Positions 1 through 44,248 of a stretch of DNA of 44,248 nt are shown here, piece by piece. Every line of letters begins with the position of its first letter. The first letter of the stretch is position 1. The DNA is from an uncultured Methylobacillus sp. (GTDB lineage Bacteria > Pseudomonadota > Gammaproteobacteria > Burkholderiales > Methylophilaceae), in the NCBI GenBank assembly GCA_946478965.1, contig CAMLDQ010000008.1, positions 1 to 44,248 of the forward strand. Direction: 5' to 3'. The notes beneath the pieces are model-generated. The model was not told the origin of the DNA. It did no database searches and was given only the letters and a program-made list of their open reading frames with translations. The position numbers and the translations under genes are program-made.

Positions 1-154
1 GATCCACGCTTTCGTAGCGCAGGCGGAAGTCGGTCATCGGCTTGCCCGCCTTGATCGCATCGAGCAGGGTTGCCGGTTCGTCCGCATACGCTGACGTCGC
101 AGCAAAGGCAGTCGCCAGAAGGCTTGCCAGGGTAGTGATACGCAGGGTCGTCAT
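1..154 (-). CDS. Probable outer-membrane porin, N-terminal fragment
   Basis: Only the first 51 codons are inside the window; the gene runs off the left edge. The ATG at 154 is preceded by a good ribosome binding site (AGAGGAA). The first 25 residues form a typical Sec signal peptide with an AYA-D cleavage site. The mature start (LLDAIKAGKPMTDFRLRYESVD) resembles the first beta strand of alginate-export-type or related porins in betaproteobacteria. It follows nrtD by 44 bases on the same strand, so it may be the outer-membrane partner of the importer. The family call rests on about 25 mature residues and is tentative. Confidence 0.5.
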   Translation of the reverse strand, partial: MTTLRITTLASLLATAFAATSAYADEPATLLDAIKAGKPMTDFRLRYESVD

Positions 155-198
155 AGTTTCCTCTTTAAGCATGTGAGAAGGGGTGAATCAAATGGTTG

Positions 199-987
199 TT
201 ATGCGGCTTTGGCTTCACGCTGGTACAGGAAGCGGAGCACCTCGCCACGCAGGTGGTGGTAGTGGGCGTTCTCAGCCAGTTCCAGACGGTTGCGCGGACG
301 CGGCAGGTCGACGGCAAGAATTTCGCCGACCGTAGCCGCCGGGCCGTTGGTCATCATCACGATGCGATCGGAGAGCAATACCGCCTCATCCACATCGTGC
401 GTGACCATGATTACAGTGCTGCCGGTGCGGGCTACGATGCCCAGCAGCTCGTCTTGCAGATGGGCGCGGGTGAGGGCATCGAGCGCCCCGAACGGCTCGT
501 CCATCAGCAATACCTTCGGTTCCATGGCCAGCGCGCGGGCGATGCCGACGCGCTGCTTCATGCCACCGGAGATTTCGTTGGGATACTTGAATTCAGATGC
601 GGTGAGGCCGACCAATGCCAGTGCCTCGTGCGTGCGACGACGGAGCGAGGCCTTGTCTTCCTTGTCGCCGAACACGCGTTCGACGGCCAGGTAGATGTTG
701 TCGAAACAGGTCAGCCACGGCAACAGGGAGTGATTCTGGAATACTACCGCACGATCGGGCCCTGGCCCTGCGATTTCGCGGCCGGCGCAGAGCAACACGC
801 CATCGGTGGCCTTCAGCAGGCCTGCGACCAGATTCAACACCGTTGACTTGCCGCAACCCGAGTGGCCGATTACGGAAACGAATTCGCCGTGGCTGATCGA
901 CAGGTTGACATCCTTAAGGGCAGTGAATTTGCCACGCTTGGAGTCGAACACCATGTTGACGTTTTCGAGTTGTACATACTTTTGCAT
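199..987 (-). CDS. nrtD: Nitrate-type ABC transporter ATPase NrtD
   Basis: 262 aa cytoplasmic ATPase that powers import by the NrtB permease. Visible motifs: Walker A GHSGCGKST (41-49), Q-loop Gln84, signature ISGGMKQ (139-145), Walker B VLLMDEP (159-165) and the H-loop His in VTHD (197). It belongs to the nitrate/sulfonate/taurine ATPase family (NrtD, SsuB, TauB). The nitrate assignment comes from the adjoining ANTAR regulator, the long NrtA-type binding protein and the sigma-54 promoter. It starts 5 bases after nrtB ends, indicating one transcript. The substrate could also be nitrite, cyanate or bicarbonate, which share this family. Confidence 0.88.
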   Translation of the reverse strand: MQKYVQLENVNMVFDSKRGKFTALKDVNLSISHGEFVSVIGHSGCGKSTVLNLVAGLLKATDGVLLCAGREIAGPGPDRAVVFQNHSLLPWLTCFDNIYLAVERVFGDKEDKASLRRRTHEALALVGLTASEFKYPNEISGGMKQRVGIARALAMEPKVLLMDEPFGALDALTRAHLQDELLGIVARTGSTVIMVTHDVDEAVLLSDRIVMMTNGPAATVGEILAVDLPRPRNRLELAENAHYHHLRGEVLRFLYQREAKAA

Positions 988-992
988 GACGA

Positions 993-1904
993 TTACTCCT
1001 TAACGAATTTCTTGGCCAGCATCAGCAGCGCATATTCGAGCATCAAGCCGACAAGGCCGATCACGAAAATCGCGATAATGATGGACTCGACCTTGAGGTT
1101 GTTCCATTCATCCCATACCCAGAACCCGATCCCGACCCCGCCTGTCAGCATTTCCGCAGCGACGATGACCAGCCATGCGGTTCCGACGGCCAAGCGTACG
1201 CCGGTCAGGATGTGCGGCAGGATGGCGGGGATCACGATCTTGGTCGCGATCTTCCATTCGGAAAGATTCAGCACACGCGCCACGTTCAGATAGTCGGTCG
1301 GTACGTTGCGTACGCCCTGGGCCGTATTGAGTATCATCGGCCAGATCGAACAGATGAAAATCACCCAGATGGCGGCCGGATCTGCAGCCTTGAACACCAG
1401 CAGGCCGATCGGCAGCCAGGCCAGCGGCGAGACCGGCCGCAGTAGGCTGATAATAGGTCCCGCTACCATGTTTACACCGCGGAAACGGCCGACAAAGAAC
1501 CCGGCGGGAATGCCGATGAGGGCGGCGAGCCCGAAACCAACGCCGACCCGCTCAAGCGATTTCAGCACGTTCCAGCCGATGCCCATGTCGTTAGGGCCGT
1601 TGCTGTAAAACGGATCGGAGAACAGTTCCACCGCCTCTGTCCAGGTGGCGACCGGGCCGGGAAAGTCCGAGCGCTTTGCGGCGATGGCGGACCAGATGCC
1701 AACCAGCAATGCCATGCCGACCGCCAGTGCCAGTACTTGTTTGGCAACCGCGGTCGAGATGGCTTTCCAGTCGATGCTGGAGAACCGGGTAGGTTTAGCT
1801 ACCTTTTCCGATGCGCTAGCGATACGCACTGGAGGTACTTCCTTTAGCTCCGGTTGCACTGCGGTAGCAGTCGGCTCAGTAATTTTCATGGCGACGACAC
1901 TCAT
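993..1904 (-). CDS. nrtB: Nitrate-type ABC transporter permease NrtB
   Basis: 303 aa inner-membrane permease of the BPD_transp_1 family. A charged cytoplasmic N-terminus of about 50 residues is followed by roughly six hydrophobic segments, the first beginning near residue 53 (LALAVGMALLVGIWSAIAA). The cytoplasmic coupling (EAA) loop is recognisable around VARVLNLSEWKIATKIVIPAILPHILTG. It lies 61 bases downstream of nrtA and directly upstream of nrtD, so the three encode one importer. Length fits NrtB/SsuC-type permeases, with a somewhat long N-terminal extension. Confidence 0.87.
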   Translation of the reverse strand: MSVVAMKITEPTATAVQPELKEVPPVRIASASEKVAKPTRFSSIDWKAISTAVAKQVLALAVGMALLVGIWSAIAAKRSDFPGPVATWTEAVELFSDPFYSNGPNDMGIGWNVLKSLERVGVGFGLAALIGIPAGFFVGRFRGVNMVAGPIISLLRPVSPLAWLPIGLLVFKAADPAAIWVIFICSIWPMILNTAQGVRNVPTDYLNVARVLNLSEWKIATKIVIPAILPHILTGVRLAVGTAWLVIVAAEMLTGGVGIGFWVWDEWNNLKVESIIIAIFVIGLVGLMLEYALLMLAKKFVKE

Positions 1905-1965
1905 TGGATACTCCTAATTTCCGGGCCATGCACCCTTAAAGTACTAGGGGTGCATGGCGTTTTAT

Positions 1966-3396
1966 TTAACTATTTGCCTTGATCAACGCGTCCATCGACA
2001 CCTTCATGCTCTGTACCTTGAAGCCCTTCAGGTAATCAATGGGCTTGGTCGGGTCGAAGGGCATGCCGTCGAAGAACTTGTCCGGACCCATGGCGATCGG
2101 TGCGCTCGCCTTGTCGAGCGTCCAGGCGCCGCCATGGCTGCCTTCGGTCTTGTAGTCGATGGTCGGATAGGCAACACCCAATTCCTTGGCGGCTTCGCGA
2201 TAGATTTCCGGGCGGTAGACATCCTCGGCGATCTTCTTGAAGTTGACGGGCTTTTCCATTTGTCCCCAGCGCGCCATCTGCGTCAAATACCAGATGGCCT
2301 GCGAGCGCCACGGGAAGGTGGCGGCGTAGCGGAAGAACACGTTGAAATCCGGCATCTTCTGCGGCCCTTCGGCCTTGTTGTAGATCCAGGTACCGGTCAT
2401 CGAGTTGTCGACTACCGCCGGCGGGGCGTTCACATAGGACTTAGCGGAAATGATCTGCACCACTTCCTTGCGGTTTTCCGCCTTGTCGGCCCACTGGCCG
2501 GCCTCGATCAAGGCCTTGATTGCGGCCTTGTGCGCGTTCGGGTTTTTTTCCGCCCACTCCTTGTTGACGCCAAACACTTTTTCCAGCTTGTTGTTCCAGA
2601 TTTCATGGTTGGTGATCAGGGAGTGGCCGATACCCATTTCCACCGCGCGCTGGTTCCACGGTTCGCCGACGCAGTAGCCGACGATGTTCTTGGCGGCCAG
2701 GTTGGCCACCATTTGCGGTGGCGGAATCACGATCAGACGCACATCCTTGTCCGGGTCGATACCGGCAGAGGCCATCCAGTAGCGGATTTCATAGTTGTGG
2801 GTGGAAACCGGGAACACCATGGCGAAAGTCATCGGTTCCTTGCCGGCCTTCTTGTCGGCGTCGATCACTTTTTTCAGTGCTACGGCGGAAGTCGGTCGCT
2901 TTTTCATGGATTCCGGGTCGGCTTCCATCATGCGGTCGTATAACTCGGTGGAGACGGTAATGCCATTGCCATTCAAATCCATTGCAAACCCTGTGATGGT
3001 GTCTTTGGGCGTGGCGCCTATCCCCAGGGTGGCGGCCAGCGGCATGCCAGCCAGCATGTGGGCGCCATCCAGCTCGCCCAGCGCAACCTTGTCGCGAATA
3101 TTGGCCCAGGATGCTTCCTTGGAAACGGCGACGTCGAGGCCGTGCTTGGCGAAAAAGCCTTTTTCCTTGGCGATGACGATAGGGGTGCAATCGGTCAGCG
3201 GAATGATGCCGAATTTCAGCGTGGTCTTTTCCAGCCCCTCGCTGCCGGCCGCCCAGGCCGATTGGCGCAGTCCCGGGGACACCATGGACAGCAGCGAGGC
3301 TGCTGCTGACATACCGGCCAACTTGATGAAACCGCGGCGTTCGAGGGATTCCGGAATCTGGACTTCAGATTGCCGATGGTCTACTTTCTTATCCAT
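1966..3396 (-). CDS. nrtA: Tat-exported nitrate-type substrate-binding protein NrtA
   Basis: 476 aa periplasmic binding protein. I chose the ATG at 3396 because it follows a strong ribosome binding site (CAGGAGAATTGC) and precedes a clear twin-arginine signal ([10 protein letters not shown], about residues 19-28) with hydrophobic stretch and an AWA-A cleavage site. The mature part starts with [24 protein letters not shown], typical of the NrtA/CmpA/NasF family, and its length is that of the large nitrate/bicarbonate binders rather than of SsuA/TauA (about 320 aa). The long 5' region contains the ANTAR leader, so expression is probably controlled by antitermination. Nitrate, nitrite and bicarbonate cannot be told apart by eye. 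Confidence 0.85.
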
Positions 3397-3430
3397 GCAA
3401 TTCTCCTGTTGAGAGTTTCTAAGTAACCAA

Positions 3431-3490
3431 ATAAAAACGGCGTCCTGCTGGTGACGGAAATTTTTCTCCATCAACAACAAGGACGCCGTT
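3431..3490 (-). terminator. Intrinsic terminator in the nrtA leader
   Basis: On the minus strand an 11-bp perfect stem (AACGGCGTCCT at 3490-3480 pairing with 3446-3436) closes a 33-base loop and is followed by a T-rich run (TTTATTT, 3435-3429). It lies after nasT and 35 bases before the nrtA start. With the two hexaloop hairpins just upstream this is the terminator expected in an ANTAR-controlled leader: transcription would stop here unless NasT binds the RNA. Confidence 0.8.
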
Positions 3491-3502
3491 GCCCTGTTCT
3501 GT

Positions 3503-3550
3503 TCGCCATCACTGGCGATGCGTGCTGCCTGTGAACCCTGCTTTGGGCTC
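3503..3550 (-). promoter_or_regulatory. ANTAR-binding double hexaloop RNA (P1-P2) in nrtA leader
   Basis: Two hairpins lie in tandem on the minus strand, beginning 3 bases after the nasT stop. P1 (3550-3533) has a 6-bp stem GAGCCC/GGGTTC with one G-U pair and the loop AAAGCA. P2 (3518-3503) has a 5-bp stem TCGCC/GGCGA and the loop AGTGAT. Both six-base loops have A at position 1 and G at position 4, the established recognition signature of ANTAR proteins (NasR, EutV, AmiR class). The linker is 14 bases. The terminator stem follows 12 bases after P2. This matches the two-hairpin plus terminator layout of known ANTAR leaders. Confidence 0.82.
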
Positions 3551-3553
3551 GTA

Positions 3554-4126
3554 CTACAACAAATCCGCAGCCTGGATAAGTCTGCTGGCCAACTCTGCCA
3601 GCTTGATGTTTTGGTCCATCGCCTGCTTTCGGAGTAATTGATAGGCTTCATCTTCACCTATCCCCCGTCGCGCCATCAGCAGGCCTTTAGCGCGTTCAAC
3701 AACTTTCCGTTCCGCCAGTTTGGTGTTCGCCAGATCCAGTTGCTGATGCAGATCGCGAAACTCCTCAAACCTTGCGATGGCGGCATCGATAATCGGTTGC
3801 AGCCGATCGGTGCCTAACCCTCCCACTACATAAGCCGAAACGCCCGCCTTGGTCGCTGCCCGAATTTTTTCGGTCTCGCCATCATGCGTAAACATGACAA
3901 TCGGCCGGGGCGTGTCCTGGCAGGTCGTACATATATGTTCCAGCGTGTCGCGGCTTGGCGACTCGGTGTCAATGATGATGACATCGGGTTGCAACTGGGC
4001 CACTGCCTTGTTCAGGTCTACCGTGTTGGAAAGATGGCCGACCACGGTATAACCAGCCTCGGCAAAATATTGCTGTAGCGGGGCGGAACGTTCCAAGTCT
4101 TCATCTACCAGCATCACTCGGAGCAT
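3554..4126 (-). CDS. nasT: NasT-type REC-ANTAR antitermination regulator
   Basis: 190 aa cytoplasmic RNA-binding regulator. Residues 1-120 are a receiver-like domain with the acidic cluster D8-E9-D10, Asp53 and Thr80. The conserved receiver lysine is missing: AYVVGGL has Gly at about 102. Residues 130-190 are an ANTAR helix bundle with the typical ERAKGLLMARRGIGEDEAYQLL core. The ATG at 4126 has a GAGGTG ribosome site. NasT proteins are usually held by a partner, NasS, and released by nitrate or nitrite; no NasS gene is visible here. The target is almost certainly the hairpin pair directly downstream, controlling nrtABD. Confidence 0.9.
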   Translation of the reverse strand: MLRVMLVDEDLERSAPLQQYFAEAGYTVVGHLSNTVDLNKAVAQLQPDVIIIDTESPSRDTLEHICTTCQDTPRPIVMFTHDGETEKIRAATKAGVSAYVVGGLGTDRLQPIIDAAIARFEEFRDLHQQLDLANTKLAERKVVERAKGLLMARRGIGEDEAYQLLRKQAMDQNIKLAELASRLIQAADLL

Positions 4127-4160
4127 GATCCACCTCGAAATTTTCTTTCAAGCAGATCAA

Positions 4161-4176
4161 AGCAACTGCCATGCCA
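4161..4176 (-). promoter_or_regulatory. Sigma-54 promoter of nasT
   Basis: The minus strand reads TGGCATGGCAGTTGCT, against the sigma-54 consensus TGGCACG-N4-TTGCW, with invariant GG (-25/-24) and GC (-13/-12) at correct spacing. The predicted start is near 4150, 24 bases before the nasT ATG, leaving room for its ribosome site. Sigma-54 control fits nitrogen-limitation expression. Confidence 0.72.
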
Positions 4177-4239
4177 AAGTAAATAAATCTATTTATTTCA
4201 GATGGATAAGTGGATTTATAACGGGGGGTGAGAGACCGG

Positions 4240-4284
4240 AGCGAAGTGCGCATGCACCAAGAAAATCTGCATGCGCACTTCGCT
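4240..4284. repeat. Perfect 17-bp inverted repeat between nasT and cheZ
   Basis: Arms AGCGAAGTGCGCATGCA (4240-4256) and its exact reverse complement (4268-4284) are separated by 11 bases. It lies 33 bases beyond the cheZ stop and upstream of the nasT promoter. No T-run follows on either strand, so it is not a standard intrinsic terminator, but it may end or stabilise the cheZ transcript or act as a protein-binding site. Confidence 0.75.
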
Positions 4285-4289
4285 GGTGC
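4275..4289. promoter_or_regulatory. NtrC-like binding site
   Basis: GCACTTCGCTGGTGC matches the NtrC dyad GCACC-N5-GGTGC at nine of ten defined bases. Its centre is about 132 bases upstream of the predicted sigma-54 start of nasT, a usual enhancer distance. It overlaps the right arm of the 17-bp palindrome, so the match could be partly coincidental. Confidence 0.45.
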
Positions 4290-4316
4290 GGTTGCGCGAA
4301 GTTAAGAGGAAAGGAG

Positions 4317-4928
4317 TTAGAAGCCCATCGAGGCCAGCAAATCGTCGACCTCGTCCTGCCCATTGAGGCTGTCCGAGGCATGGATGGCAGGACCGGCAGT
4401 CAGTCCTTCCGTGGGGATGAGCGAATTTTTGCTGTCCGGCGCTTGCTCGCGCAGGATATCGAGCAGGATTTTTTCAATTTCAACGGCGGCGTCGAGAATC
4501 TTGTTGACCATCTGTCCGGCGACGTCGCGGAATTCCTGTGCTTCCATGATTTGCAACAGATTGTGATGCAGCGCTTCCTCGGCGGCAGCGATTTCCCCGA
4601 GCCGAGACAGCGTTTCCTGGATCAAGGCATGTGTCGACAAGTCCTGTGCGTCGCCGAGGCGCTCGACCAGTTCGGCGCATGTGGCGCGCGAGCGCTCGGT
4701 TAATGGCAGCGATCCTTCCACTGCGCTGATGGTCCGTTCCGAGGCGTCGTGCATGGTCTGGTCGATGAAGCTCAGGCGGTCGCGTGCATCCGGCATGGTG
4801 GCAGCGGATTGCTGCAGGCCCTTGGCGTGGCCAAGCTCCTTCAGGAGGCGGTGCAGCTTGGCTGCGGCGCGGCCGATATTGTCGACCTTCGCTTGGGGCA
4901 GGGCGTGTTGTTGTTTGCGGGCTGGCAT
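4317..4928 (-). CDS. cheZ: CheY-P phosphatase CheZ
   Basis: 203 aa, close to the E. coli length (214). The diagnostic motif is QEFRDVAGQMV (131-141), corresponding to QDFQDLTGQ of E. coli CheZ; Asp135 and Gln139 align with the catalytic Asp143 and Gln147. The C-terminus DEVDDLLASMGF is the amphipathic CheY-binding helix. Long helical stretches before this fit the CheZ four-helix bundle. CheZ dephosphorylates CheY-P and so resets the flagellar switch. The ATG at 4928 has a GAGGAA ribosome site. No other chemotaxis gene is in the window; it lies 37 bases after the DUF3426 gene and could be the last gene of that operon. Confidence 0.88.
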   Translation of the reverse strand: MPARKQQHALPQAKVDNIGRAAAKLHRLLKELGHAKGLQQSAATMPDARDRLSFIDQTMHDASERTISAVEGSLPLTERSRATCAELVERLGDAQDLSTHALIQETLSRLGEIAAAEEALHHNLLQIMEAQEFRDVAGQMVNKILDAAVEIEKILLDILREQAPDSKNSLIPTEGLTAGPAIHASDSLNGQDEVDDLLASMGF

Positions 4929-4965
4929 GTTGGATTCCTCTCGCTACTCAGAAATCTTAACATGG

Positions 4966-5807
<842 letters not shown>

Positions 5808-5811
<4 letters not shown>

Positions 5812-6695
5812 CTTTTCGTGCCTGTGAGCAGCACCCAGTTGTCCAGGGGCGCGGGCGCCGCCATATCGAACCACTCGCGGTAACACGCGGCCACCTCTTC
5901 CGCCTGCTCGCGCAGAACGCCGGACAGCACGATACGGCCCCCGGTCCTGCAATGTCCGGCCAGGGCAGGCGCCAGCACTTTGAGCGGGCTGGAAAGGATG
6001 TTGGCGACAACCACATCGGCAAGAAACGGCGGCATCTCGTCCGGCAGTACGAAGCGAACATCGGCGTTATTGTTGCTCGCGTTATAACGGCTTGCCACCA
6101 TGGCCTGCGGATCGATATCGACGCCCAGCGTTTCGCCTGCGCCGAGCCGTTTGGCGGCAATTGCGAGGATGCCGGAGCCACAACCGTAATCGAGCACGGT
6201 CTCGCCGGCTTCCAGATGGTCGGCCAGCCAGCCCAAACAGAGATGGGTCGTCGGATGGCTGCCGGTGCCGAAAGCGAGGCCGGGATCGAGCACGATGTTG
6301 AGAGCCTGAGGATTGGGGGCGACATGCCAGGAAGGCACGATCCACAAATCGTCACGAATGCGAATGGGTTCGAATTGGGACTGGGTCGCACGCACCCAGT
6401 CCTGCTCCTCGACCGGCTGTACCCTGTAAGGCAGATGCAGGAGGCCGGTGGCGGTCGAGAGCTGCTGCATTACATCGGCCATATCGGTGTCAGAAGCGAA
6501 CAGCGCACTGACAACGTTATGTCGCCAGATACCCGGCGGGGCTTCGCCGGGCTCGCCGAAAATGGGACGCTCCTGGGATGTTTCGGCATCGGCATCCTCG
6601 ATGCTGACGGAGAGTGCGCCCAACTCCATCAGTGCGTCGCTCAAGGTTTCGGCAACGTCTTCTCCGGCCGTGATTTCAAGCGATTGCCAAGCCAT
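5808..6695 (-). CDS. prmA: Ribosomal protein L11 methyltransferase PrmA
   Basis: 295 aa SAM-dependent methyltransferase that trimethylates ribosomal protein L11. The N-terminal substrate-recognition domain is followed by the PrmA hallmark DPGLAFGTGSHPTT (137-150) and SAM motif I DYGCGSGILA (169-178). VVVANILSSPLKVLAPAL matches the family NILAxPL motif in shape, with Ser-Ser in place of Ala-Gly. Length equals E. coli PrmA (293). The start codon shares one base with the accC stop (TAATG), so the genes are translationally coupled. Confidence 0.96.
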
Positions 6696-8044
6696 TATTT
6701 CGTGGTAATGCCGAGCTTGTTCTCCAGGTAATGGATGCTGGTGCCGCCCTGGTGGAACGCCGCATCGTTCATTAGCTCGATGTGCAGCGGGATATTAGTC
6801 TTGATGCCTTCCACGACCATCTCCGACAGGGCGATGCGCATGCGGGCGATGGCCTGCTCACGGGTGTCGCCGTAGGTGATGAGCTTGCCGATCATCGAAT
6901 CGTAATGCGGCGGCACCATGTAGTTGTGGTAGGCGTGCGTGTCAACCCGCACACCGGGGCCGCCGGGCATATGAAAGCCGGTGATGCGGCCGGGCGAAGG
7001 GACGAAAGTGTGCGAGTCTTCGGCATTGATGCGGCATTCGATGGAATGCCCGCGTAGCTGGATGTCTTTCTGCTTGAACGGCAGTTTCTGGCCGGCGGCG
7101 ACACGGAGTTGTGTCTGCACAATATCGATGCCGGTAATCTGCTCGGTGACCGGGTGCTCGACCTGTACGCGGGTATTCATTTCTATGAAATAGAATTCAC
7201 CGTTTTCATACAGGAACTCAAAGGTGCCCGCGCCGCGGTAGCCGATCGTGCGGCAGGCCTCCGCGCAGCGCTCGCCGATGGTGGCGATCAGCTTGCGGTC
7301 GATTCCGGGCGCCGGTGCTTCTTCCAGTACTTTCTGGTGGCGGCGCTGCATCGAGCAATCGCGCTCGCCCAGGTAGACGGCATTGCCGTGCTGGTCGGCC
7401 AGTACCTGGATTTCGATATGGCGCGGCTGTTCCAGGAATTTTTCCATGTACACGGTCGGGTTGCCGAAAGCCGCCTGGGCTTCGCTCTTGGTCATGTTGA
7501 CCGAAGCCAGCAGCGCCGCTTCGGTGTGCACCACACGCATGCCGCGCCCGCCACCGCCGCCTGCCGCCTTGATGATTACCGGATAGCCGATCTGCTTGGC
7601 GATTTTCAGGATTTCTTCCGGATCATCCGGCAGTGCGCCTTCGGAACCGGGCACACAGGGGACGCCCGCCTTCTTCATGGCATCCTTGGCGCTGACCTTG
7701 TCGCCCATCAGGCGGATCGTATCCGCACGCGGGCCGATAAAAACGAACCCACTCTGTTCCACGCGCTCGGCAAAATCGGCATTTTCCGAAAGAAATCCAT
7801 AACCGGGATGAATGGCTTCGGCATCGGTCACTTCCGCCGCGCTGATCACGGCCGGGATGTGCAGATAACTTTGGCCGGATGGGGCAGGGCCAATGCAAAC
7901 CGACTCGTCCGCCAGCTTGACGTATTTCGCTTCGCGGTCGGCTTCGGAGTGTACGGCGACGGTCTTGATGCCGAGCTCGCGGCAGGCGCGCTGGACGCGC
8001 AGCGCGATTTCCCCGCGATTGGCGATGAGGACTTTCTCGAACAT
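6695..8044 (-). CDS. accC: Acetyl-CoA carboxylase biotin carboxylase AccC
   Basis: 449 aa, the usual AccC length. It carboxylates the biotin on AccB using ATP and bicarbonate, the first half-reaction of malonyl-CoA synthesis. The N-terminus [17 protein letters not shown] is diagnostic. The glycine-rich ATP lid [12 protein letters not shown], the [12 protein letters not shown] segment and [14 protein letters not shown] are all intact. It lies 14 bases downstream of accB in the aroQ-accB-accC-prmA operon. Confidence 0.98.
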
Positions 8045-8058
8045 GGGAAATCCTCTGC

Positions 8059-8514
8059 TTAGCCGATGATAAACAGCGGTTCGCCGTATTCCACGGGTTG
8101 GCCGTTCTCGACCAGGATGGCCTTGATAACCCCGCTATGGTCTGCTTCGATTTCGTTCAGCAGCTTCATGGCTTCGATGATGCAAAGCGTATCGCCAGCG
8201 GAAACGCTGGAGCCGACATCGGCGAACGGTTTTGCATCCGGCGATGGGGAACGGTAGAACGTGCCGACCATGGGGGATTTTACGACGTGGCCGTCTATGA
8301 CAGGAGCGGCTGCTTCGGCAGCCGCGACCGCTGGCGCAGCCGCCGGAGCGGCGGCCATGGGCACCATTTGCGGCTGCATGTAGGGCACGAATTGCGGCTG
8401 GCCGGACGGTTGGCGGCTGATGCGGACCTTCTCCTCGCCTTCGGTCAGTTCAAGTTCGGCGATACCGGACTCCTCGACCAGATCGATCAGTTTTTTGAGT
8501 TTGCGCAGATCCAT
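8059..8514 (-). CDS. accB: Biotin carboxyl carrier protein AccB
   Basis: 151 aa. The start at 8514 ([18 protein letters not shown]) is the conserved AccB N-terminus; a longer reading frame would run into aroQ. Residues 1-40 are the N-terminal helix and strand region, 45-75 an Ala/Pro-rich flexible linker, and 77-151 the biotinyl domain. EAMKLLNE carries the biotinylated Lys117; E. coli has EAMKMMNQ. It carries carboxybiotin between AccC and the carboxyltransferase. It starts 2 bases after the aroQ stop. Confidence 0.97.
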
Positions 8515-8516
8515 TG

Positions 8517-8984
8517 TTAAACCTCGGTTGTGTTCAATGCGTTGAGGGCATATTCCAGCGCCAGCAGATAGCTTTGCGCACCCAACCCGCAAATCACGCC
8601 GACGGCGATGTCGGAGAAATAGGAGTGGTGGCGGAAGGCCTCGCGGGCATGAACGTTTGAAAGATGTACTTCTATAAAGGGTATCTTGACCGCCGCCAGC
8701 GCATCGCGCAGCGCAACGGAAGTATGCGTGAAGGCGGCAGGATTGATCAGGATGAAATCGACTTTGTTTCCGGCCAGCGACTGAACCTTGCCTACCAGCT
8801 CGGCTTCACTGTTGCTCTGAAATGCATCCAAAACGACGCCGGCGGTTCGGGCGCGTTCGGCCAGTGAATGATTGATGCTCTCCAGTGTGGCTTGACCGTA
8901 ATGTTCCGGTTCTCTCAATCCGAGCAGATTGAGGTTGGGGCCATGGAGCACACAGATCGATTTGACGCCGGTTTCTTTAGCCAT
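8517..8984 (-). CDS. aroQ: Type II 3-dehydroquinate dehydratase AroQ
   Basis: 155 aa; third step of the shikimate pathway. I chose the ATG at 8984 ([22 protein letters not shown]) since GPNLNLLG is normally within the first 20 residues; an upstream ATG at 9038 would add an unrelated 18-residue tail. The catalytic tyrosine lies in REPEHYG and the substrate-binding motif is [12 protein letters not shown]. The ribosome site is weak. First gene of the aroQ-accBC-prmA operon. A possible promoter (TTGCGG, 18 bases, TATCAT) lies about 35 bases upstream. Confidence 0.96.
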
Positions 8985-9103
8985 TTCGGGTAAATTATTC
9001 GCCGGAGAATGATATTCAAGGGGGCAAGTTTGCCGCAAATTAAGGGGAGTTGTCTAGCGAATTCGCTGCAGTTAGACGAAATTGCAGCAGTTTCAAGCGC
9101 TTA

Positions 9104-9646
9104 TCATTTTTTCAGCAAAAGCCGGACATCGTGCTCCAGTGCCTGCATGTCGAGACGGCCGAAATAGGTGGCGGCGACATGACCGTCACGCGCAATGAGC
9201 ACGGTGTAAGGCAGTACGCCTTTATCGTTGCCCAAGCCCTCGGCAAGTCCCATGGCGGCAAAGTCGCCGCTCAACACCGGATAGGAAACCGGCGCATTCT
9301 GCACGAATTCGGCTATTTTGGCGACATCATCGGTGGAAAGGCCCAGCACGGTGAGGCCGCTGTCGCGGTATTGTTTTTGAAATGCGGACAGTTCCGGCAT
9401 TTCTTCCTTGCAAGGCGGGCACCAGGTTGCCCAGAAGTTCAGTACGATAACCTGGCCGCGCCATTGCGACAGCATCTGCATGCGGTTTCCGGCATCCGGG
9501 AAGGAAGCGGCAAATAGCGGTTGGGTGCTGTTTTTCTCGGTGGCTGCCGTCCCTGGCCACCAGGTGGGGAAAGCGGTACGAACGATGAACAGAGCCACGA
9601 GACCGGCAACAACCAGCCCCGCCAGCATACGAACGAGCTTGCGCAC
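9104..9646 (-). CDS. TlpA/ResA-type periplasmic thioredoxin
   Basis: 180 aa, starting at a GTG (9646) with the clear ribosome site AAGGAG, which overlaps the dsbD stop. Residues 6-26 are a signal anchor, so the protein is probably tethered to the inner membrane with its thioredoxin fold outside. The active site is WCPPC (75-79) in LNFWATWCPPCKEEMPEL, typical of TlpA/ResA/CcmG reductases. It lies 9 bases after dsbD, and DsbD is the usual electron donor to such proteins. Likely role: reduction of apocytochrome c or of copper-site cysteines; the exact client is not visible. Confidence 0.88.
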   Translation of the reverse strand: MRKLVRMLAGLVVAGLVALFIVRTAFPTWWPGTAATEKNSTQPLFAASFPDAGNRMQMLSQWRGQVIVLNFWATWCPPCKEEMPELSAFQKQYRDSGLTVLGLSTDDVAKIAEFVQNAPVSYPVLSGDFAAMGLAEGLGNDKGVLPYTVLIARDGHVAATYFGRLDMQALEHDVRLLLKK

Positions 9647-9655
9647 GCGTTCTCC

Positions 9656-11452
9656 TTAATGGGTTGCGAAGACTGCTGCGAGAGTGCCGAGGAATTTGTC
9701 GGCATCCTGATAACCAATGACCTTCATGGAAGGCAGCTCCTTGCCTTCCCGGCTGAAAAAGATGATGCCGGGCGGGCCATACAGGCCGAAGCGTGCCAGC
9801 AGGGCGCTGTCATCGCTGGTGTTTTGCGTGACGTCAGCCTGCAACAGAATGGCATTTTGCAGCTTTTTGCCGATGCGTGGGTCGCGGAAAGTGAACTTCT
9901 CGTATTCCTTGCAGGAGGCGCACCAGTCGGCATAAAAATCCAGCATCACATATTGTCCCCGTGCTTCCTGCAGGGCGGTTTCCAGGTGGGCGACACTGTT
10001 GATGCGGCGAAATGGCAGAGCGGGAGTAACGGATGTGTCGTTAGTCGTGGCTTGCAGGCCGGCCAGCGGTTGCAGCGGGTTGCGATTGCCGGCCAGTGCG
10101 CCCAGTAACATCGCGACGCCGAACACGAGCATGACGATGCCCAGCCCCTTCCATAGTTTTGGCCAGTTGCCGGCGCGTTGCGGCAGACTGTCCAGCGCAT
10201 TCAGGTAGATCGCGGACACGATCAGCAGCGATCCCCACAAACCCAGTTGCAGGGCCGCCGGGATCACCGGCCCCACCAGCCAGACCGCCATACCCAGCAT
10301 GACGACGCCGAAGAATTTGCTCACAGCCTCCATCCAGGGGCCGGTCCTGGGCATCAGCGCGCCGGCCGACGCACCCAGGGCCAGCAAGGGCACGCCCATG
10401 CCGAGCGAGAGTGCAAACAGCGCCAAACCGCCCAGCAACACATCGTGGGTATTGCCGATGTACAGCAATGCGCCGGCCAGCGGTGCCGCCACGCAGGGGC
10501 TGACAATCAGCGCGGACAGCGCGCCCATCACGAATACGCTGGCAAAACGGCCACCTTTGATGCGGTTGGTCGCATTGACCACGCGGCTTTCCAGCGCGCT
10601 GGGCAGTTGCAGTTCATAAAAACCGAACATCGATAAAGCCAGCAGCACGAACATCAGGGCGCCGAAACCGAGCGCCCAGGGATTCTGCAGGGTTGCGCTG
10701 ATCAGATGGCCGGAAAACGCCGCGGCGATCCCGGCCAGGGTATAACTCACTGCCATGCCGAGGGTATAGGACAGCGAAAGATTGAATGCGTGCAGGCGGG
10801 AGGGATGTTGTCCCTGACCGACGATGATGCCGGACAAAATGGGAATCATCGGGAACACGCAAGGGGTCAGCGAAAGCAGCAGGCCGGCACTGAAGAATCC
10901 CAGGACTACGAGCCAGAGCTTGCCGCTGCGCAGCAGGGATTGAATGCGGTCCGATTCGGAAGCCGCAGCTGCTGTACCCCCGGCTTTCGGTAATTCGATC
11001 TCCAGAGTTTTGCGTATCGGCGCATAGCACAAGCCCCGTTCGCTGCACCCCTGGTAACTTGCCAGCAGGGTGACGCGTTCCGGCGCCGTAGTGGTGTGGT
11101 GCAGCCGGAGCTGGGTATCGAACGAGTGGTGGAATACCACGGTGTCGCCGAAGTTGGGATCGTGCTTGGTTTCGCCCGGAGGTAGCGCGACAGTATCGAG
11201 GGTGCTGCCGTTGGCTTCCTTCAATGTGAAGCTGATGCGATCGCGGTAGAGGTAATGACCGGGCGCAATCTCGAATGCGGCCTGCAGCGTTTGTGCGTCC
11301 AGCGCGTATACGGAAAGCTTGAATGCCTGGTCGGGTTCCAGAATGGCAGGTTCAGCGGTTTCCGTGAACAGGCTTTCGCTGCTGGAGGCATTGTTCGCCG
11401 CCCAGACGGGCGTCATGAGCAAATATAAAGAAAGGATCAGTAGTCGTAGCAT
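9656..11452 (-). CDS. dsbD: Thiol:disulfide interchange protein DsbD
   Basis: 598 aa with all three DsbD domains. After a signal peptide (cleavage near VWA-AN) comes the periplasmic n-domain with the cysteine pair in YQGCSERGLCYAP. A multi-helix membrane domain follows, with its cysteines in LTPCVFPMIP and VSPCVAAPLAG. The C-terminal thioredoxin domain has the active site WCASC in DFYADWCASCKEYEK. It moves electrons from cytoplasmic thioredoxin to periplasmic proteins. It lies between cutA and the TlpA-like gene, which is a likely client. Confidence 0.96.
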   Translation of the reverse strand: MLRLLILSLYLLMTPVWAANNASSSESLFTETAEPAILEPDQAFKLSVYALDAQTLQAAFEIAPGHYLYRDRISFTLKEANGSTLDTVALPPGETKHDPNFGDTVVFHHSFDTQLRLHHTTTAPERVTLLASYQGCSERGLCYAPIRKTLEIELPKAGGTAAAASESDRIQSLLRSGKLWLVVLGFFSAGLLLSLTPCVFPMIPILSGIIVGQGQHPSRLHAFNLSLSYTLGMAVSYTLAGIAAAFSGHLISATLQNPWALGFGALMFVLLALSMFGFYELQLPSALESRVVNATNRIKGGRFASVFVMGALSALIVSPCVAAPLAGALLYIGNTHDVLLGGLALFALSLGMGVPLLALGASAGALMPRTGPWMEAVSKFFGVVMLGMAVWLVGPVIPAALQLGLWGSLLIVSAIYLNALDSLPQRAGNWPKLWKGLGIVMLVFGVAMLLGALAGNRNPLQPLAGLQATTNDTSVTPALPFRRINSVAHLETALQEARGQYVMLDFYADWCASCKEYEKFTFRDPRIGKKLQNAILLQADVTQNTSDDSALLARFGLYGPPGIIFFSREGKELPSMKVIGYQDADKFLGTLAAVFATH

Positions 11453-11467
11453 GTCTGGAGGGTGAGG

Positions 11468-11785
11468 TCAGCGCGAGGTTTCTTTGGTTATCCATTCGAG
11501 ATAGGCGTGCAGGCCACCCGCGATTGGGACATGGATGATTTCAGGAAGTTCGTAGGGGTGGTGTGCGCGTATCGTGCGTTCGACTTCGGGATATTTTGCC
11601 AGTGTCGTCTTGATCAGGACCGGGACTTCCTGGCTGCTTTCGGTTTTGCCCTGCCAGTGATAGATTGAAGTGCACGGGGCGAGAACGTTAACGCATGCTG
11701 CCTGTCCACGGGTAACCAGGAGTTCGGCCAGCTTGACCGCGCATTCCTGATCAGGCAGGTTGCTGATGACGAGAATTTTATCCAT
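11468..11785 (-). CDS. cutA: Divalent-cation tolerance protein CutA
   Basis: 105 aa. The fold-defining segments are present: an N-terminal VISNLPDQECAVKLAELLV, the ACVNVLAPCTSIYHWQGKTESSQEVPVLIKT core, and HHPYELPEIIHVPI near the C-terminus. CutA forms trimers and is linked to copper tolerance, though its mechanism is unclear. It lies 15 bases upstream of dsbD on the same strand, an arrangement shared with many proteobacteria, and only 15 bases from the divergent fxsA start. Confidence 0.95.
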   Translation of the reverse strand: MDKILVISNLPDQECAVKLAELLVTRGQAACVNVLAPCTSIYHWQGKTESSQEVPVLIKTTLAKYPEVERTIRAHHPYELPEIIHVPIAGGLHAYLEWITKETSR

Positions 11786-11800
11786 GAAGGTTGCTATTCG

Positions 11801-12178
11801 ATGCGCTTACTGCTCATTTTACTGATTTTACTCGCATTCCCGGCCTTGGAGTTGACGTTGCTGATCCAGTTGGCGGCACGCTTCGGCTGGTGGGTGCTGG
11901 CTTACCTCGCATTAAGCGTGGTATGTGGCTGGATGCTGATCATGGAAGAACGCATCGTCGTGTTCGGACGCCTGATTCAAACGCTGCAGGAAGGCGGGCA
12001 TCCCATTCTGGCGTTGCTGGCCAGTGCGAGGAAGGTAATTGCCGGATTCCTGCTGATTTTTCCAGGCGTGGTGAGCGATATCCTGGCCGTATTGCTGCTG
12101 GTCATGCCGATTCCCGCACCGCGCAAGCGGCCGCCGGACGACCACGTCATCGAAGGGGAGTGGCGCCGGGAAGAATGA
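11801..12178 (+). CDS. fxsA: FxsA family membrane protein
   Basis: 125 aa inner-membrane protein with four hydrophobic segments in the first 105 residues and a charged C-terminal tail. The N-terminal motif ALELTLLIQLAARFGWW and the central GGHPILALLASARKVIAGFLLIFPGVVSDILAVLLL match FxsA. In E. coli FxsA suppresses exclusion of phage T7 by the F plasmid when overproduced; its normal role is unknown. It diverges from cutA with only 15 bases between the starts, so its promoter must overlap cutA. Confidence 0.9.
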   Translation: MRLLLILLILLAFPALELTLLIQLAARFGWWVLAYLALSVVCGWMLIMEERIVVFGRLIQTLQEGGHPILALLASARKVIAGFLLIFPGVVSDILAVLLLVMPIPAPRKRPPDDHVIEGEWRREE

Positions 12179-12189
12179 GCTGTCCGATA

Positions 12190-12198
12190 TGGTAAAAT
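12190..12198 (+). promoter_or_regulatory. Extended -10 promoter before the flavin reductase gene
   Basis: TGG-TAAAAT (12190-12198) is an extended -10 element followed by GCGCG, 35 bases before the ATG at 12233. No good -35 box is seen. The same TAAAATGCGC core occurs in the rRNA promoters at the end of the window. Confidence 0.45.
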
Positions 12199-12232
12199 GC
12201 GCGTTTTTGTGCCTAATTATCAAAGGATAAGC

Positions 12233-13258
12233 ATGTCTTTTCAGGTCACCCTCCAGCCCAGCGGCCATCGGTTTGACACCCAGGCCGATGAGACGGTGCT
12301 CTCTGCTGCTCTGGAAGCCGGTTTCAACATGCCGTACGGTTGCCGTAACGGCGCATGTGGGGCGTGCAAGGGCAAGATTCTGGAGGGCAGCGTGGACTAC
12401 GGCCACTATCAGGCGCATGCGTTGAGCGAGCAGGAAATCGCCGCCGGCATGGCCTTGTTTTGTTGTGCGCGGCCGCAGACCGATATCGCGATTGAGTGCC
12501 GTGAAGTCACCGCGGCCAGCGGCATCCGCCCCCGCATCATGCCGTGCCGGGTGCAGAAGCTGGAGCATGTCGCGCACGATGTCATTGTCATGACGCTTAA
12601 GTTGCCCAGCAACGAGCGCATGCAATTCCTAGCCGGTCAGTATGTGGAGTTCCTGCTCAAGGACGGCAAGCGCCGCGCCTTTTCGCTGGCCAACGCACCG
12701 CACGCCGATGAACTGTTGGAGCTGCATTTGCGCCTGATCCCGGGTGGCCAGTTCACCCAGTATGTTTTTAACGAAATGCAGGAGAAGACGATTCTGCGCC
12801 TGGAAGGGCCGATGGGCAGCTTCTACCTGCGCGAAGACAGCAGCAAGCCGATTATCTTCGTCGCCGGCGGTACCGGTTTTGCACCGGTCAAAGGCATCAT
12901 CGAACATGCGCTGCACCATAACATGCAACGCAAGATGGCGCTCTATCGCGGTGCCTTGTCGCTGCGCGATCTCTATCTGCCCGATATGGCAAAACGCTGG
13001 CAGGCGACGCATGGGGTCGATTATGTGCCGGTGCTGTCCGAGCCGCAGCCGGAAGACCGGTGGAGCGGACGTGCCGGGCTAGTGCATCTAGCGGTGCTGG
13101 AAGACTATCCCGATCTCAGCGGGTATCAGGTTTATTGCTGCGGCGCACCCGCCATGGTGGAAGCTGCGCACCGGGATTTCGTCGCTGCCGGCCTGCCGCC
13201 GGAAGAGTTCTTCTCGGACGCGTTTACCTACGCCCCGCCGAGTCCGCCGAAAAAATAA
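12233..13258 (+). CDS. Ferredoxin-type NAD(P)H flavin reductase (AscD-like)
   Basis: 341 aa. The ATG at 12233 follows AAAGGATAA. Residues 1-90 form a plant-type [2Fe-2S] ferredoxin domain with Cys37, Cys42 and Cys45 (CRNGACGAC) and a fourth ligand in FCCARP (77/78). Residues 100-200 are an FAD-binding barrel with RAFSLANAP, and the remainder is an NAD(P)-binding domain (IFVAGGTGFAPVKGIIEH). This ferredoxin-FAD-NAD order is that of phenol hydroxylase P5, methane monooxygenase MmoC and CDP-6-deoxyglucoseen reductase AscD. Betaproteobacterial copies are often annotated as the last, but no deoxysugar genes are nearby. Its electron acceptor is unknown. Confidence 0.87.
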   Translation: MSFQVTLQPSGHRFDTQADETVLSAALEAGFNMPYGCRNGACGACKGKILEGSVDYGHYQAHALSEQEIAAGMALFCCARPQTDIAIECREVTAASGIRPRIMPCRVQKLEHVAHDVIVMTLKLPSNERMQFLAGQYVEFLLKDGKRRAFSLANAPHADELLELHLRLIPGGQFTQYVFNEMQEKTILRLEGPMGSFYLREDSSKPIIFVAGGTGFAPVKGIIEHALHHNMQRKMALYRGALSLRDLYLPDMAKRWQATHGVDYVPVLSEPQPEDRWSGRAGLVHLAVLEDYPDLSGYQVYCCGAPAMVEAAHRDFVAAGLPPEEFFSDAFTYAPPSPPKK

Positions 13259-13285
13259 ACTTAATCCATCAAGGAGGGGAAGAGG

Positions 13286-14467
13286 CTAGAGCGCCTGTTC
13301 CCGCATCTTGCATTCCAGACTGAGCCGGTAGTGCTGCACCGCCTGCTCGCTGTTTCCGGTTTTTTCCATCAGTCCCGCCAGCGCAAAGTGCGCGGCGCAG
13401 CCAGGTGCGACACTGAGACTGGCTTCCAGATAGCTTTGCGCCTTGCCCCAGAGTTCGCGACGCATGCAAAGCTTGCCAAGCGAGAGCAACAGGCCGGCAT
13501 CATCGTGATGGGTTTTCAGCCAGAACTCGCCCTGCTGCAATTGCTTGACGGTGTCGCCGCTACATTCGCCATAGAGTGCGGCGAGGTTGCTGTCCCACTG
13601 ATCAGTCAGGCTCATCTCGACAATCTGGGCCGCTGTCGTGCCATCGCCTGACGCCATGAAGCAGCGCGCAGCGGTTTTGGCCAGGCGAGACTCCAAGCGG
13701 ATGGCATCGGGAATTTTCTTCCAATGCGCGCGCAGTTCATCCTGATTGCCGACGAGGCGCTCCATTATCTGGCGGTGGGCATGCAAGCGGATTTCCGCGT
13801 GTGAAGATTCGACGGCATTACGTTTTTCCAGTTGCCGCAGCAGATTCAGCACCTGCTCCCAGTTGTGGAGGCGTTGTTGGACCTTGAGCAGCAGCCGCAG
13901 GGCGGCAGGGTGATGCGGCTCGATTTTTTCCAGGTGCTGTAACGGGATCAAGGCATGCGCGTAGCGGTGTTCGTCCAGCAGCATTTCGGCCTGGGTCAGC
14001 AGGCGCGCAATACTGGCCTGCGGGGCGAGACGTTCCGCTTCTGCCAGGTAGAAGTCGCGGCGGCCGGGGTGTTTCATGCGATGCGCGGAGCGCGCGGCGA
14101 CAAGCGCGCTCAGGCCGGCATCCTCGCCCAGCTCCAGAGCCGCACCGGCTGCTTTCTCGGCTTTGGCGTAGCGCCCTTCCGCCAGCGCATGCAAGCCCTC
14201 CAGCAAGGAGGCGTGCGCCGTCTGGCGGCGTTTCTCGCGTTTGTAGTTGCGCACGGACTCCGGCAGGCGCAAGGTGTACTGCACCAGCCGTACCGCGCCA
14301 TGCAGGGAAACGAAGGCGGCAATCAGCAGCAGGATCAGCAGATTGAGCGAGAGTTCGAGCCGATAGGGGGGCTGCACGATCAGCACGTAGCCATCGGTGG
14401 TGCCGGTCAGCAGGGAAATCGCGACGGCGCCGACCAGGATGAAAAGCAGGCTGATCAGCAGCCTCAC
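13286..14467 (-). CDS. hemY: Haem biosynthesis-associated TPR protein HemY
   Basis: 393 aa. It begins with GTG at 14467, overlapping the hemX stop (GTGA). Two N-terminal membrane segments (LLISLLFILVGAVAISLL and LNLLILLLIAAFVSLHGAV) are followed by helical TPR-like repeats, for example AEAERLAPQASIARLLTQAEMLLDEHRYAHALIPLQHLEKIEPHHP. This is the proteobacterial HemY, unrelated to the protoporphyrinogen oxidase of the same name. Its role in late haem synthesis is inferred from linkage with hemCDX. Confidence 0.93.
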   Translation of the reverse strand: MRLLISLLFILVGAVAISLLTGTTDGYVLIVQPPYRLELSLNLLILLLIAAFVSLHGAVRLVQYTLRLPESVRNYKREKRRQTAHASLLEGLHALAEGRYAKAEKAAGAALELGEDAGLSALVAARSAHRMKHPGRRDFYLAEAERLAPQASIARLLTQAEMLLDEHRYAHALIPLQHLEKIEPHHPAALRLLLKVQQRLHNWEQVLNLLRQLEKRNAVESSHAEIRLHAHRQIMERLVGNQDELRAHWKKIPDAIRLESRLAKTAARCFMASGDGTTAAQIVEMSLTDQWDSNLAALYGECSGDTVKQLQQGEFWLKTHHDDAGLLLSLGKLCMRRELWGKAQSYLEASLSVAPGCAAHFALAGLMEKTGNSEQAVQHYRLSLECKMREQAL

Positions 14468-15498
14468 GGTTTGCCTCGCTCAAGCGAAAGCTTGTACTTG
14501 GCGACCGCGTTCAGGCTTTCGCTGATCGCGGGAATCTCGATGGAGATATCGCTGGATGAAAGCTGGTGCAGCGTGTTGAGTGCCGACTTCGTTGCCGCAT
14601 CGCTCACGTCGAAATAATGCGTGACCCAGTTTTCCGCGGTTTGCAGATCGCTGCGGTAAATCGGCTCATCATGTTGCAGCAACGCGATGCGCGCTGCCAG
14701 CAAGCGCAGTTTCAGGTTCTCGCGCAGGAAATAGGCCTGTTCCGGCGCCAGCAGCGGCTGCTCCGGCCTGTCCATGCGCTCGAGGCGTACCATGTTTTTG
14801 ATGTCGTGCCAGACTTCCTGGCTCAGCCGTCGCCAGGGGTTGGCATCCCAGTCCGGCATGATCGGGTTTTTCGTGGCTTCCGGGTGGTGCATGCTGGCAA
14901 GTGGAAGCTTGTCAGCCGCATCGCTCAAGGATTCCAGCTTGAGACTCATGCCGACCACGTCGACGCTGGGCAGTGCCTGCAAGCGCTGGATGTCGCGGCC
15001 GATCACCTTGCGTAGCGAGATGATCTGCGGCTTGTCCAGATTCTGTAGCCGGGCGTCGGCATTTTGCAGCGCCAGCAATGCTGCCTGGACATTGCCGGCC
15101 AACTGCAGCTGCTGGCTGGCAATAACCAGCAGCTGTTCTACCTCGGCGATGGTCCATTCGTCACGATTGTTGGCAAGCTCGAGATACAGGGTTTGCAGCG
15201 CTTCCTGCTGCGCGCGCGAATCTTCCAGTTTCTGGTTGAGCAGGGCGGCTTGTGCGGATGACTGGGTTGCCAGATCCTCGGCATGTTTGGAGAGCACCTG
15301 GCTTTCGCGGCCGCGCTCGTCAAACTGGCTCAGGCGCTCGGACAGGGTGGTTTCCAGCGTTGAACCGGTACGCCGGTTGTCCAGCCATTGCCAAGTACTG
15401 ATGGCGAGGGCGGCAGCCGCCAGCAGCAAGGCGAAATGGGAAAAGTGGTTTACCGGTCGGGTAGGCGCGGTATCCGGTGGAGTGATGTCTTCGCTCAT
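14464..15498 (-). CDS. hemX: HemX-family membrane protein
   Basis: 344 aa. The ATG at 15498 overlaps the hemD stop (ATGA), supporting this start over one 36 bases upstream. A short cytoplasmic tail precedes one transmembrane segment (FALLLAAAALAISTWQWL, about 21-38). A coiled coil (about 50-110) and an alpha-helical periplasmic domain follow. The family is often labelled uroporphyrinogen-III C-methyltransferase, but no SAM-binding motif is visible, so an enzymatic role is doubtful. A scaffold for the Hem enzymes is the usual guess. Located between hemD and hemY in the same operon. Confidence 0.92.
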   Translation of the reverse strand: MSEDITPPDTAPTRPVNHFSHFALLLAAAALAISTWQWLDNRRTGSTLETTLSERLSQFDERGRESQVLSKHAEDLATQSSAQAALLNQKLEDSRAQQEALQTLYLELANNRDEWTIAEVEQLLVIASQQLQLAGNVQAALLALQNADARLQNLDKPQIISLRKVIGRDIQRLQALPSVDVVGMSLKLESLSDAADKLPLASMHHPEATKNPIMPDWDANPWRRLSQEVWHDIKNMVRLERMDRPEQPLLAPEQAYFLRENLKLRLLAARIALLQHDEPIYRSDLQTAENWVTHYFDVSDAATKSALNTLHQLSSSDISIEIPAISESLNAVAKYKLSLERGKP

Positions 15499-16274
15499 GT
15501 TTTTGTTCGATCCCGCAGGTGTTGGATCAGGCATGCCAGCATCGCGTCATCCCCTGGCGCGTCAGCCGCGGCGATGCGCAAACCATGTTGTTGCGCTTGC
15601 TCGGCAATGCGCGCATGGTTGACGCAGACCAGCACATCCTTTAGCCATGGCGCGTTCTCCGCCAGTTGTAGGAGATTGCGCAAGGCCTCGCTGCTGGTCA
15701 CGACGATCGCATGCAGTTGCTTATTCTGCCACAGCTCGGGCAAGTTGCCGGTATCGCGTTGCGGATTGATGCGCCGATAACTTTCCGCACAGCTAACCTC
15801 GGCCCCCCGCGCCTGCAGGGATTCGGCCAGAAGCTCGCGGCCACCGACCCCGCGGAATATCATGCAGCGCTGGCCGTGAACGGCCTGCATTTCCGGCAGC
15901 GCGAGCAGGCTTTCGCTATCGAATCTGGATACGGGTGTCAGCACGGTGGCGACACCGTACTGACGCAATGCTTCGGCTGTGGCCGGGCCGATGGCGGCGA
16001 AGCGCAGGCCGGGCGGTAGGGAAGGATAGCGGTGCAGTACTCGGGGCATGCTGTGCTGCACGGCGTTGGAGCTGATGAAAATGGCCCAGTCGCACGCCGC
16101 CAGGCCGGCCAGGATGTGATCGAAGCTGCTGTAATCATCCAGCGGCGCGATCGCCAGCAAAGGAAAGGAGCATGCAGTCCCGCCCGCTTCTTCAATGAGC
16201 CGGATCAGAGGTGCCGCTTGTTCGGCCGGGCGGGTGACGACAATGCCGCGCCCTGCCAGGGAGGTCTCAGGCAT
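15495..16274 (-). CDS. hemD: Uroporphyrinogen-III synthase HemD
   Basis: 259 aa; closes and inverts ring D of hydroxymethylbilane to give uroporphyrinogen III. The start at 16274 ([16 protein letters not shown]) overlaps hemC by 8 bases and gives a normal length; the open frame extends 42 codons further into hemC with no family resemblance. The family is poorly conserved, but the pattern [47 protein letters not shown] and [14 protein letters not shown] is clear. Confidence 0.95.
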
Positions 16275-17202
16275 GACCGTCGAGTGCCGCCAGGATACGG
16301 TCCGCACCTTGTGCCACCAGGTGCCCGGCGAGCTCCTTGCCGAGACTGTCCGCTTGTTGCGGCGTTCCGGCGACTTGCGCGCGCACCATTTCGCTGCCAT
16401 CGATGCTGGCCACGAAGCCGGTCATATTGAGCATGCCTTGTGCGATATGGGCATAGGCGCCTAGCGGAACTGTGCAGCTGCCCGCCAGTGCGCGACTCAT
16501 TGCACGCTCGGCAGTGACGCAGGCAGCGGTTTCTTCGTGATTGAGCGGTTGCAGCCAGGCGCGCACATCGTCGCGGTCGGCGCGGATTTCGATCCCCAGC
16601 GCGCCTTGGCCTACGGCGGGAATGCTGTCTTCCGGCGCGATCAGCTGAGCGATGCGGTCTTCCAGCCCCAAGCGCTTGAGGCCGGCCGCGGCGAGGATGA
16701 TGGCCGCGTATTGGCCTTCGTCCAGCTTGCGCAGCCGGGTCTGCAGATTACCGCGCAGCGATTCGATTTTGAGATGCGGAAAGCGCGCCTGCAGCTGGCT
16801 TTGACGGCGCAGGCTGGAGGTGCCAACCACGCTGCCGTCTGGCAGCTCGTCCAGCCGGCTATAACGACCCGAGACGAAGGCGTCGCGGGGATCTTCGCGT
16901 TCACCGGTGGCAGCCAGTGCGAAACCGTCCGGCAGATTCATCGGGACGTCCTTCATCGAATGCACGGCGAGATCGGCGCGGCCGTCGGCCAGTGCCTGCT
17001 CCAGTTCCTTGACAAACAAACCCTTGCCACCGATGCGCGCGAGCGGTGAGTCCAGAATCTGGTCGCCGGTGGTGGTCATGCCGAGAATTTCGATCTGGGC
17101 CTGCGGGTAGAGCTGCTGCAGTCGTGCCTGGATGTGGCGCGCCTGCCACAGGGCGAGCGCGCTTTCGCGTGAGGCAATGACCAGTTTGCTGGGAGTGTTC
17201 AT
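16267..17202 (-). CDS. hemC: Porphobilinogen deaminase HemC
   Basis: 311 aa, full length. It polymerises four porphobilinogens into hydroxymethylbilane. Diagnostic features: N-terminal [43 protein letters not shown] with the catalytic Asp84, [10 protein letters not shown], the [14 protein letters not shown] segment, and Cys243 in [11 protein letters not shown], which carries the dipyrromethane cofactor. It lies 50 bases after algR on the same strand and overlaps hemD. Confidence 0.98.
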
Positions 17203-17252
17203 GTCGGGGGGCGAATCGCCGGTTGTCGAGCGGAGACCGGATTTTAACAGGG

Positions 17253-18002
17253 TTACCCCCCGATTTCATGCACCACGTGCTGTTGCCGCCTGCTGACAGG
17301 CAGCGCTTCCGGCAAGCCATTCAGCAACGCGACCCATTGATTTTCCCCATCCGCGGTGTGGCGTTTTTCGAAGCCGCGGATGGCGGACTGGGCGACCAGG
17401 CAGTTGCGGTGCAGGCGCACGAACAGCTCGGGAAACTCTTTTTCGATATTGACCAGCGAATCCTCGATCAAATATTCGCGTTCCAGGGTGCGCACGGTCA
17501 GGTATTTGAGTTCGGCGCGCAGGTAAATCACATCCAAAACCGGGATCAGCAGGATACGGCCGCGTTCGGTGGCGCTGAAATGTGTACGTTGCGGGCGTAG
17601 TTGGCGAATACCGCCCATCTGGGCAGGCAGCAGCGCGCGCGCCTTTTTCAGTGCAAGCATCAGTCGCTCGCGTCGGATCGGTTTGAGCAGATAGTCCACC
17701 GCATTCATGTCGAAGGCTTGCATCGCATGGGCGTCATACGCCGTGGTGAATATGACGGCGGGCGGATGGTACAGCTTGAGGGAGTGTTCTGCTGCCTCGA
17801 TACCGTCCATCACCGGCATGCGGATATCAAGCAGCATCACGTTGGGCAGGTCTTCCGCGGCCATGGACAGGGCTTCCTTGCCGTTGCAGGCTTCGCCGAT
17901 GATTTCCGTGTCCGGGATTTCCGCCAGCAGCTCGCGCAGGCGATTGCGTGCCGGGGCTTCGTCGTCGGCAATGAGTATTTTCAGTGTCTGTTCGCCGCTC
18001 AT
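17253..18002 (-). CDS. algR: LytTR-family response regulator AlgR
   Basis: 249 aa. Residues 1-125 are an intact receiver domain with the acidic pair near D13-D14, phospho-acceptor Asp59 ([13 protein letters not shown]) and the lysine in [10 protein letters not shown]. Residues 140-249 are a LytTR DNA-binding domain ([26 protein letters not shown]...[11 protein letters not shown]). It overlaps algZ by 4 bases and precedes hemC by 50. The algZ-algR-hemC-hemD order is the same as in Pseudomonas, where AlgR controls alginate, type IV pili and twitching. Its targets here are unknown. Confidence 0.93.
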
Positions 18003-19018
18003 GGTTCCGTACGATAGGGGATGACGATATGCACGTGGTATTCGTGGTTCCGGAGGTCGATCGTCAATTTGGCATCTGCGTCAAAGTGTAACGCAAGCCG
18101 TTCGCGGATGTTCGACAGCGCCATCCGGTTGCCGCTCTGGTGTTGTCCGTCTTTTTCATAGGGGTTGCTCAGTGCGAAGTGTACTTCGTTGCCTTTGCGG
18201 TAGATGTTGATGACGATATCGCCGCCATGCTGGCTCGGTTCGATGCCGTGGTATACCGCATTCTCCAGCAGCGGCTGCAGTAGCAGCGGCGGCACCAGCG
18301 CATCCAGGGGCATATGGTCGAGATGCCAGACCAGATTCAGCCGGTCGCCCAGGCGCAGTTTCTCCAGTGCCAGATATTGCCTGCACAAGGCGAGCTCACC
18401 TTCCAGAGTCACCAGTTGACGGTTGTCCGCCATTAGCACGCGGAACAACTCCGCCAGGTCTTCAAGCGCGGTCTCGGCGCGCTTGGGGTCGCTGCGGATC
18501 AGTGACAGCACGGCATTGATGCTGTTGAACAGGAAATGCGGGCGGATGCGTGCCTGCAATGCCTGCAGGCGCGCTTCGGTGATGGCCGGCGACAGCGCGC
18601 GGCCGCGCATGTTGAAATACGCCAGCAGCGTACCGGTAATCACCAGGCCAAAAAACCAGAGCCTGGGCAGCGCAGGGATGGAATCCGATCCGAACATCCA
18701 GACGGCGATATGGTGCAGCAGCGCGACCAGCGCGAGCACCAGCAGCAGGATGACCAGCACACCCTGCCGGTAAGGCAGGCGCGACAGCCAGCGGTGACTG
18801 GCATACAGGGCCAGCATGCAGGTGAGCAGGATGGGTTGCAGGCCGGCAGAAATCTCCAGCAATTCATGCCAGGTTTGTTCCAGCGATTGCGAACGCAGCA
18901 CCGCAGCGACCAGCGCCATGAAATTGGCCAGGATGAGCATGCGCAATTGCACACCCAGATTGCGCAGGTCGGGGAGTTTGATGGGAATGGGCGTCTGGTT
19001 TTGCTTTATACTTGCCAT
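17999..19018 (-). CDS. algZ: LytS/AlgZ-type sensor histidine kinase
   Basis: 339 aa. About four hydrophobic segments lie in residues 28-140 (for example MLILANFMALVAAVLRS and VLVILLLVLALVALLHHIAVWMF). The His_kinase domain (PF06580) follows with the phospho-histidine in ARIRPHFLFNSINAVLSLIR. An ATPase domain (LLLQPLLENAVYHGI, MALSNIRERLALHF) ends the protein. No periplasmic sensory domain is seen. It is the cognate partner of the overlapping AlgR gene. Its start is 32 bases from the divergent argH start, so both promoters are packed into or beyond that gap. Confidence 0.93.
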   Translation of the reverse strand: MASIKQNQTPIPIKLPDLRNLGVQLRMLILANFMALVAAVLRSQSLEQTWHELLEISAGLQPILLTCMLALYASHRWLSRLPYRQGVLVILLLVLALVALLHHIAVWMFGSDSIPALPRLWFFGLVITGTLLAYFNMRGRALSPAITEARLQALQARIRPHFLFNSINAVLSLIRSDPKRAETALEDLAELFRVLMADNRQLVTLEGELALCRQYLALEKLRLGDRLNLVWHLDHMPLDALVPPLLLQPLLENAVYHGIEPSQHGGDIVINIYRKGNEVHFALSNPYEKDGQHQSGNRMALSNIRERLALHFDADAKLTIDLRNHEYHVHIVIPYRTEP

Positions 19019-19050
19019 TGTTCCGCATTATTCGTTAAGTGCAATTCACT

Positions 19051-20439
19051 ATGCAAGATAAATCAAAGGGTTGGTCCGGGCGCTTCAATGAGCCGGTGGC
19101 GGAGTTGGTCAAGCGCTACACGGCTTCCGTCGAGTTCGACCAGCGCCTGGCCGAGTTCGATATCCAGGGTTCGCTCGCGCATGCGCGCATGCTGGCTCGT
19201 CAAGGCATCATTTCCCGGGAAGATGTCGCCGCGATCGAGCGCGGCCTGACCGAAATCCTGGAAGAGATTCGCAGCGGCAACTTCGAATGGTCGCTCGATC
19301 TCGAAGACGTGCATCTCAATATCGAAAAGCGCCTGACCGACAAAGTAGGCGATGCCGGCAAACGGCTGCATACCGGCCGCTCGCGCAACGATCAGGTGGC
19401 CACCGATGTGCGCCTCTGGCTGCGCACCACGGTCGATGACGTGTTGGCGCGCATCCGCAAGCTGCAGGACGCAATCGTCGATCTGGCCGCCAGTCATGCG
19501 GACACCGTCATGCCCGGATTCACGCATCTGCAGGTAGCGCAGCCGGTGACTTTCGGCCACCACCTGCTGGCTTATTACGAAATGCTGAAACGCGACGCGG
19601 AACGTTTCGCCGACGCGCGCAAGCGTATCAACCGTTTGCCACTGGGAGCCGCGGCGTTGGCCGGCACCAGCTATCCCATCGACCGGGAGGCGGTGGCGCG
19701 CGAGCTGGGCTTCGACGGCGTGTGCGAAAACTCGCTGGATGCGGTGTCGGATCGCGATTTCGCCATCGAATTCACCGCGGCTGCGGCGCTGACGATGACA
19801 CATCTGTCGCGTTTCTCGGAGGAATTGATCCTGTGGTCTTCGCCGCGTTTCGGCTTCATCGATATTGCCGACCGCTTCTGCACGGGTTCCTCCATCATGC
19901 CGCAGAAAAAAAACCCTGATGTGCCGGAGCTGGTGCGCGGCAAGACCGGGCGCGTCAACGGCCACCTGATGGCACTGCTGACGCTGATGAAAGCGCAGCC
20001 GCTGGCCTACAACAAGGATAACCAGGAAGACAAGGAAGGCCTGTTCGACAGTGCCGATACGTTGCTGGTGACGCTGGAGATTTATGCCGATATGCTGCGC
20101 GGCATCACCGTCGACAAGGCGGCGATGCGCCAGGCTGCAGCCGAAGGGTTTGCCACTGCCACCGATTTGGCGGATTATCTGGTGAAAAAAGGCTTGCCGT
20201 TCCGCGACGCGCACGAAGTCGTGGCGCGTGCGGTGCGCCATGCGGAGGCGCAGGACTGCGATCTGGCCGATCTGCCGCTTGCCGAACTGCAGGCATTTTC
20301 GCCCTTGGTGGGCAGTGATGTATTCGATGTGCTTACGCTGGAAGGTTCGCTCGCTAGTCGCAACCATGTCGGCGGAACCGCTCCGGAACAGGTACGACTG
20401 GCCGTGGCGCGCGCGCGCGCGGCCTTGTCGGCCGGGTAG
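19051..20439 (+). CDS. argH: Argininosuccinate lyase ArgH
   Basis: 462 aa; last step of arginine synthesis. The ATG at 19051 gives [20 protein letters not shown], the usual ArgH start; an ATG 12 bases upstream is also in frame. The ribosome site is weak. Conserved blocks: [44 protein letters not shown], and the signature [16 protein letters not shown] with the catalytic serine loop. It diverges from algZ. TATACT (19007-19012) is a possible -10 box within algZ. Confidence 0.97.
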
Positions 20440-20473
20440 GTGCTTTTTGCCATTTGAAGATAAGGATTCCTCA

Positions 20474-21232
20474 ATGCTGAAATCGATCATTGCGGCGTTA
20501 GCCGTTTGCCTGTTCGCATGGTGCGGTACAGCCGGCGCCGAATCGGGAATGGAGCCGAATCCCGCCGGCTATACGCAGGAGTGGCATCTGCTGCCGGGTG
20601 AGAGCCTGAAATCCCTGGCGGCCTTGTTCTACCCGAAAAGCAAGGCCATGCAGCACCGCTTTATTGCCAAGGCGGTTGCGATGAATCCGGACGTATTCGC
20701 CAGCCATCCTGCATCCCAGCCTTTCGAGGATGGCGCGACGATTTCCATTCCGGATATTCATGCGCTTTCCTACCATGCCCCACGCTCGGTCCGGCATAGT
20801 GCCGTACGGCATCAAGCGGCGCCCATGGCGTCGGCCGCGAGCGAGAGCATGGCAAATGCCGGCCCGGCGCCTTCGGCCGGCAGCGCCCCGGCCAAGGAGA
20901 TGGAAGCTCTCGATCAGCGCAATCAGGAACACACCGAAAAACTGGCGGCACTGAACGAGCGGCTCAAATCGCTCGAAGACAAGTCCAAGGAGCTCAATGC
21001 CTCGTTGGCCAAAACTGCGGCGGCATTGCCCAAGTCTGCCGAAGCGGCAGGTGGGTCGGCGCCGGCGGCCTCTCCGGCGGAGGAGCCGAAACGCAGCCTC
21101 AAGCGTGTGCAGCCGGTCGAAACGCCTGTGGCCGAAGAATCCGGCCTGAATCTCACGCTTGCCTTGCTGGCTGCCGCTGCGGTATTGATCGGGTTGCTGG
21201 GTTACCGCTGGCACAAGTCCAGAAGCAAGTGA
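20474..21232 (+). CDS. FimV-like LysM-type membrane protein
   Basis: 252 aa; ATG at 20474 with ribosome site AAGGA, 34 bases after argH. The frame is open upstream only because it shadows argH. It has a signal peptide (1-22), a LysM-like segment (34-95: EWHLLPGESLKSLAALFYPKS...FEDGATISIP), a coiled coil (139-185), a Pro/Ala-rich stretch and a C-terminal transmembrane helix (226-243) with a basic tail. This resembles the N-terminal half of FimV/HubP pole-organising proteins but lacks their acidic C-terminal domain. A role in peptidoglycan-linked localisation is inference. Confidence 0.7.
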   Translation: MLKSIIAALAVCLFAWCGTAGAESGMEPNPAGYTQEWHLLPGESLKSLAALFYPKSKAMQHRFIAKAVAMNPDVFASHPASQPFEDGATISIPDIHALSYHAPRSVRHSAVRHQAAPMASAASESMANAGPAPSAGSAPAKEMEALDQRNQEHTEKLAALNERLKSLEDKSKELNASLAKTAAALPKSAEAAGGSAPAASPAEEPKRSLKRVQPVETPVAEESGLNLTLALLAAAAVLIGLLGYRWHKSRSK

Positions 21233-21242
21233 GGATTGTGGC

Positions 21243-21270
21243 AGGCCGAGCGTATTTTTGCGCTTGGCCT
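21243..21270. terminator. Hairpin between the convergent FimV-like gene and hemW
   Basis: A 10-bp stem with one G-U position (AGGCCGAGCG at 21243-21252, CGCTTGGCCT at 21261-21270) and an 8-base loop touches the hemW stop. No T-run follows on either strand, so termination is possible but unproven. Confidence 0.5.
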
Positions 21271-22435
21271 AGTCCAGGAACAATTGTAGAAGTTCGTTAA
21301 GGAAGCGTTGCCCGCGCAAGGTGGGTGCGATGTTTGTTGGGCTGCGTGCGAGCAGCCCTTTTTCTTCCGCCAGTGCCAAAGCCTTTTCCTGGGTTGCCAG
21401 GGGCAGACCGGTCCGTTCAAGAAACAACGCGGTCTCGAAACCCTCGGTCAGGCGCAGCGCATTCATCATGAATTCAAATCCCAGGTCGGTCCGGGTGAGT
21501 TGCTGCTCGCGTTCGATTTGTTCCCCGATGGGAGTTTTCTGCAGGTACGCGCCCGGGTGCCGGGTGCGCGACTGGCGGAGAATCCGATCCGGGAAGGAGA
21601 GTTTGCTGTGCGCGCCGGCGCCAATGCCGAGATAGTCGCCGAACAGCCAGTAATTGAGGTTGTGCCTGCATTGCCGGCCGGGCTTTGCGAATGCCGAGGT
21701 TTCGTAGTGCAGGTAACCCCGGGCGGCGAGCAGGGCCTCGATCGCTTCTTGCATGGCGGCGCTGGTGTCGTCGTCGGGAAGAGAGGGCGGCGTGCGGTAG
21801 AACGGGGTATTCGGTTCCAGCGTCAGGTGGTAGCAGGACAGATGCGTCGGGCCGAGCGCGATGGCTGTGCTTACGTCCGCCAGCGCTTCCTCCAGCGTTT
21901 GTTGCGGTAACGCGTACATGAGATCGAGATTGACGCGCTCGAAAGTTTGCAAGGCAATTTCGGCGGCGCTGCGAGCCTGTGCCGTGTCGTGAATGCGGCC
22001 GAGCGCGGCCAGGTGGCGGCCATTGAAGCTCTGGATGCCAAGCGAAAGGCGGTTCACGCCCGCATCGCGGAAGCCGGCGAAGCGGGCCTCGTCCACCGTG
22101 CCGGGATTCGCTTCCAGCGTAATTTCCGCCTCGTACACCAGCGGCACGCGCGCCCGCACCGCACTCAAAATCCGGTCGATCGCCTCCGGCGAGAAAATGC
22201 TGGGCGTGCCGCCGCCAAAGAAAATGCTGACAATCTTGCGTCCCCATATCAGAGGCAGCGCCTGTTCCAGGTCGAGAATCAGCGCATCGATGTATTCGCG
22301 CTCGGGGATGGCGTTGCGCGCCTCATGCGAATTGAAGTCGCAGTACGGGCATTTGCGCACGCACCAAGGGATGTGGATGTAGAGCGAGAGCGGGGGCAGT
22401 GCCGTCAGCGTGCCGGGGAGAGTGATTTCGGCCAT
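21269..22435 (-). CDS. hemW: Radical SAM haem chaperone HemW
   Basis: 388 aa. The ATG at 22435 lies 2 bases after the rdgB stop; the longer open frame overlaps rdgB and has no family match. The radical SAM cysteines are C25, C29 and C32 in HIPWCVRKCPYCDFNSHE. FFGGGTPSIF and the ESxPG-like ITLEANPGTVD follow, and a HemN C-terminal domain ends the protein. It lacks the extra N-terminal part of true coproporphyrinogen dehydrogenase HemN. HemW family members bind haem and deliver it to respiratory enzymes. Confidence 0.94.
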   Translation of the reverse strand: MAEITLPGTLTALPPLSLYIHIPWCVRKCPYCDFNSHEARNAIPEREYIDALILDLEQALPLIWGRKIVSIFFGGGTPSIFSPEAIDRILSAVRARVPLVYEAEITLEANPGTVDEARFAGFRDAGVNRLSLGIQSFNGRHLAALGRIHDTAQARSAAEIALQTFERVNLDLMYALPQQTLEEALADVSTAIALGPTHLSCYHLTLEPNTPFYRTPPSLPDDDTSAAMQEAIEALLAARGYLHYETSAFAKPGRQCRHNLNYWLFGDYLGIGAGAHSKLSFPDRILRQSRTRHPGAYLQKTPIGEQIEREQQLTRTDLGFEFMMNALRLTEGFETALFLERTGLPLATQEKALALAEEKGLLARSPTNIAPTLRGQRFLNELLQLFLD

Positions 22436-22437
22436 CT

Positions 22438-23031
22438 TCAGCCGCGGATGTCGCGCAGCTTCGCCGCCAGCTCGCGCAGCGCCTTGCCGCGATGGCTGAC
22501 GCGGTTCTTGTCTTCGGTGGAGATCTCGGCGACGGACTGGTTGAGTTCGGTGTCGAGAAACAGCGGGTCGTAACCGAAACCGCCCTCCCCGCGCGGCTTT
22601 TGCAGGATGACACCGTGCCACTGCCCTTCGGCAATGATGGGTTGTGGATCGTCTGCATGGCGCAGCAACACCAGCGTGCAGTGGTAATGCGCGCGCCGGT
22701 CGTCGACATCGGCCATGGCAGCCAGCAGTTTTTGATTGTTGCGTGCGTCCGAACGCGGTTCACCGGCGAAGATTGCCGAGATCACGCCGGGCGCGCCGGC
22801 CAGTGCTTCCACGCAGATGCCGGAATCGTCGGCAAGCGCGGGCAGCCCGGTCAGGCGCGCGGCATGACGGGCCTTGGCCAGTGCGTTTTCGATGAAAGTG
22901 GCATGCGGCTCGGCTGCTTCCGGGACGTTGAACTCCGACTGCGAAACGGCTTCGATGCCGAGCGGTTCCAGCAAGGCCCGGATTTCCGCCAGCTTGTGCG
23001 CATTGCCGGTGGCGATGACCAGTTTCTGCAT
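22438..23031 (-). CDS. rdgB: XTP/dITP diphosphatase RdgB
   Basis: 197 aa, full length. It hydrolyses non-canonical purine nucleoside triphosphates to monophosphates, keeping inosine and xanthosine out of DNA. The N-terminus QKLVIATGNAHKLAEIRALL, LPALADDSGICVEALAGAPGVISA and GGFGYDPLFL are family signatures; the C-terminus has SHRGKALREL. It follows rph by 1 base and precedes hemW by 2. Confidence 0.97.
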   Translation of the reverse strand: MQKLVIATGNAHKLAEIRALLEPLGIEAVSQSEFNVPEAAEPHATFIENALAKARHAARLTGLPALADDSGICVEALAGAPGVISAIFAGEPRSDARNNQKLLAAMADVDDRRAHYHCTLVLLRHADDPQPIIAEGQWHGVILQKPRGEGGFGYDPLFLDTELNQSVAEISTEDKNRVSHRGKALRELAAKLRDIRG

Positions 23032-23032
23032 G

Positions 23033-23749
23033 CTAAATCCCGAGTGCCGCTTTTTGATTTTCGACCAGCTGGGCGATGCCGGACTGGGCGAGGTCGAGCA
23101 TCGCTTCCATCTCGCTGCGCGAGAACGGCGTGCCTTCGGCGGTGCCCTGCAATTCGACGAAGCCGCCGCTGCCGGTCATGACTACGTTCATGTCGGTGTC
23201 ACAGCCGGAATCCTCGATATAGTCGAGATCGAGCACCGGCGTGCCTTCGAATACGCCGACCGAGATCGCGGCGACGAAGTCGCGTAGTGGTGATGCCGCC
23301 AGCAGTTTTTTATCCAGCAGATGGCTGATGGCATCGTGCAGTGCGACATAGCCGCCGGTGATGCTGGCGGTGCGGGTGCCGCCATCGGCCTGGATCACGT
23401 CGCAGTCGATCTGGATGGTACGTTCGCCAAGTTTGCCGAGGTCGATGACGGCGCGCAGGCTGCGGCCGATCAGGCGCTGGATTTCCTGGGTGCGCCCGGA
23501 CTGCTTGCCGTGCGCTGCTTCACGCTGCATGCGGCTGCCGGTGGAGCGGGGCAGCATGCCGTATTCGGCGGTCACCCAGCCCTGCCCCTTGCCCTTGAGG
23601 AAGGGCGGGACTTTTTCGTCGATGCTGGCGGTGCAGATGACGTGCGTGTCGCCGAACTTGACCAGAACCGAGCCTTCGGCATGCTTGGTGTAGCGACGGA
23701 TGATCTCGACCTGGCGTAGCTCGCCGGGGGCGCGATGGCTTGGGCGCAT
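23033..23749 (-). CDS. rph: RNase PH
   Basis: 238 aa phosphorolytic 3'-5' exoribonuclease that trims tRNA 3' ends. The sequence is intact, unlike the frameshifted allele of some E. coli K-12 strains. Signatures: [75 protein letters not shown] and [20 protein letters not shown]. It leads the rph-rdgB-hemW group and lies 42 bases after the PP2C gene on the same strand. Confidence 0.97.
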
Positions 23750-23791
23750 GGGAGGTTTCCTGATAAAAACCCCGATTATAAGCCCGGTTCT

Positions 23792-24679
23792 CTATTTCCT
23801 GACTTTCTCCAGCGCGGCATGAATTTCTGCGATGGCAATTTCGATATCCACTTCGTCATGGTCGATAGGGGACGGGTCCATGATGGCGGTGTTGAGGCTG
23901 AGCGGCATCGAGGCCGTCGAGATGGTGAACGGATGTTGCCCATCCATGCCCCAGTTGAAAGCGATGGCGCTCATGTTGTCGCCGCTTTCATCGGCACGTG
24001 ATTCGGCCAGACTGAACAGCAGCGGCACGGTATCGGTCACCGGGCCGCTGCGCAGGATGTCGGTCATTTCGGTGTCGGTCAGCAACGACCACAGACCATC
24101 GCTGCACAGCAGCACCACATCGCCGTTTTCCATGCGGTGCCTGGGCGCGAACTGGACCTCCGGCGGCGCTTCTCCGCCCACGCAGTTGTAGATTTTGCTG
24201 CGCTCCGGATGGGTCAACAATTCGGCCTCGCCTATCATGCCCATGCGGAAGAGCTTCTGTACTTTCGAGTGGTCTTCGGTACGGAACAGCAGCTTGCCGG
24301 CGCGGAAATGGTACAGACGCGAATCGCCGGCATGGGCGCAATACAGCATGCCGTGCTGAACGACAGCAGCGACCAGCGTAGTGCAAGGGGATTCCGGCAT
24401 GTCGTTCAACAGCGCGTGCTGGAGTATGGCATCGTGTGTTTGACGGATATGCTGTTCGAGAAATTTGCGCGGGTTGTCGAGCATGGGCAGTGCCAGCCGC
24501 TGGAACGAGGCTGTCAGGGTGTCGATCGCAAACTGCGCCGCAACCTCGCCGGCGCAGTGTCCACCCATGCCGTCAGCCAGCACGGCGAGCAAAGCGTTCT
24601 TGCTGTAAGCGTAGGCGACGCGGTCCTCGTTGTTCTTGCGCGGCCCTTGGCGGCTGGATTGGTAGATGTTGAATTTCAT
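23792..24679 (-). CDS. PP2C-type Ser/Thr protein phosphatase
   Basis: 295 aa, cytoplasmic. The metal-binding and catalytic motifs of the PPM family are intact: RKNNEDRVAY, VLADGMGGHCAGEVAAQFAID, CAHAGDSRLYHF, LLCSDGLWSLL and ESGDNMSAIAF. The ATG overlaps the stop of the kinase gene (ATGA), so the two are coupled and presumably act on the same proteins, including the kinase. Its last 50 residues (after the GDN motif) are acidic and unassigned. Confidence 0.93.
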   Translation of the reverse strand: MKFNIYQSSRQGPRKNNEDRVAYAYSKNALLAVLADGMGGHCAGEVAAQFAIDTLTASFQRLALPMLDNPRKFLEQHIRQTHDAILQHALLNDMPESPCTTLVAAVVQHGMLYCAHAGDSRLYHFRAGKLLFRTEDHSKVQKLFRMGMIGEAELLTHPERSKIYNCVGGEAPPEVQFAPRHRMENGDVVLLCSDGLWSLLTDTEMTDILRSGPVTDTVPLLFSLAESRADESGDNMSAIAFNWGMDGQHPFTISTASMPLSLNTAIMDPSPIDHDEVDIEIAIAEIHAALEKVRK

Positions 24680-25620
24680 GAGCCGATACCTGTCAGTTTC
24701 TTCCTGATGGAAGAGAGCAGCGAGGCCCGCCGCGGCTTTTTCGGCACATCCTCAAGCAGGGCTTTTTGCAGGGTGAACACGCTTTGCGGCCGCTCCAGCG
24801 GATCGAGCTGCATGCACCAATCGATGATTTCCAGCAAGCGCTTTGAATAAATGCCCTCGCCCGCCTTCATTGCCGGAATCAAGGTATCTTGTTTACTCCG
24901 GATATCTGCAGCGGCCGGTGCCGCGCGGGTCAGGCAGGCGTACATGGAGGCGCCGACCCCGTAGATATCGCTCCATGGGCCGAGGTTGATGCGATCGAAG
25001 TATTGCTCGGGCGCAGCAAACCCAGGGGTGTAACTGGGCGGGAGGTTGGGTTGGGTATCGGTCAGCGTCTGCCGCGCGGAACCGAAGTCGAGCAGGATGG
25101 GCGAGCCGTTCAGGCGGATATGAATATTGGCCGGCTTGATGTCGAGGTGCAACAGCTTGTGCGTATGCACTTCACGCAGCCCGTTCAGCAATTCGCCGAA
25201 CAGCCGGCGCACGAAGAGCTCCTGTGCCGGTTCGGCCTGGCTGCGTATGTATTCCTGCAGCGATTTGCCGCGTTCGTAATCCATCACCATGTACACGGTT
25301 TCATTGGCACGGAAGAAATTGGTCACGTGCACGATGTTGTCGTGTTCGATCCTGGCCAGTGCGCGCCCTTCCTCAAAGAAACACTTGAGGCCGTAGCGGA
25401 AGCTGGACACATGGTCGGCGGAGCTTGGCCCGACGTTTTCCTTGCCTATGCGCCGTGCCAGTCCCGCGGGCAGGTATTCCTTGATAGCGACGCTGTTGCC
25501 GCGCTTGTCACGCGCCAGATAGACGAAGCTGAAGCCGCCCCCGCTCAATACCCGCTCGATCTGGTAATCCAGCAATTGGTAGCCCGAGGGCAGGGCGCGG
25601 TTTTGTGATGGCTGCGGCAT
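24676..25620 (-). CDS. Hanks-type Ser/Thr protein kinase
   Basis: 314 aa. Kinase subdomains in order: glycine loop VLSGGGFSFVYLA, Lys in VAIKEYLP, catalytic loop LLHLDIKPANIHI, metal-binding LLDFGSAR and GFAAPEQYF. The catalytic loop reads HLD rather than HRD, making it a non-RD kinase whose activation need not depend on activation-loop phosphorylation. The C-terminal tail is short and basic (RRASLLSSIRKKLTGIGS) with no transmembrane helix or PASTA/FHA domain, so it is cytosolic. It forms a kinase/phosphatase pair with the overlapping PP2C gene. Substrates are unknown. Confidence 0.93.
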   Translation of the reverse strand: MPQPSQNRALPSGYQLLDYQIERVLSGGGFSFVYLARDKRGNSVAIKEYLPAGLARRIGKENVGPSSADHVSSFRYGLKCFFEEGRALARIEHDNIVHVTNFFRANETVYMVMDYERGKSLQEYIRSQAEPAQELFVRRLFGELLNGLREVHTHKLLHLDIKPANIHIRLNGSPILLDFGSARQTLTDTQPNLPPSYTPGFAAPEQYFDRINLGPWSDIYGVGASMYACLTRAAPAAADIRSKQDTLIPAMKAGEGIYSKRLLEIIDWCMQLDPLERPQSVFTLQKALLEDVPKKPRRASLLSSIRKKLTGIGS

Positions 25621-25653
25621 GGCAGGGTTTATCTAGGAAGTGCGATGGCTATT

Positions 25654-25682
25654 TTGGCATGAAGTCTCGCGGATTTGATAAG
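25654..25682 (+). promoter_or_regulatory. Candidate sigma-70 promoter of yicC
   Basis: TTGGCA (25654-25659) and GATAAG (25677-25682) are 17 bases apart in the 90-base gap between the divergent kinase and yicC starts. The -10 box is weak. Confidence 0.35.
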
Positions 25683-25710
25683 ATTGGGCGAAATTTGTCA
25701 GGATACCCCC

Positions 25711-26577
25711 ATGATATACAGCATGACCGGCTTTGCCGCGCTGGAGCGCGAAACAGCGGCCGGCACTTTGTTGCTCGAGCTGCGCGCCGTCAATCATCGC
25801 TACCTGGAAGTGCAGCTGCGCCTGGATGAGGCTTTGCGTAGCCTGGAGCCCAAAGTGCGTGAGGCCATCGCCGCCAAGCTGGGGCGAGGCAAGGTCGAAT
25901 GCCGGGTGACGCTGGCTGCGCAGCAGGGTGCCGCGGACAAGGGCGAGATTGATCAGGCTGCGCTGGAACAGCTGATTAAACTGAGTCGGCATGTGCAGAA
26001 AGTGTTCCCGGAGGGGCGGCCGCTGAGCGTTGCTGATATTTTGCTCTGGCCGGGAGTGCTGGCCGTCGATCATGTTGCCTCCGAGGTGCTGGAAGCCGAA
26101 CTGATCGCGTTGCTGGAGAACGGTTTGCAGGATATGGCGGCTGCGCGTGCCAGAGAAGGCGCAAAGCTGAAAGCACTGATTCTTGAGCGGGTGGAGATGA
26201 TCGAGTCCGAATTGGACCGCGTGCGGCCGCTGCTGCCTGAGCTGCTGCACGGCTATCGTGAGAAGCTTGCAGCAAGGCTGCGCGAGGCGATGCAGGCCGT
26301 CGATGAGGATCGCATCCGCCAGGAGCTGGCGTTGTTCGCGCAGAAAATCGACGTGGAGGAAGAATTGGGGCGGCTGGCCACGCATCTCGCGGAAGTGCGG
26401 CGCATTCTCGATGCCGGCGGGGCGGTGGGCAAGCGGCTCGATTTCCTGATGCAGGAGCTCAATCGCGAAGCGAATACCCTGGGCTCGAAATCGGTTTCGA
26501 CCGAGACGTCGCGCGTTTCTATGGAGCTCAAGGTGCTGATCGAGCAGATGCGCGAGCAGATTCAGAATCTGGAATAA
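25711..26577 (+). CDS. yicC: YicC family endoribonuclease
   Basis: 288 aa. The ATG at 25711 gives MIYSMTGFAALERETAAG, the conserved start; an upstream TTG at 25675 adds an unconserved stretch. Signatures are ELRAVNHRYLEVQLRLDE and the C-terminal GKRLDFLMQELNREANTLGSKS...ELKVLIEQMREQIQNLE. E. coli YicC is an RNase that takes part in turnover of small RNA RyhB. It lies 9 bases upstream of gmk, a common arrangement. Confidence 0.95.
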   Translation: MIYSMTGFAALERETAAGTLLLELRAVNHRYLEVQLRLDEALRSLEPKVREAIAAKLGRGKVECRVTLAAQQGAADKGEIDQAALEQLIKLSRHVQKVFPEGRPLSVADILLWPGVLAVDHVASEVLEAELIALLENGLQDMAAARAREGAKLKALILERVEMIESELDRVRPLLPELLHGYREKLAARLREAMQAVDEDRIRQELALFAQKIDVEEELGRLATHLAEVRRILDAGGAVGKRLDFLMQELNREANTLGSKSVSTETSRVSMELKVLIEQMREQIQNLE

Positions 26578-26586
26578 GGGTAGTAC

Positions 26587-27201
26587 ATGACTAGTGCAGG
26601 TAATCTCTTGATCGTCACCGCGCCTTCCGGCGCCGGCAAAACCAGCTTGGTGCGTGCGCTGCTGAAGGCGGACGCGGCGGTGAATCTTTCCGTTTCCTAC
26701 ACCACGCGCGCGAAGCGCCCCGGCGAGGTCGACGGGGTGGACTATCACTTCATCGATGAGGAGCGCTTTCTGCAAATGTTGGCGGACGGTGACTTTCTGG
26801 AAAGTGCGGAGGTGCATGGCGCGCGTTACGGAACCTCGCAAACGCTGGTCGAATCCTTCCTGAAGCAGGGTCGGGACCTGGTGCTGGAAATCGACTGGCA
26901 GGGCGCGGCGCAGGTGCGCAGCCTCTACCCGCAGGCGATAGGCATTTTCATCCTGCCACCTTCCGTCGAAGAGCTGGCGCGCCGGTTGCATCACCGCGCA
27001 CAGGATTCGGAGGCGGTCATTGCGCGGCGCCTGGCGGCGGCACGGGAGGAGATCAGCCATGTTGGCGAATTCGACTATGTTATAATCAACGATCTATTCG
27101 AGACAGCAATCCAGGACTTGTTGGCCATTGTTCGATCCCAGCGTTTGCGCGGTGAAAAACAGCTATGGCGGCATCAGGAATTGCTGCGTAATTTCAGCTA
27201 G
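26587..27201 (+). CDS. gmk: Guanylate kinase
   Basis: 204 aa, normal length. It phosphorylates GMP to GDP. P-loop [10 protein letters not shown] (about 12-21), GMP-binding [22 protein letters not shown] and lid region [10 protein letters not shown] are intact. First of the gmk-rpoZ-spoT cluster, which links guanine nucleotide supply with ppGpp metabolism. A perfect extended -10 box lies inside its 3' end. Confidence 0.98.
27078..27086 (+). promoter_or_regulatory. Internal extended -10 promoter for rpoZ-spoT
   Basis: TGT-TATAAT (27078-27086) is a perfect extended -10 motif in the 3' part of gmk, about 127 bases before rpoZ. No good -35 box is seen, which extended -10 promoters can do without. 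Confidence 0.4.
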
Positions 27202-27212
27202 CGAGGACCGAT

Positions 27213-27422
27213 ATGGCACGTATTACCGTTGACGATTGTTTGGAAAGAATCCCCAACCGATTCCAGTTAACTCTGGCCGCGGCGTACCGCGCCCGTCAGG
27301 TGGCGAATGGTTCCGAGCCGCTGGTCAGCCATGCCGGCAAGGACAAGCCTACCGTGGTTGCATTGCGTGAAATCGCCGCGGGCAAGGTCGGCCTTGAAAT
27401 TCTCAATCGCGGGCAAGCTTAA
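27213..27422 (+). CDS. rpoZ: RNA polymerase omega subunit
   Basis: 69 aa. [30 protein letters not shown] is the conserved omega core. It stabilises beta-prime in RNA polymerase and contributes to one of the ppGpp-binding sites. 11 bases after gmk and 15 before spoT; ribosome site GAGGA. Confidence 0.97.
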
Positions 27423-27437
27423 AGGAAGCCTGATGCA

Positions 27438-29639
27438 ATGGGCGGGAAATCCCACGCGGTAAAACCGCCCGAACTTCCGGTACTACTGCCGGCCGACGGC
27501 GAAGACTCGCTGCTCAGCCAGCGGCTCAAGGTTTACCTCAAGCCTGAAGACATCGCCCAGATCATGACGGCGTACCGCTTCAGCGCGGCCGCCCATGAGG
27601 GACAGTTCCGCAAAAGCGGCGAACCCTACATTTCCCATCCTGTTACCGTCGCCTGTATCCTGGCCGAGTTGCATCTCGACCCGCCCAGCCTGATGGCGGC
27701 GTTGTTGCACGACGTGATGGAGGACACCGCTGTCACCAAGCAGCAGTTGAGCGAGCAATTCGGGCAGCCAGTGGCGGAGCTGGTGGACGGGGTGTCCAAG
27801 CTGGACAAGATCGAGTTCCAGACCGCGACGCACGCGCAGGCGGAAAATTTCCGCAAGATGCTGCTGGCGATGTCGCAGGACGTGCGTGTAATCCTGGTCA
27901 AGCTGGCCGATCGCCTGCACAACATGCGCACACTGGACAGCATGGTGCCGGAAAAGCGCCGCCGCATCGCACGCGAGACGCTGGAAATCTACGCCCCTAT
28001 CGCCAACCGGCTTGGCCTTAATGCGATTTATCAGGAACTGGAGGACTTGAGCTTCAAGCACCTCTATCCGATGCGTTTCGCGGTGCTTTCCAAGTCGATC
28101 CGGGCGGTACGCGGCAACCGCAAGGAGGTGGTCGGCAAGATTCTGGACGCGATCAAGCAGCGTCTGGCCGATATGCACGTCGAGGCTGAGGTCAGCGGCC
28201 GCGAAAAACATATCTACAGCATCTACAAGAAGATGGTTGAAAAGACCGGGACCTTCTCGGAGATATTCGATATCTACGGATTTCGGGTTCTGGTCAAGGA
28301 CTCGCCTACTTGCTATCTTGCACTGGGCGCTTTGCACGGCCTCTACAAGCCGATTCCCGGCAAGTTCAAGGATTACATCGCGATTCCCAAGGCCAATGGT
28401 TACCAGTCGCTGCACACGACGCTGTTCGGGCCGTTCGGAACGCCGATCGAGGTACAGATCCGCAGCCGTGACATGCACAATATTGCGGAAGCAGGGGTGG
28501 CTGCGCATTGGTTGTACAAGAGCAGCGGCGCCGACCTTTCGGCGCTACAGAAGCAGACTCACCAGTGGCTGCAGCGCCTGCTGGAAATCCAGAGCGAAAG
28601 CACTGATTCGGTCGAGTTCCTGGAACATTTCAAGTTCGATCTGTTTCCGGACGAAGTCTACGTGTTCACGCCCAAGGGTCAGATCATGGCTTTGCCAAAT
28701 GGTGCAACGGCGGTTGACTTTGCCTATGCCGTGCATACCGATGTCGGTAACCGCTGCGTCGCGGTGAAAATCAATCACGAATTGGCGCCGTTGCGCACCG
28801 AGCTGCACAATGGCGACCATGTCGAAATCATCACCGCCGCTCACGCCAAGCCCAATCCGGCCTGGCTGAATTACGTTGGTACGGGCAAGGCGCGTGCGCA
28901 TATCCGCCATTTCCTCAAGACCATGCGCTCGGAAGAGTCCGCCTTGCTCGGCGAGCGCATGTTGAACCAGGCGCTGCGCGCGTTGCATGCGGATCCGGCC
29001 GAAATCAGCGATGAGCGCTGGAAAAAACTGGTACGCGATTATGGCCTGCAGGACAAGCAGGATATCCTGACCGATATCGGTCTCGGCAAGCGCCTCAACG
29101 TCATGGTGGCGCGCCAGCTCCTGGCGATGGCCGAATCCGCGGGGGACAAGGGCAGCGCGCAGCTGGGCAGCATCACCATCCGTGGTTCGGAAGGCATGGC
29201 GGTGCAGTTTGCGCAGTGCTGCCGGCCGATTCCGGGCGATCCCATCCTGGGCTTTATCAACAAGGGCAAAGGGCTGGTGGTGCACACGCACGATTGCCCG
29301 GCAATCCGCAAATTCCGCATGGACCCGGACAAATGGCTGGATGTTGAGTGGGATCCGGAAACCAAGCGCCTGTTCAAGGTCAACCTGCGCTTGGCAGTTG
29401 CCAACCAGCCGGGAGTGCTGGCGAAAATCGCCGCCGGTATCGCCGGTGCCGGCTCCAACATCGACAACGTCAGCATGGAAGAGTCCGACGACAGCGCCTA
29501 CACCAACATGAATTTCACCGTGCAGGTGGAAGACCGCGAGCACCTGGCGCGCCTGATGCGCAGCCTGCGCAAGATACCGGAGGTGGTGCGCATCAATCGG
29601 GTCAAGGGCGCGGTCGCGACCGATCATAAACACCAGTAA
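27438..29639 (+). CDS. spoT: Bifunctional (p)ppGpp synthase/hydrolase SpoT
   Basis: 733 aa. Domain order: HD hydrolase (about 40-190) with an intact HDVMEDT motif and KLADRLHNMRTL; synthetase (about 230-370) with GREKHIYSIYKKM, FSEIFDIYGFRVLV and KANGYQSLHTTLFG; TGS (about 400-465, VYVFTPKGQIMALPNGATAVDFAYAVHTDVG); a conserved-cysteine region (FAQCCRPIPGD); and a C-terminal ACT domain (about 655-725). Both active centres look intact, so it can make and degrade ppGpp. AAAGGA precedes the ATG at 27438. It follows rpoZ. Confidence 0.96.
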   Translation: MGGKSHAVKPPELPVLLPADGEDSLLSQRLKVYLKPEDIAQIMTAYRFSAAAHEGQFRKSGEPYISHPVTVACILAELHLDPPSLMAALLHDVMEDTAVTKQQLSEQFGQPVAELVDGVSKLDKIEFQTATHAQAENFRKMLLAMSQDVRVILVKLADRLHNMRTLDSMVPEKRRRIARETLEIYAPIANRLGLNAIYQELEDLSFKHLYPMRFAVLSKSIRAVRGNRKEVVGKILDAIKQRLADMHVEAEVSGREKHIYSIYKKMVEKTGTFSEIFDIYGFRVLVKDSPTCYLALGALHGLYKPIPGKFKDYIAIPKANGYQSLHTTLFGPFGTPIEVQIRSRDMHNIAEAGVAAHWLYKSSGADLSALQKQTHQWLQRLLEIQSESTDSVEFLEHFKFDLFPDEVYVFTPKGQIMALPNGATAVDFAYAVHTDVGNRCVAVKINHELAPLRTELHNGDHVEIITAAHAKPNPAWLNYVGTGKARAHIRHFLKTMRSEESALLGERMLNQALRALHADPAEISDERWKKLVRDYGLQDKQDILTDIGLGKRLNVMVARQLLAMAESAGDKGSAQLGSITIRGSEGMAVQFAQCCRPIPGDPILGFINKGKGLVVHTHDCPAIRKFRMDPDKWLDVEWDPETKRLFKVNLRLAVANQPGVLAKIAAGIAGAGSNIDNVSMEESDDSAYTNMNFTVQVEDREHLARLMRSLRKIPEVVRINRVKGAVATDHKHQ

Positions 29640-29651
29640 CAAGGAAAAAGC

Positions 29652-30035
29652 ATGACCAAGCAAATTATCAGTACCGAGGGCGCTCCTAAAGCCATCGGCA
29701 CTTATTCTCAAGCCGTGAAGGCAGGCGCTACCGTGTATCTTTCCGGACAGATCGGCCTGGATCCGGCCACCATGGAAATGGTTGAGGGCATCGAGGCGCA
29801 AGTGCGTCGCGTGTTCGACAATCTGACTGCGGTCAGTCAAGCGGCCGGTGGATCGCTGGCGGATATCGTCAAACTCAATATTTTCCTGACCGATCTTGGC
29901 CATTTTGCGCTGGTCAACAGCATCATGGCCGAGTACTTCAAGGAACCCTATCCGGCGCGCGCCGCCGTCGGCGTCGCCTCCCTGCCGCGTGGTGCGCTGG
30001 TGGAGGCGGATGCGGTGATGGTGCTGGAAAGCTGA
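29652..30035 (+). CDS. ridA: RidA family enamine/imine deaminase
   Basis: 127 aa, the standard length. It hydrolyses reactive 2-aminoacrylate and related imines. [28 protein letters not shown] and [27 protein letters not shown] are family signatures; the arginine in PARAAV binds the substrate carboxylate. It starts 12 bases after spoT with ribosome site AAGGAAAAA. spoT followed by ridA is widespread in proteobacteria. Confidence 0.97.
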
Positions 30036-30061
30036 TCTTCTTCTGAATTACGGTTGATGCC

Positions 30062-32101
30062 TTGTCCGATCTCGCCACGATCAAGGGCGTCAGCAAGCCG
30101 CTGCTGGCCAAGCTGCACAAACTCGGCATCCATGACCTGCAAGGCCTGCTGCTGCATCTGCCGCTGCGCTATGTGGACGAGACCCGCATCACGCCGATAC
30201 GCGATCTGCGTCCGGGCGAGCAGGCGCTGGTCGAAGGCGAGATCATCCACGCCGAAACCCAGTACCGCCCCCGCAAGGCCCTGATCTGCCAGCTTCAGGA
30301 TGCGGCTGGCGGCCTAGTGCACCTGCGCTTCCTGCATTTTTACCCCAGTCAGGTGGCGGCGCTCAAACCCGGTGTACGGGTGCGCGCGCTCGGTGAGGTG
30401 CGGCCGGGTTTCTTCGGCATGGAGATGGTGCATCCCCAGTGCCGTCCAGTGCGTGACGACCAGCCCTTATCCGAAGCGTTGACTCCGGTTTATCCGACGA
30501 CTGCCGGGTTATCCCAGGCCAGTCTCAGCAAGATGGTCGCCTGGGCTCTGGGGCACGGCGACCTAGGCGAGACACTGCCGTCTTCGGTCTATCAGCCGCT
30601 GGCGCTCCCCGGATTCGCGGATAGCCTGCGTTTTTTGCACCATCCTCCTCCTGAAATGAAACTTGAAATGCTGCAAAGTCGGGCTCATGCGGCGTGGCGC
30701 CGGCTTGCCTTCGACGAATTGCTGGCACAACAGCTTTCGATGCGTCGGCATCATGCCGCGCGCCGCGCGCAGGGCGCGCCGCGATTGCAACCGCGGCAGC
30801 GCTTGACCGCGGCCTTGCTGGAGGCCTTGCCGTTCCAGCTGACTGCAGCCCAGCAGACGGTATGGGCCGAGATTGCGCACGATCTCGCACAGGCGCATCC
30901 CATGCAGCGTTTGCTGCAAGGCGATGTCGGCAGCGGCAAGACCATCGTGTCGGCGCTGGCGGCGCTGCAGGCGGTGGAAAACGGCTGGCAGGCAGCGATC
31001 ATGGCGCCGACGGAAATTCTGGCGGAACAGCACTACCGCAAACTTTACGACTGGCTGTCGCCGCTCGAGGTCGCCGTGGTCTGGCTGAGCGGTTCGCAGC
31101 CTAAGGCTGAACGTGACATGGCGTTGCAGGCGGTTGCCTCGGGCGAAGCGCAATTGGCTGTCGGTACCCATGCCTTGTTCCAGGAGCAGGTGCAGTTCGC
31201 CAGGCTGGGGCTGGCAATAGTCGACGAGCAGCATCGGTTTGGCGTACACCAGCGTCTTGCGCTACGCCAGAAGGGCGTGCAACCGCACCAGCTGATGATG
31301 AGCGCAACCCCCATACCGCGTACCTTGGCGATGAGCTATTACGCTGATCTGGATGTGTCGGTGATCGACAGTTTGCCGCCGGGACGTACGCCGGTCGCGA
31401 CCCGGCTGGTGACCGAGGCGCGGCGGGAGGAGGTGCTCGCTCGCGTGCGCGAGGCCTGCCAGCAAAGGCGACAGGCCTATTGGGTGTGTCCCTTGATCGA
31501 GGAGTCCGAAGCGCTGCAGCTGAAAACCGCGCTGGAAACCTATGAACAACTGCAGGCTGCCTTGCCTGAAATCCAGATCGGCCTGGTGCACGGGCGCATG
31601 AAACCGGCGGAAAAGCAGGCCGTGATGCAGGCGTTCTCGGAAAATGCTGTGCAATTGCTGGTGGCTACCACCGTCATCGAAGTGGGCGTTGACGTGCCGA
31701 ATGCGAGCCTGATGGTCATCGAGCATGCCGAACGCATGGGGCTTTCGCAGTTGCACCAGTTGCGCGGACGGGTCGGGCGCGGCGCGGCGCGGAGTGCCTG
31801 CATCCTTTTGTATCAGCCGCCGCTGTCGCAGATGGCGCGCGCACGGCTGAAGATCATCTATGAGAACAGCGACGGATTCGAGGTGGCCCGCGCCGATCTG
31901 GCATTACGCGGGCCGGGTGAGTTTCTCGGCGTACGGCAAAGCGGCGTGCCGCTGCTGCGCATTGCCGACCTCGAGCGCGATGCGGACCTGCTGGAGGCGG
32001 CACAGGGCGCTGCAGATAATATCTTGCGTCATCACCCTGAAGCGGCCGACGCGCATCTCAGGCGGTGGCTAAGTCGGGCCGAGGAGTACGTCAAGGTCTG
32101 A
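30062..32101 (+). CDS. recG: ATP-dependent DNA helicase RecG
   Basis: 679 aa, starting at a TTG (30062); no in-frame ATG or GTG lies nearer the family start MSDLATIKGVS. It regresses stalled forks and processes recombination intermediates. The N-terminal wedge/OB domain (about 1-200) is followed by the helicase core: Walker A GDVGSGKT, motif II DEQHRFGV (the RecG DEQH), SATPIPRTL, and motif VI QLRGRVGRGAARSACILLY. It follows ridA by 26 bases with a poor ribosome site, so translation may be low. Confidence 0.95.
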   Translation: MSDLATIKGVSKPLLAKLHKLGIHDLQGLLLHLPLRYVDETRITPIRDLRPGEQALVEGEIIHAETQYRPRKALICQLQDAAGGLVHLRFLHFYPSQVAALKPGVRVRALGEVRPGFFGMEMVHPQCRPVRDDQPLSEALTPVYPTTAGLSQASLSKMVAWALGHGDLGETLPSSVYQPLALPGFADSLRFLHHPPPEMKLEMLQSRAHAAWRRLAFDELLAQQLSMRRHHAARRAQGAPRLQPRQRLTAALLEALPFQLTAAQQTVWAEIAHDLAQAHPMQRLLQGDVGSGKTIVSALAALQAVENGWQAAIMAPTEILAEQHYRKLYDWLSPLEVAVVWLSGSQPKAERDMALQAVASGEAQLAVGTHALFQEQVQFARLGLAIVDEQHRFGVHQRLALRQKGVQPHQLMMSATPIPRTLAMSYYADLDVSVIDSLPPGRTPVATRLVTEARREEVLARVREACQQRRQAYWVCPLIEESEALQLKTALETYEQLQAALPEIQIGLVHGRMKPAEKQAVMQAFSENAVQLLVATTVIEVGVDVPNASLMVIEHAERMGLSQLHQLRGRVGRGAARSACILLYQPPLSQMARARLKIIYENSDGFEVARADLALRGPGEFLGVRQSGVPLLRIADLERDADLLEAAQGAADNILRHHPEAADAHLRRWLSRAEEYVKV

Positions 32102-32111
32102 AACCGGACTG

Positions 32112-32120
32112 TGGCATAAT
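32112..32120 (+). promoter_or_regulatory. Extended -10 element just before ubiC
   Basis: TGG-CATAAT (32112-32120) ends 7 bases before the ubiC GTG at 32128. If used, transcription would begin at or within a base of the start codon, giving a leaderless mRNA. There is no clear -35 box. Confidence 0.4.
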
Positions 32121-32127
32121 CGGCGCC

Positions 32128-32676
32128 GTGAAAACCCGCAACAAGCATTTTCCCTTACATACGCCCTGGCTGCCCAAGCCGTGCGGCAGCGGCCGCTACC
32201 GCCGCTGGCTGGCGGATGCAGGTTCCCTGACGCAGCGATTACGGGATTGCTGCGCTGCGTTCGCGGTGCAGCGGGTACAGCAAAAATGGGACTATCCGCA
32301 AGCGGATGAGGCGCAGCTATTGGGGATGCGGCGGCATGAACGAGCATGGCTGCGCGAGGTTTTCCTGACGTGCGCCGATACGCCCGTGGTCTTCGCGCAC
32401 AGTGTCCTGCCCCGCCGTAGTCTATGCGGTGCGTGGCGCGGGCTGGGCCGGCTGGGTGCGCGCCCGCTGGGTGAGGCCTTGTTCGACAATCCCGTTGTGG
32501 TGCGCACGCCACTCGCGTTCCGCAAGCTGGCGCCGGAGCACGCACTTTATCGGCGTGCGCTGCAACATTCAGACGCGCGCCCCGCCTATCTGTGGGCGCG
32601 TCGTTCCGTATTCATGCTGGATCAGGCGGCCATCATGGTGACCGAGGTGTTTTTGCCGGGGGTGTTGGAGCTGTGA
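32128..32676 (+). CDS. ubiC: Chorismate pyruvate-lyase UbiC
   Basis: 182 aa from the GTG at 32128 ([18 protein letters not shown]). Longer frames begin inside recG and give an unconserved extension. It converts chorismate to 4-hydroxybenzoate and pyruvate, the first committed step of ubiquinone synthesis. [22 protein letters not shown] and the C-terminal [11 protein letters not shown] fit UbiC. No ribosome site is visible. It overlaps the possible GTG start of ubiA by 4 bases, matching the ubiC-ubiA order of E. coli. Confidence 0.92.
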
Positions 32677-32684
32677 AAGGCTGG

Positions 32685-33548
32685 ATGATGCGATTGGAGG
32701 CCTACGCGCGGCTGATGCGGCTGGACAAGCCGATTGGCATCCTGCTGCTGTTGTGGCCTACGCTATGGGCGCTGTGGATCGCTTCTCGCGGACATCCGGA
32801 CGGGTTGGTTCTGTGGATTTTTGTGCTGGGCACCGTACTTATGCGCTCGGCAGGGTGTGTGATGAACGATTACGCCGACCGCGCGTTCGATCCGCATGTC
32901 GAGCGTACACGGCTGCGCCCTTTGGCAACGGGCGAGGTGGCGGGGCGTGAAGCCCTGCTGCTGGCGGGAGTGCTGAGCTTGCTCGCCTTTGGTCTGGTGC
33001 TGCTGCTGAATAGCTTGACCGTACTGCTGTCCATAGTCGCCTTGTTTCTCGCTATCAGCTATCCGTATACCAAGCGGTTTCTCGCGTTACCGCAGGCCTA
33101 TCTCGGCATTGCATTCGGATTCGGAATCCCGATGGCGTTCGCTGCCCAAACCGGACAGATCCCGCTAGCGGCATGGCTGCTGCTCGCGGCCAATATCTTC
33201 TGGGCGCTGGCCTACGATACCGAGTATGCCATGGTGGATCGTGAAGATGACGTCAACATCGGCATTCGTTCTTCCGCCTTGTTTTTCGGGCGTCACGATG
33301 TGCTGGCGGTGATGAGCTGCTATGCGGCGATGCTGGCGTTGCTGCTCTGGGTGGGGTGGTCGCTGCAGTTGCGCTGGCCGTACTTTGCGGGGCTGGCGAT
33401 TGCCGCAGGCATTGCTCTGTATCATTACCGCCTGATACGCCGCCGTGAAAAAACCTCCTGTTTCAGGGCTTTCCTGCACAACAATTGGCTGGGCGCGGCC
33501 GTGTTTGCCGGGGTGCTGGCAAGCTATTGGTCAGGCGGAGCGCCGTAG
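32685..33548 (+). CDS. ubiA: 4-hydroxybenzoate polyprenyltransferase UbiA
   Basis: 287 aa integral membrane enzyme. I prefer the ATG at 32685 ([18 protein letters not shown]), with GAAAGG five bases upstream; a GTG at 32673 overlapping the ubiC stop is an alternative. About eight to nine transmembrane helices. The two aspartate motifs that hold the Mg-diphosphate are NDYADRAFD with [12 protein letters not shown], and [13 protein letters not shown]. It prenylates 4-hydroxybenzoate made by the adjacent ubiC product. Its 3' end overlaps the convergent YdcF-type gene by 18 bases. Confidence 0.95.
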
Positions 33549-34268
33549 GCGATACCAAACGATGCCCAACCACTCGTGCAAGGCGAGCCGGGATTGCATC
33601 AAGCCCTGAGCCGAGGGTAGGAAGTCGAGGGCGGACCAGGGCTGGCGGGTAATGAATGCGGTGGGCGCTGGAATAACGTGGAATCCAGCCTGTTCGAACA
33701 CAGACTGCGCGCGGCGCATGTGCCAGGCATGGGTGACGAGCAGGATGCGGTCTATGCCGTAGGGCTGGAGGATGGCGCGGCTATGCCTGGCGTTTTCCAG
33801 CGTATTGCGCGAAGTGATTTCGACCCAGCGCGTTTCGACTCCGAAATCCTTGCGCAGCGCGTCCCACATCGCGAGGCTCTCTGCCGTGCCGCCCTCCGGG
33901 CTGCCGCCGCTGGCGAGCACAGGCAATCCGGTCATGCGGTGCAAGCGTGCCGCGTAGCGCAGGCGCTCCAGTGCATAGGCGCCGACCGTGTCGCCTTCAT
34001 ATTCCGGCGCATCGTGGTAGACGCCTGCGCCGAGCACCACGATGGCTTGCGCATTCGCAAAATTCGGCGCGCGGTAACTGTTCTGCAGCGAACCCAGCAG
34101 ATGTTGCCCTGCAATAGGCGTGCTTACCAGATACAATAATCCGACCGAGAGCCAGATCAGCCGTTTGCCAGTTACGGCTTCGCGAGTCGCGAGCAATCCT
34201 GTGCCGATGCAGAGCAATACCAGCAGGTCGAGCGGCGGCATGAGGAAAACAGCGATAATGTTGGGCAT
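33531..34268 (-). CDS. YdcF/ElyC-type DUF218 membrane protein
   Basis: 245 aa. Two N-terminal membrane segments ([13 protein letters not shown] and [13 protein letters not shown]) are followed by a DUF218 domain: [78 protein letters not shown] and [22 protein letters not shown]. Relatives include ElyC and SanA, linked to envelope integrity and peptidoglycan synthesis. Function here is unproven. It converges on ubiA with an 18-base overlap and diverges from rplM. Confidence 0.88.
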
Positions 34269-34291
34269 GCGGCGGTAAATTCAGATTTTGT

Positions 34292-34321
34292 TTGACATCG
34301 TGCTCGCGGTTGACATAGAAT
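34292..34321 (+). promoter_or_regulatory. Strong sigma-70 promoter of rplM-rpsI
   Basis: TTGACA (34292-34297) and TAGAAT (34316-34321) are separated by 18 bases. The predicted start, near 34328, leaves a leader of about 32 bases before rplM. Confidence 0.7.
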
Positions 34322-34359
34322 CCACCCCTTTCATTTTTCAGCGAAATACGGTTGCTCCG

Positions 34360-34788
34360 ATGAAAACCTTTTCTGCTAAAGCGCACGAAGTAAAGCGCGA
34401 TTGGTTCGTGGTCGATGCCACGGACGTAGTGTTGGGCCGTTTGGCGAGCGCAATTGCGCATCGTCTGCGTGGCAAGCACAAGACCATTTTTACGCCGCAC
34501 GTCGATACGGGCGATTATATCGTCGTCATTAATGCCGACAAGATCAAGGTAACCGGTGCCAAGGCCGACGACAAGCAATATCATCGTCACAGCGGTTTTC
34601 CGGGCGGTATTTCGACCACTACTTTCGGTAAGATGCAGCAACGCTTCCCGGGCCGTGCTCTGGAAATCGCAGTCAAGGGCATGCTGCCCAAGGGCCCGCT
34701 GGGCTATGCGATGTTCCGCAAGCTCAAGGTATACGCCGGCCCCCAGCATGACCATGCTGCTCAGCAACCGCAACCTCTGGAAATTTAA
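34360..34788 (+). CDS. rplM: 50S ribosomal protein L13
   Basis: 142 aa from the ATG at 34360 ([20 protein letters not shown]), the conserved L13 start; the frame is open 24 codons further upstream across the promoter. [27 protein letters not shown] and [22 protein letters not shown] are L13 signatures. It is cotranscribed with rpsI, 9 bases downstream. Confidence 0.98.
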
Positions 34789-34797
34789 GGATCGAGC

Positions 34798-35190
34798 ATG
34801 ATCGGTAAATACAATTATGGAACCGGCCGTCGCAAGAGCTCTGTAGCTCGCGTTTTCCTGAAGGCGGGCAAGGGCAATATCGTCGTCAACGACAAGCCTG
34901 TTGACGAATATTTTTCCCGCGTGACTTCTCGCATGATCCTGCGTCAGCCGCTGGAACTGACCAACAACACGGGTAGTTTCGACATCCTGGTCAACGTGGT
35001 TGGCGGTGGCGAATCCGGCCAAGCCGGCGCTGTGCGCCACGGCATCACCCGCGCCCTGATCGATTACGATGCTGCGTTGAAGAGCGAACTTTCCAAGGCA
35101 GGGTTCGTGACCCGCGATGCGCGTGAAGTCGAACGTAAGAAGGTCGGCCTGCGCAAGGCTCGCCGCGCTAAGCAGTTCTCCAAGCGTTAA
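34798..35190 (+). CDS. rpsI: 30S ribosomal protein S9
   Basis: 130 aa, standard length. [28 protein letters not shown], the [15 protein letters not shown] motif and the basic tail [14 protein letters not shown], which reaches the ribosomal P site, are all present. Followed by an intrinsic terminator. Confidence 0.99.
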
Positions 35191-35204
35191 GCTTTTTGAA
35201 TCTG

Positions 35205-35235
35205 CGAAAAAAGCCGCCTTGTGCGGCTTTTTTCG
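35205..35235 (+). terminator. Intrinsic terminator after rpsI
   Basis: An A-run, stem AAGCCGC / GCGGCTT with a CTTGT loop and a T-run (TTTTTT) lie 15 bases after the rpsI stop. The symmetric A and T runs would let it work in both directions. Confidence 0.9.
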
Positions 35236-35269
35236 TTTTTAGCGCGCTGACGTTGATTGTTTTTTTGTG

Positions 35270-35292
35270 AGCGGCTGTTAATATGAGCCGCT
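35270..35292 (+). promoter_or_regulatory. Extended -10 of argC within an inverted repeat
   Basis: TGT-TAATAT (35276-35284) is an extended -10 box 37 bases before argC. It sits in the loop of a perfect 7-bp inverted repeat (AGCGGCT 35270-35276, AGCCGCT 35286-35292), which could be an operator or a hairpin. It does not resemble an enterobacterial ARG box. Confidence 0.45.
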
Positions 35293-35321
35293 TCCGGTTT
35301 TATTTGGGATAAGGCAAGACC

Positions 35322-36362
35322 ATGCAGCAAACCAAGATCAAGGTGGGCATTGTCGGCGGCACGGGTTATACCGGCGTGGAATTGTTGCGTCTTCTTGCCC
35401 TGCACCCGGCGGTACAAATCGCATGCATCACCTCGCGTGGCGAAGCCGGGCAGCGGGTGAGCGACATGTTTCCCAGCTTGCGCGGTTATATCGACCTGCC
35501 GTTTACCGATCCTGCGCAAGCTGATCTGGCAGGTTGCGATATTGTTTTCTTCGCGACACCGAACGGCATTGCGATGCGGCAAACGCGCGCCTTGCTGGAA
35601 GCGGGCGTGCGCGTGATCGATCTCGCTGCGGATTTCCGGATCAAGGACATCGCTACCTGGGAGCAATGGTACGGCATGAGCCATGCCTGCCCTGATCTGG
35701 TCGCGGAGGCGGTTTATGGGTTGCCGGAGCTGAACCGGGAGGTGATCCGTTCCGCCCGCCTGGTGGCGAATCCCGGCTGTTATCCCACGGCCGTGCAGCT
35801 CGGCTTTCTACCTTTGTTGAAAGCGGGGCTGGTGGATGAAGCTCATCTGATTGCCGATGCAAAATCCGGCGTCAGCGGCGCCGGCCGCAAGGCGGAAACG
35901 CATACTCTATTTTCAGAGGCTGGGGACAACTTCAAGGCTTACGGAGTGGCTGGCCATCGCCATCTGCCAGAGATACGTCAAGGTCTGGAACGCATGTGCG
36001 AGGGGGTGGTTGGTTTAACCTTCGTGCCGCATCTGACGCCACTCATCCGTGGTATTCATGCAACACTCTACGCGCGCCTGAAGCGGGATGCGGATTTGCA
36101 GGGCCTTTACGAAGAACACTATCGCACCGAGCAGTTCGTCGATGCATTGCCGGCAGGGACGCATCCGGAGACACGCTCGGTACGCGGTTCGAATCTATGC
36201 CGTATTTCCGTGCATCGTCCGCAAGGGGGCGATACGGTGGTGGTACTTTCCGTAATAGACAATCTGGTCAAGGGTGCGGCCGGGCAGGCTGTGCAGAATA
36301 TGAATATCATGTTCGGATACGACGAGGCTGCCGGTCTCGAGCTGGTTCCCTTGCTGCCGTGA
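35322..36362 (+). CDS. argC: N-acetyl-gamma-glutamyl-phosphate reductase ArgC
   Basis: 346 aa, the long single-domain ArgC type. The NADPH-binding start is [19 protein letters not shown], and the catalytic cysteine lies in [31 protein letters not shown] and the late [17 protein letters not shown] fit. It carries out the third step of arginine synthesis, complementing argH 16 kb away. Ribosome site near ATAAGGCAAG. Confidence 0.97.
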
Positions 36363-36370
36363 GGAGTACC

Positions 36371-37063
36371 TTGCGTCGCTTGCGAGGCCGGCATGCGACC
36401 GTCCCACCGCGCGTGTCCGTGCATACGCGTCATCCTTGGCACTGGCGAGCCCTGGCCACAAGTCTGCTGTTGGTGACGGGCTATGCGCTGGCGTTATGGC
36501 ATTTGTCATACATGGGGCTGTTGCAGCCAGGCTTTGGCTGGAGTGCGCTGACAAAGCAACGGGATCTCACGGCAAGACTGGTCGTCGTGGAGCGGCAGCT
36601 GCAAGTGGAGCGGGCGACGCGCGGTACCTCGCTCAAGGAGATGGAGGTGCTGCAGGGCGAAATCATGAAGCTAAAGCAGGATCTGGCGTTCTATAAGGGC
36701 ATCCTGGCCGAGAGCAGCAGCGGAGGAACGCCGAAATTCGAGAAGCTGAAGTTACTGCCGGGTGCGAAGTCGGGCGAATACACTTACCAGGTCGGCCTGT
36801 CCCAAGCCGGCCGTCAGGACAAACCGATACGTGGAAGTCTGCAACTGGTGTTGCATGGTACCGAAGTCGGTGCGGCAGTTTCCCGGCAGGTTGGCATCGA
36901 TGGGCAGCAAAAAAGCATTGCAGTTAATTTCAAAAAATACCGCCAGGTGGAAGGTACATTCAGCGTTCCCCCCACAATGCGGGCGGATAGTCTGGAAATC
37001 GCGTTCACGGCATTGGGCGAATTGCAGCCGACGCTCACCCAGTCCATAAATTTTTCGAATTAA
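36371..37063 (+). CDS. Single-pass membrane coiled-coil protein (DUF6776-like)
   Basis: 230 aa from the TTG at 36371, which follows a strong GAGGAG ribosome site; a GTG at 36359 overlapping the argC stop is possible. A basic tail precedes one transmembrane helix (about 27-47, RALATSLLLVTGYALALWHL). A coiled coil (about 58-100, TKQRDLTARLVVVERQLQVER...MEVLQGEIMKLKQDLAFYKGIL) and a periplasmic beta-rich domain follow. I associate this architecture with the uncharacterised DUF6776 family found beside bactofilins in betaproteobacteria, from memory only. Its stop abuts the bactofilin gene. A structural envelope role is inference. Confidence 0.72.
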   Translation: MRRLRGRHATVPPRVSVHTRHPWHWRALATSLLLVTGYALALWHLSYMGLLQPGFGWSALTKQRDLTARLVVVERQLQVERATRGTSLKEMEVLQGEIMKLKQDLAFYKGILAESSSGGTPKFEKLKLLPGAKSGEYTYQVGLSQAGRQDKPIRGSLQLVLHGTEVGAAVSRQVGIDGQQKSIAVNFKKYRQVEGTFSVPPTMRADSLEIAFTALGELQPTLTQSINFSN

Positions 37064-37081
37064 GTGAGGTTGGTGAAAGTC

Positions 37082-37483
37082 ATGTTTCTAAAGAGCCGTC
37101 AAAAACCGAGCACGCGCATTGAAACCCTGGTAGGTACCGAAACTGCGATTGATGGAAATATCCAGTTCAGTGGAGGTTTGCGTGTGGATGGCAGCGTACG
37201 CGGTAACGTCAGCGAGACCGGCGACAAGTCCTCAACCCTGGTGCTGAGCGAGCATGGGCGCATCGAAGGTGCGATCAAGGTCTCGCACGCCGTTATCAAT
37301 GGAACCGTGACTGGGCCGGTCACGGCGCGCGAATATGTGGAACTCCAGGCGAAATCCAAAGTCACTGGTGATGTCTACTACAAAACGTTGGAAATCCACA
37401 TGGGAGCCATCGTCGAGGGCAAATTGATTTATCTGAATGATTCTTCCAGTACGCCTGCAGGCGTACCGGCTAAGGAAGATTGA
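37082..37483 (+). CDS. Bactofilin
   Basis: 133 aa from the ATG at 37082 (MFLKSRQKPSTRIETLVG). In-frame GTG codons at 37064 and 37073 are less well placed relative to GGTGA. The central part is the bactofilin beta-helix: ETAIDGNIQFSGGLRVDGSVRGNV...LVLSEHGRIEGAIKVSHAVINGTVTGPVTAREYVELQAKSKVTGDVYYKTLEIHMGAIVEGKL, with turns every 17-18 residues. Bactofilins polymerise without nucleotide and position cell-wall enzymes. The adjacent membrane coiled-coil protein is a plausible anchor. Confidence 0.92.
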   Translation: MFLKSRQKPSTRIETLVGTETAIDGNIQFSGGLRVDGSVRGNVSETGDKSSTLVLSEHGRIEGAIKVSHAVINGTVTGPVTAREYVELQAKSKVTGDVYYKTLEIHMGAIVEGKLIYLNDSSSTPAGVPAKED

Positions 37484-37542
37484 CCACTTATCCTGCTATG
37501 GCGGATAATTGCCCAATTAAGGAGCTCTTTTAGGAGTCGCAA

Positions 37543-37893
37543 ATGAATGCAATCAATGAAATTCCAAGTCCGCTGGTTTTTACGGACAATGCAGCTAGAA
37601 AGGTTAAGGAGCTGATTGATGAAGAAGGGACGCCTGATCTCAAGCTGCGTGTCTTCGTGACCGGTGGTGGATGTTCCGGTTTCCAGTACGGTTTTACCTT
37701 TGAGGACACGGTCAATGAGGACGATACCGCGATTGATCGTGACGGCGTTACCTTGCTGATCGATCCGATGAGCCTGCAATATCTGGTGGGTGCTGAAATC
37801 GATTACCAGGACAGCCTGCAAGGTTCACAGTTTGTTATCCGCAATCCTAATGCAACGACTACTTGTGGTTGCGGCTCTTCTTTCTCGGCCTGA
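37543..37893 (+). CDS. erpA: Iron-sulfur insertion protein ErpA
   Basis: 116 aa A-type Fe-S carrier. The three ligand cysteines lie in [12 protein letters not shown] and [31 protein letters not shown] and the length match ErpA (E. coli 114 aa) rather than IscA. It passes Fe-S clusters to apoproteins, including IspG/IspH and respiratory enzymes. Strong ribosome site TAGGAG. It lies 59 bases after the bactofilin gene and ends at a bidirectional terminator. Confidence 0.96.
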
Positions 37894-37911
37894 TTCTGGC
37901 GGATCGAGCCC

Positions 37912-37944
37912 AACAAAAAAGAGGCCGCTGGCCTCTTTTTTGTT
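37912..37944. terminator. Bidirectional terminator between erpA and gltA
   Basis: The stem AAAAAAGAGGCC / GGCCTCTTTTTT with a 3-base loop has A and T tracts on both sides. It lies between convergent erpA and gltA and should terminate both. Confidence 0.93.
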
Positions 37945-37957
37945 TTGTGTCAGACCC

Positions 37958-39250
37958 CTAGCGTTGTTCGATCGGGACGAAATCGCGCCGGGCTGAACCG
38001 GTGTATAGCTGGCGAGGACGCGCAATGCGATGTTCCGGACTGGAAATCATTTCATTCCATTGGGCGACCCAGCCGGCGGTCCGCGCGAGGGCGAATATCG
38101 CGGTAAAAATGGAATTGGGGATACCCATGGCGCGCATCACGATGCCAGAGTAGAAATCCACATTCGGGTACAGGCGTTTGTTGACGAAATACTCATCTTC
38201 CAGCGCGATCTGCTCCAGCTTCAGCGCAAGCTTGAACATCGGATCATCGTGCAATCCGAGCTCATCCAGCACTTCATAACAGGTCTGGCGCATGATGGCT
38301 GCGCGCGGATCCATGTTCTTGTAGACACGGTGACCGAAGCCCATCAGCCGGAAGGAATCGGTCTTGTCCTTGGCGCGTTTGATGTATTCGCCGATACGGG
38401 AAACATCATTGATTTCCTCGAGCATCTGCAACGTCGCTTCATTGGCTCCGCCATGCAGCGGCCCCCACAGCGAGGCGATACCGGCTGCAATGCAGGCGAA
38501 TGGATTGGCGCCGCTCGAACCGACGACCCGTACGGTGGAGGTGGATGCGTTCTGCTCATGGTCGGCGTGCAGGATTAGGATGCGGTCAAGCGCTCGAGCC
38601 AAGACGTGATTGGGCTCATAAATATCGCAGGGCGTCGAGAACATCATGTGCATGATGTTTTCCGAATAATTCAGGCGATTCTGGGGATAAATGAACGGCT
38701 GTCCCGCGTTGTACTTATAGCTCCACGCGACGACGGTCGGCATTTTTGCCAGCAGACGGAATGCGGCAATTTCGCGCAGGCGAGGGTCTGAAACGTCGGC
38801 ATTCTCGGGGTAGAACGCTGCCATGGCACCCACGGCGGACACCATGACGGCCATCGGGTGGGCGTCGCGCCGGAAACCTCGAAATACGTTGTTCATCTGA
38901 TCGGGTAGCATCGTATGACGGTGCACGGTGTCGGTAAACTTCTTTTTCTGCTCGGCATTTGGCAATTCGCCGTTAATCAGAAGGTAGGCGACCTCGGGGA
39001 AATCGCAGTGGTTGGCCAATTGTTCAATCGGGTAGCCGCGGTAGTAGAGCAGGCCGTTTTCCCCATCGATGTAGGTGATGTCGGAGCTGCAGCTTGCAGT
39101 CGACATGAAACCGGGGTCGTATGTGAACTTGCCATGTTTGGCCAAGCTGCTGATATCAATGACATCGGCGCCGAGATTGCCCTTTAGCACAGGCAATTCG
39201 ATAGGATCCTCTCCATTGTCGAAGGTAAGAGTGGCTTTGGTGGGTTTCAT
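37958..39250 (-). CDS. gltA: Citrate synthase GltA
   Basis: 430 aa, the size of the hexameric type II enzyme of Gram-negative bacteria. The start at 39250 ([22 protein letters not shown]) is the family start; a longer frame runs into anmK. Catalytic motifs: [10 protein letters not shown] and [15 protein letters not shown] with the active-site histidines, and the catalytic Asp in [13 protein letters not shown]. It condenses oxaloacetate and acetyl-CoA. No other TCA gene is adjacent. Confidence 0.98.
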
Positions 39251-39282
39251 GAAGGCTTGTTGATTCGATTGATTGAGGGGTA

Positions 39283-39312
39283 ATACTAATCGGCCCGGTA
39301 TGTCCGAGGCAA
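39283..39312 (-). promoter_or_regulatory. Candidate sigma-70 promoter of gltA
   Basis: On the minus strand TTGCCT (39312-39307) and TAGTAT (39288-39283) are 18 bases apart, in the 88-base gap between anmK and gltA. The predicted start is about 25 bases before the gltA ATG. Confidence 0.45.
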
Positions 39313-39338
39313 GCGTTTCACGCCTGCGGCACTTCCTT

Positions 39339-40460
39339 TCAGGTCGGGTAGATGGCGCCGAGAATGCGATAGCCGGAGGCACCGGTCACTGCCGGCAAAT
39401 TGCCTGGCAGTCGCAGCAAGGCTTGGCGGGCTAGCCAAGCGAAAGCGGCGGCTTCAACCAGCATGGCGGGCATGCCAAGGTCATCGGTGCGGCCCAGGTA
39501 GCGATGCCGGAGCAGGTGCCGCAATCGGGAGAAAAGCGCGCTATTGTAGGCGCCGCCGCCGCACAGGTATACCTCTGTCGCATCCGGACAATATCGCCCG
39601 ATAGCGTCGGCGATGACACCTGCTGAAAGCTCCAATAATGTGGCTTGTATGTCAGCTGCCTGATACGAAGGCAGGATATGCCGTTCCAGCCATGGCAGGT
39701 TGAAATCATCACGGCCGGTGCTGCGCGGCGGCTTCATGGCAAAAAAAGGATGGGCGTGCAGTGTTGCCAGCAGGTGCGGGATCACGGTTCCGCTGGCTGC
39801 CCAGGCTCCATCTTTGTCAAACGGTTGGTTTAGGTGCTGCTGCGTCCAGCCATCCATCAGCAGATTTCCCGGGCCGCAGTCGAACCCGCTAACCACGCCA
39901 TCGGCCGGCAGGTCGGAAAGATTGCTGATGCCGCCGATGTTGACGATGACGCGATGTTTTTCGGCATCACCAAAAACGGCTTGATGGAATGCGGGGACGA
40001 GGGGCGCTCCCTGGCCGCCAGCGGCAATATCGCGGCTACGGAAATCGGCAACGACACAAATACCTGACAGCTCCGCAAGCAAAGCCGGATTACCGATTTG
40101 TACGGTGAAGCCGAGATCCGGGCGATGGCGTACGGTTTGTCCGTGTGAGCCTATGGCACAGATGGCGGAGGCGGGAAGGCCGGACGTTTTTAAGAGCTTG
40201 TATACGCACTCTGCATAGAGTCGTGCGAGCGCGTTGCCAGCCAGCTGGCCGCGTTCAATTTCGCTTTCGCCCGCAGTGTTCAGCGCGAGGAGCTGCTCGC
40301 GCAAGTCGTCCGGGAAAGACAAGGATGCATGGGCCAGAAGATGTGGGCCAGCGTCAGCGAATTCGGCCAAGACGGCATCCACACCATCCAGGCTGGTACC
40401 CGACATGATACCGATGAAGAATGCGCGACTCGCCTCATGCGCTGCATCGTGTCTTAACAA
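39339..40460 (-). CDS. anmK: Anhydro-N-acetylmuramic acid kinase AnmK
   Basis: 373 aa, close to the E. coli length. It starts at a TTG (40460), overlapping the HDOD stop; there is no ATG, GTG or other TTG before the first signature [21 protein letters not shown]. Other blocks: [62 protein letters not shown] and [10 protein letters not shown]. It phosphorylates and opens 1,6-anhydro-MurNAc during peptidoglycan recycling, which suits the M23 peptidase upstream. Confidence 0.95.
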
Positions 40461-41326
40461 AACTTGTGCATCCAGATACCGGGCGTGGTGTAAGAGTTTT
40501 CGCGCACATCGCTTTCGATTTCGCCGAATTCATCTGCACTGATGCCAAGATAATCGAGCGCGCCTGAGCGCATGAACATCCAGTCGTTGCCGTCCTGCAG
40601 TTGCCGATTCACGTGACTCAGGTGCGAGGCGATCTTGAGAATGGCTATATAGGTCAGGACATTCTCGGCAAGGCGAGGTGTTGTTGAAAAAACCAGATGA
40701 TCGTGATGTCGCTGGATACTTTCGCAGATATGCTCGGGCAAATTCCATGCACGTGCCACCAGAAATCCGATTGTCGTGTGGTCGGTTTGGTAGCGCCGCT
40801 GTTCGAGCTCGACGAGGGAATGGGTAAGATCGGCGTTGGCCTGTTTGAGAAACTGTTTGTAATCAGGGATGTTCTGCATCATCAGCGCAATCCCGCAATC
40901 ATGGAACATGCCGATGGTAAACGCATCGTTTTCCGACACTCCGCTGAGATTTCGGGTCAAGTCGCGCGAAATGAGCGCTACATCCAGTGCGGTATCCCAG
41001 AAGCGGTCCATGCGCACTTTCGCACTGATGGTGTTGGCCAGGGCAATACTGGTGACGATGTTCTCAAGATTGGTCAGGCCTAGAATCGTGACGGCCTCCT
41101 GGATCGAGGACGTCTTTCTGCGCAGGCCGAAAAAAGGTGAATTGATGGCTTTGATAACGCCTGCGGATAATCCCGGATCGGAACAGATGATCTGCGAAAT
41201 TTTCTGCAGGCTGGGGTTTTCTTGGCTGCGCTCTTCGTCGAAACTGGTCAGTACATCCGGCCGTGGGGGGATGGTAAAGCCTTTGAGCAGCGAACTCGCC
41301 GCTGCTTTCCCGATGACAGGTTGCAC
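40454..41326 (-). CDS. HDOD domain signalling protein
   Basis: 290 aa from a GTG (41326), 5 bases after the M23 peptidase stop, with no obvious ribosome site, suggesting translational coupling. The HDOD domain covers about residues 15-205: PPRPDVLTSFDEERSQENPSLQKISQIICSDPGLSAGVIKAINSPFFGLRRKTSSIQEAVTILGLTNLENIV. An HD-like region follows (MFHDCGIALMM). HDOD proteins lack a full metal-binding HD set and act in signalling, often linked to c-di-GMP, motility or stress. It interrupts an otherwise cell-wall-related pair (peptidase and anmK). Confidence 0.88.
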   Translation of the reverse strand: MQPVIGKAAASSLLKGFTIPPRPDVLTSFDEERSQENPSLQKISQIICSDPGLSAGVIKAINSPFFGLRRKTSSIQEAVTILGLTNLENIVTSIALANTISAKVRMDRFWDTALDVALISRDLTRNLSGVSENDAFTIGMFHDCGIALMMQNIPDYKQFLKQANADLTHSLVELEQRRYQTDHTTIGFLVARAWNLPEHICESIQRHHDHLVFSTTPRLAENVLTYIAILKIASHLSHVNRQLQDGNDWMFMRSGALDYLGISADEFGEIESDVRENSYTTPGIWMHKFC

Positions 41327-41331
41327 GATAG

Positions 41332-42627
41332 TTAGTCGAGCGAAGCGGTAATGGTGCTCCGCATCAACGTCAATTGCGCCAGCAAAGGACGGGTTTGCTG
41401 CTCGAACGCGGCCAAGTTGGCACGGCTGAGCGGTGGCGTTTCGGGGAGTACGACCTTGAGCGGATCACGGTGCTCGCCGTGAATGCGGAATTCATAATGC
41501 AAGTGAGGGCCGGTTGCCAAGCCGCTCATGCCTACTTGGCCGATCACGTCGCCTTGGGAGACTTTCTGCCCCACATGCAGGCCAGGCGCGAAGTGCGACA
41601 TGTGGCCATAGACGGTGGTGATGCCGCCGGGATGCTGTAGCATCACGACATTGCCATAACCACCTTTGACTCCGACGAATGCAACCGTGCCATCCGCGGT
41701 CGCCTTGATGTGGGTACCAATAGGTGCTGCATAATCGACGCCTTTATGTGCACGCCATTTTTTCAGCAGCGGATGGAAGCGCGCCAAGGTGAAGCCGGAG
41801 CTGATGCGGGAAAACTCCAGCGGGGAACGCAGGAAGGTTTTATGTAGTGGCTTGCCGTCCGGGGTGTAATAGCCTGAGCGGCCATCCGGCGAAGTGTAGA
41901 GCACGGCGTTATAGGTTTTGCCCTGATTGACGAATTCCGCAGCAAGCACCTTGCCGGAATTGACCTCGGCACCATTGTTGTAGCCGGCGCTGTAAACCAC
42001 GGTGAAGTGATCGCCATCGCGCAGGTCGAGATGGAAGTCGATATCGGACGAGAAGATATCGACCAGCTGCATGGCGACGGCGTCAGGAATGCCGGCGTCG
42101 TCGGTAGCCGCAAAGAGCGAGCTGTGAATGACCGCAGAACGCATTTCGGTCCGATTCTCGACCGCGGGTTGTACATCTTCAGCGGTATAGCCGTTTTCTG
42201 TGTGCATCACATGCAACACGGTATTGGCATCGTACTGGTATTGCAGTTCGAGCAATTCGCCATCCGGGGTTGTTTTGGCCATGATGGTTCTGCCCGGACG
42301 CAGTTTCGAGGCTAGCGCGCTGGCTTCCGGCGATTGGCGCAAAAAGCGAACGGCCTCGTCGTTGTGGATGTTCAGGCGTTCCAGCAGGGCTGACAGCGTA
42401 TCGTCCCGGCGTACCTCGTCGGCCTGCCACAGCGGCTCTTCATCGGCCGCCTGACCGATTGTATCGGCAGGGCTTTGCAGTTGCAGCTCTTCGATGACGG
42501 TATGCACGGGGACATCTGGCACCGCGGTTTGCGGAGCAATACCAAAAGCGGTGATGACGCCGAATAGGGGGATGGATGAGAGAGCCAGTAACCAGCGTAG
42601 GCGGAGCTTTCGTTCTTGAGATGCCAT
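41332..42627 (-). CDS. M23 family murein endopeptidase
   Basis: 431 aa. The ATG at 42627 (MASQERKLRLRWLLALSSIPLFGVITAFGIAP) gives a short basic tail and a signal anchor; a longer frame overlaps the tyrS promoter region. A LysM/OapA-like region (about 65-190) is followed by a LytM domain with zinc ligands in HKGVDYAAP and HLHYEF. This is the MepM (YebA) architecture: an endopeptidase cutting meso-DAP-D-Ala cross-links to allow wall growth. It diverges from tyrS. Confidence 0.93.
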   Translation of the reverse strand: MASQERKLRLRWLLALSSIPLFGVITAFGIAPQTAVPDVPVHTVIEELQLQSPADTIGQAADEEPLWQADEVRRDDTLSALLERLNIHNDEAVRFLRQSPEASALASKLRPGRTIMAKTTPDGELLELQYQYDANTVLHVMHTENGYTAEDVQPAVENRTEMRSAVIHSSLFAATDDAGIPDAVAMQLVDIFSSDIDFHLDLRDGDHFTVVYSAGYNNGAEVNSGKVLAAEFVNQGKTYNAVLYTSPDGRSGYYTPDGKPLHKTFLRSPLEFSRISSGFTLARFHPLLKKWRAHKGVDYAAPIGTHIKATADGTVAFVGVKGGYGNVVMLQHPGGITTVYGHMSHFAPGLHVGQKVSQGDVIGQVGMSGLATGPHLHYEFRIHGEHRDPLKVVLPETPPLSRANLAAFEQQTRPLLAQLTLMRSTITASLD

Positions 42628-42636
42628 GTTTTGCGA

Positions 42637-42642
42637 TAAAAT
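42637..42642 (+). promoter_or_regulatory. Candidate -10 box of tyrS
   Basis: GA-TAAAAT-GCGG has the same -10/discriminator core as the rRNA promoters. The best -35 (TTGAGA, 42616-42621) is only 15 bases away, so this call is weak. Confidence 0.35.
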
Positions 42643-42738
42643 GCGGCTTTTACCCTGTTGCACCGGCGCTCCCTCTGGAAAATTCTTAAGGACAGCGTGC
42701 ATGCTAACAGAAATCCCAAGAGCGGTGAAGGTTGGCGA

Positions 42739-43935
42739 ATGTCCGAATTGAACGATACTTTAGCGATTATCAAACGCGGTAGTGATGAATTACTGATCGA
42801 GGCCGAACTGGTCGAGAAGCTCAAGTCAGGGCGGCCGTTACGCGTCAAGGCGGGTTTCGATCCGACCGCCCCCGACCTGCATCTGGGCCACACCGTGCTG
42901 ATCAACAAGCTGCGGCAGTTGCAGGATCTCGGGCACCAGGTGCTGTTCCTGATCGGCGACTTTACCGGCATGATTGGAGATCCGACCGGCAAGAGCGCGA
43001 CCCGGCCGCCGCTTACAGCCGAGCAGGTGCAGGAGAACGCCAAGTCTTATGCGGAGCAAGTGTTCAAGATCCTCAAGCCCGAGCAGACTGAGGTGGTGTT
43101 CAATTCCAAGTGGCTGACGGAACTGGGGGCTGCCGGCATGCTCAAGTTGGCCGCTAGCCAGACGGTGGCGCGCATGCTGGAGCGTGACGATTTCTCCAAG
43201 CGCTACAAATCCAATCAGCCGATTGCGATCCACGAGTTCCTCTATCCTTTATTGCAGGGCTATGACTCGGTCGCGCTCAAGGCGGATCTGGAACTGGGGG
43301 GTACGGACCAAAAATTCAATCTGCTGATGGGGCGCGAGTTGCAGAAGCAGGCGGGGCAGTCGCAACAGTGCGTGCTGACCATGCCGTTGCTGGAAGGCTT
43401 GGATGGCGTCAATAAGATGTCCAAGTCGCTTGGCAACTATATAGGGGTGGCCGAGCCGGCCAATACCATCTTTAGTAAAATCATGTCCATCTCGGACGAG
43501 TTGATGTGGCGTTACATAGAGCTGCTGTCGTTCGAGTCGCTGCAGACTATCGCGCAATGGCGGGCTGATGTTGCTGGCGGCGCCAATCCGCGCGACATCA
43601 AGGTGTTGTTTGCGCAAGAGATCGTTGCTCGCTTCCATTCGCGGGTTGCTGCAGACGATGCGCTCAATGATTTCAACTTGCGATCGAGGGGCGGTATTCC
43701 CGAGGATGTTCCGGAACTGTCGATTGCGCTTGATGGAGGCGCAATCGGGGTTGCGCAGATGCTGAAGCAAGCCGGGTTGGTCGCAAGTACTTCAGAAGCT
43801 TTTCGTGCCATCGAGCAGGGAGGCGTCCGGCTGGATGGCGAGAAAATAAGCGACAAGGGTCTGAAGTTGAGCGAGGGCGTAGTGGTGGCGCAGGTGGGCA
43901 AGCGCAAATTTGCACGCGTTACGCTATATATATAG
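42739..43935 (+). CDS. tyrS: Tyrosyl-tRNA synthetase
   Basis: 398 aa from the ATG at 42739 ([19 protein letters not shown]). An earlier ATG in frame adds 27 unconserved residues over the promoter region. Class I motifs: HLGH (48-51) and KMSKS (226-230). [17 protein letters not shown] and [20 protein letters not shown] build the tyrosine site. A C-terminal S4-like RNA-binding domain ends the protein ([17 protein letters not shown]). KMSKS in place of KFGKT marks the TyrZ-like subtype. tyrS before an rRNA operon recurs in betaproteobacteria. Confidence 0.97.
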
Positions 43936-43964
43936 TGCGCGTGAAAAGAATTTTCGAAATCCTC

Positions 43965-43992
43965 TTGACCGGAATTTTTTGATCTGTAAAAT
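43965..43992 (+). promoter_or_regulatory. rRNA operon promoter P1
   Basis: TTGACC (43965-43970), a 16-base spacer and TAAAAT (43987-43992), then the GC-rich discriminator GCGCGGCT. It is the first of three near-identical promoters in the 313-base gene-free end of the window. Confidence 0.8.
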
Positions 43993-44050
43993 GCGCGGCT
44001 CGCTTGAACGGCGGGGCAGCAGAAGAGGAAACGAAGTTGAAAATTTCCTC

Positions 44051-44078
44051 TTGACCGAAGTAAAAAGGTCTGTAAAAT
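44051..44078 (+). promoter_or_regulatory. rRNA operon promoter P2
   Basis: TTGACC (44051-44056), a 16-base spacer and TAAAAT (44073-44078), discriminator GCGCGCCT. It starts 86 bases after P1 and shares the surrounding TTTCCTCTTGACC / GGTCTGTAAAATGCGCG context. Confidence 0.8.
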
Positions 44079-44140
44079 GCGCGCCTCGCTTCAAGCGAAG
44101 TGCAGCGCAAGTTTGTTAAGAAATTATTTCTGACAAACGC

Positions 44141-44168
44141 TTGACCGGAAGAAAACGGTCTGTATAAT
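44141..44168 (+). promoter_or_regulatory. rRNA operon promoter P3
   Basis: TTGACC (44141-44146), a 16-base spacer and a consensus TATAAT (44163-44168), discriminator GCGCGGCT. It starts 90 bases after P2 and is the strongest by sequence. An AT-rich UP-like stretch with a dyad (44111-44138) lies just upstream. Confidence 0.88.
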
Positions 44169-44174
44169 GCGCGG

Positions 44175-44248
44175 CTCTTGTTGCAACGGCAACAAACGCT
44201 CTTTAAAAATTAGGACAACCGATAGGTGTGGGTACTTGTTGGTGGGAT
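44175..44248 (+). ncRNA. 5' leader of an rRNA operon (partial)
   Basis: Downstream of P3 the transcript would begin near 44175 with a 7-bp hairpin (TTGTTGC / GCAACAA, 44178-44195). A boxA-like antitermination element follows (GCTCTTTAA, 44198-44206). The AAAATTAGGACAACCGATA and TGTGGGTACTTG stretches are typical of the betaproteobacterial 16S leader. The mature 16S gene should start just past the right edge. Confidence 0.82.

Follow-up and report, generated by a model that had tools for sequence, protein, structure and literature searches.

A putative NasT antitermination leader between nasT and the nitrate importer genes of an uncultured Methylobacillus

In the 44,248 nucleotides of an uncultured Methylobacillus sp. 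analysed here (the window), the gene of a NasT-type regulator precedes the genes of a nitrate importer, the minus-strand order being cheZ, nasT, leader, nrtA, nrtB, nrtC and the 5' end of a porin-like gene. A sequence-only reading had proposed that NasT controls the importer from within one transcript, through an ANTAR-type RNA leader downstream of its own reading frame. From the sequence comparisons presented below, the region is very probably a NasT-dependent transcription antitermination leader inside its own operon. NasT leaders, ANTAR RNAs and the NalA/P11 leader as such are already known.

The locus and its leader

The nasT gene (3554..4126, minus strand, like all genes below) encodes a 190-aa protein with a receiver (REC) domain (PF00072, 39.9 bits) and an ANTAR domain (PF03861, 78 bits), the REC plus ANTAR architecture of NasS-NasT systems by Pfam. 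It was the sole match among the window's open frames to an ANTAR profile that includes this NasT, and Pfam, checked on four window proteins, concurred; this upheld the claim that the only ANTAR protein of the window is encoded immediately upstream of the leader. The nrtA gene (1966..3396), preceded by the putative ribosome site AGGAG (3407-3403), encodes a 476-aa nitrate-binding-protein family member (PF13379, 325 bits) with the twin-arginine motif ERRGFIK, which matched NrtA of PDB 2g29 at E 1.1e-76; no NrtA-specific NCBIfam model matched it. The nitrate ABC permease NrtB (993..1904; TIGR01183, 232.5 bits against a cut-off of 209) and ATPase NrtC (199..987, 262 aa; TIGR01184, 334.7 bits against 291.8) both exceeded their NCBIfam cut-offs, and the three genes are predicted to supply the exported binding protein, permease and ATPase of an NrtABC importer. 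NrtC lacks the NrtA-like C-terminal domain present in PDB 8w9m chain C (682 aa, of which residues 263-615 match NrtA). The porin-like gene (1..154) is truncated by the window edge and gave no Pfam match as a fragment; by eye it resembles the gene 3' of nrtC in Methylobacillus sp. MM3 (L193), in which a porin, a siroheme synthase and a nitrate reductase are among the genes on the same strand 3' of nrtC (named by eye, without profile search). The cheZ gene (4317-4928) lies directly 5' of nasT, and a similar gene (by eye) has the same place in MM3. Elsewhere in the window, the hexamer GCTCTG is repeated nine times without mismatch at 5508-5562 in a zinc-ribbon/DUF3426 gene, the coding strand giving a Pro-Glu repeat.

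Three hairpins and a terminator were found on the minus strand of the nasT-nrtA gap. P0 (3533..3550, GAGCCC-AAAGCA-GGGTTC, 6 bp) begins 3 bases after the nasT stop codon (3556-3554) and is followed by P1 (3503..3518, TCGCC-AGTGAT-GGCGA, 5 bp). Both six-base-loop hairpins were present where the sequence-only reading had placed them, as was the 11-bp terminator stem with its T-run, 12 bases (3502-3491) after the second of them. This intrinsic terminator (3436..3490) comprises the stem AACGGCGTCCT (3490-3480) and AGGACGCCGTT (3446-3436) plus an inner stem, and the T-run TTTATTT (3435-3429) directly follows. A further hairpin, P2 (3480..3495, AGGGC-AACGGC-GTCCT, loop 3490-3485), had been missed. 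As the loop and 3' arm of P2 form the 5' arm of the terminator, P2 and the terminator are predicted to be mutually exclusive. A scan of the window for A1/G4 hexaloops running into a terminator arm returned one minus-strand site, P2, and none on the plus strand.

The two A1/G4 hexaloops expected of ANTAR RNAs are thus those of P1 (AGTGAT) and P2 (AACGGC), with the caveat that the minimum-energy fold adds an A-U pair to P1 and turns its hexaloop into a GUGA tetraloop. P2 also overlaps the terminator, as in the published ANTAR layout, described in the available text of PMC8934654 as having the second hexaloop embedded in the terminator, and the P1-P2 linker of 7-9 nt lies within the 2-25 nt that an ANTAR RNA screen allowed (PMC8164766, in the part available). 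Judged by sequence, P1 and P2 are the published dual-hexaloop layout, and P0 is an additional upstream hairpin present in many, not all, relatives. The proposal of a complete ANTAR layout was therefore correct as to the type of leader and incorrect in pairing AAAGCA with AGTGAT. The 136-nt leader had a folding energy of -61.9 kcal/mol (z -7.5 relative to 200 shuffled sequences), and when the RNA was folded only through P2, all three hairpins were present together. P2 alone (-5.0 kcal/mol) is much weaker than the terminator (-36.0 kcal/mol), so NasT would have to act during RNA synthesis.

Covariation was assessed in an alignment (A2) of 20 leaders of the direct nasT-leader-nrtA type (the window's and those of 19 relatives), leaving out two near copies (L005, L008) and one locus at a contig end (L020). 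Paired cells amounted to 72% for P0, 99% for P1, 100% for P2 and 97.7% for the terminator, and 6/6, 4/5 and 4/11 pairs of P0, P1 and the terminator, respectively, varied on both sides, counts that kinship among the leaders may inflate. Column 135 covaries with both of its alternative partners, column 122 in P2 (GC 10, AU 9, GU 1) and column 178 in the terminator (CG 10, UA 10), which supports both alternative structures. When partners were slid by 1-3 columns, pairing fell from 88% to 28-50% for P0/P1/P2 and from 98% to 38-76% for the terminator.

Upstream of nasT, a sigma54-type promoter match, TGGCATGGCAGTTGCT (4161..4176, minus strand), has 11 of 12 positions of the -24/-12 consensus that we assumed for scoring and lies 50 nt before the start codon. 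A box GCACTTCGCTGGTGC (4275..4289), matching the consensus GCACYNNNNTGGTGC that we take to be NtrC-type, is 99 nt upstream of it. The proposed sequence of events begins here. Under nitrogen limitation, NtrC and sigma54 would initiate transcription before nasT, and RNA polymerase would transcribe nasT and then the leader. By default the strong terminator would form, transcription would stop and nasT mRNA alone would be made. Active NasT would bind P1 and P2 at their hexaloops while these emerge from the polymerase; with P2 occupying the 5' arm, the terminator would be blocked and the polymerase would continue into nrtABC and, judged from MM3, further into nitrate and nitrite reductase genes. 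Speculatively, P0 might provide one more site for binding, or ribosomes stopping at nasT might mask it. The anatomy of P1, P2 and terminator, their covariation and the position of the promoter match are features of the sequence; NasT binding, termination, NtrC control and nitrate dependence we infer by analogy with NasT leaders elsewhere, as described in the available parts of PMC3795266 and PMC5424462; the features observed here that bear on NasT binding are gene order and conservation.

NasS and the nitrate signal

No NasS (cytoplasmic, without signal peptide) was seen in the 44-kb window. A NasS profile, A1, built without the nearest relatives of the window's NrtA, was applied to 21 genomes. 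NasS was found in the two controls (G020, G021), and 17 of the 19 others held a single family member, NrtA; the remaining two (G013, G016) had extra pieces that are part of another transporter operon. Among 187 genomes from the family to which Methylobacillus caricis belongs (Methylophilaceae), 83 had a family match, 62 of them together with a strong NasT and 21 without one. A single member was found in 59 of the 62, a count that disregards the weak second-operon pieces of G013 and in which the only match of G090 is a fragment. The strong NasT genes are the best 66 matches, two of them with an internal stop (G069, G096), and 62 of the 66 had a family member at most 1.5 kb downstream; four weak pieces, two in G013 (second transporter operon) and two in G073, were excluded from this pairing. 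A signal-less member was present in 3/62 genomes (G133, G149, G134), each time behind nasT and a leader, and in G133 and G149 it follows a second nasT. N-termini were read directly at some loci and elsewhere judged by frame length, which indicates room for a signal and not the signal itself. In the seven genomes with the window-type NrtA, that protein was the only match in six, and G240 had four weak pieces besides. A separate NasS was thus not found in most Methylophilaceae genomes searched, on at most the ten best candidates scored per genome; this limit or incomplete assemblies could hide a NasS. The open-licence literature searched described no NasS-less nasT-leader-nrtABC operon, no NasT leader with three hexaloops and no exported NasS-type protein.

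The switch might accordingly work without reporting nitrate, NasT being on by default or answering another signal such as c-di-GMP, so that the operon would follow nitrogen limitation only. We regard this as possible but unlikely. The rarity of a signal-less NasS-like protein among the 62 genomes with strong NasT and a family member speaks for it, as does c-di-GMP binding by the NasT of Pseudomonas putida, reported in the available text of a review (PMC12830290). Against it, the terminator is maintained by covariation, which would be needless in an always-on switch, and some of the genomes may be incomplete.

The window's NrtA is itself unusual. AccC of the window is 96% identical to that of MM3, and the identity is 88% for NrtC and 38% for NrtA. 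NrtA instead shares 69-76% identity with proteins from six of 399 genomes drawn from the order, and these six are more distant by AccC (78-80% where measured; G350 gave no match). As the nearest relatives of NrtA sit in genomes more distant by AccC, nrtA alone may have been replaced in the window's organism. The protein scored 539 bits against a NasS profile whose set includes its nearest relatives, compared with 439, 373 and 326 bits against three NrtA profiles. In a leave-one-out control with the first eight members of each of the four sets (19 members in the NasS set; 12, 13 and 8 in the NrtA sets), 32/32 scored best against their own set. Profile A1 still gave the window's NrtA 509 bits, and gave full-length NrtA proteins of Methylophilaceae and Marinobacterium 344-375 bits. 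In a tree with long branches and warnings, it grouped with L119 (99/93), within a group of signal-less NasS-like proteins and gamma-type NrtA. The window's NrtA is similar to NasS in sequence; similarity is claimed here, not descent.

The reverse combination, an NrtA of the ordinary beta type without a visible signal, was observed in G133, G149, G134, L153 and L156. In four genomes (L117, L118, L120, L153) such a protein adjoins nasT, also behind the leader. The signal-less beta-type NrtA of L153, behind nasT and leader, and that of L156, at the end of nrtABC, may have turned into NasS-like sensors independently.

Proteins exported by the Tat pathway fold before they leave the cytoplasm, so the NrtA precursor could meet NasT there. 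It is conceivable, if rather improbable, that the switch senses nitrate through the binding protein of the importer itself, in its precursor form. The best score of a Tat-motif NrtA on a NasS profile is a hint in this direction, and the signal-less beta-type NrtA beside nasT in four genomes is another. Nitrate-free precursor would bind and silence NasT, and nitrate-bound precursor would release it. As the precursor would be synthesized only after NasT permits read-through, the loop would be self-limiting, and the gene of the sensor would lie behind the switch that it controls. If true, an exported binding protein would be one part common to a transporter and a gene switch.

Hairpin pair, promoter and transcript

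At least 80 loci of NasT relatives, one genome per species, were compared. The leader and nrtABC directly follow nasT in Methylophilaceae and in some lineages besides; in others nasS lies between nasT and the rest, or at the operon end. Two metagenome bins titled Chitinophaga pinensis and Bordetella parapertussis (L019, L022) carry a near-identical nas locus of betaproteobacterial type, and their names are doubtful. P2 with a terminator was present directly 3' of nasT in 31 relatives by a detector that also matched 7/81 antisense strands and a few sites inside genes (L004, L033), and by eye in three more (L014, L024, L043). L035 lacked P2, the loop of L038 starts with G, and L020 and L036 were unreadable at this place. 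When stems of 4 bp or longer were required, 31/41 loci including the window (30 if L043, whose hand-set anchor was misplaced, is dropped) had a P1-type hairpin in the expected zone and 19/41 a P0-type hairpin, the corresponding frequencies at control positions being 1.7% and 3.7%; the P2 anchors of L014, L024, L038 and L043 were placed by eye. The P1 loop of L002 is GATGCA, so that A1 is not absolute among relatives. P0 was unclear in L003, L004 and L073 and absent at that place in L012 and L028. The comparison of nasT-nrtA gaps that the sequence-only reading had called for thus gave conserved P1 and P2 and a less conserved P0.

Another view of the gap is that its strong terminator, immediately 3' of nasT, simply closes the nasT message, and that nrtABC has its own promoter. 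Eighteen other loci do carry a sigma54-type match (score of at least 10) between nasT and P2. In the window, however, the 32 nt between the end of the T-run (3429) and the nrtA ATG (3396) leave scarcely any space for a promoter, neither the gap nor the last 250 nt of nasT has a sigma54 match of 9 or more, a search of 3380-4350 gave no sigma70-type promoter, and one arm of the terminator is common to a conserved A1/G4 hexaloop. A promoter in the window's nasT-nrtA gap was therefore rejected, and a plain terminator is very unlikely. That P0 and P1, both A1/G4 hexaloop hairpins, form the NasT-binding pair with the terminator separate was likewise rejected as highly improbable, for although P0 exceeds its chance frequency and covaries where present, neither hairpin overlaps the terminator, so that the two alone could not exclude it, several relatives have no P0 or an unclear one, and the conserved pair is P1 and P2.

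For the preferred reading, an antitermination leader within a nasT-nrtABC message, the promoter evidence in relatives is pertinent. Sigma54-type scores of 10-12 were found before nasT in 20/20 Methylophilaceae-type loci (L001-L018, L020, L073), and no match of 10 or more occurred in the readable gaps of 19 such loci. A 9/12 match within the 3' end of nasT was present in 8 of the 19, the window not among them, and might provide a second transcription start in some relatives. In the window and in 18/25 relatives scanned, a GCAC-N7-GTGC box lies between -130 and -168 relative to the nasT start. With one mismatch tolerated, the number of such matches in the window does not exceed chance: GCACYNNNNTGGTGC had one exact match in the window and two with one mismatch allowed (2.73 expected), and TGGCAYRNNNNTTGCW, a pattern fitted to the promoter site, likewise one and two (2.55 expected). 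It is their place and conservation that carry the argument. With a sigma54-type promoter before nasT, none found in the gap and a T-run 32 nt before the ATG, nasT and nrtABC are probably on one transcript; this agrees with the earlier proposal that NasT, the likely ligand, controls nrtABC inside it. Between cheZ and nasT, an inverted repeat with 16-base arms (GCGAAGTGCGCATGCA and TGCATGCGCACTTCGC, 4241-4283) overlaps the NtrC-type box and could be a terminator without a T-run, or part of the enhancer.

Model searches and known systems

A covariance-model search, as had been suggested, was run with a model trained on 23 leaders, the window's not among them. Its sole match in the 44 kb (limit E 10) was this leader (3527-3406, minus strand, 48.4 bits, E 2.2e-11). 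An earlier model, R1, with the window in its training set, found a leader before nrtA in 7/7 non-training genomes with the window-type NrtA (E 7.6e-15 to 1.2e-5). With model R2, applied to the 150 best candidates of each genome, the nasT leader was the top match in 16/16 Methylophilaceae genomes, 13 of which had given training rows. It was the single site in 14 of these, G001 and G057 having a second, weak match; in G240, from another family, the one match lies before its nrtA.

Leader-like matches were also observed at other genes. G314 has two leaders 3' of nasT (L149, 8682-8799 and 10165-10288), one preceding a porin-like gene, the other nrtA. Weaker matches lie directly before a nirB-like gene (by eye) in L152 (1720-1838, 24.6 bits) and L150 (1343-1457, 21.5 bits), which suggests a wider NasT regulon in these genomes. 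The top match of G064 (L160, 1501-1605, 49.5 bits) lies before a formate/nitrite-transporter-like membrane protein (by eye), not at nasT.

No Rfam family matched the leader at gathering cut-offs. P11 (RF00625), which we take to be the same RNA as NalA, aligned over its full length on the right strand with 18 bits against a cut-off of 70 (E 0.038). Unrelated families below their cut-offs had similar E-values (rli56 0.061, mir-3660 0.15), and P11 matched none of six relatives at E 0.05, so the likeness is supported by the common P2 core GGACAAAGGCGUCC, seen in relatives and, by eye, in the Rfam P11 consensus.

The NalA/P11 leader of the Pseudomonas nirBD operon is the closest known leader. It is NasT-dependent and has a sigma54/NtrC promoter, according to the available text of PMC12830290, and shares this type of leader and promoter, as well as the P2 core, with the window. 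In Pseudomonas, however, transcription from this promoter begins with the leader, and the operon downstream encodes a reductase; in the window the leader occupies the nasT-nrtA gap, the promoter match precedes nasT, an extra hexaloop hairpin is present and the Rfam P11 match is below cut-off. For the Paracoccus denitrificans nasA leader, the part of PMC5424462 available gives about 200 bp, hairpins HI and HII and an NtrC site before nasT. A NasT-type ANTAR protein is encoded upstream of the leader there too, but with nasS in between; the window has no visible nasS, and its target is an ABC importer. In the eut RNA bound by EutV of Enterococcus faecalis, the second of two A1/G4 hexaloops lies within the terminator, as with P1 and P2 here; the signal, ethanolamine via the kinase EutW, differs. 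The small RNA EutX carries an additional single hexaloop beside the dual motif, so the third hexaloop of the window has a precedent of a kind (both from the available text of PMC8934654). Klebsiella NasR, with the nasF leader, likewise controls a nitrate operon by ANTAR antitermination in response to nitrate (PMC3369931, in the part available), but has its own nitrate-sensing domain, absent from NasT.

The locus provides a covariance-backed example of P2/terminator exclusivity in NasT leaders, and covariance models detect such leaders genome-wide where Rfam P11 stays below its cut-off. It would also be a case of NasT control in which a search of relatives failed to find the usual nitrate sensor in most of them, which makes nitrate sensing by the ANTAR protein a direct question in cultured Methylobacillus.
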